64,000 bases of DNA from a bacterium (GTDB lineage: Bacteria; Cyanobacteriota; Vampirovibrionia; Gastranaerophilales; Gastranaerophilaceae): positions 1-64,000 of the forward strand of contig JAGBXP010000035.1 of assembly GCA_017629215.1 (NCBI GenBank), given 5' to 3'. Each line of letters starts with the position of its first letter. Positions within the stretch are counted from its first letter, which is position 1. This document shows positions 1-64,000 of this stretch, one piece after another. The translations under genes were made by a program, and so were the position numbers. The notes below the pieces were generated by a model. That model saw nothing but the letters and a program-made list of their open reading frames with translations, ran no database searches and was not told the origin of the DNA.

Positions 1-4
1 CACT

Positions 5-32
5 AAAAAAGCCACCTTGTTAGGTGGCTTTT
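5..32 (-). terminator. Rho-independent terminator of tRNA-Ser
   Basis: A 6-bp GC-rich stem (GCCACC/GGTGGC, arms 11-16 and 23-28, 6-nt loop) is followed on the minus strand by six T residues. It lies directly downstream of the minus-strand tRNA-Ser. Confidence 0.8.
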
Positions 33-37
33 AAATT

Positions 38-124
38 AGGAGGAGGTGGGATTCGAACCCACGGTACGCTCGCACGTACGACGGTTTTCAAGACCGCTCC
101 AATCAACCGCTCTGGCACTCCTCC
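38..124 (-). tRNA. tRNA-Ser (anticodon UGA)
   Basis: Read on the minus strand, this folds as a class II tRNA. The 7-bp acceptor is GGAGGAG/CTCCTCC, the D-arm resembles other tRNA-Ser, and the anticodon loop CTTGAAA holds TGA. A long variable arm with a 5-bp GTACG/CGTAC stem marks it as serine, and the T-arm is GTGGG-TTCGAAT-CCCAC. CCA is not encoded. The base after the acceptor stem reads T on the tRNA strand, whereas most tRNA-Ser have G there. The gene has its own promoter and terminator. Confidence 0.95.
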
Positions 125-150
125 AAAGTTATTCAATTGGTAACAATACA

Positions 151-179
151 ATAATACCCAAAAAAAAATTTTTTGTAAA
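151..179 (-). promoter_or_regulatory. Sigma-70 promoter of tRNA-Ser
   Basis: On the minus strand TTTACA (174-179) and TATTAT (151-156) are separated by exactly 17 nt. The -10 lies about 26 nt upstream of the tRNA 5' end, which is right for a short leader. Confidence 0.7.
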
Positions 180-194
180 GAGGGAAGTTTTTTG

Positions 195-273
195 TTGAGA
201 AGTTTAGGAGAATTTATACTCTGGATTGCTTCGCTTACGCTCGCAATAACGAAAATTTTTCTAAACCTCTCAA
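195..273. repeat. MITE-like inverted-repeat element
   Basis: Two 21-nt arms (195-215 and 253-273) are inverted copies matching at 18 of 21 positions. They flank a core at about 222-251 containing ATTGC...GCAAT with the text TTCGCTTACGCTC between. A related core (CTGGAyTGCTTCG...CTCGCArnrACG) recurs near 46640-46681. It sits in a stretch (125-380) where I see no convincing gene. A short open frame across the element looks like translated repeat rather than a gene. Confidence 0.6.
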
Positions 274-380
274 GTTTTAAACTCATCCTTATGTGTCATT
301 CTGAAATTATTAAATATAATTTTTACCAAAAAATATCGAATTTTAAAATTAATCTAGAAAAAAATTACGAGCATAGCTGT

Positions 381-806
381 TTATTTTTTTATCAAGCTCT
401 GTAAGTCCAAATTTTTCTGTTTCTCTTCTTTTTCTTCTCTTGGGTTATTTATAATTACTAAAACTTCATCCTCAGATGACATCTTTAGATTATTTCTAGC
501 AATAGCCTCTAAGCCTGTTACATTGGAAAAATTTTTAATATTTTCTTTTAATTGTTCATTTAAAACTTGTGCGTCATTTCGAGTCTTTGTTATTTGCATG
601 ATCTTAGCATTATAAGAAACAACTTTTGATACATTTATAACTGCACTTATAGTTATCTGGATTAAACATAAAAATAAAATTATTGTTAAAAACGAATAAT
701 AAAACACGTTTGAAGTTTTTTTCTTCTTTTTAGTTTTTATATTATTCTTTTTATCAAGTTTATTTATAACCTTTTTTGGTCTTTTTTCATCCACTCTATT
801 TTTCAT
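381..806 (-). CDS. FtsB/DivIC-like septum formation protein
   Basis: This 141-aa protein has a Lys-rich cytoplasmic N-terminus (about residues 1-32), one transmembrane helix (about 35-58) and then a coiled-coil-compatible stretch (about 65-95). A short acidic/basic tail follows. That order is the FtsB/DivIC/FtsL bitopic layout; these proteins link the division-site scaffold to septal peptidoglycan synthesis. It begins 2 nt after the stop of the upstream envelope gene (809-1531), so the two are probably co-transcribed. The family is short and low in sequence conservation, so the call rests on architecture and on the remembered pattern of 'septum formation initiator' proteins. Another bitopic coiled-coil protein is possible. 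Confidence 0.55.
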   Translation of the reverse strand: MKNRVDEKRPKKVINKLDKKNNIKTKKKKKTSNVFYYSFLTIILFLCLIQITISAVINVSKVVSYNAKIMQITKTRNDAQVLNEQLKENIKNFSNVTGLEAIARNNLKMSSEDEVLVIINNPREEKEEKQKNLDLQSLIKK

Positions 807-808
807 AT

Positions 809-1531
809 TTACAATTTAAACCCTGTAGAAAACTGCAACTGATTTCTTTGTCTACCACCTTGATAATAAGTTTGTGCAACACCTAATTCAAACTTCAATG
901 AGTCGGCGTACTTTTTTAATGCCGGTGTGTAAATAAGTGTTACTTCGTTTTTATACCTTGTTTGAGCCATATAATTTGTAAATGAATCCTTTAGCGTTAA
1001 TTTATCTGTTATGTGAAATTCAGGAGCTAATCGGAATAAATTATACTGCGTGCCAATGTCTTGATTTGACGCTTGTCTTACAGATGTCGTAAAAGAAAAC
1101 CAGCGAGGTGAATCATATCGAACAAAAAATGCTGTTGTATTTTCCATTTGCGCAAATTGAGTTAATTCTTGCTCCCAGCTCTGTCCATAAGAAAAACCTG
1201 CTCCAATTTGCTCAGTTACACTTCCCCCAAGTGGTAATATATCTTTAACAGTACCACGATTAATTGTAGCTCGAGCTAAAGCACTCCTTTGAGAGCCTGC
1301 ATTTGATGTGATATTTAAAACTCCAACGGGTAATGTTAATGATCGCTTCGGAATGTTAACCTGAGGTTTCTCTATATTTTCATCTAAATAAATTGTCTCA
1401 ACAGGATTATCATCATATTCAATTTGTCCCTGAAGTTTATATGTTTCTTTAATAACTGATGTGTTTTCCTCTGCCTGAGCAAAGTATGATGTTAATAAAA
1501 ATAATAAAATTATTAATAGTACTCTTTTCAT
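809..1531 (-). CDS. Secreted or outer-membrane beta-barrel-like protein, unknown function
   Basis: A 240-aa protein with a clear signal peptide (basic start, hydrophobic run, likely cleavage after AQA near residue 20). From about residue 100 onward the sequence alternates polar and aromatic/hydrophobic residues, as in amphipathic beta strands, and it ends in a strand with a C-terminal hydrophobic residue (STGFKL). This suggests a small outer-membrane barrel or a surface-associated beta-rich protein. I do not recognise a named family. It is the first gene of a probable two-gene minus-strand unit with the FtsB-like gene. Its neighbour across the divergent gap is Skp/OmpH, a chaperone of outer-membrane proteins, which fits an envelope role. 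Confidence 0.5.
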   Translation of the reverse strand: MKRVLLIILLFLLTSYFAQAEENTSVIKETYKLQGQIEYDDNPVETIYLDENIEKPQVNIPKRSLTLPVGVLNITSNAGSQRSALARATINRGTVKDILPLGGSVTEQIGAGFSYGQSWEQELTQFAQMENTTAFFVRYDSPRWFSFTTSVRQASNQDIGTQYNLFRLAPEFHITDKLTLKDSFTNYMAQTRYKNEVTLIYTPALKKYADSLKFELGVAQTYYQGGRQRNQLQFSTGFKL

Positions 1532-1651
1532 ATTTATATCTTAGTTTAAATTAAAACAGTTTTCAATATAAAATCGTCTAATCAACCTAGCATGTTGGCT
1601 AGTAGTATCCTAAATATGATTTCGTTATAAAAAAATAAAAGGGGGATTTCT

Positions 1652-2083
1652 ATGAAAAAATATATTTTAGCTTTAATCATTATTACTAGCGTAAGTTCAG
1701 CTTTTGCCGATGATAAAATTGCTGTCGTTGATTTACAACAGCTAGTTAATAATTCTTCTCAAGTAAAACAATTAAAACAAGATCATCTAAAGAAAATCAA
1801 TGAGCTTGATAAAATTATTGTCAACGCTAGAGGTGAAATCGGTAACGAAAAAGATCCTGCAAAAATATTACTTTTAGAAGATAAATATATGAAAGAATTT
1901 AATACAAAAAAAAATAACCTCGAAAAAGAATACAATAATAAATTAAGTTCTATCGAAAAAAATATTAAAGCAGAAATCACCAAAAAAGCTCTTAAAGATG
2001 GATATGAATATGTTTTTGCCAAAAGTGTTGTTCTGCATGGAGGAAAAGATATAACCTCTGAACTCATTGAAACAATAAAATAA
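1652..2083 (+). CDS. OmpH/Skp-family periplasmic chaperone
   Basis: The 143-aa product has a signal peptide (cleavage probably after AFA, residue 19). The mature start has the family pattern of a short strand (IAVVDLQQLV), followed by a long Lys/Glu-rich helical region (about 35-110) and a returning strand near the C-terminus (EYVFAKSVVLHGG). This is the OmpH/Skp layout: trimers with helical tentacles that hold unfolded outer-membrane proteins in the periplasm. The ATG is preceded by a purine-rich GGGGGA ribosome site. It is transcribed alone, divergently from the beta-barrel-like gene, and supports a diderm envelope. Confidence 0.8.
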   Translation: MKKYILALIIITSVSSAFADDKIAVVDLQQLVNNSSQVKQLKQDHLKKINELDKIIVNARGEIGNEKDPAKILLLEDKYMKEFNTKKNNLEKEYNNKLSSIEKNIKAEITKKALKDGYEYVFAKSVVLHGGKDITSELIETIK

Positions 2084-2108
2084 CATATCTCAAATATCCA
2101 CTATTTAG

Positions 2109-2137
2109 TTGATAACAAGCAAAAAAAAATGTATAAT
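2109..2137 (+). promoter_or_regulatory. Strong sigma-70 promoter
   Basis: TTGATA (2109-2114) and TATAAT (2132-2137) are separated by exactly 17 nt, and TG precedes the -10. It faces the 118-aa gene at 2173. Confidence 0.75.
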
Positions 2138-2172
2138 AATGTTATTGGGACAATAGGGGAGATTAGGGTCTC

Positions 2173-2529
2173 ATGTTTAACAACATAAACGACAATAACA
2201 ATGAATATTTATACAATTCTCAACTTGATACGTCAAGCAATATAATAAATCTTGCTAAATTACGTGCCAATGCACAAAAATCTGCGTATAATGTTGACAG
2301 CAATCCTTATGTTGATAGAAGCGAAATTTCTGCAAATGCGCTTGAGCTTTTTCAAAGAGATTGTGATATTAATAAATTTAATAAAATAGCAATGAGTAAC
2401 CCTGATGACTTTTCTCACCTAGATAGAATGAATGAGTTGTTTGCACAGGGCGTAATTGATGTATTTGAGGACGATGTTTTATCAAATCTTGTAACAAATT
2501 CTAAATTATGGGATGACCTAGGACTTTAA
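2173..2529 (+). CDS. Hypothetical protein, helical, possibly FlgM-like
   Basis: A 118-aa soluble acidic protein with an Asn-rich N-terminus and a helical C-terminal half. I do not recognise it with confidence. The stretch around residues 50-75 (IS..A.ELF, then an acidic helix) is loosely reminiscent of FlgM anti-sigma-28 proteins, and flagellar genes lie 7 kb away, but no sigma-28 gene is visible here. It has its own consensus promoter and is followed after 18 nt by the TPR gene, so the two may be one transcript. Confidence 0.4.
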   Translation: MFNNINDNNNEYLYNSQLDTSSNIINLAKLRANAQKSAYNVDSNPYVDRSEISANALELFQRDCDINKFNKIAMSNPDDFSHLDRMNELFAQGVIDVFEDDVLSNLVTNSKLWDDLGL

Positions 2530-2547
2530 ATGTGCTAGAATAGCACT

Positions 2548-3732
2548 ATGGCTAAATCTGATTATTATATACAAGATAATTCAAGTATAGAAGAACAGAA
2601 GCTTGAAGCAGCAAGGGGATTGTATCAAAATGGAAATTACTCTGGAGCTCTCAAGCTCTATCTTGATTTGGTTAATACAAGCTATTCATATAAAATCAAC
2701 TATGAAGTAGGTAGGTGCTACTATAAGTTGAATAATTTTGAGAATGCGGAATTATATTTCAGACGTTCAATATCATTAGAATATTACAAAAATCCTTCAT
2801 ATTTATATTTAGGAAATATTTTTCACCGAAAACAAGATTATCATAGAGCTATTGAGTATTGGTCAACATCATATTCTTATAAGCCAGATGATGAATCTGT
2901 TTGTCTCAACTTAGCTACCACATATTTTTCTTTAGATATGAGGTTTCAGGCAATACGATTTTATGAAAAATATCTAAAATACGCAAAAGACAAAACTTCT
3001 AATTATTATCAAGAAATTAAAAATAATATTTCAAATTTTACAAAAATAGGAAATGAATTTTACCAAAAAGCATTAAAAGCGTCTGCTATAGGTGATACGG
3101 AGTCTGCTATACAAGCTTTAGAATATGCTGTTAAAAACGCACCTGCTCATTTTGATATTAATATGCTTTTAGGGAAGCTTTATTTTCAAAAAGGTCAATA
3201 TATGCAAGCATTAATATATTTAAAACAAGCTTACTGCATTGATTCTAAATCTCTTGATGTCTTAGAACGTCTATCTTCAACTATGTTAAATCTTGGGGAT
3301 TTTACTGGAGCTTATTGTTGTTTAAAAAGGATTTTGCCATTAGTTATCAATAATCAAAAAGAATATTTAGAAATAATTAAAAACCTCAAAAAACTTGAAA
3401 ATAGCTTTGATGAACATAGCTATATTGGACACGAAAATTTTGGAGAGCAATATTATAATGAGAATAATTATCATTTTGCGTTATTTGAATACGAGAATTG
3501 CATAATTATTGATAATGCTTGTCTAGATAAGCTTGATGAAAAAATACAAAAAATTCGCACTTTTATAAACCCAGAAGAAAGAATAATCAAACTTTGTTTT
3601 GAGAAAGGGTTAACTTTCCATTCAACTGGAGATTTTAAAAAATCTAACAAATATTTTTCAAAAATTATGACTCTAGCTGATGAACATTCTTCTGATTTTA
3701 AATATGCAAAGGCTAGAATGGTCAATGTTTAA
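2548..3732 (+). CDS. TPR-repeat protein
   Basis: A 394-aa protein without signal peptide or membrane helix. It is made of tandem tetratricopeptide repeats: two clusters, roughly residues 15-135 and 170-245, with the typical A/G-x-x-x-Y-x-x-A-x-x-Y spacing, and further degenerate helices towards the C-terminus. TPR proteins are scaffolds for protein-protein contacts; the partner is unknown. No Shine-Dalgarno precedes the ATG. Instead a small hairpin (GTGCTA-GAA-TAGCAC, 2532-2546) abuts it, so initiation may rely on coupling with the upstream gene or on a leaderless start. The 3' end overlaps the next gene by 8 nt. Confidence 0.75.
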   Translation: MAKSDYYIQDNSSIEEQKLEAARGLYQNGNYSGALKLYLDLVNTSYSYKINYEVGRCYYKLNNFENAELYFRRSISLEYYKNPSYLYLGNIFHRKQDYHRAIEYWSTSYSYKPDDESVCLNLATTYFSLDMRFQAIRFYEKYLKYAKDKTSNYYQEIKNNISNFTKIGNEFYQKALKASAIGDTESAIQALEYAVKNAPAHFDINMLLGKLYFQKGQYMQALIYLKQAYCIDSKSLDVLERLSSTMLNLGDFTGAYCCLKRILPLVINNQKEYLEIIKNLKKLENSFDEHSYIGHENFGEQYYNENNYHFALFEYENCIIIDNACLDKLDEKIQKIRTFINPEERIIKLCFEKGLTFHSTGDFKKSNKYFSKIMTLADEHSSDFKYAKARMVNV

Positions 3733-4135
3733 AAAATTTAAAAAGTTTTTTTATCTACATATACTACGAAGAAAATATTATAGAGTTGGAGCTTGTAAAG
3801 CTTGTGGTAGATGTTGTCAAAAAATATATGTTAAGCACAAACAGGTTATACAAACAGAAGAAGAATTTAAAAGACTACAATTACTACATCCCTTTTATAC
3901 ATATCTAAAAATCATAGATAAAGATGAGACTGGACTTGTTTTTGAATGTACAAATCTCGATAAAGAAACTATGAAATGCAAAATTCATAAAAAAAGACCT
4001 GGTATTTGTAGAAGATATCCTCAAGAGGAATTGTTTTTGATGGGAGGAAACTTAGCAGAACATTGTGGATATAAACTTGTGCCAATAGAAAGTTTTGAAG
4101 ATGTTTTAAATAAAATCTCTAAAAAAGTTAAATAA
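3725..4135 (+). CDS. YkgJ-family Cys-cluster protein (putative Zn/Fe-chelating)
   Basis: Starting at the ATG at 3725, this gives a 136-aa protein that overlaps the end of the TPR gene. A longer open frame from 3680 adds 15 residues without a better ribosome site. The N-terminus is strongly basic (MFKKFKKFF), followed by the YkgJ signature CKACGRCC (about residues 23-30), then Cys residues near C77, C86 and C95 (RRYP context), and a late C near 114. The spacing is that of the UPF0153/YkgJ family of putative zinc- or iron-chelating proteins, whose biochemical role is not established. A second family member lies at 49796. Confidence 0.75.
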   Translation: MFKKFKKFFYLHILRRKYYRVGACKACGRCCQKIYVKHKQVIQTEEEFKRLQLLHPFYTYLKIIDKDETGLVFECTNLDKETMKCKIHKKRPGICRRYPQEELFLMGGNLAEHCGYKLVPIESFEDVLNKISKKVK

Positions 4136-4172
4136 AATTTAATGAACAGAAAATTTATGCTAAAATATTATC

Positions 4173-6056
4173 ATGGTAGTTGCAAATTCATTTGAGGAAG
4201 TTATATCACTTATCAAGGATCGGTTGGATATAGTAGATGTTGTATCACAATATGTTGTGCTGAAAAAATCTGGAGCAAACTATTGGGGTATCTGTCCATT
4301 TCATAATGATTCAAAACCATCAATGTCAGTTAGTCCCTCAAAAGGTATATTCAAATGCTTTTCTTGTGGAACAGGTGGAGATGCTCTGAATTTTTTAGTG
4401 CGTATACAAAATCGTGAATATAAGGATGTTATTTTTGAACTTGCTGAAAAATTTGGAATTGAGCTTCCTAAAAAATTTTCATCCACTAATGAAACAAAGA
4501 TTCAAAAAACAGAAATGCTTAAAGCCTGCGAAAAAGCTGCAAAGTTTTATAATTCTCAATTAAAGATAGCTACTGATGCCAATAAAGCTAATTCATACCT
4601 GCAATCTAGAGAAATAACAGAAGATATTATTCAAAAATTTACAATTGGTTGGGCTCCTGATAAATTCGATTTACTTTACAAAGAGCTTTCCAAAGAATTT
4701 AAAGATGAAATCTTAGAAAAAGCTGGTCTGATTATTAAATCAAATAACGGAAAATGGATTGATAGGTTTAGAAATCGTTTAATGATTCCTATCCAAAACG
4801 AAAATGGAGATTTTGTTGCTTTTGGAGGAAGAACATTGGAAAAAGATCCTAAAACTGCAAAATATATAAACACTTCTGAAACATTAATCTATAACAAAAG
4901 TAAAATTTTATATGGATTAAATTCTGCAAAAGAAGCAATAAAAAAAGAAGATGCAGTAATTGTAATGGAAGGATATTTTGATGTAATTTCTGCACATGCT
5001 AATGGTATAGAAAATGCAGTTGCTTCTTGCGGTACAGCAATGACAGCTGAACATGTTAAGCTATTATCTCGTTATAGTAAATCCCGTAGAATTTTTCTTT
5101 CCTTTGATACAGATGCTGCTGGTATAAAAGCAACACAAAGAGGTAGTGAAGTTATAAAAGAAACCCTAGCAACTTTAGGATGTGTTAAACAATTTGACGA
5201 AAGTCATATTTCTTCTTCTGTGGATAACAAATACGCTTGTGAAATAAGAGTTGTATCACCTCCTCATGGTAAAGATCCTGATGAATTTATACGCACAATG
5301 GGTGGTGATGCTTTTAAAGCTCATATAAGCGAAGCTCCCTTGCTAATAGACTTTTTATTAAATAATATTCTTAGAGAAAAAAATTCAGCAAAAACTCCTC
5401 AAGAAAAAGCAGAATTAGTTACACAAATTATTGAAATTTTAAAAGATATAAATAATAAAATTATTCAATCAGAATACGTTAAATTAGTTGCGTCTACCTT
5501 AGAAATTAATGAAAACGCAATGCTTAAAGAATTAAATAAATTTAATAACGTAGAAGTCCCTCAAATAAACATCTCAAAAAAAGTTGTAACAAATTCTTCA
5601 CAATTCGAAATAAAAGCGCAAAAAAATTTATTGAGCGTTTTTTTATCAAACAACAGTTCAAATAATTACCAAAAGTTAAACGAATTGTTGCCTCAAGATA
5701 TAATTCAAGACGAAACATTAATAATTGTAAAAAATACAATTGACAAATTGTCTTGTACAGTAAATAATATTAGCGAATTAACTAAACAATTATATACTGA
5801 ATTCATTGAGGATAATAATCTAACACAAATATTGACAGATTTGATCGAAATGTCAGAAGCCTTTAATAACCTACAGGAAGATGATTTAAGACAAACTGTT
5901 CAAGAAAACATAGCAAGACTTAAAAGGTACTATCATGAATGCGAATCAGAAAAACTTCGCCAACAGTACCGAGAAGTAAATGATAATGATTTAGAAGCAT
6001 TGAAAATTCAAATGCAACTAAGAGACAAAATAAAGTTAAGAACTGGAGATAAATAA
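4173..6056 (+). CDS. dnaG: DNA primase
   Basis: This 627-aa protein makes RNA primers at the replication fork. The N-terminal CHC2 zinc finger is complete: C41 and H44 in CPFH, C62 and C65 in CFSCG. The TOPRIM catalytic core follows, with the acidic EGYFD motif near residue 266 and FDTDAAG near 310. The C-terminal third is the variable DnaB-helicase-interaction region. Length is normal for the family. Its stop codon overlaps the start of rpoD (TAATG), reproducing the classic dnaG-rpoD pairing but without rpsU. A TGcTAAAAT extended -10 sits only a few bases upstream of the ATG, so the leader may be extremely short. Confidence 0.95.
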
Positions 6057-7144
6057 TGACCCAAAAAAGAAATTCAAGATCATCAGTAATTAGTATAGAA
6101 GATGAAAATATAGATTTATTAGACTTTGATACAGACAAAGATGAAGATGGTGAGGATTATATTGAAACAGATTTAGGCACTGATAATATAGAAGATATTA
6201 TCCAAACATCTAAGTTGAGTGGTGTTAAAAGTGAAGATTTTTACATGATGGATTCTTCTGATTCTTCTGATGCAGAATTAGAAACTGAAATTCCAAAAGG
6301 TCTTGCTGTTGAAGATCCAGTACGTCTATATCTTAGAGAAATTGGTCGTATAAAACTTTTATCAACAAGCGAAGAGATTGAATTAGCTCGTAAGATTATT
6401 CAAGGTGGTGCGCCTGGAGCTATTGCTAAACGTAAACTTGTTCAAGCAAATCTAAGACTTGTTGTAAGTATTGCTAAAAAATATGTTGGTAGAGGCATGC
6501 TTTTCCTTGATCTTATTCAGGAAGGTAATTTAGGTCTAATAAGAGCAGCTGAGAAGTTTGACCACGAAAGAGGGTTTAAATTCTCAACTTATGCAACTTG
6601 GTGGATTAGACAAGCTATTACAAGAGCTATCGCTGACCAAGCTAGAACAATTCGTATACCAGTTCACATGGTAGAAACAATTAACAAGCTTAAAAAAGTT
6701 ACTCGTAGATTAGCACAAGAACTTTCAAGAAAACCAACCGAAGAAGAATTAGCTGTTGAAATGGGAGTTTCTATTTCTAAGCTAAGAGAAATCGTTAAAA
6801 TCGCTCAAGAACCTTTATCATTAGAAACTCCTATTGGTAAGGAAGAAGATTCAAGATTAGGTGATTTTATTGAAGATAAAGAAGCTGATGCTCCTATCAA
6901 GACTGTTGCATCTGAACTTCTAAGAGAAGATCTAGCTGAAGTCCTTTGCACACTTTCACCTCGTGAAAGAGATGTATTAAGATTACGTTTCGGTATGGAC
7001 GACGGACGTCAAAGAACATTAGAAGAAGTTGGTCAACTCTTCGGTGTTACTCGTGAACGTATCAGACAAATCGAAGCTAAAGCTTTAAGAAAGCTAAGAC
7101 ATCCAAATAGAAGCAAACGCTTAAGAGAATATGTTGAAAATTAA
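6056..7144 (+). CDS. rpoD: Primary RNA polymerase sigma factor RpoD/SigA
   Basis: A 362-aa group 1 sigma-70 factor. After an acidic N-terminal extension (about 1-80) come region 1.2 ([10 protein letters not shown]), regions 2.1-2.4 ([12 protein letters not shown], then [18 protein letters not shown] for -10 melting), region 3, and region 4.2 with the -35 helix-turn-helix ([18 protein letters not shown]). It is translationally coupled to dnaG by a one-base overlap. A strong terminator follows. A second sigma-70 protein with the same regions lies at 22472-23476; this one is taken as primary because of its dnaG context. Confidence 0.95.
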
Positions 7145-7149
7145 TAATA

Positions 7150-7189
7150 AAAATGGTTCGAAAGTTTTAATTTTTTCGAACCATTTTTA
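7150..7189. terminator. Bidirectional terminator of rpoD and the convergent gene
   Basis: A perfect 14-bp inverted repeat (7150-7163 and 7174-7187, 10-nt loop) begins with A4 and ends with T4-5, so it can serve both convergent transcripts. Confidence 0.85.
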
Positions 7190-7193
7190 TATC

Positions 7194-7586
7194 TTAAACA
7201 TCTAGAACAAAAGTCGACATTTCTTCTGCAACATCAAATACGTAAGCACTTGCTTTATATGCCATTTCTGCTAATCTTATATTGCAGACATCTTGCACTG
7301 AATATCCATTTTGCATCGCAATAACCATAGTATTATCAAGCTTTTGGGAAGAAGCTACAAGATATTGTCCAGATTTTGTTAGGAAATCTTCTGGACGAAC
7401 CTCGTTATAATAGTTTGATAAATCAACTACTGAATCCGCCTCTGCATAATCTTTACCACCTGCATATCCCAAAAAGCTTTCTTCAGGATTAGCTTGAACA
7501 GCAGAAACAGGAAGGGTTGACTTAGGAGCAAAACCTTCTAAAAGCTCTGAATAAAAAGATGTATTTATTGATGTTATTTCAGTCAT
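7194..7586 (-). CDS. Hypothetical protein with rod/needle-like C-terminal helix
   Basis: A 130-aa soluble acidic protein. The first 75 residues look disordered and the last about 50 (from KLDNTMV to the end) form a continuous amphipathic helical region rich in Ala and Met. That C-terminal pattern, with an N-acetyl-like short start, is reminiscent of small flagellar/type III rod or FliE-type proteins. A flagellar rod gene cluster begins 2 kb away and contains no fliE. This is an analogy only; I do not recognise the family. Confidence 0.4.
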   Translation of the reverse strand: MTEITSINTSFYSELLEGFAPKSTLPVSAVQANPEESFLGYAGGKDYAEADSVVDLSNYYNEVRPEDFLTKSGQYLVASSQKLDNTMVIAMQNGYSVQDVCNIRLAEMAYKASAYVFDVAEEMSTFVLDV

Positions 7587-7762
7587 AAAACTATATCTAT
7601 AATTTAATTTTAAACTATTTTTTCACTTTTTCAAGTATAAACAGGTGTTATTTTATAATATAGGTTTAGATGTAACATTTTAGTAATAAAACCTCTCATA
7701 AATAATCATATTAGTATAATAAATTTGTCGATTATTTATACATTTACCAAGAAAGGATTAAT

Positions 7763-9121
7763 ATGCTATATTTAAACAAATTTTTAACTGAAATCAAAAA
7801 AAATTCAAATCTTTTAAAATCAAAAGATTATATTCTCAAATTAGGAATTAGCTCTACGCAGATTAAAGAATTGAAAAAATACGCACTTGAAAATCAATTT
7901 ATTAAATCAGAGAAAGCTGAACTGACGGTTACTGCTTTAGGAGAACAGTATTTATTATCTAATCCTTTAAAATCTTGGAAGAGCAAAGAATTTCCACTTC
8001 GTCCATATATTAATTTAGAGTATTTAAAAGATGAAAAAACACCTGCAATATTAACAAAAGCCATTAGAAATTTATCAAAACATTTAATTGATGGTAATGA
8101 ATTAAAACAATATTCAATTGAAGATTTATTATGTAAAGAATTAAAAAAATGCCATAAACTTTACTCTATGATAGAAACCGAAATTTTAAATGGTAATAGA
8201 ATATCATTAAATGATGTCTACGCTAAATATATTTCATTAGGTATTACAAAATCATTAATTGCAATAATAATTTTACAAGTATTATTAAATAATAAAGATG
8301 TGCTGGCAATTTATGAAAAAACACAATTTCAACTTAACTTTAATCATTTAATGTTTGATAGAATGATTGCTTGTCCAGAAAATTTCGAAATTCAAAAAAC
8401 AGAAATTGATGATATCTACATATTAAAAGACATTTCAAAAATAATTTTGAACAAATCTAGTAATAATATTTTAGAAATAACTAAAGGATTATATTCCACT
8501 ATAAAAAAATTAGATAAATATACAATGAATACAGAAAAATTATCAAAAAATACTTTACGATTTAGGACGATAGTGCTTAACGCAAAAGATCCTATAAGTT
8601 TGTTTCAAAGAGATATTCCAAAAGTTTTCGGAATAAATACCTTAAAAGATGGTGATAGAAAATTTTTAAATGATTTAAAAATAACTTTAAATGAATTAAA
8701 AAACTCTACAGAAGAATTGTTAAAAGAATTAAAAGAATATATATTTGAAACTTTTAATGTAAAGACAAGAAATGAACTCTCCGAAAGGTTTATTGCTATT
8801 AAAGATTATATTGGAGAACAAGATTTAAAAATTCTATACAACACAATAACTGAATTAAATGTAAATGATGAGCTTTGGATTAATAGAATTGCTACTTTTA
8901 TTAATAAATCAAGAGTACCAAAGGATTGGAATGATAAAGATTATATCGATTTCAAAATTAAAGCAAAAGAGCTTGCTCTAATATTTTCTATTATTGAAGC
9001 TACAATTGGAACAAAAAACTACAATAGCTCAAAAAATTACAATTCTTTAATCAAAAATTTTACTAAATTTTCAAAGCCTGAAAAATTAACCTTTTTAAGA
9101 GAAGTGTTAAATCTGATATAA
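7763..9121 (+). CDS. Uncharacterised 452-aa protein, possible defence-associated domain
   Basis: A 452-aa, Lys/Asn-rich protein with no signal peptide or membrane helix. Residues 1-75 look like a winged-helix fold: a helix-turn-helix-like region, then a strand pair around AELTVTALGEQYL. The C-terminal half (about 250-440) contains SLFQRDIPKVFG, a long coiled-coil-like stretch, WINRIATFI and WNDKDYIDF, followed by a helix ending in Glu. I associate this order of motifs with the tails of large NTPases in bacterial defence loci, but there is no Walker motif here and I cannot confirm the family. Codon use is very AT-rich. It is a monocistron between dnaG-rpoD and the flagellar genes, with its own ribosome site (AAGAAAGGA) and terminator. 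Confidence 0.45.
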   Translation: MLYLNKFLTEIKKNSNLLKSKDYILKLGISSTQIKELKKYALENQFIKSEKAELTVTALGEQYLLSNPLKSWKSKEFPLRPYINLEYLKDEKTPAILTKAIRNLSKHLIDGNELKQYSIEDLLCKELKKCHKLYSMIETEILNGNRISLNDVYAKYISLGITKSLIAIIILQVLLNNKDVLAIYEKTQFQLNFNHLMFDRMIACPENFEIQKTEIDDIYILKDISKIILNKSSNNILEITKGLYSTIKKLDKYTMNTEKLSKNTLRFRTIVLNAKDPISLFQRDIPKVFGINTLKDGDRKFLNDLKITLNELKNSTEELLKELKEYIFETFNVKTRNELSERFIAIKDYIGEQDLKILYNTITELNVNDELWINRIATFINKSRVPKDWNDKDYIDFKIKAKELALIFSIIEATIGTKNYNSSKNYNSLIKNFTKFSKPEKLTFLREVLNLI

Positions 9122-9148
9122 AGAATTTCTTGACCCCAAAAATCCATT

Positions 9149-9194
9149 AAACCTGCGAGAAAATCAAATATAAAAATTTTCTCAGCAGGTTTTT
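9149..9194 (+). terminator. Rho-independent terminator
   Basis: AAACCTGC + GAGAAAAT pair with ATTTTCTC + GCAGGTTT around an 11-nt loop with one bulged A. A T5 tract follows. It lies directly downstream of the 452-aa gene. Confidence 0.8.
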
Positions 9195-9203
9195 AATTAA
9201 AAA

Positions 9204-9231
9204 TTGACATTTATAAATATTACATTATATC
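9204..9231 (+). promoter_or_regulatory. Putative sigma-70 promoter of the flagellar rod operon
   Basis: A perfect TTGACA (9204-9209) is followed at 16 nt by TATATC (9226-9231). It lies about 95 nt upstream of the first rod gene. It is the ordinary vegetative type rather than a sigma-28 or sigma-54 site. Confidence 0.5.
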
Positions 9232-9323
9232 TTTATTAATTCCCTCAATCAGATGATTTTTTTAAAATTAGCTAAAGTAAAAGTAAATAAATGTCGTCTG
9301 ACATGGGAGAAATGAGGTAATAA

Positions 9324-10019
9324 ATGCAAATAAACGGTGGCGTAAGATTTTGTGAACAAGGAATAAAAGCTTCTATTAGAGCTATGCACGTTCAAACAGA
9401 AGTCCTTGGTATGATTAACGAAAACATTGTAGGCTTTGATAAAGTTGGTTATCAAAGAAAAGAACCAGTTGTTTCTTCTTTTACAGAATACATTGGTATA
9501 CACGGCTTATCGCAAACTGTTGATGATAAAGTTGGAAGAATTATGGTATCTAGAAATCCATTAGATATAAGCTTGGCAAATAAAGGATATTTTCAAGTCC
9601 AAACTCCAGAGGGAGTAAAACTTACACGTGATGGTAGGTTTAAACTAGATCAATTTGGAAACTTGCTTAATCTTGAGGATCATCCGGTTCTTTCTGACGC
9701 AGGCATGCCTGTAAAATTGCCAATTGTGCCAGATAATCCAGGAGAAGTTGTTATAAATTCAAAAGGTAAAGTGAGTGTATATGATAAAAACATCGGAGGA
9801 CTTATTGAAGCTGGACATTTAGGAATTGTTGACTCTAATGGATTAGCAGTTTTAAATCCTGATGTTAAACAAGGATATAACGAATATTCAAACGTCCTTA
9901 TACAAAACGAATTTCTTGCAGTAAAACCTGTTGTTAGAAATTTTGAAGCTAACAGACAAATTTTCTTAATCGAAAGTTCCAATTTACAAAAGGTTATAAG
10001 CCAATTAGGTTTAAACTAA
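9324..10019 (+). CDS. Flagellar basal-body rod protein, FlgF/FlgG family
   Basis: A 231-aa protein of the rod/hook superfamily. The N-terminal helix (to about residue 45) ends in the family pattern N.vg(F/Y)DKVGYQ. A beta-rich middle follows with the FlgF/G hallmark NKGYFQVQTPEG...LTRDGRFKLDQ.G. The C-terminal helix is shortened but keeps NFEANRQIF, equivalent to the usual 'yEaNqk'. At 231 residues it is shorter than typical FlgG (about 260). It is first of four consecutive rod genes. Distinguishing FlgF from FlgG needs a tree. Confidence 0.8.
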   Translation: MQINGGVRFCEQGIKASIRAMHVQTEVLGMINENIVGFDKVGYQRKEPVVSSFTEYIGIHGLSQTVDDKVGRIMVSRNPLDISLANKGYFQVQTPEGVKLTRDGRFKLDQFGNLLNLEDHPVLSDAGMPVKLPIVPDNPGEVVINSKGKVSVYDKNIGGLIEAGHLGIVDSNGLAVLNPDVKQGYNEYSNVLIQNEFLAVKPVVRNFEANRQIFLIESSNLQKVISQLGLN

Positions 10020-10034
10020 TAGGAGGAAGATATT

Positions 10035-10748
10035 ATGTATAATATGCAAGCAGTAATAAGAAAAAATATAAATAATTCAACTATACAATTTGAAAAATTA
10101 GGCTATATTTCTAATAATATAGCAAATTTTAATACAATTGGTTATAAAACTGTTAGCTTTGAGCAAATTCTCAGAGAGGACGGATATGTTGATGGAGCGA
10201 TTAAAACAAATATTAAAAATGGATCTATTAGAATTAGTGGTAGAGATTTAGATATTGCAATCGACGGAGCTGGTTATATTCCTGTTGTATCAGAGAATGG
10301 AGAAATACAATATACAAGAGATGGTTCATTAACTCGCAGTGAAGGAGGGTTTCTGACTACAACAGATGGCTGGATGGTTGGTGATGGAATTAAAGTCCCT
10401 GCTAATTCATATAAGCTAGAAATTAAATCTAATGGTGATGTCTATAATTATGATAATGCAGGTTCTTTGCCAGAAAAAATAGGTACAATACCGATTGTAC
10501 AATTTGATTGTCCAGAAGAACTTGAACAAGGACATAATAATAAAATGATTGCTACAGAAACATCTGGAGCTCCAGTTATTGTTAAAAAAAATCAAAACAT
10601 AAAACAACATGCTCTTGAAGCTTCTAACGCAAACATGTATGACGAATTAAATGATTTGATGAGACTAAATACATCAATGATTGCAAGTATGAACTTAATG
10701 CGTGTAGCAGATGATATGTATAATAAAGCTATAAATATCAGAGAATAA
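10035..10748 (+). CDS. Flagellar basal-body rod protein, FlgF/FlgG family (second copy)
   Basis: A 237-aa paralogue of the preceding gene, 15 nt downstream with a strong AGGAGGAAG ribosome site. The N-terminal helix carries NNIANFNTIGYKT, the rod-family 'NiAN..T.GyK' box. The beta domain shows AIDGAGYIPV and YTRDGSLTRSEGG. The C-terminal helix (about 195-237, M-rich) lacks the canonical yEaNqk motif. Such FlgF/FlgG pairs build the proximal and distal rod across the periplasm. Together with flgB and flgC it forms a compact rod operon. Confidence 0.8.
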   Translation: MYNMQAVIRKNINNSTIQFEKLGYISNNIANFNTIGYKTVSFEQILREDGYVDGAIKTNIKNGSIRISGRDLDIAIDGAGYIPVVSENGEIQYTRDGSLTRSEGGFLTTTDGWMVGDGIKVPANSYKLEIKSNGDVYNYDNAGSLPEKIGTIPIVQFDCPEELEQGHNNKMIATETSGAPVIVKKNQNIKQHALEASNANMYDELNDLMRLNTSMIASMNLMRVADDMYNKAINIRE

Positions 10749-10772
10749 ATTTAACTAAAAAGAGGACTAAAA

Positions 10773-11123
10773 ATGACATTCACAGCACTTGATTCTATGG
10801 GTAAAACTTCATTAATGCTTGATTTGATTTCTCAAAAGCAAAGGGCATTAGGTTCTAACGTCGCAAATGTTGATACACCTGGGTACGTTAGACGTGATAT
10901 TGATTTTTCTCAATATTTAGGAAGCATGAATAGTCCTTTGGAAACTAAACTTTCTACAGCACTCGGTCCATCTGGTGTTATTGAGGATAGACGAGGAAAA
11001 GAAATCGATATTGCTGATGAATTAGCAGAGCTTCAAAAAAATTCATTAATGTATACAATGGCAACTAGAAGAATGTCAAATATAATTACAGAAATGAAAA
11101 CAGTATTAAACGTAGGTAAATAG
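10773..11123 (+). CDS. flgB: Flagellar basal-body rod protein FlgB
   Basis: The 116-aa product fits the short FlgB class. It starts FTALDSMGK, has the N-terminal rod box SNVANVDTPGYVRRDIDF (about 29-46), a short middle, and a C-terminal helix with SLMYTMATRRMSNII. FlgB forms the innermost proximal rod. It is third in the operon, 24 nt after the FlgF/G gene and 23 nt before flgC, with an AAGAGGA ribosome site. The neighbour identities make the assignment secure. Confidence 0.88.
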   Translation: MTFTALDSMGKTSLMLDLISQKQRALGSNVANVDTPGYVRRDIDFSQYLGSMNSPLETKLSTALGPSGVIEDRRGKEIDIADELAELQKNSLMYTMATRRMSNIITEMKTVLNVGK

Positions 11124-11146
11124 AAATAAATTGAAAGGTTGATAAT

Positions 11147-11590
11147 ATGAGTATTCTTGAATCAATGAATATAGGTTCTAATGCTTTGAGAGCGCATGGT
11201 CTAAGACTTGATATCCATGCTAAAAATATTGCTAATATTGATACTCCAAATTATGTAAGAAGAATACCTGTTTTAAACGCATCAGAAGATATTTCGTTTC
11301 ATGGATTAATGAATACAATGAAAAATGATGTCTTTGGAGTTGGGACTCTACCTTATCTTCAAGGAGGTGTAACATTCAATGGTTGTGTAGAAGATCCAAC
11401 TATTGGAGAAAGAATATACTCTCCAGGTCATCCTGACGCTGATGCAAATGGATATATAAGAGCATCAAATGTAAATGCTATGGTTGACATGGCAGATGCC
11501 ATTATGGCTCAAAGAGCTTATGAAGCAAACTTAGCATTAATAAACATATCTAGAGCAATGGCAAATAAAGCAACTGAAATAGGAAGATAA
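11147..11590 (+). CDS. flgC: Flagellar basal-body rod protein FlgC
   Basis: A 147-aa protein with the FlgC layout: N-terminal helix with the box KNIANIDTPNYVRR (about 26-39), a central loop carrying the FlgC-typical YSPGHPDADANGYI (about 97-110), then NAMVDMADAIMAQRAYEANL and a terminal helix. FlgC is a proximal rod subunit. The gene is followed by a strong terminator that closes the rod operon. The order F/G-F/G-B-C, with neither fliE nor flgD/E, differs from the common flgBC-fliE arrangement. Confidence 0.92.
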   Translation: MSILESMNIGSNALRAHGLRLDIHAKNIANIDTPNYVRRIPVLNASEDISFHGLMNTMKNDVFGVGTLPYLQGGVTFNGCVEDPTIGERIYSPGHPDADANGYIRASNVNAMVDMADAIMAQRAYEANLALINISRAMANKATEIGR

Positions 11591-11605
11591 GAATTTTTAA
11601 AACTT

Positions 11606-11646
11606 AAAAGAGCTTGGAATAATATTTTATTTCAAGCTCTTTTAGT
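11606..11646 (+). terminator. Terminator of the flagellar rod operon
   Basis: A perfect 11-bp stem (AAAAGAGCTTG/CAAGCTCTTTT, arms 11606-11616 and 11633-11643) ends in a T-run, just after flgC. Confidence 0.85.
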
Positions 11647-11675
11647 ATATAATATAGCTAGGATTGGAGTTTATT

Positions 11676-12521
11676 ATGTTTAGAGATTTTAACGAAGTAA
11701 TTTGCTTAGGAATGGGAGGTTCTTACTCAGAAATAGCAAAGGATAAGCTATTTAAAGCTTATGATTTATATTTATATCAAAGATCCCTAAATTCTATTAA
11801 AGAATGTATTGAATATGTTGACGAATTTTCTAATGCAATTGCAATAATTCCAGTAGAAACATCATATAAAGGTATCATAAGAGAAAGCATTGATAACCTA
11901 ATTGCTACTAAGAACCAAAATATTCAAATTCTTGCTGAAACAAATATTCCAGTTAATGACTGTATCCTTTCTAAAACAACAGAATTTTATAGCATTATGG
12001 GATTAATCGCTAACCCAAATGCTCTTGGAAAATGTAAAAAGTTTTTAAAAGAAGATATGCCAAGGCAACTAAATATAGTTATGGCTGATAGCATGGATGA
12101 TTCAGCAAGATTGTTAAATAACTATAACTTAACTTACTCTATTATAGGCACAGAAAAAACAGCAGAGTTGTATAATTTAAACATTTTAAAAGAGCATATT
12201 GAGGACGATAAAGATAATAACCGACGTTTTATTGTAATTGGCGATGGCTCAACAAAAGCTACCGGAAATGATAAAACAAGTATTGTTATATTTTTAGATG
12301 ATCGCCAAGGTGCATTGATGGATATTGTACAAATTTTTGTAAAATATCATATTAATATTACTCATATAAATTCAAAAATGATGAACAATAGAGCCGAAGA
12401 ACAGGCTGTCTTTATTGATTTTGATGGACATAAGGATGATGATTCAATTAAGAACCTTTTAAACGATCTAGCTCCTCATAGTAAAGCTGTTCGTGTAATA
12501 GGCTCTTATACAAAGTTTTAA
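11676..12521 (+). CDS. Prephenate dehydratase homologue with ACT domain, catalytic Thr not conserved
   Basis: Start ATG 11676 is chosen because GGAG lies 6 nt upstream; an upstream TTG at 11664 would swallow that site. The 281-aa protein has the prephenate dehydratase (phenylalanine synthesis) type II periplasmic-binding fold. It shows GGSYSE for GTFSE near residue 17, and ETSYKG where the family has ENSxxG. A C-terminal ACT regulatory domain (about 202-281) has the ligand loop DDRQGALMDI. The near-universal TRF motif, whose Thr is catalytic, reads RRF here (first Arg at residue 183: DNNRRF). It may be an inactive or re-purposed homologue, or an enzyme with altered chemistry. Monocistronic. 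Confidence 0.75.
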   Translation: MFRDFNEVICLGMGGSYSEIAKDKLFKAYDLYLYQRSLNSIKECIEYVDEFSNAIAIIPVETSYKGIIRESIDNLIATKNQNIQILAETNIPVNDCILSKTTEFYSIMGLIANPNALGKCKKFLKEDMPRQLNIVMADSMDDSARLLNNYNLTYSIIGTEKTAELYNLNILKEHIEDDKDNNRRFIVIGDGSTKATGNDKTSIVIFLDDRQGALMDIVQIFVKYHINITHINSKMMNNRAEEQAVFIDFDGHKDDDSIKNLLNDLAPHSKAVRVIGSYTKF

Positions 12522-12566
12522 TTAATTGAATACAATATCCTCCATTTGTATGTTATCTATATCATT

Positions 12567-12588
12567 CAAGTTTAATAAAATAAACTTG
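12567..12588 (+). other. Hairpin in the leader of the TPR gene
   Basis: CAAGTTTA (12567-12574) and TAAACTTG (12581-12588) form an 8-bp stem with a 6-nt loop. The stem ends at the Shine-Dalgarno GGGAGAGG. It could be a weak terminator of the upstream gene or a translation-control hairpin. Confidence 0.4.
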
Positions 12589-12598
12589 GGAGAGGATA

Positions 12599-13372
12599 AT
12601 GCAAATTAACTCAAATATTGAGAGCAATTTGGCTAAGGCCATAAATAAGGTTACATTGCCGAAAAAAACACGTTCTTACGAATTGTGTATAAAAGCTGAT
12701 GCAATGCGTTTTGCAAAACTCTACCGAGAGTCTGTTAAATGCTATTTAGATTCAATAATGATGGATAGAAGTTATCAAGAGTCTTATTGGGGGTTAGCAA
12801 TTTCTTATAAATATTTGCAAGAATACCCAAAAGCGATTAAAACTTTAGAAAAACTTATTGAACTTGATGATAGTAATGACAAATACTATTATGAGCTAGG
12901 TGTCTGTTATTTATCAGATGGACAGCCTGCCAAAGCAATCCCACATTTAGTACAATGTATCGTAACAAATAGAGAGAATTTAGAAGCTCAAATTCAACTA
13001 GCTATAGCACATGAGCTAGTTGAAGAACAAGAGCTTTCGCTCATGATTTACAACAAATTAATAGAAACAAACCCTGAGTATCTAAAAGCTTATTATAATA
13101 AAGGTGCTATGTTGATGGGTTTAGGAGATTTCAAAGAAGCTTCAAAAACTTTTTTCCAACTGCTAAAACGTAACCCTGATTATTATAAGGCTTATTTAGG
13201 AATTGCAATGAGTTTTGATAAGCTTGAGTTGTACAGTGATGCAATTAGATATTACAAAAAATTCTTGAGATTAAAAAATTTCTCAGATGATGCACTTTTT
13301 GCTCGTCAAAGGATTAAAGAACTAAAAGCGTCCATGCCAGTAAAAAATATAACTCTAAAATTGGTTCGTTAA
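12599..13372 (+). CDS. TPR-repeat protein
   Basis: A 257-aa soluble protein with about six tetratricopeptide repeats covering residues 25-235. Repeat motifs such as SYWGLAISYKYLQEYPKAIK and YYELGVCYLSDGQPAKAI show the standard 34-residue pattern. The 15-residue N-terminus is non-repetitive and there is no signal peptide, so it is probably a cytoplasmic adaptor. The ribosome site GGGAGAGG is strong. Its 3' end overlaps the convergent gene at 13355 by 18 bp. Function beyond protein binding cannot be read from the sequence. Confidence 0.8.
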   Translation: MQINSNIESNLAKAINKVTLPKKTRSYELCIKADAMRFAKLYRESVKCYLDSIMMDRSYQESYWGLAISYKYLQEYPKAIKTLEKLIELDDSNDKYYYELGVCYLSDGQPAKAIPHLVQCIVTNRENLEAQIQLAIAHELVEEQELSLMIYNKLIETNPEYLKAYYNKGAMLMGLGDFKEASKTFFQLLKRNPDYYKAYLGIAMSFDKLELYSDAIRYYKKFLRLKNFSDDALFARQRIKELKASMPVKNITLKLVR

Positions 13373-13921
13373 TTTGTTATAATTATCTAAATAATCTTTA
13401 GCAATTTTGTCTTTGCCTAAATTTTTATATACATAAGCCAAATTATAATGAATTTCTGGAATATTATTATTTAAAGTAACAGCTTTAATTAACTCTGATT
13501 TAGCTTTTTTTAGCTCTGCTTGCTTAATATATGCACAAGCTAAATTGTAATATACATAAGGATTTTTTTTGTTATATTTTATAGCTAATTTATAATTTTC
13601 AATCGCAAAGCTATATTTTTCATCAGCTAAATAATGATTAGCTAAATTATAATAAGCTTTGTAATATTTTTTGTCTGCAAATATTGCTTTCTGATACATA
13701 AATTCAGCATTTTGTCTTTCGCCCTTTTCATCTAACAAATTTCCTAATAAAAGCCAATCTTGTGCTGAGCGTTCATGTTCATTTATTTGCAATAATAATT
13801 CTAATGTCTTTTGGAAATTATTATCACTATAAAAAGCTGTTGCCTGCTGTGATAATTCATGAGATGCAAAACAAGTATTCACTCCTAATATTATCAACGA
13901 TATAAAAAAGATCTTCTTCAT
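13355..13921 (-). CDS. Exported TPR-repeat protein
   Basis: A 188-aa protein with a signal peptide (basic MKK, hydrophobic run, cleavage near CFA|SH at residue 19). About four TPRs follow, with very regular repeats (YYNLANHYLADEKYSFAIE, YYNLACAYIKQAELKKAK, HYNLAYVYKNLGKDKIAK). It probably sits in the periplasm. A Cys at residue 17 lies before the cleavage site, so a lipoprotein box is not clear. It is convergent with, and overlaps, the cytoplasmic TPR gene by 18 bp. Confidence 0.78.
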   Translation of the reverse strand: MKKIFFISLIILGVNTCFASHELSQQATAFYSDNNFQKTLELLLQINEHERSAQDWLLLGNLLDEKGERQNAEFMYQKAIFADKKYYKAYYNLANHYLADEKYSFAIENYKLAIKYNKKNPYVYYNLACAYIKQAELKKAKSELIKAVTLNNNIPEIHYNLAYVYKNLGKDKIAKDYLDNYNKLTNQF

Positions 13922-14014
13922 AAAATAATTTTAATTTAAAACTATATTTTTTTCAAATTCTATTTAAGTGAATACAAAGTATTTCATGATTAATTTAATT
14001 AGAAAGCCAAACTA

Positions 14015-15610
14015 TTATCTAGACACTCTTAAATGTCTTGTTTCACCTTCTCCAATAGAAGTACTTTTAAGGCCATATTGTTCTACAAGGTCATGTTGAA
14101 GCTTTCGCACTTGAGTATTTTGAGGTAAAAGATCTACATACGGTACACCGTCTTGAATTTGTTTTATAGCGTTTTTTGCTTCATCTAACGCTTGTTCAGA
14201 TTCATCACAAAAACCTGTATCTTCAGGATTGTCAAATGGTCTTAAATCAAGAGCATCTTTTAAAACTTTTTGTATTTGAGCCATTGAATTTGTTTTAACA
14301 TAAAATATTTGTGCTCTATATTCTTTAGCTGTATTTAAAACTTTTGCTCCACCTTTTGCAAAATTCTTGTGTGCGAGTACTATATCTGCATCATCAACAT
14401 TTCTTGTTATTTCAACATTAAAATTTAATCTTTCAATAGTTTTTTCTACAATCGTTCTAGAAACTGCATATAAATACAATTTACGCAAAGGTTTATTTTG
14501 CTCACAATATTTTTGACGTGAAAAAGAAAAATTCATTTGATTTTCTTCTGGTTTCTGTACTTGCTGAGCAACTGGCACAACAGTTTCTTCTTGTTTTTCT
14601 ACAAAATCACCTACAGGGTTTTTAGAATAATCTTTATCCACCTTCCTTAATTCAGGTCTTATTGGCCACCCTCTTAATATATAATCCACAGCCTCAGATG
14701 AATTTTTATAAACTGCTAAAGTATTTCTATCAATTATTTCAATAACAATATCAAAAGTCGGTTGTTTTTCTCTCTCTAAAACTGTTTTTTGAGAAGCTCG
14801 TCTTTTAGCTTCATCATCACCTAGTGTTACAGATTGTATTCCACCAACTAAATCCGATAAAGTTGGGTTTTTAATTAAACTTTCTAGGCTGTTACCATGT
14901 GCAGTTGCAATAAGCATAACTCCACGTTCAGCAATAGTTCTTGCAGCTTGAGCTTCTGCTTCTGTACCAATTTCATCTACAACAATAACTTCTGGTGTAT
15001 GGTTTTCAACAGCTTCAATCATTATATCTTTTTGAAACTCTGGCTGAGGAACTTGCATTCTTCTAGCAGCTCCAATTGCTGGATGTGGTGTATCACCATC
15101 ACCTGCAATCTCATTTGATGTATCAACGATAACAACTCTTTTACCAAGCTCATCAGCTACCAATCTTGAAATTTCTCTTAATTTAGTTGTTTTCCCAACA
15201 CCTGGTCTACCTAAAAATAAAATACTCTTGCCTTGTGTACAAATATCTTTAATACAAGAAATTGTACCAGTAACAACACGACCTATACGACAAGTAAGTC
15301 CAACAATCTTTCCTTGTCTATTACGAATAGCACTTATTCTATGAAGTGTGCCAGGAATTCCTGAACGATTATCATGAGTAAATTCTTGTAAATGTGATGT
15401 GATAAAATTAATATCATTATCATTTATCAATTCTTGTCCAAGTTTTTCAATATTGCCAGTTGAATAACGGACTTCTGCAGGACGTCCAATATCCAAAACA
15501 ATTTCAATAGCATTTGTTAGTTTCTCTGCTGACAGGTAAGGTGCAACTCCTTGGGGCATTATCGACAAGAGTTGTTCAATATCATTCTGTTGCTGTAAAT
15601 TATTCGTCAT
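14015..15610 (-). CDS. Ycf45-type AAA ATPase with C-terminal R3H domain
   Basis: A 531-aa protein with the layout of cyanobacterial/plastid Ycf45, related to the SpoIIIAA ATPase. A beta-rich N-terminal domain (1-130) is followed by a RecA/AAA-like ATPase with Walker A GRPGVGKTT (about 134-142), Walker B VIVVDEIG and sensor ATAHGNSLESL. A Gln-rich linker and a C-terminal R3H nucleic-acid-binding domain complete it, with the R-x3-H signature RKLQH near residue 505. The family is thought to bind single-stranded nucleic acid; its cellular role is unsettled. It is monocistronic. The R3H extension is the strongest cyanobacterial-lineage marker in the window. Confidence 0.85.
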   Translation of the reverse strand: MTNNLQQQNDIEQLLSIMPQGVAPYLSAEKLTNAIEIVLDIGRPAEVRYSTGNIEKLGQELINDNDINFITSHLQEFTHDNRSGIPGTLHRISAIRNRQGKIVGLTCRIGRVVTGTISCIKDICTQGKSILFLGRPGVGKTTKLREISRLVADELGKRVVIVDTSNEIAGDGDTPHPAIGAARRMQVPQPEFQKDIMIEAVENHTPEVIVVDEIGTEAEAQAARTIAERGVMLIATAHGNSLESLIKNPTLSDLVGGIQSVTLGDDEAKRRASQKTVLEREKQPTFDIVIEIIDRNTLAVYKNSSEAVDYILRGWPIRPELRKVDKDYSKNPVGDFVEKQEETVVPVAQQVQKPEENQMNFSFSRQKYCEQNKPLRKLYLYAVSRTIVEKTIERLNFNVEITRNVDDADIVLAHKNFAKGGAKVLNTAKEYRAQIFYVKTNSMAQIQKVLKDALDLRPFDNPEDTGFCDESEQALDEAKNAIKQIQDGVPYVDLLPQNTQVRKLQHDLVEQYGLKSTSIGEGETRHLRVSR

Positions 15611-15770
15611 GTTTATATAGAATGCCTTTCTGCTATCGCATTTGGCTAGGAACTATACAAGCTTATCTCCTACCAATATTATAACATATTTTTGCATGTT
15701 AATGTAACTTTTTTCAAGAATATTAAGATATATTAAGCTTTTTTTGGACATATTTATTTCATTTTTACAT

Positions 15771-15798
15771 AAAAAAAGATGTCTATATTAGACATCTT
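15771..15798 (-). terminator. Terminator of the 98-aa gene
   Basis: A perfect 10-bp stem AAGATGTCTA/TAGACATCTT (15776-15785, 15789-15798; 3-nt loop) is followed by T7 on the minus strand. Confidence 0.85.
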
Positions 15799-15842
15799 AA
15801 TTTTTGTTTTCTCGCTCTCTAATCACTTTAACTAAACTTGAA

Positions 15843-16139
15843 TTAAACGCCTGCTCCGTTTTTGTCTTTAATTTTTGACTGCTCTTCTTTTTTTTCTTCT
15901 TCACTTTTAGCCGCAGCTTTTTTATCTTGTTCAGTTACATAAAGAGTTGCAAACTCTTCATATAAATCTGAGTTAAAGTTTTTAAAAATATCATCAATAT
16001 CAATTTCATCCATTTCTTCAACAGAATTTTGATATGCATCTTCAATGTGTAAATTTTTAGCTTCACGCAAATCTAATGTCTTACCAACTTTTTCGGTAAT
16101 CCAACTTTTTAATAAAGAACTGTTAATATTTGTACTCAT
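15843..16139 (-). CDS. Hypothetical small acidic protein
   Basis: A 98-aa protein, predicted soluble. The first 70 residues look helical and acidic (EEMDEIDIDDIFKNF). The last 28 are a low-complexity Lys/Glu tail that is likely disordered. I recognise no family. It has a reasonable ribosome site (GGGAG upstream of the ATG) and its own terminator, which supports a real gene. Confidence 0.55.
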   Translation of the reverse strand: MSTNINSSLLKSWITEKVGKTLDLREAKNLHIEDAYQNSVEEMDEIDIDDIFKNFNSDLYEEFATLYVTEQDKKAAAKSEEEKKEEQSKIKDKNGAGV

Positions 16140-16346
16140 TTTGTAGCTCCCATTTTAATTCATCTTACACCTATATAAAGTTTTTTTATTTAGCCCGATT
16201 TCAGATGTTTAAATTTTTGTTACAATTCTTTACATATTTAACAAAAATTATAGCTTACGTTGCAAATTCCAAGTTGATATAGTATAATATTTGAGTATTT
16301 TACGTTAGCACGAAATCCCATAGTTTAATTGATTAGAGGTATTTTT

Positions 16347-16922
16347 TTGAGACCTAATTTAAGTGTAAGCTATAATGTTAATTTTCAAGCAAACTGGTAT
16401 GATAAATTTTTTAAACGCATACCTAATAAAGACGTTGTTAATGCTAGCCAGTTTAATGAATTTGGGAAAAAACTTGCTAGCCCTCATTGGAACAGATTAG
16501 CTTTGGGAGTAGCTGGTATCGCAACTTATCCGTTTTGGGATTATTATAACCCTAAAATTGATAGAGATACAGCAAAAGCATCTACAATTAGGACTTCTTC
16601 AAAAATCGTAACTTGCACAGCTACTGGATTTGTAATAAGAGGACTTTGTTATAAGCTTACAGAAAAATATATGCACGGTTCTACAATGGAAGGGTCAACA
16701 TTATTAACTCCAAAATCCATATTAGAAGAAGTAAATGCTGATTTAAGAAATAATAAGTTAAAACTACATAAAAACACTTTTTCAACAGTTATTGCATTGT
16801 TTGTAATGCTTTTTACAAACTTTTTAATTGATGCACCTTTAACAACCATTGTTACAAATAAGTTTTTAAGATTAGCAAATTTGGAGAATAAAGCGAGGGC
16901 TAAAAATGAAAGAGTTATTTAA
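16347..16922 (+). CDS. Uncharacterised membrane protein, first of a two-gene module
   Basis: The start is taken as the TTG at 16347, with AGAGG upstream, giving 191 aa; an earlier TTG at 16329 adds six residues. The N-terminus contains NVNFQA, then a conserved-looking block (HWNRLALGVAGIATYPFWD, followed by NPKIDRDTAKAS and RTSSKIVTC), a central hydrophobic segment, and a C-terminal transmembrane helix (about 150-170). I recall similar protein pairs only from Gastranaerophilales-type genomes and know of no function. The stop overlaps the next gene by 17 nt, so the two are translated together. Confidence 0.55.
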   Translation: MRPNLSVSYNVNFQANWYDKFFKRIPNKDVVNASQFNEFGKKLASPHWNRLALGVAGIATYPFWDYYNPKIDRDTAKASTIRTSSKIVTCTATGFVIRGLCYKLTEKYMHGSTMEGSTLLTPKSILEEVNADLRNNKLKLHKNTFSTVIALFVMLFTNFLIDAPLTTIVTNKFLRLANLENKARAKNERVI

Positions 16923-17583
16923 TAGATTTGCTAGTAATATATCAGAAAGTATTTATAAATATTTTTCTCAAAATTCTGGGAAAATGCTTTTGTCAGCAAA
17001 CATTATTGGGATTTTGCTATCAAGTTTTGCCCAAGCAGGTGCTGTTATGGTGAATAAGGATTACACAAAATCTCAAAAAAAATTTTTAGCATCCCACGAA
17101 TTAATTGACGGATTGCTTATGGTGGCATCAATATTTTTAGTAACAAGACCTATTCAGTGTTTATCTAAGAAACTTGTTAAATCTGGTAAATTGATAACAA
17201 AAGATATGGCAAAATATTTAGAAGAAAACTGTTTGAAAGATAAACGTGGAGATGCTGATTTTGATATAACAAAAGAAGTTAAAGAAATAATACAAAAAAT
17301 TGAAAACTCTGATAAATTTATTAAGGCGTCTGAGATGGAAAAAGAACAGTTGCTCACAAAACACAAGAAAATGCTTAATGATTATAGTATATTTGAAGAT
17401 TCTACATCAGCTATTGCAACTACCATTGGTACAATTACGTCATTCTCATTTGTTTCTCCATATATTAGAAACCAAGCTTTATCAAACATATCAAAATATA
17501 CCAACAACCAATCATTAGATAACAAAAACTTATATAATAAACCTTACAATAATCATTTTCAGAAATCATTAATAAGAATATAA
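16906..17583 (+). CDS. Uncharacterised membrane protein, second of a two-gene module
   Basis: A 225-aa protein whose start overlaps the end of the preceding gene. It has hydrophobic segments around residues 28-48 and 70-87, with the phrase MVNKDYTKSQKKFL between them. A long charged helical region (about 95-155) follows, then a hydrophobic segment near 165-190 and an Asn-rich tail. The partner gene's overlap and matching topology suggest the two proteins act together in the membrane. No enzymatic motif is visible. Confidence 0.55.
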   Translation: MKELFNRFASNISESIYKYFSQNSGKMLLSANIIGILLSSFAQAGAVMVNKDYTKSQKKFLASHELIDGLLMVASIFLVTRPIQCLSKKLVKSGKLITKDMAKYLEENCLKDKRGDADFDITKEVKEIIQKIENSDKFIKASEMEKEQLLTKHKKMLNDYSIFEDSTSAIATTIGTITSFSFVSPYIRNQALSNISKYTNNQSLDNKNLYNKPYNNHFQKSLIRI

Positions 17584-17585
17584 AT

Positions 17586-17622
17586 ACTAGCTCTTAGGAG
17601 CTAGTTCTGTAGGATTAGTTTT
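17586..17622 (+). terminator. Probable terminator of the two-gene membrane module
   Basis: ACTAGCTC (17586-17593) and GAGCTAGT (17598-17605) form an 8-bp stem with a 4-nt loop. A T6 run lies 12 nt further on, so the fit is imperfect. Confidence 0.45.
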
Positions 17623-17797
17623 TTATTAACTTTATAGAGGGTTAATTTTTGTTAAATTTAGTGGTTAATAAAGAAAATAAATCCTTTTAATACATTATAT
17701 TTTTTTTAAAAATATTGCCTAAAATAGATTTTTTTGCTATATTTATAGTGGACGTATATAGTCCTTTAGTAGTACAAAGAAAAGAGAGTTTAAAATT

Positions 17798-19489
17798 ATG
17801 ACATTACCAAACGTAGCGTATTTTTCGATGGAAATTGCAATGGATCAATCTTTAAGCACTTATTCTGGAGGTTTAGGTTTCCTTGCAGGTTCTCACATGT
17901 TATCAGCAGGTTATTTACAAATGCCAATGGTTGGTGTAACTATGCTATGGTCTTATGGCTATTACGACCAAAGAATTGATCATTCTGGCAATGTTGAAGT
18001 AGCATATATAAGAAAATATTATGACTATTTAGAAGATACTGGTATTACAGTAGAGGTTGATACATTCGGTGAAAAAGTTAAGGTTAAGGCTTTCAAAGTA
18101 AACCCTGAATTATTTGGAACTTGCCCTGTATACCTATTAACAACAGATATAGAAGGAAATAGTGATTGGGCTAAAAGCATTTCACATAGATTATATGATG
18201 GAAATGAAAGAATAAGAATTGCACAAGAAACAGTTTTAGGTATTGCTAGTATAAGAGTGCTTCAAGCAGTTGGATATAATTTTGATGTTGTACACATGAA
18301 CGAAGGACACGCATTGCCTGCAGCATTTGAATTATTAAGACAAAACAATGGTAATTTACAAGAAGTAAGAAAGAAAACTGTATTTACAACTCACACTCCA
18401 GTTGCAGCAGGTAACGAAGTTCACTGGGTTGATACATTACTTGAAGGTGGATTCTTTGCTGGAGCTAGTCGTGAAACAGCTATTCAATTGGGCGGTGAAA
18501 ACTTCTCTCTAACAGTAGCAGCTTTAAAAATGTCAAGAATAGCAAATGCAGTATCTCAATTACATGGTTTGGTTGCTAATAAAATGTGGGAGTGGGTTGA
18601 AGATAGATGTCCAATTAGAGCAATTACAAATGCTGTAAACCTTCATTATTGGCAAGATAAGAGAATTAGTGGTGATATGCCTAGCGAAGGTTTATTATCA
18701 GTAAAACGTGAAATGAAAGAAGAATTGTTCAAGTATATAGCTAATGTTGCAGGTAAAAGATTTAACCCTGATGTTTTAACAATCACTTGGGCTAGAAGAT
18801 TTGCTGATTACAAACGTGCTTGGCTTATCTTAATGGATAAAGATAGAATTCAAAAATTATTAGACGAAAACAAAGTTCAAATTATTTTTGCTGGTAAATT
18901 CCATCCGGATGATGTAATGGGCAAAGAAATGTTTAACAAATTGTTAAACAGATCTCATTCATTGAAAAACGTAGTAGTTCTTCCTGGATACGAATTGCAG
19001 TTGTCTGGAATGCTAAAACGTGGTTCAGATATTTGGTTAAACACACCATTAAGACCATTTGAAGCTTCAGGTACTTCTGGTATGTCTGCTAACATGAACG
19101 GAGCTTTACACTTGTCAATATTTGATGGTTGGACAGTTGAAGGTACATTTAACGGTATAAACGGCTATACTGTTGAGTATGACGGGCTTGATGATGATAT
19201 TCCTTGGGAAGAAAGACATTGGAAAGATCACGAATGTGTAATGGACATAATTGAAAATCAAATCATCCCTACTTATTATAATAATAAAGAAGAATGGGCA
19301 AGATTGATGAGACAAGCAATAAGAACTTCTGAAGCATATTTCAATTCAGATAGAATGGTAATAGAGTATTATAACAGATTATATGCTCCAATTGCTCATG
19401 ATGATTGTTCTGCTGGTGAAAAGAAAAAAGAAATGAATATTTCTGAAACACCAACTTTTGATGCTTGGACTTATTCAAATATTAAATAA
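17798..19489 (+). CDS. GT35 alpha-glucan phosphorylase homologue lacking the PLP lysine
   Basis: A 563-aa protein of the short alpha-glucan phosphorylase class (glycogen/maltodextrin to glucose-1-phosphate). Family landmarks are clear: AYFSMEIAMDQSLSTYSGGLG at the N-terminus, HMNEGHALPAAFELLR, FTTHTPVAAGNEVH, ITWARRFADYKRA, and RPFEASGTSGM near residue 420. In active phosphorylases the residue after that Met is the Lys that holds pyridoxal phosphate; here it is Ser430 (GMSANMNG). The protein therefore probably cannot work as a standard PLP-dependent phosphorylase. It could be a glucan-binding or regulatory protein, or a transferase using other donors. Monocistronic, ribosome site AAAGAGAG. 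Confidence 0.8.
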   Translation: MTLPNVAYFSMEIAMDQSLSTYSGGLGFLAGSHMLSAGYLQMPMVGVTMLWSYGYYDQRIDHSGNVEVAYIRKYYDYLEDTGITVEVDTFGEKVKVKAFKVNPELFGTCPVYLLTTDIEGNSDWAKSISHRLYDGNERIRIAQETVLGIASIRVLQAVGYNFDVVHMNEGHALPAAFELLRQNNGNLQEVRKKTVFTTHTPVAAGNEVHWVDTLLEGGFFAGASRETAIQLGGENFSLTVAALKMSRIANAVSQLHGLVANKMWEWVEDRCPIRAITNAVNLHYWQDKRISGDMPSEGLLSVKREMKEELFKYIANVAGKRFNPDVLTITWARRFADYKRAWLILMDKDRIQKLLDENKVQIIFAGKFHPDDVMGKEMFNKLLNRSHSLKNVVVLPGYELQLSGMLKRGSDIWLNTPLRPFEASGTSGMSANMNGALHLSIFDGWTVEGTFNGINGYTVEYDGLDDDIPWEERHWKDHECVMDIIENQIIPTYYNNKEEWARLMRQAIRTSEAYFNSDRMVIEYYNRLYAPIAHDDCSAGEKKKEMNISETPTFDAWTYSNIK

Positions 19490-19502
19490 CATACACAATA
19501 TT

Positions 19503-19540
19503 AAAAAATAGCGAATGCTAATAAGCGTTCGCTATTTTTT
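19503..19540 (+). terminator. Terminator of the phosphorylase-like gene
   Basis: AAAAAATAGCGAATGC pairs with GCGTTCGCTATTTTTT (one G-T wobble, 6-nt loop), ending in T6. Confidence 0.88.
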
Positions 19541-19687
19541 ATATTATTAAGTTTAAGATTTGTAACACTCAATTTTTCCAATTATTACTTGTTTATAGTT
19601 GTTTTTTATTTATTTGTTTAGCATTTATGAGCAAAAAAATTTTTTCAAATGTTTTAAATAATATATAAGTGTGTTGTGGAGGTGCAA

Positions 19688-20326
19688 ATGGTTTATCAGA
19701 TAAATGGCTCGAATGGAATTTATGATAATCAAATAAAGGATAGTTCTGTAAAATATGGTAGAAATGCTGTAAATAACAATATTAAACATATAGAAGCTCC
19801 ATTAGTTAACGATAATCGTGCAGTACCACCGATTTTCAATTTTTCTCCTTCATTAGAAAATCATGAACAAAATTTTTCAGATTTAGAACTATATCTTAAT
19901 AAAAATGACGAATACTTAAATTCATTACCACCTTTAGAATATGAATATCGATATCTTCCTAATTTCACACAAAATAATCTTGATAAAAAAGCATTATTAG
20001 CAGTTGCTTACGAAGAATTTGGACAAAAAACAGAAATGTCGATTGAAGAATTTGAGGATAAATGCCTTTTTGACGATACTCAAACAGCTGAACCATTGGA
20101 TATTAATAATGATAAAAAAATAGACATTGGTGAATATAGTGCAAATATACTCGCTACTGATATTCTAAGCAAAGGTACAACAAATCCGATGGAAGCAGAT
20201 GGTGTTATTAATAACAAAGGCATGAATGCAATTGTTGATTATTCTAAAAAAATTAATGCAGATGCAGCGTCAAAACTTTATAAAAATATTTATACCACTT
20301 ACAATCTAAACTCAGAAGAGATTTAA
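19688..20326 (+). CDS. Hypothetical protein with EF-hand-like loop
   Basis: The start is set at ATG 19688 because GGAGG lies 5 nt upstream; a GTG at 19676 overlaps that site. The 212-aa soluble protein is Asn-rich and disordered for the first 70 residues, then helical. Around residues 140-151 it has DINNDKKIDIGE, which matches an EF-hand calcium loop (D-x-N-x-D-x-x-I-D-x-x-E). A second degenerate loop (EADGVINNKGMN) follows some 27 residues later. It could bind calcium as an EF-hand pair or act as a dockerin-like adhesion module. There is no signal peptide. Confidence 0.55.
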   Translation: MVYQINGSNGIYDNQIKDSSVKYGRNAVNNNIKHIEAPLVNDNRAVPPIFNFSPSLENHEQNFSDLELYLNKNDEYLNSLPPLEYEYRYLPNFTQNNLDKKALLAVAYEEFGQKTEMSIEEFEDKCLFDDTQTAEPLDINNDKKIDIGEYSANILATDILSKGTTNPMEADGVINNKGMNAIVDYSKKINADAASKLYKNIYTTYNLNSEEI

Positions 20327-20359
20327 CCTAGTGTACATTTGAAATTATTCTTCATCACA

Positions 20360-20368
20360 TGCTATAAT
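20360..20368 (+). promoter_or_regulatory. Extended -10 promoter
   Basis: TGcTATAAT, a perfect extended -10, lies about 30 nt upstream of the TSCPD-protein ATG. No clear -35 is seen. Confidence 0.5.
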
Positions 20369-20398
20369 TTTAGAAAGTAAACTTATAGGAGAAGAATT

Positions 20399-20701
20399 AT
20401 GAGCGATATTTTAATAAAAGAAATTAATGGCGTTGATGTTGTTCAATATCAACCTAAAGGTGTTTGCGCAAAAATGATGCAATTTAGGATAAAAGACAAC
20501 ATTATACAAGATGTTGAATTTGTAGGTGGTTGTAATGGAAATTTAAGTGGTATTGGAATATTAATAAAGGGAATGCACATAAACGATATTATTCCAAAGC
20601 TAAGTGGGCTTCCTTGTGGTAGCAGACCAACAAGCTGTCCTGATCAATTAACAAAAGGACTCTCTGCATATTTAGAACTTAAACAAAGTGTTAAGGCCTA
20701 A
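20399..20701 (+). CDS. TSCPD-domain protein
   Basis: A 100-aa protein whose C-terminal half contains RPTSCPDQL, the defining motif of TSCPD domains (found at the end of class II ribonucleotide reductases and as small stand-alone proteins). Cys residues occur in KGVCAK, GGCNGN and LPCGS, so metal binding is plausible. The stand-alone form has no established function. The ribosome site is AGGAGAAG. Convergent with the TPR gene at 20719. Confidence 0.8.
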   Translation: MSDILIKEINGVDVVQYQPKGVCAKMMQFRIKDNIIQDVEFVGGCNGNLSGIGILIKGMHINDIIPKLSGLPCGSRPTSCPDQLTKGLSAYLELKQSVKA

Positions 20702-20718
20702 ACTCTTTACATATCTTA

Positions 20719-22482
20719 TTAAGAAAGCTCTCTGATTTTTTCATGAGCCATTTCGTTATCTGGGAAAATTGATACCACTTTTTCAAAATACTTCAATGCT
20801 AAATCAATATTTTTTAGCATTTCATAACATTTAGCGATTTCCATTAACACTGAAATATTTTGAGGGTGTTTTGTTTCAAGATTTTGAAATATATTTAAAG
20901 CTTTTTCATATTCACCTAGCTCAAAATATGTTAAAGCTAATGTATTTTGAGTTTCGACATCTGGATTTTGTTCGACAGCTCTTATTAAATACCTTTTTGC
21001 TTCTTCAAACTCATTACGTGCAAATAAAATTCTACCCATGCAAAATTGAACATATTCGTGATTAGGTTCTATAGATATTGCTTTTGAAATATATTTATAA
21101 GCTTCGTCAAGCTGGTTTAAAACAAGTTTATTTAGAGCCATAAATGTTAATGCGATAGCGCTATTTGGATTTACCTCTAAAGCCTCATTATAATATCTAT
21201 CAGCCTCTAAGTTTTTGGAAGTAGAATATAGGAAATTCCCATATTCAAAAAGAATTTCAAAATCATTTGGTTCAAGTTTCAAGGCTGTCTTAAACTCATC
21301 TTCGGCGTAATCAAATAATCGCTTATTAAGATAAATGATTCCCAAATCTTTATGAGCTTTAGCCATTTCGGGATTCATGCGAATAACTTTTTTAAGCATT
21401 TTTTCTGCAGTATCAGAATCGCATAAACTTGATGATAAAATTGCATACTGATGCATTATATCAGCATTAATATGACCTTTTAAAAGGATATTATCATAAA
21501 TTTCTTTTGCTTTCGTCAGCTGATTAGACTTAATATATAAACTTGCTAATTTTTGAGCAGGAAGTAAGAATTTTGGATTTATATATATTAATTCTTCTAA
21601 TAATTTAATTGCAGTCTGAATATTACCTAATGCTTCATAGCAAATCGCAATATTGTACTTATAATTTTCTTTATTAGGACATAATAACGCTAATTGTGTA
21701 TAATGTTTTAATGCGTCATTAAACAAACCTAACTTAACTTCGGAAATAGCTAGTGCTAGTAAAAAGGATTCGTCCTCTGTAATATCAATAGCTTTTTTAA
21801 AATATTCTATAGCTTTTTGATGATTTTGTAATATTTGATATGCAGAACCTATATTATAATAAGTCATTGGAGCGTTTGGATTTATCTCTATTGCTTTTTC
21901 GTAAGTTTGTATTGCGAGCAGGTTATTCCCAGTTGCCATGTAGCAAGTACCAAGGCTATTTAACGTGCCTAAATTTTCAGGCTTTTTGCTTAAAGCTATC
22001 TCGAGTGGCGCTATAGCCTTTTGAAACTCTTTAAGTTTCATATAGCAAGTTCCTATTATAAAATCAAAAATAAAATCAGCATCAAATGTTTTTGCTCTTT
22101 CAGAAAATTCAATAGCTAAATCTATTTCATCCAATTTCATTAAAATAATACATAAACTTGTATAAGCGTCTTTATATTCACTGCGTAATTCTATAACACG
22201 CAAATAAGCATTTTTTGCAGATATAAAATCGCCTAAATTTTCATAAGATTTTGCCAAATAGAACCAAGACGTAGCGTCTTCTAATTCAAATTTTACAATC
22301 GTTTCAAAAGCTTTTTTTGCTTCCATCCACATATCAAGATTTACATAAGTCAAACCTGCAAGTTTAAGTAATTCTACATTATCAGGAGTTTCTTCCAAAG
22401 CCTTATCTATAAGAACTTTTGCGTTGTCAAATTGTTTACTACCAACTAACTCATTAATTTCATTTATCATTTTATGCTCCAA
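20719..22482 (-). CDS. Large TPR-repeat protein
   Basis: A 587-aa protein composed almost entirely of about 16 tetratricopeptide repeats in register, for example [20 protein letters not shown] and [19 protein letters not shown]. It has no signal peptide or membrane segment. Its start overlaps the end of the sigma factor gene by 11 nt, making it last in a tightly packed nadA-rlmB-sigma-TPR operon. A solenoid of this size probably docks several partners; coupling to a sigma factor hints at a regulatory or assembly role, but that is inference. Confidence 0.85.
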
Positions 22483-23476
22483 AATAATTTTTTAGCCCAG
22501 ATGTCATATTTTTATTTTTACAAAGCTTTTTTAATTTAGAAATCGCTCTATTCTCTATTTGTCGAATTCTTTCTCTTGAAACACCGTATATTGTTCCTAT
22601 TTCATCTAATGTTTTCTTTTGTCCATCATTATTTAATCCGAACCTAAGGATTAAAACATCACGTTCTTTTTGACTCAATTGTTCAAGCATGCTCGTAATA
22701 TCATCAAGCAAACTTTCTTGTGATACTAAAGACTCTGGTGCTAAAGTTGACTCATCTACAATATAATCAATAATTTTATTTGCGTCATCTTTTTGACCAG
22801 TCGGAGTATCAATACTAATTGTAGATTGTGTAGATTTTATGATAGAAGTCAGCTTAGAAACTGAAATTCCCATTTTATCTGCAATTTCTTGTTTAACAGG
22901 TATTCTACCTAATTCTGTAGTCAAATCCATTGTCGCTTTTTTGATTTTATTAATAGACTCAATTAAGTGAATAGGTAATCTAATTATTCGAGCTTTATCA
23001 GCAATAGCTCTTGTGATAGACTGTTGTATCCACCATGTTGCATAGGTTGAAAACTTGTATCCTTTTGTATAATCAAATTTTTCAGTTGCTTTAATTAAAC
23101 CCATATTACCTTCTTGAATTAAATCAAGAAAAGATAAGCCACGACCAATATATTTTTTTGCAATACTTACAACAAGCCTTAAATTTGCATTTATCAATAC
23201 TTTTCTTGCAAACTGGCTTTGAGTCTCGTAAATTTTTTTCGCAACTTCTAATTCTTCTTCACTAGAAAGAAGAGGTATTTTACCAATTTGCTGTAAATAA
23301 ATTCTTACTGAGTCATCCGAATTAATGGAATTTAAACTCTCTTGGGTTTTTGGCTCTTCTATTGAAATGTTATCTTCGTCATCTAAATCGTCAACAGGCT
23401 CAATGTTATTAAAATCAACACCCTCATCTGAAATATCATCGACCATTATATTTAATTTTTCTTTTTGTTTAACCAT
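22472..23476 (-). CDS. Second RpoD-like sigma-70 factor (group 1/2)
   Basis: A 334-aa sigma-70 with a 60-residue acidic N-terminus, region 1.2 ([14 protein letters not shown]), full region 2 ([19 protein letters not shown], then [18 protein letters not shown]), region 3, and region 4 with [17 protein letters not shown]. It differs from the dnaG-linked sigma at several positions in region 2.4 (WIQQS instead of WIRQA), as expected for a group 2 paralogue used in stress or stationary phase. It sits 2 nt downstream of rlmB and overlaps the TPR gene, so it is co-expressed with both. Confidence 0.9.
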
Positions 23477-23478
23477 AA

Positions 23479-24231
23479 TTAGCCTCGCTTTTTAGAAACA
23501 TTTTGCCTTACACTCTCAAATAATATTATAGCAGTTGCATTGGAAACATTTAAAGAATTAAAATTTGTTAACATAGGAATTTTTACTTTAAAATCTGCTA
23601 ATTTAATTAATGATTTTGAAATACCAGCATGTTCAGCACCCATTACAAGCGCAAAATTCATATCTGTATAATCAATATCATAATAATTATCCTCACAATG
23701 ATTATCAGCTGCAATTACCCAATAGTTTTTTTCTTTTAATCTTTGTATTGCATTGACTATGCTATTGACTTTAATTATTGAAATATGATTTACTGCTCCA
23801 GCACTTGTTTTTTCAACGGTTGAATTAACCAAAACTCCTCGTCTTGAAGGAAGAATAATTCCTTTTACTCCTGCGCATACACAAGAACGAATAATTGCAC
23901 CTAAATTATGAGAATCTTCGACGCCATCTAAAACTACCACTGATGTGTTTTCGCCAGAATTATTTTCAATAAATTCATCTAAATCAATATATTGGACTGG
24001 GGAAATTTGCGCAACAACACCTTGATGTCTAGCATCTTGAGCTATTTGATTAAGTTTTTCTTTTCCAACAAACTGAAAAACAATGCCTTTTGATTTTGCA
24101 AGTTCTTTTATTTTTTCTATTTTTTCATCTGATCGTGATGTGTTAGAAATAAGAATTCTGTTAAATTCTCTATTCCCTGCTTCTAAAGCTTCTATTATTG
24201 CATTTTTACCATAAATAAAAGAATTATCCAT
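23479..24231 (-). CDS. rlmB: 23S rRNA (guanosine-2'-O)-methyltransferase RlmB-type
   Basis: A 250-aa SpoU-class SPOUT methyltransferase. The N-terminal substrate-binding domain begins with [12 protein letters not shown]. The catalytic knot carries motif 1 [12 protein letters not shown], motif 2 [12 protein letters not shown] and motif 3 [14 protein letters not shown], all well conserved. RlmB methylates the ribose of one guanosine in domain V of 23S rRNA; other SpoU members act on tRNA, so the exact target is inferred from overall similarity. The ATG overlaps the stop of nadA (TAATG). Confidence 0.85.
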
Positions 24232-25139
24232 TACTTTGATACCTTTAACATTCTTTGAATACAGTTTGAACTACGTTTTCTAATATCCTCATCTATGGTT
24301 ATTTCGTTAACCTCATTTTCAAGAGAATATAAAATTTCTTCTAATGTTGTTAATTTCATGCTTTCACAAAGCATATTATTGGATATTAAAATAAATTCTT
24401 TATCAGGATAATCTCGTTTAAGCCTGTCTGCAACCCCTTTTTCTGTAACAATTACAAATTGATTATCTTGACTATTTTTAACATAATCAATAATACCACT
24501 TGTACTTCCAATATAATCACCTAAAGAACTTATCGTAGGCTTACATTCAGGGTGAATTAGTATTTTCGCCTGTGGATATTTATTTCTTGCATCTAAAATG
24601 TTTTGCTCTGTAACATTGTCATGAACAGGACAACATCCATTATAAGTAACAACTTCAACATCGTTTAATTGAGATTCTACATATTTACCCAAATTTGCGT
24701 CAGGTACAAATAAAACTTTTGATGCTTTTAAACTTTTTACAATTTCAACTGCGTTAGAACTTGTACAGCAAATATCACATTCAGATTTTACTTCTGCTGT
24801 TGAATTAATATAGCATACCACTGGTAAATTTGGATGTTGTTTTTTAAACTCAATTATTTGATTTAAATTAATCATATCTGCCATCAAACATCCTGCATTC
24901 AAATTCGGCAAAAGCACTTTCTTTTCAGGAGATATTATTTTTGCTGTTTGTGCCATAAAATAAACTCCTGCAAAAACTATTATGTCAGCTTTAGTATCAC
25001 GAGCCTTTTGGCTTAAATACAAAGAATCCCCGACAAAATCAGCTACTTCATCAATTTCAATATTCTGATAGCTATGAGCTAATATTATTGCATTTTTCTC
25101 TTGTTTTAATTTATTAATTCTCTCTAAAAGATTTTTCAT
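24231..25139 (-). CDS. nadA: Quinolinate synthase
   Basis: A 302-aa NadA: condenses iminoaspartate with dihydroxyacetone phosphate to quinolinate in NAD synthesis. The family motifs are visible: ILAHSYQ at the start, AGVYFMAQTAKI, and the three [4Fe-4S] cysteines in GCLMAD, CDICCTSSNAVEIV and HPECKP. Length matches the short bacterial form. It is first gene of the operon nadA-rlmB-sigma-TPR and is divergent from pilM. nadB and nadC are not in the window. Confidence 0.95.
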   Translation of the reverse strand: MKNLLERINKLKQEKNAIILAHSYQNIEIDEVADFVGDSLYLSQKARDTKADIIVFAGVYFMAQTAKIISPEKKVLLPNLNAGCLMADMINLNQIIEFKKQHPNLPVVCYINSTAEVKSECDICCTSSNAVEIVKSLKASKVLFVPDANLGKYVESQLNDVEVVTYNGCCPVHDNVTEQNILDARNKYPQAKILIHPECKPTISSLGDYIGSTSGIIDYVKNSQDNQFVIVTEKGVADRLKRDYPDKEFILISNNMLCESMKLTTLEEILYSLENEVNEITIDEDIRKRSSNCIQRMLKVSK

Positions 25140-25203
25140 TTATTTACCCTGTATACAAAATTTAAATTTTATTGTACAATAAAAAAAAATAGGAAGAAAT
25201 AGC

Positions 25204-26874
25204 ATGGGTTTTAATTTTAACAAAAAGAACATAGTAGGTGTTTCTATAACTCCTGAAAGAGGGTTAGAAATTGCTCAAATTGATAATTCAACTAAAACTA
25301 TAGTTAAATATGGTAATAAGCAAATTGCATATGACAATATGCGTCAAGAGATTGCAGATAGAGATATTTTCAAAGATACTTTGCAAGAGTTGTTGTTTGA
25401 ATTACAAATTCCTAAAGGTACTGAACTCGTAATAAACTTACCAACAGTTTCTTTTGGTATTGCAGATTATCCAGCTTCTCTTAACCAAAATCAAATCTTG
25501 ATGGCTATTGAAGAAGAATTGTTAAGTAAGCCAATTTTTCAAGATAATGAACCTGGTATAAGCATGGCGCAATTGCCAAATTCAACAATGCAATTTGTTA
25601 AAGTCGCTTATACTGCTTCTCAAAGAACCTTATTAGAAGAACTTGCCTTACAAATTAAAGATTTAGGCTATAAAGTACGTGCAATTAATACATCAGTAAG
25701 CTCAATTATGAATGCTTTAATTTATAATGAAAGAGTCGATACTACTGATGATAATACTTGGACATTATTGCTAATAGAAAATAGCTATTGCAGAGTAATA
25801 TCAATGTCTGGCAATAATTATTTGGAATACTTTGAAGAACGGATAAGCATTGGAGAAGTGCTTGGGGATGCAGAGAATTATGATATTGTATTAAATGCAA
25901 TTAATCCTATTCTAATGAATTTACCGTCGAAATATTTGTATGTAGTGTCTAAAACAGATTTGATTAGTGCTAAAAATCTTTCTGAAAAATTATCTTATAA
26001 CACTCAAATCATACATCAAGATGCTAATATATTTACAAATTCACCATTCTTAGAGGTATCTCCAGAAATAGATGAACAACTAGCAAAAACTATATCTCTT
26101 GATGTAATTGGTGTTGGTGTATATAATGATATTTCAACACAGTCAATTATTTCATTTAATCTGTTTAATGAAATGCTAGGTACTATTTATACATCCGAGC
26201 AACCATATTCTTTGCAAATTGGTTCTAAGACAATAGTGCTTTCTGTTGAAAACGTATTAGGTTTCTTATTTAAATTGTCTATACCAATAATTGTTGTTAT
26301 TTTAGCCGTTTTTCTTTGGTTAAACTCTGATATCAATACAAAGACAGATAAGATACAAATAATTGAAAAAGAAATTAAAAGAATTGAAGCATACTTAAAA
26401 CAAAACTCTGAAGTTACATCAGAACAATTTAATGAAGCAGATGAGATAAAATTTGGTCTAATTCATAATAAAAACATTTATTCATACTATACGATTGTAG
26501 GAACAGAAATTCCTAAAAAAGTTTGGTTAACAAACCTTGAATTGGGTAAATATATAACAATAGAAGGACAAGCTGATAACTTAGAAAGTATTTATAGCTT
26601 CTTCAGAAATATTAAAGACTATAATCCAAATATGAATATAAAATTACAGAAACTAGGCTTAGCTAATAATACTTCAAAGCTTAAACCTTTAGCAGATGAG
26701 GAAGCTTTTGATACAGATTCTATAATCACATCAATGAATGCTGATTTTTATGAGTTTAAAATTTCTAATGCACCAGAGTCTATAAAGAAAGAAAACGGTA
26801 ATAGTGCTAATACTAATAGCGGCCAAAAAAAGAATAGTAAAAAGAAAGTACCAAACCTTCCACCTTTGGAATAA
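25204..26874 (+). CDS. Type IV pilus assembly protein: PilM-like domain fused to PilN-like domain
   Basis: A 556-aa protein. Residues 1-330 resemble the actin-like PilM (start KKNIVGVSITPERGLEIAQI, and a conserved S..A link around INTSVSSIMNALIY). One transmembrane helix (about 357-376) and a coiled coil with a ferredoxin-like end (380-500) then match PilN. A Lys/Asn/Pro-rich tail ends the protein. In most bacteria PilM (cytoplasmic) and PilN (inner membrane) are separate and bind through a short PilN peptide; a fusion would make this contact permanent. The PilO-like gene follows after 18 nt. Confidence 0.75.
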   Translation: MGFNFNKKNIVGVSITPERGLEIAQIDNSTKTIVKYGNKQIAYDNMRQEIADRDIFKDTLQELLFELQIPKGTELVINLPTVSFGIADYPASLNQNQILMAIEEELLSKPIFQDNEPGISMAQLPNSTMQFVKVAYTASQRTLLEELALQIKDLGYKVRAINTSVSSIMNALIYNERVDTTDDNTWTLLLIENSYCRVISMSGNNYLEYFEERISIGEVLGDAENYDIVLNAINPILMNLPSKYLYVVSKTDLISAKNLSEKLSYNTQIIHQDANIFTNSPFLEVSPEIDEQLAKTISLDVIGVGVYNDISTQSIISFNLFNEMLGTIYTSEQPYSLQIGSKTIVLSVENVLGFLFKLSIPIIVVILAVFLWLNSDINTKTDKIQIIEKEIKRIEAYLKQNSEVTSEQFNEADEIKFGLIHNKNIYSYYTIVGTEIPKKVWLTNLELGKYITIEGQADNLESIYSFFRNIKDYNPNMNIKLQKLGLANNTSKLKPLADEEAFDTDSIITSMNADFYEFKISNAPESIKKENGNSANTNSGQKKNSKKKVPNLPPLE

Positions 26875-26892
26875 TTTATAATGGAGATTTAA

Positions 26893-27477
26893 ATGGAAAA
26901 ATATTCTAGATATTATGGTGTACTAATTATTATAAGCGTTATTCTCGTATTATATTTCATTGGTAATTATTTTATTGCACCAATGTTTGAAAAACGAGAA
27001 GAGAAGTCTACAACACTTGTAAAAAAAGAAAAACTTCTCGAAAAGAAACGAAAAGATAGAGATGTTGTTAGACAAAAAGTAAAGAAAATTCAAGATGCGT
27101 CAGCAACAGCGCAAAAGAAGGTATATGCTCCAGTTGAGTCAGATTTGGGTAATGATACTTTGTTTTTTACATTATATAATGATGTAATTGAAATGATGCA
27201 CTCTAACTCATTAAGAATTAAATCTATTGATTATGTTTATAATCCAGAAGGTGATGAGTTTGTAAAAGCTGGCAAAGATTATTTTGTATTTGATGTAAAT
27301 GTAGAATTAGTTTCTAATTATACAAACCTTGGTAAATTTATACAGGATCTTTATCAATATCCTTATTACATAAAAATGCTTGATTTAAAAGTTCAACCTT
27401 ATAATAGAGATAAAAAAATATTGATATCAGATTTAAGTATTAGACTTTACGCTCATACAGATCCTGAACGTAAATAA
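26893..27477 (+). CDS. PilO-like type IV pilus assembly protein
   Basis: A 194-aa bitopic protein: transmembrane helix at about 8-30, charged coiled coil (35-80), and a periplasmic alpha/beta domain in which FDVNVELVSNYTNLGKFI and YYIKMLDLKV match PilO/GspM ferredoxin-like folds. PilO pairs with PilN to form the alignment complex of type IV pili. Position directly after the PilM/N gene fits this. Ribosome site GGAGA. No outer-membrane secretin (pilQ) is seen downstream; the next gene is convergent pgi. Confidence 0.75.
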   Translation: MEKYSRYYGVLIIISVILVLYFIGNYFIAPMFEKREEKSTTLVKKEKLLEKKRKDRDVVRQKVKKIQDASATAQKKVYAPVESDLGNDTLFFTLYNDVIEMMHSNSLRIKSIDYVYNPEGDEFVKAGKDYFVFDVNVELVSNYTNLGKFIQDLYQYPYYIKMLDLKVQPYNRDKKILISDLSIRLYAHTDPERK

Positions 27478-27513
27478 TACTTTTGAATAAATTTATTTCT
27501 TAATAATGCAAAC

Positions 27514-27542
27514 AAAAATCCCTTGAAATCATATTCAAGGGA
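27514..27542 (-). terminator. Terminator of pgi
   Basis: A perfect 9-bp stem TCCCTTGAA/TTCAAGGGA (27519-27527 and 27534-27542) is followed by T5 on the minus strand. It also lies 3' of the pilO-like gene. Confidence 0.8.
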
Positions 27543-27563
27543 CTTTCCTTATTTATAATTATT

Positions 27564-28895
27564 TTATGAAATTCTACCAGCTACAACAACATCTTTGCCG
27601 TCAGCCTGAGGTTTTAAATTTTTCTTATAAACTTCAACGTGTGGTTGTAAAACGCTATCTAATACAGCTGGCAATTCTGTTTTTGAAGCAATTTTTGAAA
27701 TAACTTCTTGATATACTGTTGAAAAAGCTCTTGATTGAACTAACGCACCAACTGCCTCTGGAGTTAAACCAAACTTAGACATTTCAACTGATTCGCAGAA
27801 ATAACGACCAGCGTCAGAATAAGATTTAGATAGAGCTCCAATATAACCTTCTGCATTTTCGCAAGCAATTCCTTTATCAGAAGGAACTGTTAATGCAAAC
27901 GCAAAATTATTTGCAGGATTGAAATGAGCTTCTGAAGAATGGTGCATAGAATCTGGAACTTTAGCGATTTGTTTTAAAGTATCTTTTACAGATTCGTTTT
28001 GCATTTGAGCATGCCAATTAACTGTGTATTCAAAAGCAGAACCCATATATTGATGAACTGAAGTTGTAATACCATCAGCTACAGCAGCAGCCCAAAAAGC
28101 AGCCTGAGCGTAAGGTATATTCTTTTCAAAGCAACTAGATAATGCTAATTCTGACATAGATTGAGCTGAATTTAACATTGATGTCATGTGTTCTTTGCTC
28201 ATGCCTGCATAAGCTAATGTAAATAAAGCATGATCATCAAGAGCAGAGAATCTTCCACCAACATCATCATGGATATAAAGATTTCCTAACCAACCTTGAG
28301 AATCAGAAGAACGACGTAATTCACTTTTTTCTGCATTTTTATCAGTTACAGCAATAAAATGTTTTGCAGTCATCTTCTTAGCTTCATCTGAAGATAAGCC
28401 TTTTTCTATATAAGCTTCTTCCAACATTTTTTGTATTCTCAAAAATCCATCTTTTGTTTCAAAAGTTGAACCTGATTTTGATGCAACCATATAATTTGAA
28501 GTAGTTACATCATTTCCTAATCTGTGTAAAAATCTTGCAAAACTTACTGAATCAATATCAGAATAGAACAGAATTTCATCACCACAAAGATTTAGTCCGT
28601 TTAAACTTAACATATTTTCTACAGTATGTTTTGAGCCACCTATACCTAAAATAGTAAGCTTTGTAGCTTTTGTTTGTGATTTTAAAGTTTCTGCAAGAGA
28701 ATAAATTTCTTCTAATCTTGCTAATTGATTTTTTGGTAAATCAACCCAGTTTAAAAATTGACCTGGCTGATTTGCTCTTCTTGAAAATTCTTCTACAACA
28801 GAAGAGATAATTTGTTCGTACTTTGAAACACTTGAATCAGAAAAACAAGTAGAAATACCTAAACCTGACTCAATCTTAGTTAAACATAATGTCAT
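27564..28895 (-). CDS. pgi: Glucose-6-phosphate isomerase
   Basis: A 443-aa protein interconverting glucose-6-P and fructose-6-P. The two SIS (sugar isomerase) subdomains are recognisable: ILGIGGSKHTVENML near residue 83 and MVASKSGSTFETKDGF near 137, equivalent to the phosphosugar-binding SGS/T loops. The catalytic Glu region and GGRFSALDDHALF follow. The length is that of the shorter bacterial PGIs. It is monocistronic with a clear terminator. With the phosphorylase-like and PFL genes it belongs to the central carbon genes of this stretch. Confidence 0.88.
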   Translation of the reverse strand: MTLCLTKIESGLGISTCFSDSSVSKYEQIISSVVEEFSRRANQPGQFLNWVDLPKNQLARLEEIYSLAETLKSQTKATKLTILGIGGSKHTVENMLSLNGLNLCGDEILFYSDIDSVSFARFLHRLGNDVTTSNYMVASKSGSTFETKDGFLRIQKMLEEAYIEKGLSSDEAKKMTAKHFIAVTDKNAEKSELRRSSDSQGWLGNLYIHDDVGGRFSALDDHALFTLAYAGMSKEHMTSMLNSAQSMSELALSSCFEKNIPYAQAAFWAAAVADGITTSVHQYMGSAFEYTVNWHAQMQNESVKDTLKQIAKVPDSMHHSSEAHFNPANNFAFALTVPSDKGIACENAEGYIGALSKSYSDAGRYFCESVEMSKFGLTPEAVGALVQSRAFSTVYQEVISKIASKTELPAVLDSVLQPHVEVYKKNLKPQADGKDVVVAGRIS

Positions 28896-28963
28896 TTTAT
28901 ACCCTCCAATTTTATAAAATTGTACTCTTATAGTTTACAATAAAAGCAAATAAAATAAAATTA

Positions 28964-28998
28964 TTAAAAAACTAGAGTGCATATATTATGCACTCTAG
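28964..28998 (-). terminator. Terminator of the PFL operon
   Basis: A perfect 12-bp stem CTAGAGTGCATA/TATGCACTCTAG (28972-28983 and 28987-28998) is followed by T6 on the minus strand. Confidence 0.9.
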
Positions 28999-29021
28999 CA
29001 AATTGTTTTAATAATTTATTC

Positions 29022-29258
29022 TTAGATTGCTCCATGGAATGTTCTTGAAATAACGTCATCTTGTTGTTCTTTTGTTAACTTGATGAAGTTTACAGCATAT
29101 CCAGAAACTCTCACTGTTAATTGAGGGTATTTTTCAGGATGAGCTTGAGCATCTAATAATGTGTCTCTGTTAAATACATTTACGTTTAAGTGGTGTCCAC
29201 CTTTTTCTACGTAACCATCTAACAAGTTTATTAAATTTTGTTCTTGTTGTGTTGCCAT
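29022..29258 (-). CDS. Stand-alone glycyl-radical domain of pyruvate formate-lyase (GrcA-like)
   Basis: The start is the ATG at 29258 (MATQQEQN), with AAGGAAAAG upstream; an upstream ATG at 29285 lies inside a hairpin. The 78-aa protein is equivalent to the last part of a normal [27 protein letters not shown], then the radical loop [10 protein letters not shown] with the Gly oxidised by the activating enzyme, ending DVISRTFHG. It resembles E. coli GrcA (YfiD), which replaces a damaged radical domain. Here the neighbouring PFL body has no radical domain of its own, so this is probably an obligate second subunit. Confidence 0.88.
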
Positions 29259-29278
29259 TTTTCTTTTCCTTATCTTAT

Positions 29279-29294
29279 GGTGCATAAATGCACC
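29279..29294 (-). other. Hairpin before the glycyl-radical gene
   Basis: GGTGCA/TGCACC (loop TAAA) forms a perfect 6-bp hairpin 20 nt upstream of the assigned ATG. Confidence 0.4.
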
Positions 29295-29318
29295 CTACTA
29301 ACTTTTCATCTTTTCAAC

Positions 29319-29346
29319 GGATGTTAAGCCATTAGGCTTAGCATCC
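29319..29346 (-). other. Intercistronic hairpin at the end of the PFL body gene
   Basis: GGATGtTAAGCC and GGCTTAgCATCC form a 12-bp stem with one wobble pair and a 4-nt loop. It includes the last codons and stop of the PFL body gene. No T-run follows on the minus strand, so it is more likely an mRNA-processing or stability element than a terminator. Confidence 0.5.
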
Positions 29347-31422
29347 GCAAGTACCTTCACAGCATCCGCAGTCTAGTTGAATGTCAAGGTCTCCCATGAA
29401 CACTTCATCCTTACCTAAAGCATTAGGAATAATAGAGAAAGTATTTGAAATACCATCTTGGCAATCATCAAACGGAAGTTTTGCAACAGAAGCTAAAGAT
29501 GCAACTGCGCCATGAGTATCACGACCATGCATTGGATTAGCTCCAGGAGCAAGAGGAACACCCATTTTTCTTCCATCTGGAGTATTACCTGTTTTCTTAC
29601 CATAAACTACGTTTGAAGTAATTGTTAGAATTGACATTGTTGGAATTGAATTTCTATAAGTATAATGTTTTCTAATCATATTCATAAACTTAGAAACTAA
29701 TTCAACAGCAATTGAGTCAACTCTATCATCGTTATTACCATATTTAGGGAATTCACCTGTTGTTTCGTAATCAACAACAACACCATCCTCATCTCTTATA
29801 GCTTTAACTTTTGCGTACTTGATTGCTGAAAGTGAATCAGCTACAACTGAAAGACCTGCAATACCTGTTGCGAAGTATCTCTTAACATCTCTATCGTGAA
29901 GAGCCATTTGAGATCTTTCGTAACAATATTTATCGTGCATATAGTGAATTACGTTTAATGTATTAACATAAAGTCCAGCTAACCATTCCATCATGTTTTC
30001 AAATCTTGACATTACTTCATCATAATCTAAGTATTCAGATGTAATTGGAGCGTATTTAGGACCAATTTGCTCTTTTAGTTTTTCGTCTACACCACCGTTG
30101 ATTGCATATAGTAGACATTTAGCTAAGTTAGCTCTTGCACCAAAGAATTGCATTTCTTTACCAACTACCATTGATGATACACAGCAAGCGATAGCGTAAT
30201 CATCACCGTGAGAAACTCTCATCATATCATCGTTTTCGTATTGAATAGATGATGTTTTGATAGAAATATGAGCTGCATATTCTTTAAAGCCTTGTGGTAA
30301 TCTTTTTGACCAAAGAACTGTTAAGTTTGGTTCTGGTGCTGTACCAAGGTTTTCTAGGGTATGTAAGTAACGGAATGAGTTTTTAGTAATTAAAGAACGT
30401 CCATCAATACCCATACCACCGATTGATTCAGTTACCCAAGTTGGATCGCCAGAGAACAATGCGTTATATTCAGGAGTTCTTGCAAATCTTACTAATCTTA
30501 ACTTCATAATGAAGTGGTCAATCATTTCTTGTGCTTCTTCTTCAGTGATTAAACCTTTCTTCAAATCTCTTTCAATATAAATATCTAAGAAAGTTGAAGT
30601 TCTACCGATTGACATAGCAGCTCCGTTTTGTTCTTTAACTGCTGATAAATAACCAAAGTATAGCCATTGAATAGCTTCTTTAGCATTTTTAGCTGGTTGA
30701 GAAATGTCGAAACCATAAGTTTTACCTAGTTCGATCATTTCTTTAAGAGCTCTGATTTGTTCAGTAATTTCTTCTCTTAATTGAATTCTTTCTGGTGTCA
30801 TTTCACCTTCAAGAGACTTAAATTGAGCTTGTTTATCTTCGATAAGTCTGTTGATACCGTATAGAGCAACCCTTCTATAGTCGCCAATAATACGTCCACG
30901 ACCATAAGCATCAGGTAAACCAGTAATGATAGCTGAGTGTCTAGCCAATTTCATTTCTGGAGTGTATACATCGAAAACACCTTGGTTATGAGTTTTTCTA
31001 TATTTTGTAAAGATTTCAGAAACTTCTGGATCTACCTTATAACCATAAGAAGAACAAGCTGTTTCAGCCATTCTTATACCACCATAAGGTTGAAGCGAGC
31101 GTTTTAATGGAGCGTCAGTTTGTACACCAACTATAGTTTCTAATTCTTTGTTAATATAACCAGCACCATGAGAAACGATTGAGGAAACAATTTTTGTATC
31201 CAAATCTAAAACGCCACCGTTTTCACGTTCTTTTTTGAACAATTCACAGCATTCTTCCCATAATTTAGTAGTTGCTGCTGTTGGTCCAGCTAAGAAACTT
31301 GCATCGCCTTCATAAGGTGTGTAGTTTCTTTGAATAAAGTCTCTAACATTGATTTCTGTTTGCCATTTTCCACCAACGAAATCACATGTAGAAGATTCTC
31401 TTTCCAATGTTAATTCTGCCAT
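29338..31422 (-). CDS. pflB: Pyruvate formate-lyase body lacking the glycyl-radical domain
   Basis: A 694-aa formate C-acetyltransferase body: converts pyruvate and CoA to acetyl-CoA and formate in anaerobes. N-terminal features include [17 protein letters not shown], and the catalytic Cys pair lies in IACCVSSM (equivalent to Cys418-419 of E. coli). The match to PflB runs to [14 protein letters not shown]. It then ends in a short Cys-rich tail ([10 protein letters not shown]) instead of continuing into the about 75-residue radical domain. That domain is the next gene (29022-29258). The ribosome site is AAGGAG. No pflA is in the window. Confidence 0.92.
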
Positions 31423-31585
31423 GTTTATCTCCTTGTTTTGCGCTAGGGGATAAATATTTTTTTAAAATCTATTCCCTAACTACTATTACTTACATTAATT
31501 AATTTTATTATATCCCAAACATAAATAATAAAACAGTTGTTAATACAACATTTTTTCACTGAAAATTTTTTTAATTGAAAAGTGA

Positions 31586-31612
31586 AAAAGCTGGTTTAAA
31601 ACCAGCCTTTTT
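31586..31612. terminator. Terminator downstream of pepA
   Basis: GCTGGT/ACCAGC with flanking A5 and T8 runs forms a bidirectional-looking terminator between pepA and the pflB promoter region. Confidence 0.75.
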
Positions 31613-31636
31613 TTTAAGTTAGTTTGTAGATTAAAA

Positions 31637-33037
31637 CTATTGCTCAAGCAAGTATTTCAACAAAGTTCTAACACCAGCTCCTGATGCACCTTTACCAAGT
31701 TCCTTATGAGCATTTTCAAAGAATGCAACGCCAGCGATGTCAATATGAGCCCATTTAATATCTTTTACGAATTTTTTTAAGAATATACCAGCTGTTGATG
31801 CACCACCCCAACGAGAGCCTGTATTTTTCATATCTGCAATATCAGATTTTAAGCTATCAGCATACTCTTCCCATAATGGTAATTCCCAAAATCTTTCACC
31901 ACTATTTTCTGCTGTTAAGATAAGGTTTTTAACAAGCTCACTATCGTTGCCCATAATTCCTGCTGCTTGTGTTCCTAATGCAACCATGCAAGCTCCAGTT
32001 AATGTTGCTAGGTCAATTACTTCATCTACCTTTAATTCGGAAGCATAGCAAAGAGCATCAGCCAAAGTTAGCCTTCCTTCTGCATCAGTATTATCTACTT
32101 CAATAGTTTTGCCATTTTTAGCTGTTAAAATATCACCAGGTTTGTATGCTGAGCAACCTGGCATGTTTTCACATGCTGCTATAATTCCATGAACTTCAAC
32201 CTGTGGTGCGAGTTCTTTAATTATACTCATAACTCCAAGAACACAAGCAGCTCCTGACATATCATCTTTCATTGTAAGCATAGAAGAGGCAGGTTTAATA
32301 TCAAGTCCTCCTGAATCAAAAGTTATACCTTTTCCAACTAATGCAATTCTTTTTTTAGGGTTTTCACAAGTGTATTTCATGTGGATAAATTTAGGTTCTT
32401 CACTACTGCCTCGTCCAACAGCAAGAAAAGCTCCCATTCCCATCTTTTCACACTCATCTTTGCTATATATAATTGTTTCTAAGCCTAAATCACAAGCTAT
32501 TGATGCCAATTCGCTTGGAGTAGCAAATTGAGCAGGTTCATTTGCTAAATTTCTAGTAAAAGCCATTGCATCTGCAATTTTTTCAGCCTTTCTTACAATA
32601 TGCTCGCAAGCTTCAACATATATTAAATCAATTTTTTTATCTTTTTTTTCTGATTTGTATTTATCAAATTTATAATCTGCAATTTTTACAGCAAAAGTAA
32701 ATTGTTCAGAATAATCAAACTCTACACCTTCAAGTTTAAATGCGACTGTTTTAGCCTCAATAGATATAGCTTTTTTTGTTGCCTTAACAATTGCTTCTCT
32801 TAATTTATTTGGGTTAAATTCTTCTTTTTTTCCAAAACCTATTACAATAATCTTTCTATGCTTTTCTTGTCCATAAGTTGGAAGAATATATGTTTCACCA
32901 AGCTTGCCTTCAAATTTATCTTCCTCTACTGCATATTTATTTGCGATTTCACTAATTGTATTTTCGTTTTCAAATTTATTAACTATCAATACATCACATT
33001 CTTGATTTTGAGTATTTTCAATAATTCTAATTTCCAT
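31637..33037 (-). CDS. pepA: Cytosol (leucyl) aminopeptidase, M17 family
   Basis: A 466-aa dimetal aminopeptidase that removes N-terminal residues from peptides. The C-terminal catalytic domain has the metal-binding and active-site motifs GKGITFDSGGLDIKP (Lys and Asp), MKDDMSG, and the M17 signature NTDAEGRLTLADAL. The N-terminal domain (1-150) is variable, as usual. Length is normal. It is monocistronic and divergent from pyrH. In some bacteria PepA also binds DNA, but nothing here indicates that. Confidence 0.93.
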   Translation of the reverse strand: MEIRIIENTQNQECDVLIVNKFENENTISEIANKYAVEEDKFEGKLGETYILPTYGQEKHRKIIVIGFGKKEEFNPNKLREAIVKATKKAISIEAKTVAFKLEGVEFDYSEQFTFAVKIADYKFDKYKSEKKDKKIDLIYVEACEHIVRKAEKIADAMAFTRNLANEPAQFATPSELASIACDLGLETIIYSKDECEKMGMGAFLAVGRGSSEEPKFIHMKYTCENPKKRIALVGKGITFDSGGLDIKPASSMLTMKDDMSGAACVLGVMSIIKELAPQVEVHGIIAACENMPGCSAYKPGDILTAKNGKTIEVDNTDAEGRLTLADALCYASELKVDEVIDLATLTGACMVALGTQAAGIMGNDSELVKNLILTAENSGERFWELPLWEEYADSLKSDIADMKNTGSRWGGASTAGIFLKKFVKDIKWAHIDIAGVAFFENAHKELGKGASGAGVRTLLKYLLEQ

Positions 33038-33118
33038 AACATTAGCTCCTTTCCTTATAAATAATTATATTATTATATTTTATTTTGAGAATACGTTAGT
33101 TAGATTATCTCTAAATTA

Positions 33119-33179
33119 TATTCCTCTTTACAATTCTTCCATTTTCTAATACTATAAATATAATAGAGAAAGAGGAATA
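33119..33179. promoter_or_regulatory. Inverted repeat around the pyrH promoter and ribosome site
   Basis: TATTCCTCTTT (33119-33129) and AAAGAGGAATA (33169-33179) are perfect 11-bp inverted copies. Between them lie TATAAA/TATAAT -10-like sequences. The right arm contains the pyrH Shine-Dalgarno. It may be an operator or, if transcription starts upstream, a ribosome-site-masking hairpin. Confidence 0.4.
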
Positions 33180-33182
33180 CTA

Positions 33183-33908
33183 ATGGTTGATAATAAGTAT
33201 AAACGTGTATTGTTAAAGATTAGTGGTGAAGCTTTATTGGGAGATCAACAATTTGGGATTGATCCTAAGCCTGTAGAGATGATTGCTGATGAAATTCGTT
33301 CTATTTATGAACGAGGAGTTGAAATTGCTGTTGTAGTTGGCGGTGGAAATATTTTTAGAGGCATGAAAAATAGCGCAAAACTTGGAATGGATCAAGCTTC
33401 TGGTGATTATGTCGGTATGCTTGCAACTGTTATGAACGCTGTAGTCTTACAATGTGCTTTAAAAAAAATAGAGGTAGATTGTAGAGTTCAAACTGCTATT
33501 GCAATTAACCAAATCGGTGAGCCATATTTACGTCATAGGGCGATTAGACATTTAGAAAAAGGTCGTGTGGTTATTTTTGCAGCTGGAACAGGAAACCCAT
33601 TCTTTACTACTGATACAGCATCAGCATTAAGAGCTTCTGAAATAAATGCAGAGGTTATGTTAATGGCTAAAAATGGTGTTGATGGCATTTATGACGATGA
33701 TCCAAAGACAAATCCAAATGCAAAGAAATTTGATAAAGTTACTTATGATGAAATTATAAAGAAAGATTTAAAAGTTATGGACACTTCAGCTTGTGCATTG
33801 TGCAAGCAAAACAAAATTCCTATCAATGTTTTTGACTTTAAGGCTCAAGGTAGTCTTATCAAAATTATGGATGGCGAAGATGTCGGAACTTATGTAAGTG
33901 TGAATTAA
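33183..33908 (+). CDS. pyrH: UMP kinase
   Basis: A 241-aa bacterial-type uridylate kinase (UMP to UDP). The amino-acid-kinase fold is evident from [18 protein letters not shown] at the start, [11 protein letters not shown] near residue 55, [15 protein letters not shown] near 135 and a terminal nucleotide loop. It heads the conserved pyrH-frr-cdsA-rnc operon, with 22 nt to frr. Expression may be affected by the inverted repeat that includes its ribosome site. Confidence 0.96.
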
Positions 33909-33930
33909 TAATTATATAAAGGAGAAAAAT

Positions 33931-34497
33931 ATGTCAGAAGCATTAGAAGAATTATTCTTATTTGGCGAAGAAAAGATGGAAAAAGCTATAGCTCAACTTA
34001 AACGAGAGTTTGCTTCTGTTCGTACTGGTCGTGCAAATCCAGCTGTATTAGACAAAGTGGTTGTTGAATATTATGGTGCTCCAACTCAATTAAGACAAAT
34101 GTCTCAAGTTACAGTATCAGAAGGTACAACATTAGTAATTACACCATTTGATAAATCAATTATTAAAGATATTGAAAAAGCTTTAATCAAGGCAGAGCTT
34201 GGTGTTGCTCCAAATAATGATGGTACTTGCATTAGATTAAACTTCCCACCTCTAACAGAAGAAAGAAGAAGAGAAACAACTAAAGATGTTAGAAAATTTG
34301 GTGAAGATGCAAAAATTGCAATAAGAAATGTTCGCAGAGATATGGTAGATGATTTGAAAAAGATAGAAAAAGATGAAAATTTACCAGAAGATACTGTGAA
34401 AGGTAATCAAGATGACATTCAGAAACTAACTGATAAATTTGTAGGTTTGATTGATTCCCTAGTTGCAGATAAAGAAAAAGAGGTTATGACTGTATAA
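33931..34497 (+). CDS. frr: Ribosome recycling factor
   Basis: A 188-aa RRF: with EF-G it splits post-termination ribosomes. The three-helix-bundle sequence is typical: MEKAIAQLKREFASVRTGRA, then the domain II hinge (VVEYYGAPTQLRQMSQVTV), then RRETTKDVRKFGEDAKIAIRNVRR. The ribosome site is AAAGGAGAA. Its stop overlaps the cdsA start (TAATG). Confidence 0.96.
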   Translation: MSEALEELFLFGEEKMEKAIAQLKREFASVRTGRANPAVLDKVVVEYYGAPTQLRQMSQVTVSEGTTLVITPFDKSIIKDIEKALIKAELGVAPNNDGTCIRLNFPPLTEERRRETTKDVRKFGEDAKIAIRNVRRDMVDDLKKIEKDENLPEDTVKGNQDDIQKLTDKFVGLIDSLVADKEKEVMTV

Positions 34498-35354
34498 TGG
34501 ATTCAAAAAGAGTCGCTACAGCATTTTTAGTTGGATTACCTGCATTGTTTGCAATAATAGCAGGTGGTTGCTGGTTAGCATTATTAATTCTAGTAATAGT
34601 ATATTTTGCTTCAAAAGAATATACAGAAATTCTTAGACATAAAGGATTTTTGCCTAGCTTAAAAATAATGTTAACTTCTAGTGCGATATTTGCAGGGCTT
34701 GCATATTTCAATAAATTTAATTTAATACCTTTAGCGTTTACATTATCTGCTATGATGGCTTTTATGTGGGTATTATTCAGAGGTCGTCAGCCATATATAG
34801 CAAATGTTGCGACAACTCTTTTAGGTTTTTTATATTGTGGTTGGTTTCCATTACATTTATTGTTTTTGAGAAATATGGGTGGAGACTTTGATGGTTGGTT
34901 TATTCCATCTCCTCAAGGTGCAGGATACTGTTTATTAATTCTTTTTGCAGTGCTTGTAACTGATACTTTTTGTTATATTGTAGGCTGTAGATATGGTAAA
35001 AATAAATTATCTCCAGTTATTAGTCCAAATAAAACTATTGAAGGCTCACTTGGTGGAACTTTGATGTGTATGGTGTTTTCATTAGCGATTGGTCTTGCAA
35101 TTGGTCTACCTTGGTATCATGCCTGCATTTTGGGACTTTTAATTGCAATATTTGCTCAAATTGGAGACCTTTGTGAGTCTATGATTAAGCGTGATGCAGG
35201 AGTTAAGGATTCAAGTAATATTCTACCAGGTCATGGTGGCTTTTTAGATAGAACTGATAGCTATATTTTGACAATTCCTGTTGTATATTATTATTTACAA
35301 TATTGCGTAAATTCAAATGCTTTAGTTGATTTTATTAAAGGTTTTTTGGGGTAA
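34497..35354 (+). CDS. cdsA: Phosphatidate cytidylyltransferase
   Basis: A 285-aa integral membrane enzyme making CDP-diacylglycerol for phospholipid synthesis. About seven or eight hydrophobic segments are visible. The CdsA signature lies near the C-terminus: KRDAGVKDSSNILPGHGGFL, followed by DRTDS, with the acidic metal-binding residues preceded by GDLCESM. SPNKTIEGSLGG is also present. Start overlaps frr by one base, so it is translationally coupled. Confidence 0.94.
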   Translation: MDSKRVATAFLVGLPALFAIIAGGCWLALLILVIVYFASKEYTEILRHKGFLPSLKIMLTSSAIFAGLAYFNKFNLIPLAFTLSAMMAFMWVLFRGRQPYIANVATTLLGFLYCGWFPLHLLFLRNMGGDFDGWFIPSPQGAGYCLLILFAVLVTDTFCYIVGCRYGKNKLSPVISPNKTIEGSLGGTLMCMVFSLAIGLAIGLPWYHACILGLLIAIFAQIGDLCESMIKRDAGVKDSSNILPGHGGFLDRTDSYILTIPVVYYYLQYCVNSNALVDFIKGFLG

Positions 35355-35357
35355 GTA

Positions 35358-36032
35358 ATGCTTGAAAAGATTTTTGGTGTTAAAGCTAACCATGAGTTTT
35401 TAGAAAAAGCCTTAACTCACCCTTCATATACAAAAGAATTAAACTTAGATTCCCTTCTAAGTTATGAAAGGTTAGAGTTTTTTGGAGACTCTGTTTTAAA
35501 ACTGTTTACATCAAAATGTTTATATGAAAATTATCCAAATTATCCTGAAGGAGATTTGTCAAAAATTCGTTCAATTTTAGTATCAGATGCGATTTTATCA
35601 GGAATAGCTTTTGAAATTGGATTAGATAAATTGATTAAACTTGGACCAGCAGAAGAAAAACAGGGTGGTAGAAAAAGAGAATCAAATTTAGCGTGCTCTT
35701 TAGAAGCAATTTTAGGTGCTTATTATTTAAGTAATCAGGGTGAAGCTGTTGAAAAATTTATTAAACAATATGTTTTACCACATGCTAAAGATATTGATGA
35801 ACATTTTGAAAAATATAATGCTAAAGATATCTTGCAACAATATACTCAAGGAGTGGATAAAACATTACCTGTTTATAAAACAATAGGAATATCTGGTCCT
35901 GATCACAAACCTGTTTTTGAAATAGCTGTAGAATGGCAAGGTAGGATTATTGCAACTGCAAAAGGAAAATCTAAAAAAGAAGCTCAACAAAACTGTGCTT
36001 ATGAAGCATGTAAAAGACTCGGAGCTATTTAA
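35358..36032 (+). CDS. rnc: Ribonuclease III
   Basis: A 224-aa double-strand-specific RNase. The endonuclease domain carries the signature ERLEFFGDSVLKL (about 42-54), with the second catalytic acidic cluster in LEAILGAYYLS. The C-terminal double-stranded-RNA-binding domain (about 150-224) has GRIIATAKGKSKKEAQQNCA. It processes rRNA and some mRNAs. Last gene of pyrH-frr-cdsA-rnc, starting 3 nt after cdsA. Confidence 0.95.
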   Translation: MLEKIFGVKANHEFLEKALTHPSYTKELNLDSLLSYERLEFFGDSVLKLFTSKCLYENYPNYPEGDLSKIRSILVSDAILSGIAFEIGLDKLIKLGPAEEKQGGRKRESNLACSLEAILGAYYLSNQGEAVEKFIKQYVLPHAKDIDEHFEKYNAKDILQQYTQGVDKTLPVYKTIGISGPDHKPVFEIAVEWQGRIIATAKGKSKKEAQQNCAYEACKRLGAI

Positions 36033-36034
36033 TA

Positions 36035-36253
36035 TTAAACCACTCTGTTTGTAAGTGTATCAATTGTAACATCTAAAACTTTTGATATCTTGTAAATAAG
36101 ATATATACTTGGAGTAACACTAGCTTTTTCTATTTTAGTAATATGTTTAGTTGATATTTCTGCAAGCTCAGCCAGTTTTTCCTGTGTAAGACTCTTCTTT
36201 ACACGTTCTATTTTTATATTTAATGCAATACGTTGTCTAAGCTCTTGTTCCAT
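36035..36253 (-). CDS. Small XRE-family transcriptional regulator
   Basis: A 72-aa protein consisting of one Cro/CI-type helix-turn-helix: SLTQEKLAELAEISTKHITK is the HTH core, followed by the usual PSIYLIYKISKVLDV helices. The stop lies 2 nt from the convergent rnc stop. The divergent intergenic region contains an inverted repeat (36301-36330) and repeated GATACAA-like half-sites that could be its operators. Confidence 0.85.
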   Translation of the reverse strand: MEQELRQRIALNIKIERVKKSLTQEKLAELAEISTKHITKIEKASVTPSIYLIYKISKVLDVTIDTLTNRVV

Positions 36254-36300
36254 GTAATAATTATAAATAGTTAAAGGTTGTATTTTAACAGTCGATTGGA

Positions 36301-36330
36301 TACAAAAGTTGCTTATTAAATACTTTTGTA
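36301..36330. promoter_or_regulatory. Inverted repeat, possible operator of the XRE regulator
   Basis: TACAAAAGT (36301-36309) and ACTTTTGTA (36322-36330) are perfect inverted copies. GGATACAAAA at 36297 and TTGTATCAAA near 36350 share a GATACAA half-site. They lie between the XRE gene and the divergent 50-aa gene. Confidence 0.4.
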
Positions 36331-36371
36331 ATAATATAGGTTATATATTGTATCAAATAGGAGAACTAAAA

Positions 36372-36524
36372 ATGGAAGAATTATTACAAGAAATGAAAAA
36401 TTTTCTTAGAACTTGTGAGATTTATTGTGAGGAAGAAGCAAAGCCTTCTGAAGAAACTAATACTTTTAAGGAAGCTATTGGATTTTTAAATGAAAAAGTT
36501 TCAAAAATGGAAGCTCTTTTATAA
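36372..36524 (+). CDS. Hypothetical small helical protein
   Basis: The ATG at 36372 follows TAGGAGAACT, a good ribosome site, and gives a 50-aa acidic protein that looks like two amphipathic helices (MEELLQEMKNFLRTCEIYCE, then a C-terminal Lys/Met helix). I recognise no family. It is divergent from the XRE gene and may be its target. Confidence 0.5.
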   Translation: MEELLQEMKNFLRTCEIYCEEEAKPSEETNTFKEAIGFLNEKVSKMEALL

Positions 36525-36632
36525 TATATATAATTTTATTATTTTAATTAATTATAAATAAGTATTAAATATCAATTTCAAAATAATTCGTTATTTTAGA
36601 AAATTTATTATTGGGAATATTTACTCTGGATG

Positions 36633-37267
36633 TTAATACTCAAGAAAAAGAATTTTTGAGGTTATGGAAATTAATAAAACAAAGATTTTCCTCTCCAAGG
36701 GGGAGGTACAATACAATAAGTCTATTAATTTATCATACTTTTTATCAATTTGCTTGTTATAAATTTGTGCGTATTTTTCTTTAACCATTTTGTTATTTTC
36801 ATCTTTTATCAAATCTTTTAGAAGCATTTTGTAATTCCAATCAAAAAAGCCTTTCTTAATTTTGCTTGACTCGCATCTTTAAAATGTTCTTTTAGAAATT
36901 TGCGATAAACTCGGATTTTTAGTTCAACTGTGCACCAACGATTTTTTATTGAAGGCAAAAACTTGCGTAAATCGTAAAGATGGTCAAAACTTTTTTCAGG
37001 TCTTAGCCAAGTAATTTTTTTATCCAAAAATATCTCAATCTTGTTCAAATAATCGTAAGTTTCAGGCAATTCAAGCTCTGTATCGCAGAAAACTAGCTCT
37101 AATTTTTCAAAAATCTCTGGCATGTTTTCTTTCATAAAGAAAGCTAACGCAGTCGAGTCCTTTCCACCCGAAAGGCTTAAAATGTGGTATTCTGGGGTAA
37201 ATGTGTTGGGCTTGTGGTCGTGATTACAAGCTTGGGAGTCGGATTCAAAAGAGGTGAAATTTTGCAT
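36633..37267 (-). pseudogene. Decayed PAPS-reductase-family gene with methylase-tail remnant
   Basis: From 37267 a 149-aa frame keeps an intact N-terminus with a ribosome site (AAGGAT) and the PP-loop SLSGGKDST of the PAPS reductase/DndC-like family. It continues through FCDTELELPETYDYL and NRWCTVELK, then stops at 36818, long before the normal end. An overlapping frame (36633-36827) contains AQIYNKQIDKKYDKLIDLLY, reminiscent of the tail of type IIG-like methylases. That frame runs into a CCTCTCC-AAG-GGGGAGG hairpin (36690-36706) like a dispersed repeat. Together these look like debris of a modification/defence locus. Confidence 0.6.
36690..36706. repeat. Short GC-rich palindromic repeat
   Basis: CCTCTCC-AAG-GGGGAGG, a 7-bp stem with one wobble, stands out in AT-rich DNA. 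It resembles widespread palindromic repeats that encode 'SPLERG'-like peptides. Confidence 0.45.
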
Positions 37268-37400
37268 CGTGGTAAATCCTTATATTTGGGGTAATAACGC
37301 ACTAATTATAGCAACTTACTACCTCTCAAAAAGGATTGTTACAGCATTTTTACATCTAAACCTAAAATATTTTCAAGTAAATTTTATGAAAATATAATAA

Positions 37401-38087
37401 TTAATCTTTTATTAAATCTTTAATAACTTCACCAGCTATTAATAACCCTGCTACAGGAGGAACAAATGAGATACTTGAAGGAATACGTTGTCCCTGTTTT
37501 TTTATGGGAATTTCTTTTGAATATAAAACTTTTAAATTTTTAATTCCTAAAGATTTAAGTTTATTTCTCATAGCTTTTGCTAATGGGCATACGGAGGTTT
37601 TATAGATATCAGAAATTTCAAACAATTCAGGTTTGAGTTTGTTCCCTGTACCCATACAGGATATGATTGGAGTATTAACCTTTTTGGCATTCATAATTAA
37701 TTCTAATTTACTACTAACAGTATCTATTGCATCAACTATATAATCATATTTACTAAAATCAAATTCGTTTGAATTTTCTTTATTATAAAAAGTCTTGAAA
37801 CATTTTACGTTGATTTGAGGGTTAATATCTAATAATCTACTCATCGCAACATCAGTTTTTGCCATACCCAAGTTAGAATGAAGCGCATATATTTGACGAT
37901 TAATATTTGTAATACTTATATCATCATTATCAATTATGTCAATATTGTATATTCCTGCACGAGCAAGAGCTTCTACTACAAATCCACCAACTCCACCAAG
38001 CCCAAAAACTGCAATTTTAGCTTGTTTAAGCTTATTACAAGCTTCTGTACCTATAAGAGACTTTGTTCTGCTAAATTCATATTCCAT
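37401..38087 (-). CDS. tcdA: tRNA threonylcarbamoyladenosine dehydratase (TcdA/YgdL), ThiF/E1-like
   Basis: A 228-aa E1-like adenylating enzyme. It has the nucleotide loop VFGLGGVGGFVVEALAR (about 29-45), DNDDISITNINRQIYA with the conserved Asn-Arg-Gln, DAIDTVSSK, and the C-terminal PPVAGLLIAGEVI. TcdA forms cyclic t6A37 in tRNAs. The pattern SRTKSLIGTEACNKLKQAKI at the start is typical of YgdL/TcdA rather than ThiF or MoeB. It is divergent from yebC. Confidence 0.88.
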   Translation of the reverse strand: MEYEFSRTKSLIGTEACNKLKQAKIAVFGLGGVGGFVVEALARAGIYNIDIIDNDDISITNINRQIYALHSNLGMAKTDVAMSRLLDINPQINVKCFKTFYNKENSNEFDFSKYDYIVDAIDTVSSKLELIMNAKKVNTPIISCMGTGNKLKPELFEISDIYKTSVCPLAKAMRNKLKSLGIKNLKVLYSKEIPIKKQGQRIPSSISFVPPVAGLLIAGEVIKDLIKD

Positions 38088-38179
38088 AAAATAAGAATAA
38101 CATAAAAATTAAAAAACACTTGATATTATTGCTATTTTTGCGTATTATTGATAGGCAGAGTATATTAAAGGGGATATCT

Positions 38180-38932
38180 ATGAGCGGACATTCAAAATGG
38201 TCTACAATTAAACATAAGAAAGCTAAAACTGATTCGGCAAGAGCAGCTGAATTTCAAAAATTTTCAAGAGAGATTATAGTAGCTTCCAAGCTTGGGGGGG
38301 GGGATCCTGCTGGAAATTTTCGTTTGAGAACAGCTATTGAAAAAGCTAAAGCTGCAGGACTTCCAAATGATAATATAAAGCGAGCAATTGAAAAAGGTTG
38401 TGGCGGTGGTAGTAATGAAAACTACGAAGAAATGACCTATGAAGGCTATGCCGCTGGTGGAGTGGCTGTTGTTATAGAAGCAATGACAGATAATAAAAAC
38501 CGAACAGCTGGTGATATAAGAAGCTATTTTACTAAATTCAATGGCAATCTTGGTGAAACAGGATGTGTTGGTTGGATGTTTGACAAAAAAGGCTGTATAA
38601 CTTACAGCGCTGATTCTACTGACTATGATTTACTTTTTGAAGAAGCTATTAATCTTGATGCTGAAGATATTATAGAAGAAGATGATGAATACAAAGTATA
38701 CACTTCAGTACCAAATTTCCAAGGTGTTGTTGAAGGTCTTGAAAAAGCTGGATTTAAGTCTGTGAGTGCTGAATTTACGAGAGTGCCTCAAAACACAATT
38801 GAAGTAAAAGACGAAAAAACGGCTCAAAATATAATGAGATTATTGAATAGACTAGAAGAACATGATGATGTTCAAAATGTATATGCGAATTTCGACATAG
38901 AAGAAGAGCTAATGGAAAAATTAGATGTGTAA
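38180..38932 (+). CDS. yebC: YebC/PmpR (TACO1) family protein
   Basis: Starts at ATG 38180 (MSGHSKWSTIKHKK, ribosome site AAAGGGGA), giving 250 aa. YebC/TACO1 proteins associate with ribosomes to relieve stalling at proline stretches and have also been described as transcription regulators. Motifs KWSTIKHKKAKTDSARA, NDNIKRAIEKG and MTYEGYAAGGVAV are all present. The GGGD loop after KL is encoded by an uninterrupted run of 10 G (38294-38303), unusual in such AT-rich DNA and a possible slippage site. It heads the yebC-ybaB-recR cluster. Confidence 0.93.
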   Translation: MSGHSKWSTIKHKKAKTDSARAAEFQKFSREIIVASKLGGGDPAGNFRLRTAIEKAKAAGLPNDNIKRAIEKGCGGGSNENYEEMTYEGYAAGGVAVVIEAMTDNKNRTAGDIRSYFTKFNGNLGETGCVGWMFDKKGCITYSADSTDYDLLFEEAINLDAEDIIEEDDEYKVYTSVPNFQGVVEGLEKAGFKSVSAEFTRVPQNTIEVKDEKTAQNIMRLLNRLEEHDDVQNVYANFDIEEELMEKLDV

Positions 38933-38961
38933 GTGTATGATTTTTTAGGAGGATAATAATT

Positions 38962-39300
38962 ATGATGAACATGATGAATATGATGAAACAAGCACAAAAT
39001 ATACAAAAGAAACTTGTTGATGCTCAAAATGAATTAACAAATATGAGTATTGAAGGTACAGCAGGAAATGGCTCTGTAAAAGTGGTTTGTGATGGCAAAG
39101 GTCAATTCAAATCAATTAAATTATCAGCAGAAGCTATTAATCCTGAAAACCCTTCAGTAGTTTCAAGCGATGATATTGAAATGTTAGAAGACTTGATTGC
39201 TTCAGCTATGAAAACTGCTATTAACACTTCTAAATCAGAAATGGAAGCAAAAATGAAATCTGTAACAGGTGGAGTTAATATTCCAGGTTTAACTTTATAA
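38962..39300 (+). CDS. YbaB/EbfC family nucleoid-associated protein
   Basis: A 112-aa protein with the YbaB pattern: Met-rich start (MMNMMNMMKQAQNIQKKL), a coiled helix, VKVVCDGKGQFKSIKLS strands, and a C-terminal helix with DLIASAMKTAI. YbaB binds DNA as a tweezer-shaped dimer and usually lies directly upstream of recR, as here (15 nt). The ribosome site is AGGAGG. Confidence 0.92.
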   Translation: MMNMMNMMKQAQNIQKKLVDAQNELTNMSIEGTAGNGSVKVVCDGKGQFKSIKLSAEAINPENPSVVSSDDIEMLEDLIASAMKTAINTSKSEMEAKMKSVTGGVNIPGLTL

Positions 39301-39314
39301 TATGTAATAAAAAA

Positions 39315-39911
39315 ATGATATATCCAAAAAGTATTGCAACTTTAATAGAACAATTTCAGAAATTCCCATCCGTTGGACCAAAATCAGCACAACGGATGGC
39401 TTTTCAGATTTTAAAAATGCCTTATGCAGAAGTTGAAAAATTTGCTAATGCAATTTTAAATGCTAAACGTAGTGCAAGGACTTGCGAAATTTGTTTTAAT
39501 ATTTCAACTCAAAGTCCTTGTGAAATATGTGAAGCAACCAATCGTAATCATTCAGTTATTTGTGTCGTTGCAGAAACAAAAGATTTAATTGCCATCGAAA
39601 AAACAAATGAATATCGCGGGCTTTATCATGTTTTGCAAGGCTTAATTTCTCCAATGGATGGTATAGGTGCAGAAGATATAAGAATTAAGGAACTTCTTAC
39701 TAGATTAACAGATGAAAAAGTACAAGAAGTAATTTTAGCATTATCACCTTCTGTTGAAGGAGAGGCAACCAGTTTATATCTAACTAAATTAATAAAACCT
39801 TTTGGTATTAAAATCTCGAGGATTGCTTTTGGTTTACCAGTTGGTGCAGATTTAGAGTATGCAGATGAGGTAACCTTAGCTAGAGCTATAGAAGGACGCA
39901 GAGAATTATAG
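39315..39911 (+). CDS. recR: Recombination mediator RecR
   Basis: A 198-aa RecR, loading factor of the RecFOR recombinational repair pathway. N-terminal helix-hairpin-helix (FQKFPSVGPKSAQRMAFQIL), a Cys4 zinc motif (CEICFN...CEIC) and a Toprim domain with VICVVAET and EATSLYLT are visible. Length is canonical. Last gene before a strong terminator. Confidence 0.95.
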   Translation: MIYPKSIATLIEQFQKFPSVGPKSAQRMAFQILKMPYAEVEKFANAILNAKRSARTCEICFNISTQSPCEICEATNRNHSVICVVAETKDLIAIEKTNEYRGLYHVLQGLISPMDGIGAEDIRIKELLTRLTDEKVQEVILALSPSVEGEATSLYLTKLIKPFGIKISRIAFGLPVGADLEYADEVTLARAIEGRREL

Positions 39912-39921
39912 GCTTAATAAA

Positions 39922-39962
39922 AATAAAAAAATAAGGTATCTTTAAAGATACCTTATTTTTTA
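39922..39962. terminator. Bidirectional terminator after recR
   Basis: AATAAGGTATCTTTAAAGATACCTTATT (39930-39957) is a perfect palindrome flanked by A- and T-runs. It lies between convergent genes. Confidence 0.88.
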
Positions 39963-39973
39963 TTAATTCATAA

Positions 39974-40249
39974 TTACGCTGCTTGGATTTCAGAAATAAG
40001 ATATTTAGCAACCCATTCAAAATCTTTATTACTAGAAGCAGCTTTTCTTAGATATTCAACAGAAGCTTCGCCTATTCTAATAAGAGTCATGGCAACAACC
40101 CCTCTTTTAATACCACGTACGCTCTGTAATTTTGTTACTAATTCTGGTATTACAGCAATACCTTGTTCTACTAATTTATTTTCTAACTTATTTTTTGTTA
40201 CGTTATCTGCTGTTTCTAATTCACAAAGAATTTCATCGACTAATTGCAT
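39974..40249 (-). CDS. Hypothetical HEAT-repeat-like small protein
   Basis: A 91-aa all-helical protein. The spacing of helices and the phrases GIAVIPELVTKL and VAMTLIRIGEASVEYLRKAA resemble HEAT repeats, suggesting a small protein-binding module. It has a good ribosome site (GGGAG) and its own convergent terminator. Function unknown. Confidence 0.6.
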   Translation of the reverse strand: MQLVDEILCELETADNVTKNKLENKLVEQGIAVIPELVTKLQSVRGIKRGVVAMTLIRIGEASVEYLRKAASSNKDFEWVAKYLISEIQAA

Positions 40250-40457
40250 TTTTATCTCCCATATTTAATCTATTTATATTACATATTATAGATGAATTTT
40301 CTCTCAAAACGTGATTTCTTTATCTAATCTTTATATGATTATAAATTTATGTAAAAATCGATATCTATACAAAATATTTACTCTTTTATAATATTGAAAT
40401 AGATTTATTCTATATTAGAATTAGTATATATATTAATCTAAATAGGTAGTTGACATT

Positions 40458-41645
40458 ATGCATATTAACAAAAAGAACATATCAATACAGATTTTGGCTG
40501 TTATTGGACTTTGTTTAGCTATAAAACTAGCATTTATCTATTATTTTGCAAATTATGATAAATATGCTTTATCAAGCTTTTGCTCTATAAATGATTTTAT
40601 TGATTGTGATGGTGTTGCAAAAACAAGAACAGCGCAATTTTTGGGAATACCTCTTGCTTACTGGGGAATATTTTTCTACATTATAGTTTTATTTTTAACT
40701 TTTGTTGACAAATTAAAATCTATTAAATTTTTAAAATTTTTAGAAGTGTTTAAAACTCCTAATGCTTATATTACAGTTTTAGGCTTAGTTTCTTTTTTGG
40801 TATCTATGATTTTAGCTGGAATAAGTTTTTTTAAGATTCATAAACTCTGTATTTTATGCTTAGCTACATATTTTATTGATTTTATTATAACTTTGATTGC
40901 TAGTGATGGCATGTTTAAAAACATTGTAAAATCAATAAAAATAACAATTCTTGACTTTATTGATGGTGCAAAAAAATATACAAAAACTTTTATTGCTTTG
41001 CTTTTAGTCTCTACATCTTTTCTGGTTTACTCTAATGTAACCTTGAATTTTGTTCCACATATAAAAAAACAAAAAGAATTATTCAAATATAGAAAAATTA
41101 AATATAATCCATATAGAGTTAAAGGCAATCATTTAGGATCAGAAAAAGGTGATGTTGTAATTGAATTATATTCTGATTTCGTCTGTCCATTATGTTACAT
41201 AAATAATATTATGTTACATCAAGCAGTAAGCGAATTTCGTAATATAAAAGTAATACATCACAATTATCCATTTGATACGGAATGCAATGAGTATATTAAT
41301 CTGAATATGCATCCTAAAGCTTGTTTTATGACAAAAGGAGCATTATCTGCTAGAGAACAGGGTAACTATTGGGAAATGGCTTCTCTGCTATATGAAAAGC
41401 AACCTAAAAATATTGAAGCAATGCTAGAACTAGCTGATAGTTTAAATTTTGATAAAGATAAATTTATTGATAGATTTAATTCTAAAGAAGTTGAAAATGA
41501 AATACAGACTGAGATTAAATCCGCAGATCTTTTAGAGATAGATGCTACGCCAACAATGTTTATAAATGGTGAAAAGATTGTTGGCGTAAAGCCATATTAT
41601 GAATTAAAAGAAATATTGATAAAACATGGTGCAAAACGAAAATAA
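40458..41645 (+). CDS. VKOR-DsbA fusion, disulfide-bond formation protein
   Basis: A 395-aa protein. The N-terminal half is a vitamin K epoxide reductase-like membrane domain (about five helices) with the loop Cys pair FCSINDFIDC (near 42-51) and the quinone-side motif CILC (about residues 137-140). A further helix at about 177-197 leads into a periplasmic thioredoxin-fold DsbA-like domain with active-site CPLC in YSDFVCPLCYI and the cis-Pro DATPTMFING. The fusion oxidises exported proteins and passes electrons to quinone. VKOR-thioredoxin fusions are a cyanobacterial and plastid feature. It overlaps queH by 20 nt. Confidence 0.88.
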   Translation: MHINKKNISIQILAVIGLCLAIKLAFIYYFANYDKYALSSFCSINDFIDCDGVAKTRTAQFLGIPLAYWGIFFYIIVLFLTFVDKLKSIKFLKFLEVFKTPNAYITVLGLVSFLVSMILAGISFFKIHKLCILCLATYFIDFIITLIASDGMFKNIVKSIKITILDFIDGAKKYTKTFIALLLVSTSFLVYSNVTLNFVPHIKKQKELFKYRKIKYNPYRVKGNHLGSEKGDVVIELYSDFVCPLCYINNIMLHQAVSEFRNIKVIHHNYPFDTECNEYINLNMHPKACFMTKGALSAREQGNYWEMASLLYEKQPKNIEAMLELADSLNFDKDKFIDRFNSKEVENEIQTEIKSADLLEIDATPTMFINGEKIVGVKPYYELKEILIKHGAKRK

Positions 41646-42162
41646 TATATTATTACACTCTTGTTGTGCTATATGCTCTGGTTACCCAATTTTATTACTA
41701 AAGGAAATGGGTTATAGTCCTGTTGTTTATTTTTATAATCCTAATATTGACACACAAGAAGAATATACACGTCGTTTAGAAGCACAAAAAACACTTTGCT
41801 CTCATTTAGGAGTTGAATTGCTTGTGGAAAAATATATTCCTGAGGAATATTTGAATTATGTTATTGGTTTTGAGAATGAACCAGAAAAAGGTTTGCGTTG
41901 CGAAAAATGTATAGAGTTAAGACTTCGACAAACTGCTAAAAAAGTAGAAGAACTTAATATGGAAAAATTTACGACTTCGCTGGTAATAAGTCCACATAAG
42001 AATTATGAAAAGATAACTAAATTAGGAGAAACAATCTCTAGAAAATATTTAGCAATACCATTTAGAAAAAATGATGGTTTTTTAAAGACAAATAAACTTT
42101 CAAAAGAATTAAACCTTTATCGTCAGAATTATTGTGGATGTAAATTTGCTAAAAAAGTGTAG
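41626..42162 (+). CDS. queH: Epoxyqueuosine reductase QueH
   Basis: A 178-aa protein of the QueH (formerly DUF208) family, which catalyses the last step of queuosine synthesis in tRNA anticodons. The Fe-S/metal Cys motifs are all present: LLHSCCAICSGYP at the start, RCEKCIELRLRQTA (near 90), and the terminal YCGCKF. SLVISPHKNYEKI is also typical. The start overlaps the VKOR gene. Confidence 0.93.
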   Translation: MVQNENNILLHSCCAICSGYPILLLKEMGYSPVVYFYNPNIDTQEEYTRRLEAQKTLCSHLGVELLVEKYIPEEYLNYVIGFENEPEKGLRCEKCIELRLRQTAKKVEELNMEKFTTSLVISPHKNYEKITKLGETISRKYLAIPFRKNDGFLKTNKLSKELNLYRQNYCGCKFAKKV

Positions 42163-42260
42163 TTATATAAGAAGCAGAGCCAATTTTAAACTAAAAAAAA
42201 GAAACTCGTGCTTGAAATTAAATTTTGTTTGTGTAAGAATGGAGTTTGTGAAAGTTCAAT

Positions 42261-42366
42261 AACTTATGGCAAGGTAGCTCCCGTAGTGAACGCAGTGAAC
42301 GTTGTAGAGAAACTGAGAGCGTGGCGCTCGAGGCAGCTGAGTCAATGAAAATTGAATAATAAATAT
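42261..42366. repeat. Inserted or duplicated 106-bp segment upstream of tRNA-Met
   Basis: The 20-nt sequence AACTTATGGCAAGGTAGCTC occurs at 42261-42280 and again at 42367-42386, where it includes the first 13 nt of tRNA-Met. Between the copies is GC-richer DNA with GTGAAC direct repeats and a GAGCG/CGCTC hairpin, unlike its neighbours. This looks like a small element bounded by a target duplication of the tRNA 5' end, or a partial tandem duplication. No gene is seen in 42163-42373. Confidence 0.55.
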
Positions 42367-42373
42367 AACTTAT

Positions 42374-42447
42374 GGCAAGGTAGCTCAGTTGGTGAGAGCG
42401 CACGGCTCATACCCGTGAGGTCGAGAGTTCGAATCTCTCCCTTGCTA
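42374..42447 (+). tRNA. tRNA-Met (anticodon CAU, elongator type)
   Basis: The acceptor GGCAAGG/CCTTGCT (first pair G-U), D-stem GCTC/GAGC, anticodon stem CACGG/CCGTG with loop CTCATAC, T-arm GAGAG-TTCGAAT-CTCTC and discriminator A are all clear. CCA is not encoded. The anticodon stem lacks the initiator GGG/CCC. A tRNA-Ile with modified CAU is possible but its body is less similar. Confidence 0.9.
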
Positions 42448-42457
42448 TTTTTTATTG

Positions 42458-42500
42458 CCTTGATATGACTGAGTTTCATCAATCAAGGTTTTTTATTTTT
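42458..42500 (+). terminator. Terminator of tRNA-Met
   Basis: CCTTGAT (42458-42464) pairs with ATCAAGG (42482-42488), followed by T6-A-T5. It stands 10 nt after the tRNA. Confidence 0.75.
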
Positions 42501-42659
42501 TACTCCAAAAGCTATTTATGTTTCCAAATTGTTTCCATGAGGTTATTAATATAATTGTCTTGCAGGTTGAGAATTTCCGACTCCAAAACGAGAATTTAAC
42601 TGCAAAGTTGAGAATTTTGGACAACTGAAATTCAAAAGTCGGACAACGGAAGTAAAAAT

Positions 42660-43748
42660 TTATTTATTAGATTTTCTTCTATTACATTCTTTGCATAACA
42701 TTTGACAATTCTCGGCACTTGTTTTTCCACCCTCGCACCATGGAGTAATATGATCTGCTTCCATTTGTTCTATTTCAAAGTGTTGCTTGCAGATTAGGCA
42801 GATTCCTGCTTGTTTTTCATAAGTTTCTCGCTTCATACTTTGCGTAAATGCTCTAATGTTCAAATACTTTTCACTTCCTGATAATAAGTATTCATATATA
42901 CCTTTTTTAGCCGTTACATCATCATCTTGCATCAAGCGACTAATCTCTTGTTCAAGAGCTTTAGTGTCAAGTTTATCGTCTTTATATTGATTATAAAGGT
43001 AACCCCATTCAACACCTTTCATTTCTTTTCTATATTTAGGGAAAATTGTTTTAACCCAATTTATGACACCCATAAAATATATCCATAGTTCATTTGAATT
43101 GCTATCGTGCTGATGTAATGCCATATAATCTTCAATTTCCATTTCTTGATTACATATCCATTTAATAGCAGTCTGCAAATAGTCTTGACGAATTGAAGAG
43201 CCTGTTAAATAATCGCTTGCCATATTTTGTGCAGGACAATTTGTTTTACTAAAATGACGTTTTGCATCTGTTAGCCATTCTCCTGTATAAATCGCATTTC
43301 TTAATTCTTGTTGTGTTAATTCAGCTCCTGCGATATTGATTGTTCTGAACCAATCTAATTTTTCAGAATCTTTACCCTCGCAAACATATATCATTAAAGG
43401 ATATTCAAGTATTTGTTCTTGCTCGTCTTTTTCTAAATTATGAAAGAATTGATAATCTAACGAAAAAGAACCATTAACATATTCACAAATGCTAATTGTT
43501 CTTTGTTGTCCGTCAAGAAGTTCAAAAGTACCATCCTCATTTATAACCCAGTACATGACATTTAAAGGGAATCCTTTACGAACAGTTTTGATAACCTCAT
43601 CACGTTGTTTCCCATTATATACAAATTCTCTTTGATATTTAGGTCTGATATTTAATAGCCCGTTGTACCCTGTAACACCGTCCTCATCATTATTGATGTA
43701 GTTCTCAACCAAATCTCTTACTTTAACTTCTTTTAATTCTATTTTCAT
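42660..43748 (-). CDS. DUF262 protein with C-terminal HNH nuclease domain
   Basis: A 362-aa protein. The N-terminal DUF262 (ParB/Srx-like, GmrS-type) region has IRPKYQREFVYNGKQRDEVI and the nucleotide-site motif DGQQRT (near residue 78). The C-terminal 50 residues form an HNH endonuclease: CLICKQHF, ADHITPWCEGG (catalytic His) and MLCKECNRRKS. DUF262 plus HNH occurs in modification-dependent or modification-guarded nucleases such as GmrSD and SspE. Its start overlaps the stop of the EcoRI-type methylase by one base, so it is probably the nuclease partner of that methylase. Confidence 0.8.
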   Translation of the reverse strand: MKIELKEVKVRDLVENYINNDEDGVTGYNGLLNIRPKYQREFVYNGKQRDEVIKTVRKGFPLNVMYWVINEDGTFELLDGQQRTISICEYVNGSFSLDYQFFHNLEKDEQEQILEYPLMIYVCEGKDSEKLDWFRTINIAGAELTQQELRNAIYTGEWLTDAKRHFSKTNCPAQNMASDYLTGSSIRQDYLQTAIKWICNQEMEIEDYMALHQHDSNSNELWIYFMGVINWVKTIFPKYRKEMKGVEWGYLYNQYKDDKLDTKALEQEISRLMQDDDVTAKKGIYEYLLSGSEKYLNIRAFTQSMKRETYEKQAGICLICKQHFEIEQMEADHITPWCEGGKTSAENCQMLCKECNRRKSNK

Positions 43749-44722
43749 TATGACCTCTTTTTGATTAAAATTCTTGCATAAGTTGGTTTACCATTAATGG
43801 CGCTATCTTTATCCTTTACTAAGCCGTGAGCTTTAATTGGAACACTTTCATTAATTCTATAATCATTACAATTTAGGATTTCAAATTGTTCAGGATTATA
43901 TTTATCAATAAAAGTTATTGGCACACCCATTACCCCTTCAAAATCAATTGGAATATCTGAAACTTTGTTCACATTAATTGCGTCATATTTATCATATTTT
44001 GGATATTCCTCTTGATTGTATTGTTTGTATAAAATTAAACTTTCATGACGCTTTGATATATCTAAATTTGTAAACCAACAGATGTTCCCCATACTACGCC
44101 ATTTTTGACCTGTTTCGTCTTGTCTATATCTTGTTGCTCTTGGTTCATAATAATCAGGAACTTTAAATTCCATATCTCCTGATTTGTTCCCAGACCAAAT
44201 TTTATTTTGCTGAATTAATGTAAATATCTCTTTGTAAGTATAAGCATTTTGATTTCCAATAATAATAAATTTTTTATTATATTCCATCAATTGAGCAACA
44301 TATTCTCTAAATAAACTAAAAGGTGGGTTTGTAACAACAATATCTGCTTCTTTCAGTATTTCTACAGCTTCGGGACTTCTAAAATCCCCATTTTGTTTTA
44401 ATGGAGTTTTAATAATATCTTTATAATCAACTTTTCCATCACCAGTTACATCGCCAATGATTTCAAGCTTATAAGATGGTTTATCATCTTCATAATGTGT
44501 TGATATGAGTTTCTTTAATCCCAAGTGATCAAAATTTAACTCAAAGTATTTCCAAAAATTTGACCATTCTGGATCATCACAATTGCAAAACACAACTTTT
44601 CCTTGAAAATGTTTTTTATAATGCTTTAACTCTTGCTCTATATCTTTGATTTGAGTATAAAATTCATCTTGCTTATTTTGTTTTGCCCTAGACAAACTAC
44701 CATTTAAAATTGCGTGTGTCAT
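43748..44722 (-). CDS. EcoRI-family adenine-specific DNA methyltransferase
   Basis: A 324-aa protein closely following the M.EcoRI pattern: QDEFYTQIKDIEQEL at the start, KVVFCNCDDPEWSNF, FDHLGLKKLI, catalytic IVVTNPPFSLF (near residue 130), YPKYDKYDAINVNK, GVMGVPITFIDKYNPEQFE and a terminal YARILIK. Length matches M.EcoRI. N6-adenine methylation, perhaps of GAATTC or a related site, is inferred from family. No EcoRI-type endonuclease accompanies it; the coupled gene is a DUF262-HNH protein. A dockerin-like GDVTGDGKVDYKD stretch lies before the catalytic motif. Confidence 0.88.
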   Translation of the reverse strand: MTHAILNGSLSRAKQNKQDEFYTQIKDIEQELKHYKKHFQGKVVFCNCDDPEWSNFWKYFELNFDHLGLKKLISTHYEDDKPSYKLEIIGDVTGDGKVDYKDIIKTPLKQNGDFRSPEAVEILKEADIVVTNPPFSLFREYVAQLMEYNKKFIIIGNQNAYTYKEIFTLIQQNKIWSGNKSGDMEFKVPDYYEPRATRYRQDETGQKWRSMGNICWFTNLDISKRHESLILYKQYNQEEYPKYDKYDAINVNKVSDIPIDFEGVMGVPITFIDKYNPEQFEILNCNDYRINESVPIKAHGLVKDKDSAINGKPTYARILIKKRS

Positions 44723-44873
44723 TAAAAATACCTGTAAAACTTCTCTTTAAAATACCAATACCATGTTTTACAAGTAATTATCCATGCTTAACTTCTAAAA
44801 TCAATATATTTTATACCTTGCAAGTGGATTAAAACAAAACTACTTATATTTGATAATTCATAGAGGTGGTGCT

Positions 44874-45185
44874 ATGAATATCAAGAAAAAGTTAGGTTTA
44901 AAAATTAAAGAGATAAGAAAATTTAAAAAATATACTCAAGAGTTTGTTGCTGAAAAAATGGGTATTGAGACAAAAAGTTTATCTAATATTGAAAGAGGTC
45001 TTTTTTATCCAACTGCTGAAAATTTAGAGAAAATTTCTAAAATTTTAGAAGTTCAACCTTGTGAACTTTTTGATTTCGAACATCACAAATCTGATGAAGA
45101 ATTAAAAATAGAAATTTTAAAAATAATAGAAGAAAACCCTGATAAAATAAAGCAAATATATAAAACTTTAAATGCAATATTATAA
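44874..45185 (+). CDS. XRE-family regulator with C-terminal extension
   Basis: Starts at ATG 44874 (ribosome site AGAGGTGG), giving 103 aa. The Cro/CI helix-turn-helix spans about 10-62 (KYTQEFVAEKMGIETKSLSN, then ERGLFYPTAENLEKISKIL). A Lys/Glu helical tail of 35 residues follows and may mediate dimerisation. It is divergent from the methylase-nuclease pair, the position of a controller protein. The shared 150-nt upstream region would carry both promoters. Confidence 0.85.
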   Translation: MNIKKKLGLKIKEIRKFKKYTQEFVAEKMGIETKSLSNIERGLFYPTAENLEKISKILEVQPCELFDFEHHKSDEELKIEILKIIEENPDKIKQIYKTLNAIL

Positions 45186-45314
45186 ATTTATTGCTTCATA
45201 CAATTAACTTCTAGTTTTAATACTAAAATCTAAAATTTGCACTTGTTGCTATTCGGTACAATTAAGTAGTATACTTATAAAGTAACCCAATATAATTAAG
45301 AGGAGTTGTTTTGA

Positions 45315-46229
45315 ATGTCAGAAGACAAGTTACAATTATTTAATATGCCTTCAAATGTTAAAGGTATGGTTTTAATATACAATAATTCATATGTCTTATG
45401 TGAAGATTCAATACACAAAGTTCAGACTGGAACTATGATAGATATCCACAACGAATATGAAAAAGTTCCTTCTTCAAATATACATGTAATTTCTAATGGT
45501 GCAAATAGGAATATTATTACAGAAATATGGCAAATTATGCAGAAGCTTGAACTGTTAGAATTAAGTGATAAAAATCGACAAAATATCAAAATGCGTTATT
45601 ACTTTTGCAATGTAAAGAAAAATTTATTGGATATTATTGAAGATCTTTCAAGTCTTATTGATGCTTATGAAAAATTTACTTCAATTTATGAGCAAGAATG
45701 TCATAAAACTACCCAAACAATAGTAGAAGATGTTATAACAGATCATCCATTCATACCTAATTTAAACAATGAGATTAAAATTATTATTGTAGATATAATT
45801 GGTGGTTTATTAAATAAATTAGCTCAATTAATAGTAAATATTTTTGAATTAAGTAACACTCAACAAGATAAAATTATGAGTAATGACAAGCGTTTAGATG
45901 AAGCGGTAGGTATATTAAATAATAAAAAAATAATACAAAACAATTCCTTGTTATTAAAATACGTTAATAGTGAATATGCTAATTTTATTAGCAGATTGGT
46001 TCAAATCAGAAATAAAATTGAACATCCGAGTCGAAATCAAAATGTAGAAATTGTAAATTTTTTCTTGCAAGCAAATGGTTCTTATGGTGTACCTTATTGG
46101 AATTTAAATATTAATAAGTATAGGGGTTCCTTTGTTCTGATAGAAGAATTGGAAAGTACTTATCTTAATATTTTAAATTTTGTTGAAAATTTTATTAAAT
46201 TACTTATTAATGAAAAATTTAATTTTTAA
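45315..46229 (+). CDS. Uncharacterised protein with HEPN-like RNase motif
   Basis: A 304-aa soluble, mostly helical protein with an AGGAG ribosome site. An N-terminal beta-rich segment (about 15-60) precedes long helices. Around residues 235-241 it has RNKIEHP, which matches the HEPN R-x4-H motif and the common 'RNKIEHP' wording of HEPN-like families. If real, it may be a toxin-like RNase. It sits downstream of the XRE gene in the island beside tRNA-Met. No classic two-component HEPN-MNT partner is seen. Confidence 0.5.
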   Translation: MSEDKLQLFNMPSNVKGMVLIYNNSYVLCEDSIHKVQTGTMIDIHNEYEKVPSSNIHVISNGANRNIITEIWQIMQKLELLELSDKNRQNIKMRYYFCNVKKNLLDIIEDLSSLIDAYEKFTSIYEQECHKTTQTIVEDVITDHPFIPNLNNEIKIIIVDIIGGLLNKLAQLIVNIFELSNTQQDKIMSNDKRLDEAVGILNNKKIIQNNSLLLKYVNSEYANFISRLVQIRNKIEHPSRNQNVEIVNFFLQANGSYGVPYWNLNINKYRGSFVLIEELESTYLNILNFVENFIKLLINEKFNF

Positions 46230-46827
46230 AATTTTCAAATAAATTACATTGGTGGAATAATTATTCCTAAAATTGCCTAATTTTGCAATTTTGACAAAAT
46301 TAGGTTCAAAGTCTTTCTGCAACTGCCTTTAAATTGAATTTACCCCAAAATGTAATTAAAGCTCAATAAATTACATTTGATGTAATTTATTCAAAACTTC
46401 CCTCAAAGTCGGAAACACACTTGCTGAAATACATTTACCCCCTTCCCTCAAAAGTGGGAAGATGTAATCAATGTAATTCAAAATGTAATTATAAAAATAA
46501 AACGAATTCACCTTTTTGTCATCCTGAATTTTTTACACTTTACTTACAAATTTGTAGTTATTATACCAAACTTAATTTATTTACCCCTCAGGATCTAACC
46601 AGAATGCAGTAAACACGACAAGTCAATAGCATATTTCACTGGACTGCTTCGTCGGATTTCATCCTTCCTCGCAGAGACGTGTTCAATCAGCTATTCTGCT
46701 GGGTTGCACCCTGTCTACATTACCTTATTTGCTACTTAATTTGTAACAATTTCTTAATAATCGAGAAAAATATCTACAAGCTTGATAGTGTTGCGATTGC
46801 TTCTTGAAAGCAGGCAACTTATATTCT
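46230..46827. other. Gene-poor, repeat-rich 598-bp stretch closing the island
   Basis: I see no convincing gene; a 63-aa frame (46421-46612) looks like translated repeat. The stretch holds an array of seven ATGTAAT-type repeats (46242-46490), a perfect 10-bp inverted repeat (CCTAATTTTG 46276-46285 / CAAAATTAGG 46295-46304), and a dispersed-repeat core near 46640-46681 (CTGGACTGCTTCGTC...CCTCGCAGAGACG) related to the element at 195-273. Confidence 0.6.
46242..46490. repeat. Iteron-like array of AATGTAATT repeats
   Basis: Seven copies of the 9-mer AATGTAATT or one-to-two-base variants occur in both orientations: 46242-46250 (-), 46349-46357 (+), 46369-46377 (-), 46379-46387 (+), 46461-46469, 46470-46478 and 46482-46490 (+). 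Two copies form an inverted pair around 46378. Such clustering suggests a protein-binding array. Confidence 0.55.
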
Positions 46828-48714
46828 TTAGTTATTTAAACAAATTAAATCTTCTACTTCTTTAATTCTACATTTAATATTTTTATAAAACTGGCTTAAT
46901 TTATTATTAATATTTGAAACATTCTGAAGATTAAACTCTTTAAGCATTTTCATCTCATAATCTAAATCTATTTTATACTCAGTAATTATCAACTCCAAAA
47001 GTTTAGAAGAATTTGCTAAATTATTGGTTAAATCTAAATAATTCTCTGTTACCTTCCTTAGTGTTTTTAAAATTTCTTCGTTTATTGTACGATAGCGTTT
47101 AATATTGTTTTGGATATTTTTTGTTAATTTTTCACCTTCATCAATTATATTAAAAGCTGTTTTTAATTCTGATAATTTGGCTTTTAAATTGTTAGAAATT
47201 TTTTCTTTATCAAGTTTAATATGATTACCGAGTTCTATTTTCTCAATAGGTTTTACATTTTTTAAAGCCTCTTCTAATGACAGGTTTTTAAAGCCGTCAA
47301 TTTGAGCTCCCACAAGTGAAGTGTTAATATATTCTCTATCATTAAATACCTGAGTATATTGATATAATGGCTTTATAAATGTACTGTATACCGATTCGGT
47401 TGGGATTTGTTCACCATTAATCCCTTTTACATAATATAAAGCAGAGTTTAAATTTTTAAGTCTTTCTAAAGCAGTGTTTTCTCTAGTTATTGGATCTGGA
47501 GATGGTGAGATTGCTTTTGCAAATTGTTCAAAATCTTTAGCTGTAATTTCCCAACATTTTTTTTCATTATTATATGTGCAACATAAATCTTTATAAGCTG
47601 AATCTTTACTGTAGCATTGACCTTCAATGTATGCTAAATCTTGACCTACTAGAATTATTTTTGAGCATCCTAACAATCTTGCACAATTTAATGCTGTGTA
47701 TGATACTGTACCTCTTGAGCAATATTCGTCATTTTCCTCTTCACATATCTCTGCCCAAAAATTATTTATTGGTGAATTTGATGAAATATGTGAATAAATA
47801 TTTTTATATTTATAATTTCTAAGTGCAGGGTTTGCATACGGTTCTGTTATGAAATTAACTTCGCTTAAATCTAAGCCTTCCACCTGTCTAGAGGAATTAT
47901 ATGTTTCAATAATACACAAAAAATCTGGTTTTATATCATTAGCATAAAGCGTTTTAACAGCAGTTCCTACAGTAAATAGTACAAATCTATCTCTATATTT
48001 TTTTAATGTTTCAATGTTTCTATCTAATGTTGGACCAGCAGATACAACAACTGCTGTTTTATCCTTATATATATCTTTATATCTAGCTAATGGATATTCA
48101 TTATGTAAATTCGGCAAATTCTTTAATAACATTATCAAAGATGGATAAAGCTTGTATTGAGTAAATTTTAAATCTAAAGAAAAAGAAGCTACTGTATTTT
48201 GTAATTGTTTAATTATTTCATCAAATTTTTCAGGATTAAAATTACGTTGGCTAGGTAATGATAAAACGACTGGTGAATTTTTTATTCCAGATTTTTTATA
48301 AATATATCCTGATAACATTTCTATTGTAGAAGCTATATAGACATTCTCCTTGAGAATGTCCTCTGAAAAATCTACTAGAGTAAAAGCGAACCAAAGAATA
48401 TTCAAATCTGGCTCATAAAGAATTACAGTACCTTGTGATTTTAGGCTTGCAACCTGAAAAAGATAACCCAAACCAAGCCCATACACTATATGGATAGAAA
48501 CTGGAGTATTAACTGAAGAGTCAAAAATTTGATGTGCTTCTGCTAAAGGGTTTGTTTGATGATGTATGATTGTATTTTTGTATTCAATATTATACGCATT
48601 ATTAAGTTGTACTATTTTGGGTAATTCTGTTGGAATATATTTTTGAAGCTCTTGTGTAAGCTCTGGATTTTTTTGTTTAAGTGCTGTTAAATTTTTTATA
48701 AAAATATTGTTCAT
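46828..48714 (-). CDS. DUF115/Maf-type motility accessory glycosyltransferase
   Basis: A 628-aa cytoplasmic protein. The central part holds the DUF115 (MAF_flag10, MptE-like) domain: AVVVSAGPTLDRNIETLKKY near residue 220, FTVGTAVKTLYANDIKPDF, and SRGTVSYTALNCARLLGCS followed by LVGQDLAYI. Motility accessory factors of this family attach nonulosonic sugars (pseudaminic or legionaminic acid) to flagellin. The N-terminal 200 residues and the helical C-terminus are variable. The flagellar rod genes in the window support that role; flagellin itself is not here. Confidence 0.8.
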   Translation of the reverse strand: MNNIFIKNLTALKQKNPELTQELQKYIPTELPKIVQLNNAYNIEYKNTIIHHQTNPLAEAHQIFDSSVNTPVSIHIVYGLGLGYLFQVASLKSQGTVILYEPDLNILWFAFTLVDFSEDILKENVYIASTIEMLSGYIYKKSGIKNSPVVLSLPSQRNFNPEKFDEIIKQLQNTVASFSLDLKFTQYKLYPSLIMLLKNLPNLHNEYPLARYKDIYKDKTAVVVSAGPTLDRNIETLKKYRDRFVLFTVGTAVKTLYANDIKPDFLCIIETYNSSRQVEGLDLSEVNFITEPYANPALRNYKYKNIYSHISSNSPINNFWAEICEEENDEYCSRGTVSYTALNCARLLGCSKIILVGQDLAYIEGQCYSKDSAYKDLCCTYNNEKKCWEITAKDFEQFAKAISPSPDPITRENTALERLKNLNSALYYVKGINGEQIPTESVYSTFIKPLYQYTQVFNDREYINTSLVGAQIDGFKNLSLEEALKNVKPIEKIELGNHIKLDKEKISNNLKAKLSELKTAFNIIDEGEKLTKNIQNNIKRYRTINEEILKTLRKVTENYLDLTNNLANSSKLLELIITEYKIDLDYEMKMLKEFNLQNVSNINNKLSQFYKNIKCRIKEVEDLICLNN

Positions 48715-48747
48715 CTTTTATTATCCATTTCATATAAGTATTAAATT

Positions 48748-49776
48748 TTATAATACATTGTCAACTTTGCCTTTTAATTGTCCACAAGCTGCGTCAATAT
48801 CTGCTCCACGTTCCAAGCGAACAGTAACTTTTTTACCTGAATGTTCAAGTAAATATTTAAACTTCATAATGTTATTATTAGATGATTTTTTAAACTTATC
48901 GTTGCTAGTTGAGTTATATGGAATTAAATTAATATTACATTTCAAATCTTTTAGTAAATATCCTAATTCCTTTGCAACTTCAGTTGTGTCATTAAAATTA
49001 TTTATTAAAATATATTCTACTGTAATTCTCCTACCTGTTTTTTCAACATAGTTCAATAAAGCTTTTTTAAGCTCATCAATAGGATATTTATTTTCTATAG
49101 GCATTATTTCTGCTCTTAGTTTATGATTAGGTGCGTGAAGTGATATTGCAAGAGTTGATTGTAACTCTTTTTCTGCAAGTTCGTTTATTTTAGGAATAAT
49201 ACCACTTGTCGAAATAGTTATCCTTCTTGCACCGATTTGAAAATCATTATTAAAGATTTCAATAGCTTTTAGTACATTTGTCAAATTTAATAATGGTTCT
49301 CCTTGACCCATAAAGACAATATTTGTAACTTTTAGTCCAGTATCTCGCTGAATAGTTAAAACTTGTTCTATAATTTCAACAAAACTAAGGTTTCTAATAA
49401 AACCTCTTTTTCCAGTTGCACAAAAAGAGCAATTAACTGCGCAACCAACTTGTGAACTAACGCAAGCTGTTAAGTTAGCTCTATTATCAAATCTCATAAG
49501 AACAGTCTCTACGCATTCACCATCTGGATATTCGATTAAATATTTAATAGTACCATCTGAACTAACTTGTTTAACTTTAATTTTAGTTTCTGTAATAATC
49601 GCTTTTGTTTTTAACTCTTCTCTAAACTCTTTTGAAAGATTTGTCATCTCATCGATATTAGAAACCGATTTAAAATAAATCCAATTATGAACTTGTTTTG
49701 CACGAAACTTTGTTACCCCAAATTCTTCCATAAAATTTTCTAACTGTTCTAAGCTTAATCCTGATAATACTTTCAT
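48748..49776 (-). CDS. rlmN: 23S rRNA (adenine2503-C2)-methyltransferase RlmN
   Basis: A 342-aa radical-SAM enzyme. Motifs: KFRAKQVHNWIYFK at the N-terminus, CVSSQVGCAVNCSFCATGK with the three cluster cysteines near 106-113, NIVFMGQGEPLLN, SLHAPNH, and the C-terminal active Cys in DIDAACGQL. RlmN methylates A2503 of 23S rRNA and A37 of some tRNAs. It is preceded upstream by the YkgJ-type gene, 19 nt away, and probably shares its transcript. Confidence 0.95.
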   Translation of the reverse strand: MKVLSGLSLEQLENFMEEFGVTKFRAKQVHNWIYFKSVSNIDEMTNLSKEFREELKTKAIITETKIKVKQVSSDGTIKYLIEYPDGECVETVLMRFDNRANLTACVSSQVGCAVNCSFCATGKRGFIRNLSFVEIIEQVLTIQRDTGLKVTNIVFMGQGEPLLNLTNVLKAIEIFNNDFQIGARRITISTSGIIPKINELAEKELQSTLAISLHAPNHKLRAEIMPIENKYPIDELKKALLNYVEKTGRRITVEYILINNFNDTTEVAKELGYLLKDLKCNINLIPYNSTSNDKFKKSSNNNIMKFKYLLEHSGKKVTVRLERGADIDAACGQLKGKVDNVL

Positions 49777-49795
49777 ATTTTTCCCTATATTAAAT

Positions 49796-50536
49796 TTATG
49801 CTAGTTTTGTTTTATAAAATACAATTATATCTGTTTTTGCCTTTAACAACATCGCTTGTCTGTTAATATCTTCTTTCCATTTATTAAAACTACACTCTGA
49901 AGGAAGTAACTTGAGGGGATTATGAGGAAAATCTTTGCAAATATCTGGTCGATTTTCATAATCTGAACATAAATTTTCTTCGAGTTTTGGACAATAATAA
50001 TAATAAATTTTCTGATCATCTAATATCTTATTGAGAAGTTCAAAGTATTCAGGATTTGCAAGTTTGACTTCTTCTTCTGTTTTATAAGGAACAAAAACTG
50101 ATACAAAATCTGCAGAATACTTATCACCACGCATAGCTCTTTGTTTTAGTTGTTCATAAGAATATTCGCTAGTTGCGAATTTACAGCAACTTGCACAACA
50201 ACTGCAAGAATAATCTTGTTTTTTATCCATAATTGCTTTATAGGTATTTTTTAATTTTTGTTTATATTCACCATCTAAAAAACTTAGGATTTGCTTTTGC
50301 CAATCTCTATATTGACAACCTATTGGATAATCAGTGAAAACATCTTTCTTTTGGATTTTACAATTTTGAACCTTGCAATTTGCACAAGGATTTTTTGGTT
50401 TAAATTTCTCTATTTCTCTTCTTATTGACTCTGCTGCTTCAATAAATATTTGCTCATAATTATCTTTTAATGAATTATACTGTTCATTTAAGGATGTAGA
50501 AGTATTATTAGTATCTGAATTAAAAAAGTTATGCAT
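49796..50536 (-). CDS. YkgJ-family Cys-cluster protein (second copy)
   Basis: Start uncertain: ATG 50536 (MHNFFNSD) is given; a frame from 50572 adds 12 residues, and neither has a clear ribosome site. The 246-aa protein has CANCKVQNCKIQKK and YPIGCQYRDW in the first third. It then has the YkgJ core CSCCASCCKFA (near 118), YYYYCPKLEEN, CSDYENRPDICKDFPHNP and a late Cys. The family is presumed to bind zinc or Fe-S. The extra N-terminal Cys cluster is not present in the smaller paralogue at 3725. Confidence 0.7.
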   Translation of the reverse strand: MHNFFNSDTNNTSTSLNEQYNSLKDNYEQIFIEAAESIRREIEKFKPKNPCANCKVQNCKIQKKDVFTDYPIGCQYRDWQKQILSFLDGEYKQKLKNTYKAIMDKKQDYSCSCCASCCKFATSEYSYEQLKQRAMRGDKYSADFVSVFVPYKTEEEVKLANPEYFELLNKILDDQKIYYYYCPKLEENLCSDYENRPDICKDFPHNPLKLLPSECSFNKWKEDINRQAMLLKAKTDIIVFYKTKLA

Positions 50537-50623
50537 AGTAATAATATTAACATAAATTACCCATTCATACAATGAAGTCTTTGGATGAAGCTTATATTAT
50601 ATATGCGTAATTGGAGGAGTCTT

Positions 50624-51016
50624 ATGACTGAAAAATTAGAAATTTATAAATGTAATATTTGTGGAAATTTAGTTCAGGTATTAATAAACGGAATGGGAGA
50701 ATTAGTTTGTTGTGGTGAGCCAATGCAATTATTAATCCCTAAAACTACAGAAGAAGATACTAGCTTAGTAGAAAAACATGTACCTATAATTAAACAAGAA
50801 GAAAATGCTCGTTTTGTAAAATTAGAGCATCATCCAATGACAAAAGAACATTTTATTCAATTTATAGAAGTTTATTCTAAAGATAAATCTAGTTTGTATT
50901 TAAAGTTTTTTAACCCAAATGAGCCTGCTGAATTAGATATAACGTATTTTGAAAAAGACATTAATGCTATAGAGCATTGTAATTTACATGGATTATGGAG
51001 GAATATTAATGATTAG
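50624..51016 (+). CDS. Desulfoferrodoxin / superoxide reductase
   Basis: ATG 50624 with ribosome site GGAGGAG gives 130 aa. The N-terminal desulforedoxin-like centre has CNICG and CCGEPM (Cys at about 9, 12, 28 and 29). The catalytic iron centre uses His in VEKHVP and EHHPM plus Cys and His in the terminal CNLHGLW. It reduces superoxide to peroxide without making oxygen, a defence typical of anaerobes. It overlaps the ferritin gene by 8 nt, pairing superoxide removal with iron storage. Confidence 0.92.
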   Translation: MTEKLEIYKCNICGNLVQVLINGMGELVCCGEPMQLLIPKTTEEDTSLVEKHVPIIKQEENARFVKLEHHPMTKEHFIQFIEVYSKDKSSLYLKFFNPNEPAELDITYFEKDINAIEHCNLHGLWRNIND

Positions 51017-51500
51017 TGAAAAAATAAATGAAATTTTAAATGAACAAATTAATAGGGAGTTTTATTCTGGTTATTTATATTTGTCAATGTCAGCTCATTT
51101 AAAAGAATTAGGTTTAAATGGGTTTGCAAAATGGATAAAAATTCAAGCTAAGGAAGAAGTTGAACACGGCCTAAAAATTTTTGATTATTTAATAAATTCT
51201 AATAGCTTTGTTACACTTAAACAAATACGAACACCTGAATTTGAATTTCGAGGCGTTTTATCAATTTTTAATCATATTTATGAGCATGAACAATGTATAA
51301 CTAAATCCATTATGAAAATTGCTCAACTTGCTGACGAAGAATGTGATAGAACGACATTGGCTTTTATTGATTGGTTTATTAAAGAACAGTTAGAAGAGGA
51401 GGAAGCCGTTAAAAATATCATTAAACGCCTTGAACTATTTGGTGAAGATAAGGTTGCTTTATATCTGATAGATAAAGAGCTTGATGAAAGAGCTGTCTAG
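51009..51500 (+). CDS. ftnA: Bacterial non-haem ferritin
   Basis: Starts at ATG 51009 with GGAGG upstream, giving 163 aa. The four-helix bundle carries the ferroxidase ligands: EFYSGYLYLSMSAHL (Glu near 17), KEEVEHGLKIFDYL (Glu and His near 50-53), then EHEQCITKS and KEQLEEEE. It oxidises and stores iron. Translationally coupled to superoxide reductase. The gene's end overlaps the convergent PurD-like gene by 4 nt. Confidence 0.92.
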   Translation: MISEKINEILNEQINREFYSGYLYLSMSAHLKELGLNGFAKWIKIQAKEEVEHGLKIFDYLINSNSFVTLKQIRTPEFEFRGVLSIFNHIYEHEQCITKSIMKIAQLADEECDRTTLAFIDWFIKEQLEEEEAVKNIIKRLELFGEDKVALYLIDKELDERAV

Positions 51501-52300
51501 AGTTTTAATTCGTTTAATTTTTGATAAATTGCAGAATTTAGTATGTACAAAAAGTCCGTCTTAATATTTTCAATGTTGGAGTTTTCGCATAAACGCATTT
51601 TGAAATCTAACACATACCAATCATTTTTTGTCCAAATAAGTTCAGTAGTTATAAAACTTATAAAATCAGCTTTTTCTTCTGAGAACATGATATTTAATCG
51701 AGTTTTTATTAAATCAAGCCTATCTTCTTGAACTTCTGTTAAAATTTCATCTATTGGAAAACTTAATAAGTTTTTTCCATCCCATAATGATAATAAATAA
51801 AAAACTTTACCATTAAGATATTCTTCTAAAAAAGTTTCTTGTTCTATTAATTTTTCTTTTATATCAACAAGCTCTTGCATTGAATTTGCGATTTCTACTG
51901 CAAGAGAGTTTTTTGTTTTAATAATAACTGGAAATGTTAAAGGTACTTTTATAACAGAAGGATTATTTATTGAATAATAATTCATTAATTGTTTCGCAAC
52001 CAATCTTGAATTTTCTAAATTATACCATTTCGGATTAACAGCAATTATATTTAACAATTTTTTTTTAAATATCTCTACAATTCCAGCTTTTATTAATGTT
52101 TTATCTGCAATAATTGCAATATCAATTTGTAAAGCTTTAGCTTTCCAAGCAAGTTCATTCAAATCTTTATATTCAATATTTGGAATATCTTCTAAAGGTT
52201 CTTCAGAAGCAGTGTAAATCTTATCTAAAAGCTTTGACTTTAGACAAAGATTGATTATTTTTTGTTCAAATATACCACTGTTAATTATTAGGATGTTCAT
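51497..52300 (-). CDS. Reduced PurD-like (GAR synthetase-like) ATP-grasp protein
   Basis: A 267-aa protein. The N-terminal part follows the glycinamide ribonucleotide synthetase order: MNILIINSGIFEQKIINLCL (the N-domain loop, lacking GxGREH), ADKTLIKAGIVEIFKKK, then ENSRLVAKQLMNYYSI and PVIIKTKNSLAVEIA. The C-terminal half only partly covers an ATP-grasp domain (VLDFKMRLCENS near 230). At 267 aa against about 420 it lacks much of the usual enzyme, and key glycine-rich motifs are missing. It is probably not a functional PurD; it may be a derived ATP-grasp protein of unknown function. Confidence 0.55.
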   Translation of the reverse strand: MNILIINSGIFEQKIINLCLKSKLLDKIYTASEEPLEDIPNIEYKDLNELAWKAKALQIDIAIIADKTLIKAGIVEIFKKKLLNIIAVNPKWYNLENSRLVAKQLMNYYSINNPSVIKVPLTFPVIIKTKNSLAVEIANSMQELVDIKEKLIEQETFLEEYLNGKVFYLLSLWDGKNLLSFPIDEILTEVQEDRLDLIKTRLNIMFSEEKADFISFITTELIWTKNDWYVLDFKMRLCENSNIENIKTDFLYILNSAIYQKLNELKL

Positions 52301-52353
52301 TCACTATATTATAACATATAGTAATATTAGTTGTAAAAGAATAAAATTGTTTA

Positions 52354-52362
52354 TGGTATAAA
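52354..52362 (+). promoter_or_regulatory. Extended -10 directly at a start codon
   Basis: TGGTATAAA (52354-52362) lies only 11 nt before the ATG chosen for the HTH protein, with no Shine-Dalgarno between them. This suggests leaderless or near-leaderless translation. Confidence 0.4.
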
Positions 52363-52372
52363 TATGTGTATG

Positions 52373-52774
52373 ATGAGTTTAGCAGAATTTATATCACAAA
52401 GGCGAGAAGTTGCAGGTTATTCTATTTCTGGATTAGCTGATAGAGCTTCCATACCATTGGAACTTCTTGAAGAAATAGAATCTGGAAAAGAATTGTTTTT
52501 ATCAGTTACAATGAGGCAAAAGCTTGCACGTGCTTTAAAATGTTCTCCTTTTGATATTAAAAAATATGAGAGAGAGTATGAGTTTAAAACTGTTTCTGAT
52601 GAAGATATTGAACAAATAAAAACTCAAATTCTTAATAGAGAAACTAATTTAAGGTGTCCAATATGTGGAGAGCCTTTAGTTACTCGGATTTCAAAAAGAT
52701 ATGACTTAGAGGACAATCTAGTTTTGCAACCAAAGGCTCATTGCGTAAAATGTGTATTTCAAATTAGAGAATAG
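52373..52774 (+). CDS. XRE-type HTH protein with C-terminal zinc ribbon
   Basis: ATG 52373 (MSLAEFISQRRE) gives 133 aa; two further ATGs (52364, 52370) are possible. The N-terminal 60 residues form a Cro/CI helix-turn-helix (YSISGLADRASIPLELLEEI). The C-terminus has paired CPICGEPL and HCVKCVF, a four-Cys zinc ribbon. The combination suggests a DNA-binding regulator with a metal-stabilised domain. It may be a metal or redox sensor, given nearby superoxide reductase and ferritin, but that is inference. Confidence 0.7.
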   Translation: MSLAEFISQRREVAGYSISGLADRASIPLELLEEIESGKELFLSVTMRQKLARALKCSPFDIKKYEREYEFKTVSDEDIEQIKTQILNRETNLRCPICGEPLVTRISKRYDLEDNLVLQPKAHCVKCVFQIRE

Positions 52775-52796
52775 AGATTTTTATTTATAATAAAAT

Positions 52797-53357
52797 TTAT
52801 TTTTGTGATTTTATAAATCGTTCTGCGCATTGAAACATCTCTGTAATCAAGCTAGAGTTGGAATAAATATTCATGCCTGCAGATTCTAAGACTTGTTTTA
52901 GTCTATTTTCCCAGATTTTATAAACTTCATTTTGCGATATATTAAGTGTTTTAGCAATTAAGGATAGTTCTTTGTAATCAATAGGAATTGGCAAAGCACC
53001 TCTTAACATATCAACAATATCTATTCTTTTTTTTCGAGGAAATGATTTAAGAAAATTTACTACAGATATGCCATTATCTTTTATGTAATCTTTAAGCAAT
53101 TCTACAGATTCATCAATAAGAATCGGTTCTTGTGGTATTCTATATTCTGCAAACTCTTCTGGAGCTATGTCCATGACTGTTGCAATTCTCTCAATAGTTG
53201 TGCCTCTTGTAGAAAATGGGACTGTTTCGTCAATCAAATTGTAAACGTAAGATAGAGTAACACCTATCATTTCTGCAAAATCTCGTTTGTGAAGCGATGT
53301 TTTATCAAGAAATTTTGCAACTTTTTCTGAACTTTTTTCTGGAATTATTTGTTTCAT
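52797..53357 (-). CDS. HTH-type transcriptional regulator
   Basis: A 186-aa protein with an N-terminal helix-turn-helix of Cro/CI type (KRDFAEMIGVTLSYVYNLI, about residues 24-42). A second possible HTH lies at about 129-150 (LSLIAKTLNISQNEVYKIWE). The middle holds helical FLKSFPRKKRIDIVDMLRGA. Two DNA-binding units in one chain are unusual for small regulators. It converges on the zinc-ribbon HTH gene and is divergent from ispF. Target unknown. Confidence 0.7.
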   Translation of the reverse strand: MKQIIPEKSSEKVAKFLDKTSLHKRDFAEMIGVTLSYVYNLIDETVPFSTRGTTIERIATVMDIAPEEFAEYRIPQEPILIDESVELLKDYIKDNGISVVNFLKSFPRKKRIDIVDMLRGALPIPIDYKELSLIAKTLNISQNEVYKIWENRLKQVLESAGMNIYSNSSLITEMFQCAERFIKSQK

Positions 53358-53537
53358 AGTTATATCACCTCATAAGTTTGTATTCATAAAATAATTAATT
53401 ATAAAAGATTTTATAACCCTATCTTAGATAGACAATATATTAATTTCTAAATTTGATATAATTTGAAATAAAATTTATTTTTAAAAAATAAAAGTTTTAT
53501 ATTATGATGTTGATATTAAAATCAAGAGGATAAAGCT

Positions 53538-54020
53538 ATGCAAAAATTTAGAATAGGTAATGGTTATGATATTCATAGATTAATTGAAGGTAGAGACTTA
53601 ATAATAGGTGGTATTAAAATAACACACGAAAAAGGTTTATTAGGTCATTCTGATGCTGATGTTTTGGTTCATGCTATTATTGATGCACTTTTAGGTGCGC
53701 TTGCAATGGATGATATTGGTACAATATTCCCAGATACAGATTTGAAATATAAGAATGCTGATAGTATGTTATTACTAAAAAAAGTCTATAGTAAAGTTAA
53801 GAATTCAGGATATAGAATTAATAATATAGACTCAAATATTATTGCACAAAACCCTAAAATGATGCCTTATATTCCAAAAATGCGAATGGCTATAGCTAAT
53901 GTTCTTGAAATCAAAGACTCTGATATATCTATTAAAGCAAAAACAAAAGAAAACCTTGATGCTGTTGGAGAAAATTTGGCAATAGAAGCAAATGCTGTTG
54001 TTTTGTTAGTTCAAGATTAG
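53538..54020 (+). CDS. ispF: 2-C-methyl-D-erythritol 2,4-cyclodiphosphate synthase
   Basis: A 160-aa enzyme of the MEP isoprenoid pathway. Zinc-binding and signature motifs: GNGYDIHRL (Asp, His near 11-13), GLLGHSDADVLVHAIIDALL, GDIGTIFPDTD-type AMDDIGTIFPDTDLKYK, and KAKTKENLDAVGE. Length and all motifs are canonical. Monocistronic, ribosome site AAGAGGA. Confidence 0.95.
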   Translation: MQKFRIGNGYDIHRLIEGRDLIIGGIKITHEKGLLGHSDADVLVHAIIDALLGALAMDDIGTIFPDTDLKYKNADSMLLLKKVYSKVKNSGYRINNIDSNIIAQNPKMMPYIPKMRMAIANVLEIKDSDISIKAKTKENLDAVGENLAIEANAVVLLVQD

Positions 54021-54066
54021 TATAAATCTATTTATTAAACAAAAGTTAAATTAAAAATCTTGAGTC

Positions 54067-56172
54067 TTATGTGAAATACTCGGGTTTATCTAGTGTGTTT
54101 GTAGCTTTCATAACTCCTATACGACCAGATTTTTTTTGTATATTTGTAAAGATTGAACTAATAGCAAATGGGATTAAAACAATTAATGATAAAATAGGAA
54201 CACCACCAATTATTAGAGTATTTTTTAATGTTTTACCAGCTTTTCCACTTTCTTGTATTTGTTTTCTAATATTCATTAACATTTCATCTTGGACATTTTC
54301 TGTATATTTATTAGCCTTTTTTAATCTATTAATTTCTCTTGCTCTTTTATTAGTAATAAGATTTAAAATATCTTTTCCAAGATTTATTAAATAATTTGAG
54401 AACTTATTTTTTTTGACTTCATTTCTTATAACAGTTTCTATATTATCATTTAACTGTGGCAAAATTTCTAGTAGATGTGTGGTAAGCTTTGATATTGGTT
54501 CTCTAGTTTCTTTATTTTGCATTAGTTTTTCTAAGGCTTCAGCTCTCTCATTGCTATTTATAAACTGATTTATTAATTTTTTAATTGACTTATCTTTTTT
54601 GCTTGCTTCTTGTAATTCATTTAATGATGTTCTTATAACAGAATTTTTGTCTAATGCAAAATTAGCTATCAATTTTCCATATTTTGGAATATTTAATTTA
54701 CCTTCTAAAAATTGATATGTACCATAATAAAATAGAAGTGTTGGTCCTAGGCTAAATGGCACAGAAAGAACTGTTTGTAGAATATTTGTAACAGCTTCCA
54801 TATTTTCTGAATATGATTGCGACATTTCATCTATTTCTTTAAATGCAAAAAAAGTTTTTTCTTTTAGTTCTTCAGCTTCTTTAATTTGCTCTGGAGATTT
54901 TTCCATCTTCTTCAATTCTGCAAATATTTTAGCTTCTTTTTTTGCTTCAGTTTTTTTGTATTTATTAAACTCTTTTAAATCTTTAAAATAAGTTTTTATG
55001 AATTTTAAATTATAATAGATTTTTTTGAATGGACTAACTTTTTTATAATCATTTTCAACTTCACCAGCAGATTTTAATTCATTATCATTGAAATAGACAA
55101 TAGGAGATAGATCTTTTTTTAACTCTTCTTGAGCTTTATAACGCCCAACTCGTGCTGCATTTTTTTGCGAGCTTGTACCTGCAATAATTAATATCATTGA
55201 AAAGGTTAATGTTGCAAGTTGCCCAAGGCTTTTATTCAATGTAACATTTTTTGGAGAAGAAAAAGCTTTTATAAGTTTATTTACTACATACATTAATGGC
55301 ATAGTAAGAAGTAATTCTAGCATGCTTAATGTCTGAAAAGCGTTTTCAGTGTTTTCTGAATAATCTTCTGCTTTATTATTGATTATTCTAGATGAGTGTA
55401 AAATAAGTTCTTTATTTTCATTTGCTATTTGGATTTCTTCAGGCGTGTAATTCTTGTTTAATTTATCTTGAAATTCTTTATTTATACCCAGAGTTTGTTC
55501 TTTTTTATATTCTTTATAATCTTTTGAAAAATTGAGTATTTGCTTTATAGATTCTTTAAAAGATTGATTAGTATTTGCATCTGTGTTTTTTTTCACTTTA
55601 TCTTTTTTATTTAGCTTTGATTTATTTTTTGTTTTTTTATCAGTTTCGCTTGCCTCTGCTTTTTCTACAATTTCCGTAGCTTCTTTTATTTGCTCTGGAG
55701 TATAAGATACAAAACTATTAATATTATTTAAATCTTCTTTCATTGCTTTATAACGGCCTAATCTAGATGCTTTTACTTGCATTTTTGCTTCAATAGGAGC
55801 TAAAAGTAAAGGTAATATAAATGCAGGTATAAAGGATAAAGATGTATATATAATTGCTTTTGAAGTATTTTTGACTTTAACTCCCATAATTACAAAAGGT
55901 AACATGAGTGCAGTAGACGCAAGACCTATAGTATTTTGCATAGCCATTTCAATATTTTCTGCATAATTTTCAGAACGATTATCCATTATTTTTATAGCAT
56001 TAATAATTGAATTAGCTTTTCCTCGTATATTTTCTTCTCTTAATTTATATTCAGGATTATTTTGGATTAATTTAGATTTTTGCTTATTTTTTATATACAA
56101 ATTTTCAGAATATTTATCATAAACATTCCAATTTTTAGAAACATCTTTAACTGTTGCAATAATATCTGCCAT
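54067..56172 (-). CDS. Large uncharacterised membrane protein with three internal repeats
   Basis: A 701-aa protein with three repeats of roughly 180-250 residues. Each repeat opens with a helix ending in the motif YSENxE (NYAENIEMAMQN near 66, DYSENTENAFQT near 268, SYSENMEAVTN near 455). Two hydrophobic helices follow, then a closing motif around GRYKA (SRLGRYKAM, ARVGRYKAQ, GRIGVMKA). The linkers are Lys-rich coiled coils. Six or more membrane helices are expected. I recognise no family or enzyme motif; it may be a lineage-specific envelope scaffold. The upstream minus-strand gene is 32 nt away. Confidence 0.6.
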   Translation of the reverse strand: MADIIATVKDVSKNWNVYDKYSENLYIKNKQKSKLIQNNPEYKLREENIRGKANSIINAIKIMDNRSENYAENIEMAMQNTIGLASTALMLPFVIMGVKVKNTSKAIIYTSLSFIPAFILPLLLAPIEAKMQVKASRLGRYKAMKEDLNNINSFVSYTPEQIKEATEIVEKAEASETDKKTKNKSKLNKKDKVKKNTDANTNQSFKESIKQILNFSKDYKEYKKEQTLGINKEFQDKLNKNYTPEEIQIANENKELILHSSRIINNKAEDYSENTENAFQTLSMLELLLTMPLMYVVNKLIKAFSSPKNVTLNKSLGQLATLTFSMILIIAGTSSQKNAARVGRYKAQEELKKDLSPIVYFNDNELKSAGEVENDYKKVSPFKKIYYNLKFIKTYFKDLKEFNKYKKTEAKKEAKIFAELKKMEKSPEQIKEAEELKEKTFFAFKEIDEMSQSYSENMEAVTNILQTVLSVPFSLGPTLLFYYGTYQFLEGKLNIPKYGKLIANFALDKNSVIRTSLNELQEASKKDKSIKKLINQFINSNERAEALEKLMQNKETREPISKLTTHLLEILPQLNDNIETVIRNEVKKNKFSNYLINLGKDILNLITNKRAREINRLKKANKYTENVQDEMLMNIRKQIQESGKAGKTLKNTLIIGGVPILSLIVLIPFAISSIFTNIQKKSGRIGVMKATNTLDKPEYFT

Positions 56173-56204
56173 ATCTATACCAAAACCTAAAAAATTTTTT
56201 TTTG

Positions 56205-56423
56205 CTATTCATTAGCTTCTGCTTGTTTCTTTTGTTTGAGATAAAGTAATGGGAACGGTAATATTGCAAGTATTCCAGCAAGAGTAAGTAATAGAGCTTT
56301 ATTTTTTTTACCAAAAGAAATTGTATCCTGTTTTGAACTTTGATTATTCATTTTGTTGTTTTTGACTTTGTAATTATTATTTGCATAATAACCTCTAATA
56401 GATGATATTTTCATGAATGCCAC
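56205..56423 (-). CDS. Small membrane protein with shared N-terminal signature
   Basis: A 72-aa protein; the second Met (MKISSIRGYYANNN) is also a plausible start. An Asn/Lys-rich soluble stretch ends in TISFGKK, followed by one transmembrane helix (about 47-63) and a short charged tail. The N-terminus resembles that of the neighbouring 93-aa protein (MRVSAINQNYYASSR). Probably co-transcribed with the 701-aa protein downstream. Function unknown. Confidence 0.55.
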   Translation of the reverse strand: MAFMKISSIRGYYANNNYKVKNNKMNNQSSKQDTISFGKKNKALLLTLAGILAILPFPLLYLKQKKQAEANE

Positions 56424-56477
56424 CTCATATTAATTCCTATAATATTCTAAAACCTGAAATAATTTTTTTGCTTGAAT

Positions 56478-56515
56478 AAAAAAGTAGGAGAGAATTAATC
56501 TCTCCTACTTTTTTT
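56478..56515. terminator. Terminator of the glycine-zipper gene
   Basis: A perfect 12-bp stem AAGTAGGAGAGA/TCTCTCCTACTT (56482-56493 and 56499-56510) has A- and T-runs on both sides. It terminates the 93-aa gene on the minus strand and may insulate the next gene. Confidence 0.85.
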
Positions 56516-56795
56516 ATAATTTTTCTTCTATCTCATGTCCAATTTTTCCACCAATTAATAACCCTCCAGCATATACAGCTAAAATAGCAAGAGGTCCGGC
56601 TCCTGGTATTAAAAATGCCGCTGCGATAGTGGTAGCTGCAGCTCCTGTAGCACCTCCCAAAGATGCACCGACAATATCTTTAAATGCAGGATTATAAGTT
56701 TTGCAGGTGCCTGGTTTTCCTGTTTTTGATTGTTTGTTTAAATTTTGCATTCTTGAGCTTGCATAATAATTTTGGTTAATAGCACTAACTCTCAT
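56514..56795 (-). CDS. Glycine-zipper small membrane protein with shared N-terminal signature
   Basis: A 93-aa protein. Residues 1-40 are polar (MRVSAINQNYYASSR, then Lys/Thr-rich to NPAFKD). Residues 43-88 are a hydrophobic Gly/Ala-rich region with GGATGAAATT and GGLLIGGKIG, typical of glycine-zipper membrane segments. Such proteins insert as helical hairpins or oligomers. The N-terminal signature is shared with the 72-aa protein. The ribosome site AGGAGAA is good. Confidence 0.55.
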   Translation of the reverse strand: MRVSAINQNYYASSRMQNLNKQSKTGKPGTCKTYNPAFKDIVGASLGGATGAAATTIAAAFLIPGAGPLAILAVYAGGLLIGGKIGHEIEEKL

Positions 56796-56960
56796 AATTT
56801 TCTCCTATGTTTTAATAACACTATACAAATATCGAAAATATTTGATGAACACCATACACATTTGACCTAGGCTAATTATATCATATATTTACAGCAGTAG
56901 CAAATTTTGTATAATAATTTTGTGCAAATTGTTAAGTAATATTAATTTTTAAAAAAATAC

Positions 56961-56988
56961 TTGCAAAATTAGAAACTATGTGTATAAT
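56961..56988 (+). promoter_or_regulatory. Promoter of the HU gene
   Basis: TTGCAA (56961-56966) and TATAAT (56983-56988) with 16-nt spacing lie about 70 nt upstream of the HU start codon. This implies a leader of roughly 60 nt and argues against a start at 56980. Confidence 0.75.
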
Positions 56989-57057
56989 GAAGCTATAAGA
57001 TATGTGAATGTCAATAATGACACACATAAGAGAGTACTAGTGTATAGGAGATTTATC

Positions 57058-57330
57058 ATGAACAAAGAAGAATTAGTAAAAGAGATTTCAAAAAAGACAA
57101 AATTATCTCAAAAAGTATCTTCTGAAGTATTATCAGCTACTTTAGAAATCATCCAAAAAACAGTTGCTAAAGGAAAAAAAGTTACTTTAGTTGGATTTGG
57201 AACTTGGGAAGCTCGCAAAAGAGCTGCTAGAACTGGCAGAAACCCACAAACTGGTAAAGAATTAAAAATTGCTGCAAAAACAGTTCCTGCTTTCTCAGCT
57301 GGTAAAAACTTCAAAGAACTTGTAAAATAA
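57058..57330 (+). CDS. hup: DNA-binding protein HU
   Basis: Starts at ATG 57058 (TAGGAG upstream), giving the canonical 90 aa. It has the HU pattern MNKEELVKEISKKT, VTLVGFGTWEARKRAAR and the DNA-inserting arm with the signature RTGRNPQTGKELKI, then TVPAFSAGKNFKELV. HU bends and compacts DNA. Monocistronic with a consensus promoter and strong terminator, as expected for an abundant nucleoid protein. Confidence 0.96.
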   Translation: MNKEELVKEISKKTKLSQKVSSEVLSATLEIIQKTVAKGKKVTLVGFGTWEARKRAARTGRNPQTGKELKIAAKTVPAFSAGKNFKELVK

Positions 57331-57352
57331 TTATTCTATTTAGAAGTTTAAA

Positions 57353-57394
57353 AAACGGCAGATTTCTTGGTAGAAATCTGCCGTTTATCTTTTT
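57353..57394 (+). terminator. Terminator of the HU gene
   Basis: A perfect 15-bp stem (57353-57367 and 57372-57386, loop TGGT) is followed by a T-rich tract. The right arm ends at the stop codon of the convergent gene. Confidence 0.9.
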
Positions 57395-58635
57395 AACGTG
57401 ATTAATTGATTGTTTTTTAAACTGACTATAACCGTATTAGAAATTGGTATGCCACCTTTTATTGCAGGTTTGTTGACAACAAGACCGTTAACATACATTA
57501 CCGTAGAGCCACCACCATCTAAATTCATAGCATTAACACAACCAAATTCTTTCATTAATTGAGCTAATTCCATTAATGTTAGTCCTATTGACGCTCCTTC
57601 TCTACCATCAGCTGTTAACATAATTAAATTGTTGTTTTTTGTATAACCAATTGCAGTACGAGGGTTTCTTCCACCTATAGCTGAAAGCTTTTGAGCTGTC
57701 ATGTCAACAAAGACCTCTCCGTTTCTTACTAAATAAGGTCCTCCTCCAATGACATGGTTGACATTTTTCCATTCGGGGTTAATTTGCAGGTCTAATTTGA
57801 ATTTCTTTGCTTTGCTTATTGTCTCTAGTTTTTTTATTGGAGCAATAACCACAAAGCCTTTTTCTGGAATTTCAACGCTGTTCGTTGTAATTTTTACGAG
57901 TTTACCATTACTCACTACCAATTGCGCACCGTATTTAGGAGATGACGGAGAAATTTTACCCCAATCTCTCGTATATACAATTGCATGAGTCGATAACATT
58001 CTGGGCTGATTAACATTGTCAATTTTCAAATCTCCTATGTTTGTTTTCACTAATGCTTTTAATTTAACTCTTGCCATTTCATATTTATTTTCGAAAATTC
58101 CAAGTGCAACACGATCATAAATAGGACCTGTATAGATTTTTCGATTTATCATTAATGTTCCTAATGGAACTCCAGTTTGAGGTTTAAAATATCCACCGTT
58201 AATAGCAACAATTGCGTTTTCTCGTTGGGCGATATTAGAAATTTTTTCTTTTGAAGCTAAAGTAGTAGAAGCTGTTGCAGGTTCTATCTCAAGATTGTTA
58301 TTAACATTAGTCGAAAGCTCTATAACATTTATTCGTACAGGACGATTATTATAAAATTTAATCATCTGAACATGCTTTATGCCTTTGTCTACTTCATTAA
58401 TTTTTGAACCTGCATATTTATAATTTAAGTTTTGATTAAATGATTGTTCAAGCTTAAATTGATTTTCAATCAACAAATCTAAAGTTGGAGATAATCCAGT
58501 GTAGCTTCCATTACTAAAGTCTTTTGCACATAAATTTGCCGTAGTAGTTAGCAAAAGAGAAATTACAATAATAATCCCACCTGCATTCATTGCAGTTTTT
58601 TTTAAATTTTGACTTCGTAAAAATACTGTATCCAT
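57385..58635 (-). CDS. Phosphodiester glycosidase (NAGPA/DUF2233) family protein
   Basis: A 416-aa protein with an N-terminal membrane anchor or signal (about residues 15-38). The NAGPA-like domain has AIVAINGGYFKPQTGVPLG near 145, VIGGGPYLVRNGE near 285, NPRTAIGYTKNNNLIMLTAD, and the hallmark NLDGGGSTVMYVNG near 375. The family removes terminal N-acetylglucosamine from phosphodiester-linked glycans and is common in exopolysaccharide loci. An extracytoplasmic role is likely. It is divergent from gyrA across a 611-bp gap. Confidence 0.82.
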   Translation of the reverse strand: MDTVFLRSQNLKKTAMNAGGIIIVISLLLTTTANLCAKDFSNGSYTGLSPTLDLLIENQFKLEQSFNQNLNYKYAGSKINEVDKGIKHVQMIKFYNNRPVRINVIELSTNVNNNLEIEPATASTTLASKEKISNIAQRENAIVAINGGYFKPQTGVPLGTLMINRKIYTGPIYDRVALGIFENKYEMARVKLKALVKTNIGDLKIDNVNQPRMLSTHAIVYTRDWGKISPSSPKYGAQLVVSNGKLVKITTNSVEIPEKGFVVIAPIKKLETISKAKKFKLDLQINPEWKNVNHVIGGGPYLVRNGEVFVDMTAQKLSAIGGRNPRTAIGYTKNNNLIMLTADGREGASIGLTLMELAQLMKEFGCVNAMNLDGGGSTVMYVNGLVVNKPAIKGGIPISNTVIVSLKNNQLITLKR

Positions 58636-59246
58636 TGTTTTTACCTAAGTTCAGTAACAGGATACCTTTTTTATTTAAGAGTGGTGTGGGGTTATTAACA
58701 CTCTAGGTTTAATGTATCAACGTGTCTTTGTATACATTACGCTCTACTAACATTATAACACACACTTATTTTCGCTACAATCCTTGTTTTATAATACTTT
58801 AGAGTGATTTATTTATGGTTAAAAATACACTTATTTGCATTTTATATAAGCAAAAGAAAAAGTTTGCCAAGAAAGCTTAGCAAACATTAAATAAACACGA
58901 GGATATTAAGAGAGAGAGAATATAAAAGAAACTTTTTTTAATATTTTAGCAAAATTGAATGCCTAATTTATTTTATTTCTAATCTTGATTTTATCTATTT
59001 CCTTTTCTTGCGTCTTACATATATATAAAGTTTTTTTGATTTGAAAAATTGCCTTTTTTGAGTTGTTTTTGGGAAAATTGTTACACAACTTAAATTTGTA
59101 TATATTTAGGATTATCCTTTTATATACAAAGATTATATTTGTTCGAGGAAATATAATTTAAAAAACTTGGATAAAATACGATATTGCTTTACAGAAAGTA
59201 TTTTTATGGTAGTATAATAGAATATGAGGGATGGAGGAGAAGGATT
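58636..59246. other. 611-bp intergenic region between the NAGPA-like gene and gyrA
   Basis: I see no gene here. It contains inverted repeats AGAGTG/CACTCT (58678-58704) and TAATGTAT/ATACATTA (58710-58739), close to the NAGPA-like gene, possible operators. A GTTTGC...GCAAAC hairpin lies near 58861-58886. The gyrA promoter is near its right end. The rest is plain AT-rich sequence. Confidence 0.55.
59188..59218 (+). promoter_or_regulatory. Putative gyrA promoter
   Basis: TATAAT (59213-59218) with TTTACA (59188-59193) at a long 19-nt spacing. The strong -10 falls inside any longer reading frame from 59184, which supports the start at 59247. Confidence 0.5.
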
Positions 59247-61790
59247 TTGAGTCAACAAAATATGTTTTCAGATGGTAAGATTGTGCCAGTTAATATACGA
59301 GAAGAAATGAAGAAGTGCTATATTGACTATGCGATGTCAGTAATAGTTGGACGTGCGCTTCCAGATGTACGAGATGGTTTAAAGCCTGTACATAGACGTA
59401 TTTTATATGCAATGAATGAATTGGGTATGACTCCTGATAAACCATTTAAAAAGTGTGCTCGTATTGTAGGTGAAGTTTTGGGTAAATATCACCCACATGG
59501 TGATAGCTCTGTTTACGAAGCTCTTGTTCGTTTAGCTCAAGATTTTAACACAAGATATCTGGTTGTTGATGGTCATGGAAACTTTGGTTCGGTTGACGGA
59601 GATGGTGCAGCAGCAATGCGTTATACAGAAGCTCGTATGCACAAAATTACAACATCGATGCTCGCTGATATTGATTGTGAAACAGTTGACTTTGTTCCAA
59701 ACTTTGATGGTTCTTTAGAAGAACCTTCTGTTTTACCTGTTAGATTACCAATGTTATTATTAAATGGTGTATCAGGGATTGCTGTTGGCATGGCAACTAA
59801 TATTCCTCCACATAACTTATCAGAAGTTGTTGACGGTACGATTGCATTAATAGACAATCCTCAAATCACAATTGAAGGATTGATGGAGCATATTAAAGGT
59901 CCAGATTTCCCTACAGCAGCTACAATTATTGGCTTAAATGATATTAAACAAGCTTATGAAACTGGTCGTGGTTCAATTAAAATGTCATCTGTAGCTACTA
60001 TAGAAGAAATACCTGGAGGTGCTGGTAGACAAACAAGAACAGCTATAATAGTTACAGAAATACCTTATCAGGTTAATAAAGCACAATTAATTGAAAAAAT
60101 TGCTGATTTGGTTAAAGAACAAAGAATTAATGGCATTTCAGATTTGCGAGATGAATCAGATCGTGATGGCATGAGAATTGTAATTGAGCTTAAGCGTGAT
60201 GCTAAGCCTGAAGTAGTTAAAAATAATTTATTTAAGTATACTCAACTTGCAACAACATTTGGTGTAAATATGGTAACTCTTTGCGGTAAGCAACCAAGAT
60301 TATTAAATTTACATGAAGTATTAAGTGAATTTGTTGAACATAGAGTTGAAATTGTAACAAGAAGAACTATTTATTTCTTGAAAAAAGCTAAAATTAGAGC
60401 TCATATTTTAGCAGGTTTATTAATTGCTTTAGGTTCGTTAGATGAAGTTATTGAACTTATTAAGAAGTCAAAAACTACTGATGATGCAAGAGTTGGTTTA
60501 ATGAGTCGATTTGGATTAGATATTGATCAAGCTAACGCAATTTTAGAAATGCAGTTAAGAAGATTGACTGGTTTAGAACAAGATAAAATTAAGAATGAAT
60601 ATGATGAATTATTAAAGAAAATTCAAGAGTATGAAGAAATACTTGCTGATAGACAAAAAGTTCTTGATATTATTAAAGCAGAGCTTCTTGAAGATAAGGA
60701 AAAATATGGTGATGATAGAAAGACTCAAATTCTTCCAGAACAAGGCGAAGTAACTATTGAGGATTTAACACCAAATACTCCAATGGCTGTATTTATAACT
60801 CATCAAGGTTATTTAAAGAGAATTGCTTTGGATACATTTGAACGTCAAAATAGAGCTACAAGAGGTAAAGCTGGTATTAAAACAAAAGAAGATGATGATA
60901 TTCAACACTTCTTTACTGCTATGATGCACGATAAAGTATTATTCTTCTCTTCTAAAGGTATTGTATACAGCTTGAATGTTTATGATTTCCCTGAAGGTGG
61001 TAGACAATCAAAAGGATTACCAATTGTAAATGTATTACCAATAGAACAAGGTGAAAAGATTACTGCTGTTGTTCCAGTAAGCACATTTTCACACGACTTG
61101 AATTTAATTATGTTAACTCAAAAAGGTTACATTAAGAGAATTGAATTAGATAACTTTGCAAATATCAGAAGAAGTGGTATTATTGCAATTTCACTTGAAG
61201 AAGGTGATAGATTGAACTGGGTTAAATTAGCAAATCCTAATGACGAGATTATTATTGGTACATCTTGTGGTATGGCAATTAGATTTCCAATTGAAGATTT
61301 AAGACCTCTAGGAAGAAGCGCAAGAGGGGTTAATTCGATGAAACTTCGTTCGGCTGATACGATTATTGGCTGTGATATAGTTCCAAGAAACTATGACGCT
61401 GATTTATTAGTTGTAACATCTGATGGATTTGGTAAACGTACAAAATTAAGCGAATTCCGTTCACAAAATAGAGGTGGTATTGGCTTGATTGCGACTAAGT
61501 TTAAGTCTAGCATGTCAAGATTAGTTGCTTTAACAATTGTTGAAGAAAAAGATGAAATAATGTTAGTAACATCCAGTGGAATTGTAACAAGAATTAAAGC
61601 TGGAGATATTTCATGTCAAGGTAGACCAGCAACAGGTGTTAGAGCTCAAAACTTGATGGAAAATGATACAGTTGTTTCAGTAAATAAAATTGTAAATACT
61701 GATAAAGATGACGAGGCTGAATTAAATGAGAGTTGCACTTTAAATGATATGCAATCAACGGGTGAGCAAACATCATTGATTGAAGAATAA
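59247..61790 (+). CDS. gyrA: DNA gyrase subunit A
   Basis: The start is TTG 59247 (ribosome site GGAGGAGAAGGA), giving 847 aa. The breakage-reunion domain has [20 protein letters not shown], the quinolone-resistance region [17 protein letters not shown] and the catalytic Tyr in [10 protein letters not shown]. These positions look wild-type (Ser and Glu at the usual resistance sites). The C-terminal beta-pinwheel has six blades. The GyrA-box region reads [10 protein letters not shown] instead of QRRGGKG, a degenerate form that could affect DNA wrapping. ParC is an alternative, but a full pinwheel favours GyrA. Confidence 0.92.
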
Positions 61791-61796
61791 AATTTT

Positions 61797-61819
61797 TAGG
61801 TCGGGAATTTCCCGACCTA
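61797..61819. other. Intergenic hairpin between gyrA and ilvC
   Basis: TAGGTCGGGAA-T-TTCCCGACCTA is a GC-rich near-perfect palindrome with 11-bp arms. No T-run follows on either strand, so it is not a classic terminator; it may stabilise or process a gyrA-ilvC transcript or bind a protein. Confidence 0.5.
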
Positions 61820-61820
61820 A

Positions 61821-62846
<1,026 letters not shown>

Positions 62847-62883
62847 CCTACTAGGTTATGGTTTTTGCAATAAACTTTTTTAA

Positions 62884-62922
62884 AATAAGTATGTAATCAA
62901 AAGAGTACATACTTATTTTTTT
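62884..62922 (+). terminator. Terminator of ilvC
   Basis: A perfect 12-bp stem AATAAGTATGTA/TACATACTTATT (62884-62895 and 62906-62917) is followed by T8. Confidence 0.88.
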
Positions 62923-62936
62923 TAAAGGAGTAAATT

Positions 62937-63221
62937 ATGAAAAAATTTTTATCTATGTTCGCTATCCTAGGAATTATTGCTGTAGGCGCACAAGCTACTC
63001 AAGCAGCTTGGTATGATTCAAATTGGAATCCTTCAAACTGGTTTGGTCGTGGATGTAACAAATGTGAAAAAAAATGCGACCCTTGTAAAAAGATCGAAAA
63101 AAAATGTGATCCTTGTTCAACAGGTTTTGCAACACCTTGTAACCCATGTGAAAAAGCAAATCCTTGCCCTGTTCAACAACCTTGTGATCCTTGTGATAAA
63201 CTACAAAACATGAATAAATAG
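62937..63221 (+). CDS. Secreted Cys-rich protein with CxPC repeats
   Basis: A 94-aa protein with a signal peptide (MKKFLSMFAILGIIAVGA..., likely cleavage near TQAA, residue 24). The mature part begins with an aromatic-rich segment (WYDSNWNPSNWFG) followed by repeated Cys pairs: CNKCEKKCDPC, KKCDPC, TPCNPCEKANPCPVQQPCDP and a last CDKL. Fourteen cysteines in about 55 residues suggest either a metal-binding or a densely disulfide-linked surface protein. It is flanked by terminators and has an AAAGGAG site, so it is a stand-alone, probably well-expressed gene. Confidence 0.65.
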   Translation: MKKFLSMFAILGIIAVGAQATQAAWYDSNWNPSNWFGRGCNKCEKKCDPCKKIEKKCDPCSTGFATPCNPCEKANPCPVQQPCDPCDKLQNMNK

Positions 63222-63235
63222 TTAGAATTAAAAAA

Positions 63236-63275
63236 AAGGAGCTTGTATAAATAACTTATACAAGCTCTTTTATTT
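63236..63275. terminator. Bidirectional terminator between the CxPC gene and the oadB-like gene
   Basis: AGCTTGTATAA (63240-63250) and TTATACAAGCT (63256-63266) form an 11-bp stem extended by G-C and A-T pairs, with A- and T-runs outside. Confidence 0.88.
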
Positions 63276-63293
63276 TGATTAAATATTTAATCT

Positions 63294-64000
63294 TTAGCCA
63301 CAAAGTGCAAGTAATACACCTGCTGCTACAGCTGAACCAATTACGCCTGATACGTTTGGTCCCATAGCGTGCATTAACAAGAAGTTTTGAGGATTAGCCT
63401 CTAAACCAACTTTGTTAGAAACACGTGCAGCCATTGGAACTGCTGAAACACCAGCTGAACCAATAAGTGGGTTGATTTTAGTTTTACTAAATACGTTCAT
63501 CAACTTAGCCATTAACACTCCACCAGCAGTAGCTAATGAGAATGCAACGATACCTAAGATTAAGATAAACAATGTTTGCATTGTCAAGAACTGTTCTGCA
63601 GAAAGTTTTGAACCAACTGATAAACCTAAGAAAATAGTTACAATGTTAATTAAAGCATTTTGCATTGTATCAGAAAGTCTTTCTACGACACCACATTCTT
63701 TACATAAGTTACCAAAACATAATGCGCCTAAAAGAGGACAAGCACTTGGTAAGAAAATTACACATAGTAAAAGAACCATTATAGGGAACACGATTTTTTC
63801 TCTCTTAGAAACTTCTCTTAATTGTGTCATTTGGATTTTACGTTCAGCTTCAGTAGTTAGCCATTTCATAATAGGTGGCTGAATTACTGGTACTAATGCC
63901 ATATAAGAATATGCTGCAACTGCAATTGGTCCAAGTAAATCTGGAGCAAGTTTTGTTGTTACATAGATTGAAGTTGGACCGTCAGCGCCACCAATGATAC
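63294..64000 (-). CDS. Na+-transporting decarboxylase beta subunit (OadB/GcdB/MmdB family), 5' end beyond window
   Basis: The open frame continues through the right edge on the minus strand. The visible part reads [17 protein letters not shown] near the edge, then [20 protein letters not shown], and ends with [20 protein letters not shown] and [19 protein letters not shown]. These are core motifs of the membrane beta subunit of sodium-pumping oxaloacetate, methylmalonyl-CoA or glutaconyl-CoA decarboxylases. Several membrane helices are present. The N-terminal portion lies outside the window. It supports an anaerobic sodium-motive energy metabolism. Confidence 0.9.

Follow-up and report, generated by a model that had tools for sequence, protein, structure and literature searches.

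A two-part N-terminal tag on unrelated proteins of Gastranaerophilaceae-type bacteria suggests an undescribed address label

The window, the whole 64,000-nucleotide stretch of DNA analysed here, comes from a Gastranaerophilales genome of 1.80 Mb in 54 contigs and contains two neighbouring small genes on the minus strand. The ORF at 56205..56414 (good ribosome-binding site, GAGGTGG) encodes a 69-aa protein that begins MKISSIRGYYANNN, runs to TISFGKK and then forms one hydrophobic segment. The 93-aa protein encoded at 56514..56795 (likewise a good ribosome-binding site, AGGAG) begins MRVSAINQNYYASS, runs to YNPAFKD and continues into a Gly/Ala-rich hydrophobic stretch that is glycine-zipper-like. 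The beginning of each protein constitutes a first box, MKISSIR (56394..56414, minus strand) and MRVSAIN (56775..56795, minus strand), respectively. A second box is formed by the aromatic phrase, which is divergent in the 69-aa protein (ISFGK, 56307..56321, minus strand) and reads NPAFKD in the 93-aa protein (56676..56693, minus strand). The similar start followed by a polar stretch, an aromatic phrase and a hydrophobic segment, as given in a preliminary description of this locus, was confirmed for both ORFs. Its common pattern M-[KR]-[IV]-S-[AS]-I-x-YYA captures the likeness but not the spacing, since the ORFs contain I-x2-YYA and I-x3-YYA, so that YYA occupies residues 9-11 of one protein and 10-12 of its neighbour. 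In a log-odds model of the tag, trained on 56 tags from targeted loci other than this one and used with a cut-off of 8, the 69-aa protein scores 10.1 and the 93-aa protein 25.8. A third protein of the preliminary description (16347..16922, plus strand) has the second box, NVNFQA at bases 16374-16391, but not the full tag, as its score of -1.2 lies below the cut-off of 8.

Neither small protein matched an NCBIfam family, and the 69-aa protein had no Pfam match. Homologs of the 93-aa protein occur in 14 of the 37 genomes searched, the window's own genome counted, and no relative was found in viral contigs. With merely 25-37% identity to the window protein, all 15 fetched sequences keep the tag, starting with M-[KR]-[IV]-x-x-[IV] and containing a Phe box before the hydrophobic part. 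The glycine-zipper family PF13441 was matched by 2 of 48 tagged proteins (best 1.4e-4), and no glycine-zipper family reached 1e-3 in a Pfam scan of 31 proteins including both window proteins. An AlphaFold model of the 93-aa protein alone has a mean pLDDT of 60.1, too low to interpret. The neighbouring 701-aa protein (54067..56172, minus strand) contains hydrophobic segments, belongs to no NCBIfam family and lacks the tag, and a 212-aa gene on the plus strand (19688-20326) has no scoring tag.

The tag is bipartite, consisting of box 1, M-[KRN]-[IV]-x-x-[IV]-[NSQ], a variable, polar and acid-poor linker, and box 2, [PVI]-[NSA]-F-[KQ]-G, after which the cargo follows. This anatomy was derived from 81 curated tags, kept from 105 pattern matches of which 24 were removed by eye as false positives; the 81 still include doubtful members, e.g. 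L036, L040 and L089. Successive residues are M, K/R/N, I/V, S/N/Q, S/A/P, I/V and N/S in box 1, and N, P/V/I, N/S/A, F, K/Q and G in box 2. Positions 4, 5, 7, F-1 and F-2 are conserved too, though they are absent from the search pattern. The Phe of box 2 is found at residue 9-54 (median 27) and is followed by K in 38, Q in 18 and N in 7 of the 81 tags, with G at F+2 in 59. The linker consists of 18.4% N, 7.8% Q, 9.8% S, 7.1% Y and 5.4% D+E, compared with 7.5%, 2.9%, 5.8%, 4.3% and 13.3%, respectively, in the rest of the same proteins.

The view of the signature as a mark of small membrane proteins does not hold, since 48 of the 81 curated proteins have no predicted TM segment and the cargos include soluble enzymes. 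A TM segment begins fewer than 30 residues after the Phe in 28 proteins and further on in five, numbers that are inflated by a glycine-rich family. What stands of the proposal of an undescribed targeting or processing signal is its general reading, as a modular tag that operates at the protein level on the N-termini of unrelated cargos. The preliminary description had missed that the linker varies, that the tag is spread throughout the family and that an upstream DNA element is shared. The tag itself is polar, unlike a Sec signal peptide with its hydrophobic core near the N-terminus and its cleavage site. It does not conform to a double-glycine or RiPP leader either: its motif is F-x-G, with the G in 59 of 81, and whole domains come after it. 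A Sec-signal-peptide-like stretch with an A-x-A-type end is located behind some tags (L137 14299, L149 19525 and L131 10001), one of them in an EF-hand protein.

Enrichment of the signature at N-termini, the absence of which had been set beforehand as refuting it, was found when the log-odds model was applied to stretches picked regardless of the tag. In the window and parts of G000, G013 and G020, 9 of 821 N-termini scored at least 8, against 0 of 3633 internal methionines. The corresponding numbers were 4 of 443 against 0 of 2000 in parts of G037, G040, G047, G050, G059, G062, G074 and G079, where flagellin was absent in the five genomes checked for it, and 20 of 1335 against 0 of 6184 in the flanks of loci encoding DUF2023 proteins. 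Pooled over this unselected DNA of the window's family (f1, presumably Gastranaerophilaceae), 33 of 2599 N-termini reached the cut-off versus 0 of 11,817 internal methionines. The other families of the same order (f2-f7) yielded 1 of 444 N-termini and 0 of 1787 internal methionines. A regular-expression test found 7 tags in 821 N-termini, at least one of which (L079) is doubtful, compared with a mean of 0.48 after shuffling and with none among 3232 internal methionines. A strict DNA pattern had 26 matches versus 3 in the reversed control in 74 f1 genomes, and 2 versus 3 in 73 genomes from other orders of the class. Such strict and loose DNA patterns run over genomes are good for finding examples and poor for counting, and the loose totals were not used because ordinary genes of most genomes were also caught, e.g. 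those starting MNVSIITTAET... or MKIGVVGLGLIGGSIFKG. The shared start is confirmed as real and as more widespread than the two window ORFs, and the tag is concentrated in one family of Gastranaerophilales, where about 1% of proteins carry it.

The 127 tagged proteins belong to 69 cargo families without similarity beyond the tag (E 1e-3), the largest of which (n=28) is DUF2023. Pfam matches of the cargos comprise CheR, DUF2023, PHP, amidohydrolase, AAA, protein kinase, nucleotidyl transferase and radical SAM, as well as EF-hand, tyrosine phosphatase and glycine-zipper; each was found in few of the 48 or 31 scanned proteins, and several are weak. No Pfam match at 1e-3 was obtained for 13 of 20 tagged proteins scanned singly in two sets of ten. 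The Pfam matches of CheR and DUF2023 begin at profile position 1-2 and set in 12-18 residues past the box 2 Phe, which corresponds to residue 38/39 in DUF2023 and 35-37 in CheR. The alignment to the solved DUF2023 structure 2guk begins at query residue 34. When a DUF2023 protein with the tag was modelled with AlphaFold from 38 orthologs, the tag was a coil with pLDDT values of 53, 51 and 66 in ten-residue blocks, and the domain had a pLDDT of about 90 over most of its length; the first 28 or so residues are therefore predicted to be disordered. In the amidohydrolases, the tag is joined directly to the apparent first strand (MKVQN..NFGGKIIDSHAHVG). The tag is an add-on module on otherwise unrelated proteins.

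That cargo domains begin right behind box 2, and that the amidohydrolase tag leads straight into what looks like a first strand, would also be expected of a leader removed by cleavage behind box 2 to release the mature protein. Such processing is nevertheless very unlikely, considering that no residue is invariant at any cut site: F+1 is most often K, Q or N, G occupies F+2 in 59 of the 81 tags, and in DUF2023 this second position is mostly S, A or G.

Protein-level constraint on the tag was examined in DUF2023. From 80 fetched loci, 78 were recognised and 73 encode at least 25 residues before the core; three untagged proteins were left out, resulting in 70 orthologs, the starts of which were picked by ribosome-binding site. 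Untagged orthologs (L217, L218 and L220) come from families f2 and f3, and L269, L270 and L272 resemble them. Among the 70 orthologs, I/V occupies position 3 in 67 and I/V/L position 6 in 66, and K/R is found at position 2 in only 38. Nine orthologs have no Phe between residue 9 and the domain; the other 61 have one. One comparison of DUF2023 orthologs was biased because starts had been chosen by best tag score; the fair numbers are these counts, with starts picked by ribosome-binding site, and the share of loci reaching the score cut-off given below. The linker cannot be aligned among orthologs and drifts while the boxes persist. Box 2 is looser in DUF2023, as indicated by the 26 of 78 loci that reach a tag score of at least 8; V-Y-R-G replaces it in some orthologs, and the second residue after the last Phe is S, A, G, E or another residue, mostly S, A or G. 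With one gene per family, codons of box residues are used broadly as in the genome, the exception being V at position 6 (GTA in 16 of 21). This ordinary codon use indicates selection on the protein and a repeat of protein rather than of DNA. According to PMC10434189, DUF2023 of Bacteroidetes is a flavodoxin-linked, iron-stress protein; a crude P-loop pattern detected a flavodoxin beside DUF2023 in 0 of the 78 loci.

These data bear on the possibility that the tag has no function, either because 5' ends were copied by duplication or recombination, or because K, I and N codons are common wherever gene starts are rich in AT. With a GC content of about 0.34 the genes are AT-rich, the polar residues are of low complexity and the tagged genes are partly clustered, although the clustering is modest, with five close pairs against a permutation mean of 1.1 and a maximum of 6 in 2000. 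A tag without function is still highly improbable in view of its complete absence at the cut-off from 11,817 internal methionines of the same proteins, the conservation of box positions outside the search pattern, the genome-like codons of the boxes, and the retention of the boxes by DUF2023 orthologs that lose the linker. Adjacent pairs of tagged genes with unrelated or diverged cargos are frequent (L008, L010, L083, L090, L192 and, in the window, 56205-56795).

New in this analysis is an upstream DNA element, TAGCAAAAAAATTTTTTACGnGTTTT, that is common to many tagged genes and to genes starting with a shortened tag (M..SFKG). It spans 26 bp (TAGCAAAAAAATTTTTTnnGnGTTTT) and mostly begins 30-79 bp before the ATG. 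In the window, a copy that was itself used in the matrix, AAGCAAAAAAATTATTTCAGGTTTTA (56448..56473, minus strand; score 18.4), begins 59 bp upstream of the 69-aa gene's ATG. A second copy, TAGCAAAAAAAAATTTTTTAGGTTTT (56182..56207, minus strand; score 20.3), is located 35 bp before the 701-aa gene and shares bases with the stop codon that ends the 69-aa gene, and GAGCAAAAAAATTTTTTCAAATGTTT (19629..19654, plus strand; score 17.0) precedes the 212-aa gene. No element with a score of at least 11 was found upstream of the 93-aa gene. Thus, tag and element are incompletely coupled: the 93-aa gene and DUF2023 genes are tagged but lack a good element, and the 701-aa gene is untagged but preceded by an element.

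The matrix for the element draws on the upstream regions of 36 representatives of the 69 families, that of the window's 69-aa gene among them, and the rate in tagged genes is therefore partly circular; fair tests are provided by untagged genes, the reversed control and a split test. A score of at least 14 was reached by 25 of 127 tagged genes, 74 of 4001 untagged genes and 9 of 1500 sequences of the reversed control. Many of the untagged element genes contain the short tag form at their very start (MNISFKG, MQISFKG, MKVSFTG, MNDLSFKS and MIDSINSINFKG), while others look like housekeeping genes by eye and are probably chance matches. An F-core in the first 60 residues was present in 19 of 34 genes with an element score of at least 20 versus 304 of 3776 genes below 8. 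With genes reaching the tag cut-off excluded, the numbers were 18 of 47 (element at least 16) versus 255 of 3693. With data-driven motifs derived from one half of the families, the element turned up in 4-7 of the 35 held-out families (0.7 expected) in five splits out of six; the sixth failed outright, and in one of the five successes (split 0) reversed sequences were nearly as good (3). Elements scoring at least 20 numbered 21 versus 2 reversed in 2.46 Mb of f1 DNA, and 1 versus 0 reversed in 0.39 Mb of f2-f7 DNA.

The shared upstream element suggests that many tagged genes are co-regulated, as a gene set that is switched on together. An alternative sigma factor could read the element, and no fixed -10 box was detected downstream of it. 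By sequence, the window encodes two RpoD-like sigma factors (6056-7144 and 22472-23476). The upstream words TTGACA and AAGTTAG are enriched by gene and were rejected as an effect of the many DUF2023 copies, because AAGTTAG is present in only 2 of 69 families.

Gastranaerophilales are non-photosynthetic gut relatives of cyanobacteria that are common in animal and human guts. To our knowledge, they have hardly been cultured, and much of their proteome is without assigned function. The presence of the same two-part tag on many unrelated proteins suggests an undescribed address label, and the literature on Gastranaerophilales or on such tags generally, of which coverage was partial, yielded no description of it. 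From the bipartite anatomy, N-terminal enrichment, protein-level constraint, add-on nature, taxonomic restriction and upstream element, we infer, with a probability of roughly 0.5, that Gastranaerophilaceae-type bacteria have a tag for docking or sorting that is read in the cytoplasm. The linker between its two anchors, M-[KR]-[IV]-x-x-[IV] and x-F-[KQ]-G, is polar, acid-poor, flexible and free in length. The tag would be read as protein, most likely by one lineage-specific receptor. This putative receptor would bind both anchors while the linker loops out, and about 1% of proteins, including enzymes, AAA proteins, kinase-like proteins and small membrane proteins, would be gathered or routed to one place. 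Many of their genes would also be co-regulated through the 26-bp element.

A docking or sorting role fits a tag that is disordered, detachable, basic and acid-poor and that is common to soluble enzymes and membrane proteins. According to the positive-inside rule, a basic segment before a TM segment places the N-terminus in the cytoplasm, and a cytoplasmic N-terminus is consistent with the basic, acid-poor tag preceding TM segments. Counting against docking, the freedom of the linker, with the Phe anywhere between residues 9 and 54, is unusual for a single two-site receptor. The loose box 2 in DUF2023, the incomplete coupling of tag and element, and the modest clustering of tagged genes also speak against it. 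A single destination for all tagged proteins is doubtful, because Sec-like segments follow some tags (L137 14299 and L149 19525).

The N-terminal place, the disordered polar tail, the unrelated cargos and the co-regulation would equally suit a regulated N-degron recognised by an AAA protease, for instance ClpXP or Lon. The Met-basic-hydrophobic start likewise resembles that of the ClpX N-motif 2, which differs from the tag in having neither a second box nor a free linker. We know of no N-degron with a conserved second box, here up to about 50 residues off, many tagged proteins are membrane proteins and no tie of the tag to a protease was found, making a degron quite unlikely. Cargo peptides of encapsulins and microcompartments resemble the tag as short terminal docking peptides with a flexible linker on unrelated enzymes. 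This parallel was rejected, as 15 of 15 genomes lack a shell protein of either kind: the encapsulin shell PF04454 was found in 0 of 15 genomes (control matched in 3 of 14 named genomes) and the microcompartment shell PF00936 in 0 of 15 (control matched in 2 of 14). The ESPR of large autotransporters is also an N-terminal extension, and a Sec-like segment comes directly after the tag in a few proteins; its sequence is unrelated to the tag, however, and most tagged cargos are without a TM-like segment. The PEXEL and RxLR host-targeting tags of eukaryotic parasites are short N-terminal tags on many lineage-specific proteins, but they sit behind a signal peptide, whereas the Gastranaerophilales tag is located at the very N-terminus.

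Type III signals are acid-poor, disordered and N/S/Q-rich with I/V at position 3, and hrp or PIP boxes provide a common cis element ahead of type III genes. Signals for type III secretion and flagellar export are likewise N-terminal and found on unrelated cargos, but they lack a shared bipartite motif, and no connection of the tag to export genes other than co-occurrence was found. All 79 genomes searched within the order encode the FlhA homolog FHIPEP, of which up to three classes occur, and FliP is present in 15 of 15. Flagellin is absent from 12 of 15 genomes, and each flagellin-less genome examined for FliP and rod domains contains one FliP and 2-4 rod-domain proteins. The two 15-genome sets are nearly alike, the FliP/rod set containing G027 and G031 where the flagellin/shell set contains G041 and G061; genomes common to both include G000, G099 and G091. 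PMC4040986 reports complete flagellar gene sets in only three of nine Gastranaerophilales genomes and a subset in the rest, which fits the non-flagellar apparatus seen here. Beside true flagellar genes, the window's genome contains a second, non-flagellar FliE-FliF-(unknown)-FliH-FlhA cluster (G000:C49, L143 9325-15496), and those relatives without flagellin that were examined for it retain a FliE-FliF-FliH-FlhA-type cluster, e.g. L145 5158-11136.

With such an apparatus at hand, the tag could be a type III-like export signal and the tagged proteins substrates that leave N-terminus first. Its composition and the I/V at position 3 are type III-signal-like, the cargo list is effector-like (kinase-like, phosphatase-like, methyltransferase, membrane peptides), and FliE, FliF and FliH beside the second FlhA, together with FliP and the rod-domain proteins of flagellin-less genomes, would provide the machine. 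Export is nonetheless unlikely. The apparatus is order-wide (79/79), whereas the tag is found mainly in one family (1/444 in f2-f7), with untagged DUF2023 in others. Tags ahead of Sec-like segments misfit, and no element scoring at least 14 leads apparatus genes in 13 loci with apparatus clusters, five of which have none at all. The flavodoxin-linked iron-stress protein that DUF2023 represents in Bacteroidetes (PMC10434189) would be an unlikely effector. A tie of the tag to the non-flagellar apparatus is possible and is unsupported on account of these differences in range, the missing element in the loci examined and the nature of DUF2023.

In a more tentative extension of the docking or sorting reading, an undescribed sorting route may exist in which the two-box tag, borne by dozens of unrelated proteins in each cell, is read by its own cytoplasmic receptor, which may be linked to the non-flagellar type III-like apparatus or to a free-standing FlhA-C homolog. 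A dedicated regulator would switch on much of the set via the TAGC-A6/7-T6-ACGnGTTTT element, like effector sets of other host-associated bacteria. The tag would then hint at a machine for sorting or export in the branch next to Cyanobacteria, where none has yet been sought. A sequence-readable tag with a matching upstream element would provide a first functional grouping of unknown proteins per genome. The free-standing FlhA-C protein is a candidate tag receptor. A third FHIPEP homolog (L149 9223-10701, 492 aa) matches the cytoplasmic C-terminal part of FlhA alone (profile 321-655) and has a different N-terminal part; such homologs are widespread in the order as low-scoring FHIPEP matches. 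The same flagellin-less genome encodes a 379-aa protein (L149 830-1969) starting MGMAASQARFLGLTARKTNVEYEGQ, with an axial-flagellar-like N-terminus by eye, which is a possible substrate of the second apparatus. The window itself contains FlgG/FlgF-, FlgB- and FlgC-like rod genes (9324-11590), which may belong to the second apparatus because their sizes match the genes of non-flagellated relatives and not the other rod genes of the genome.
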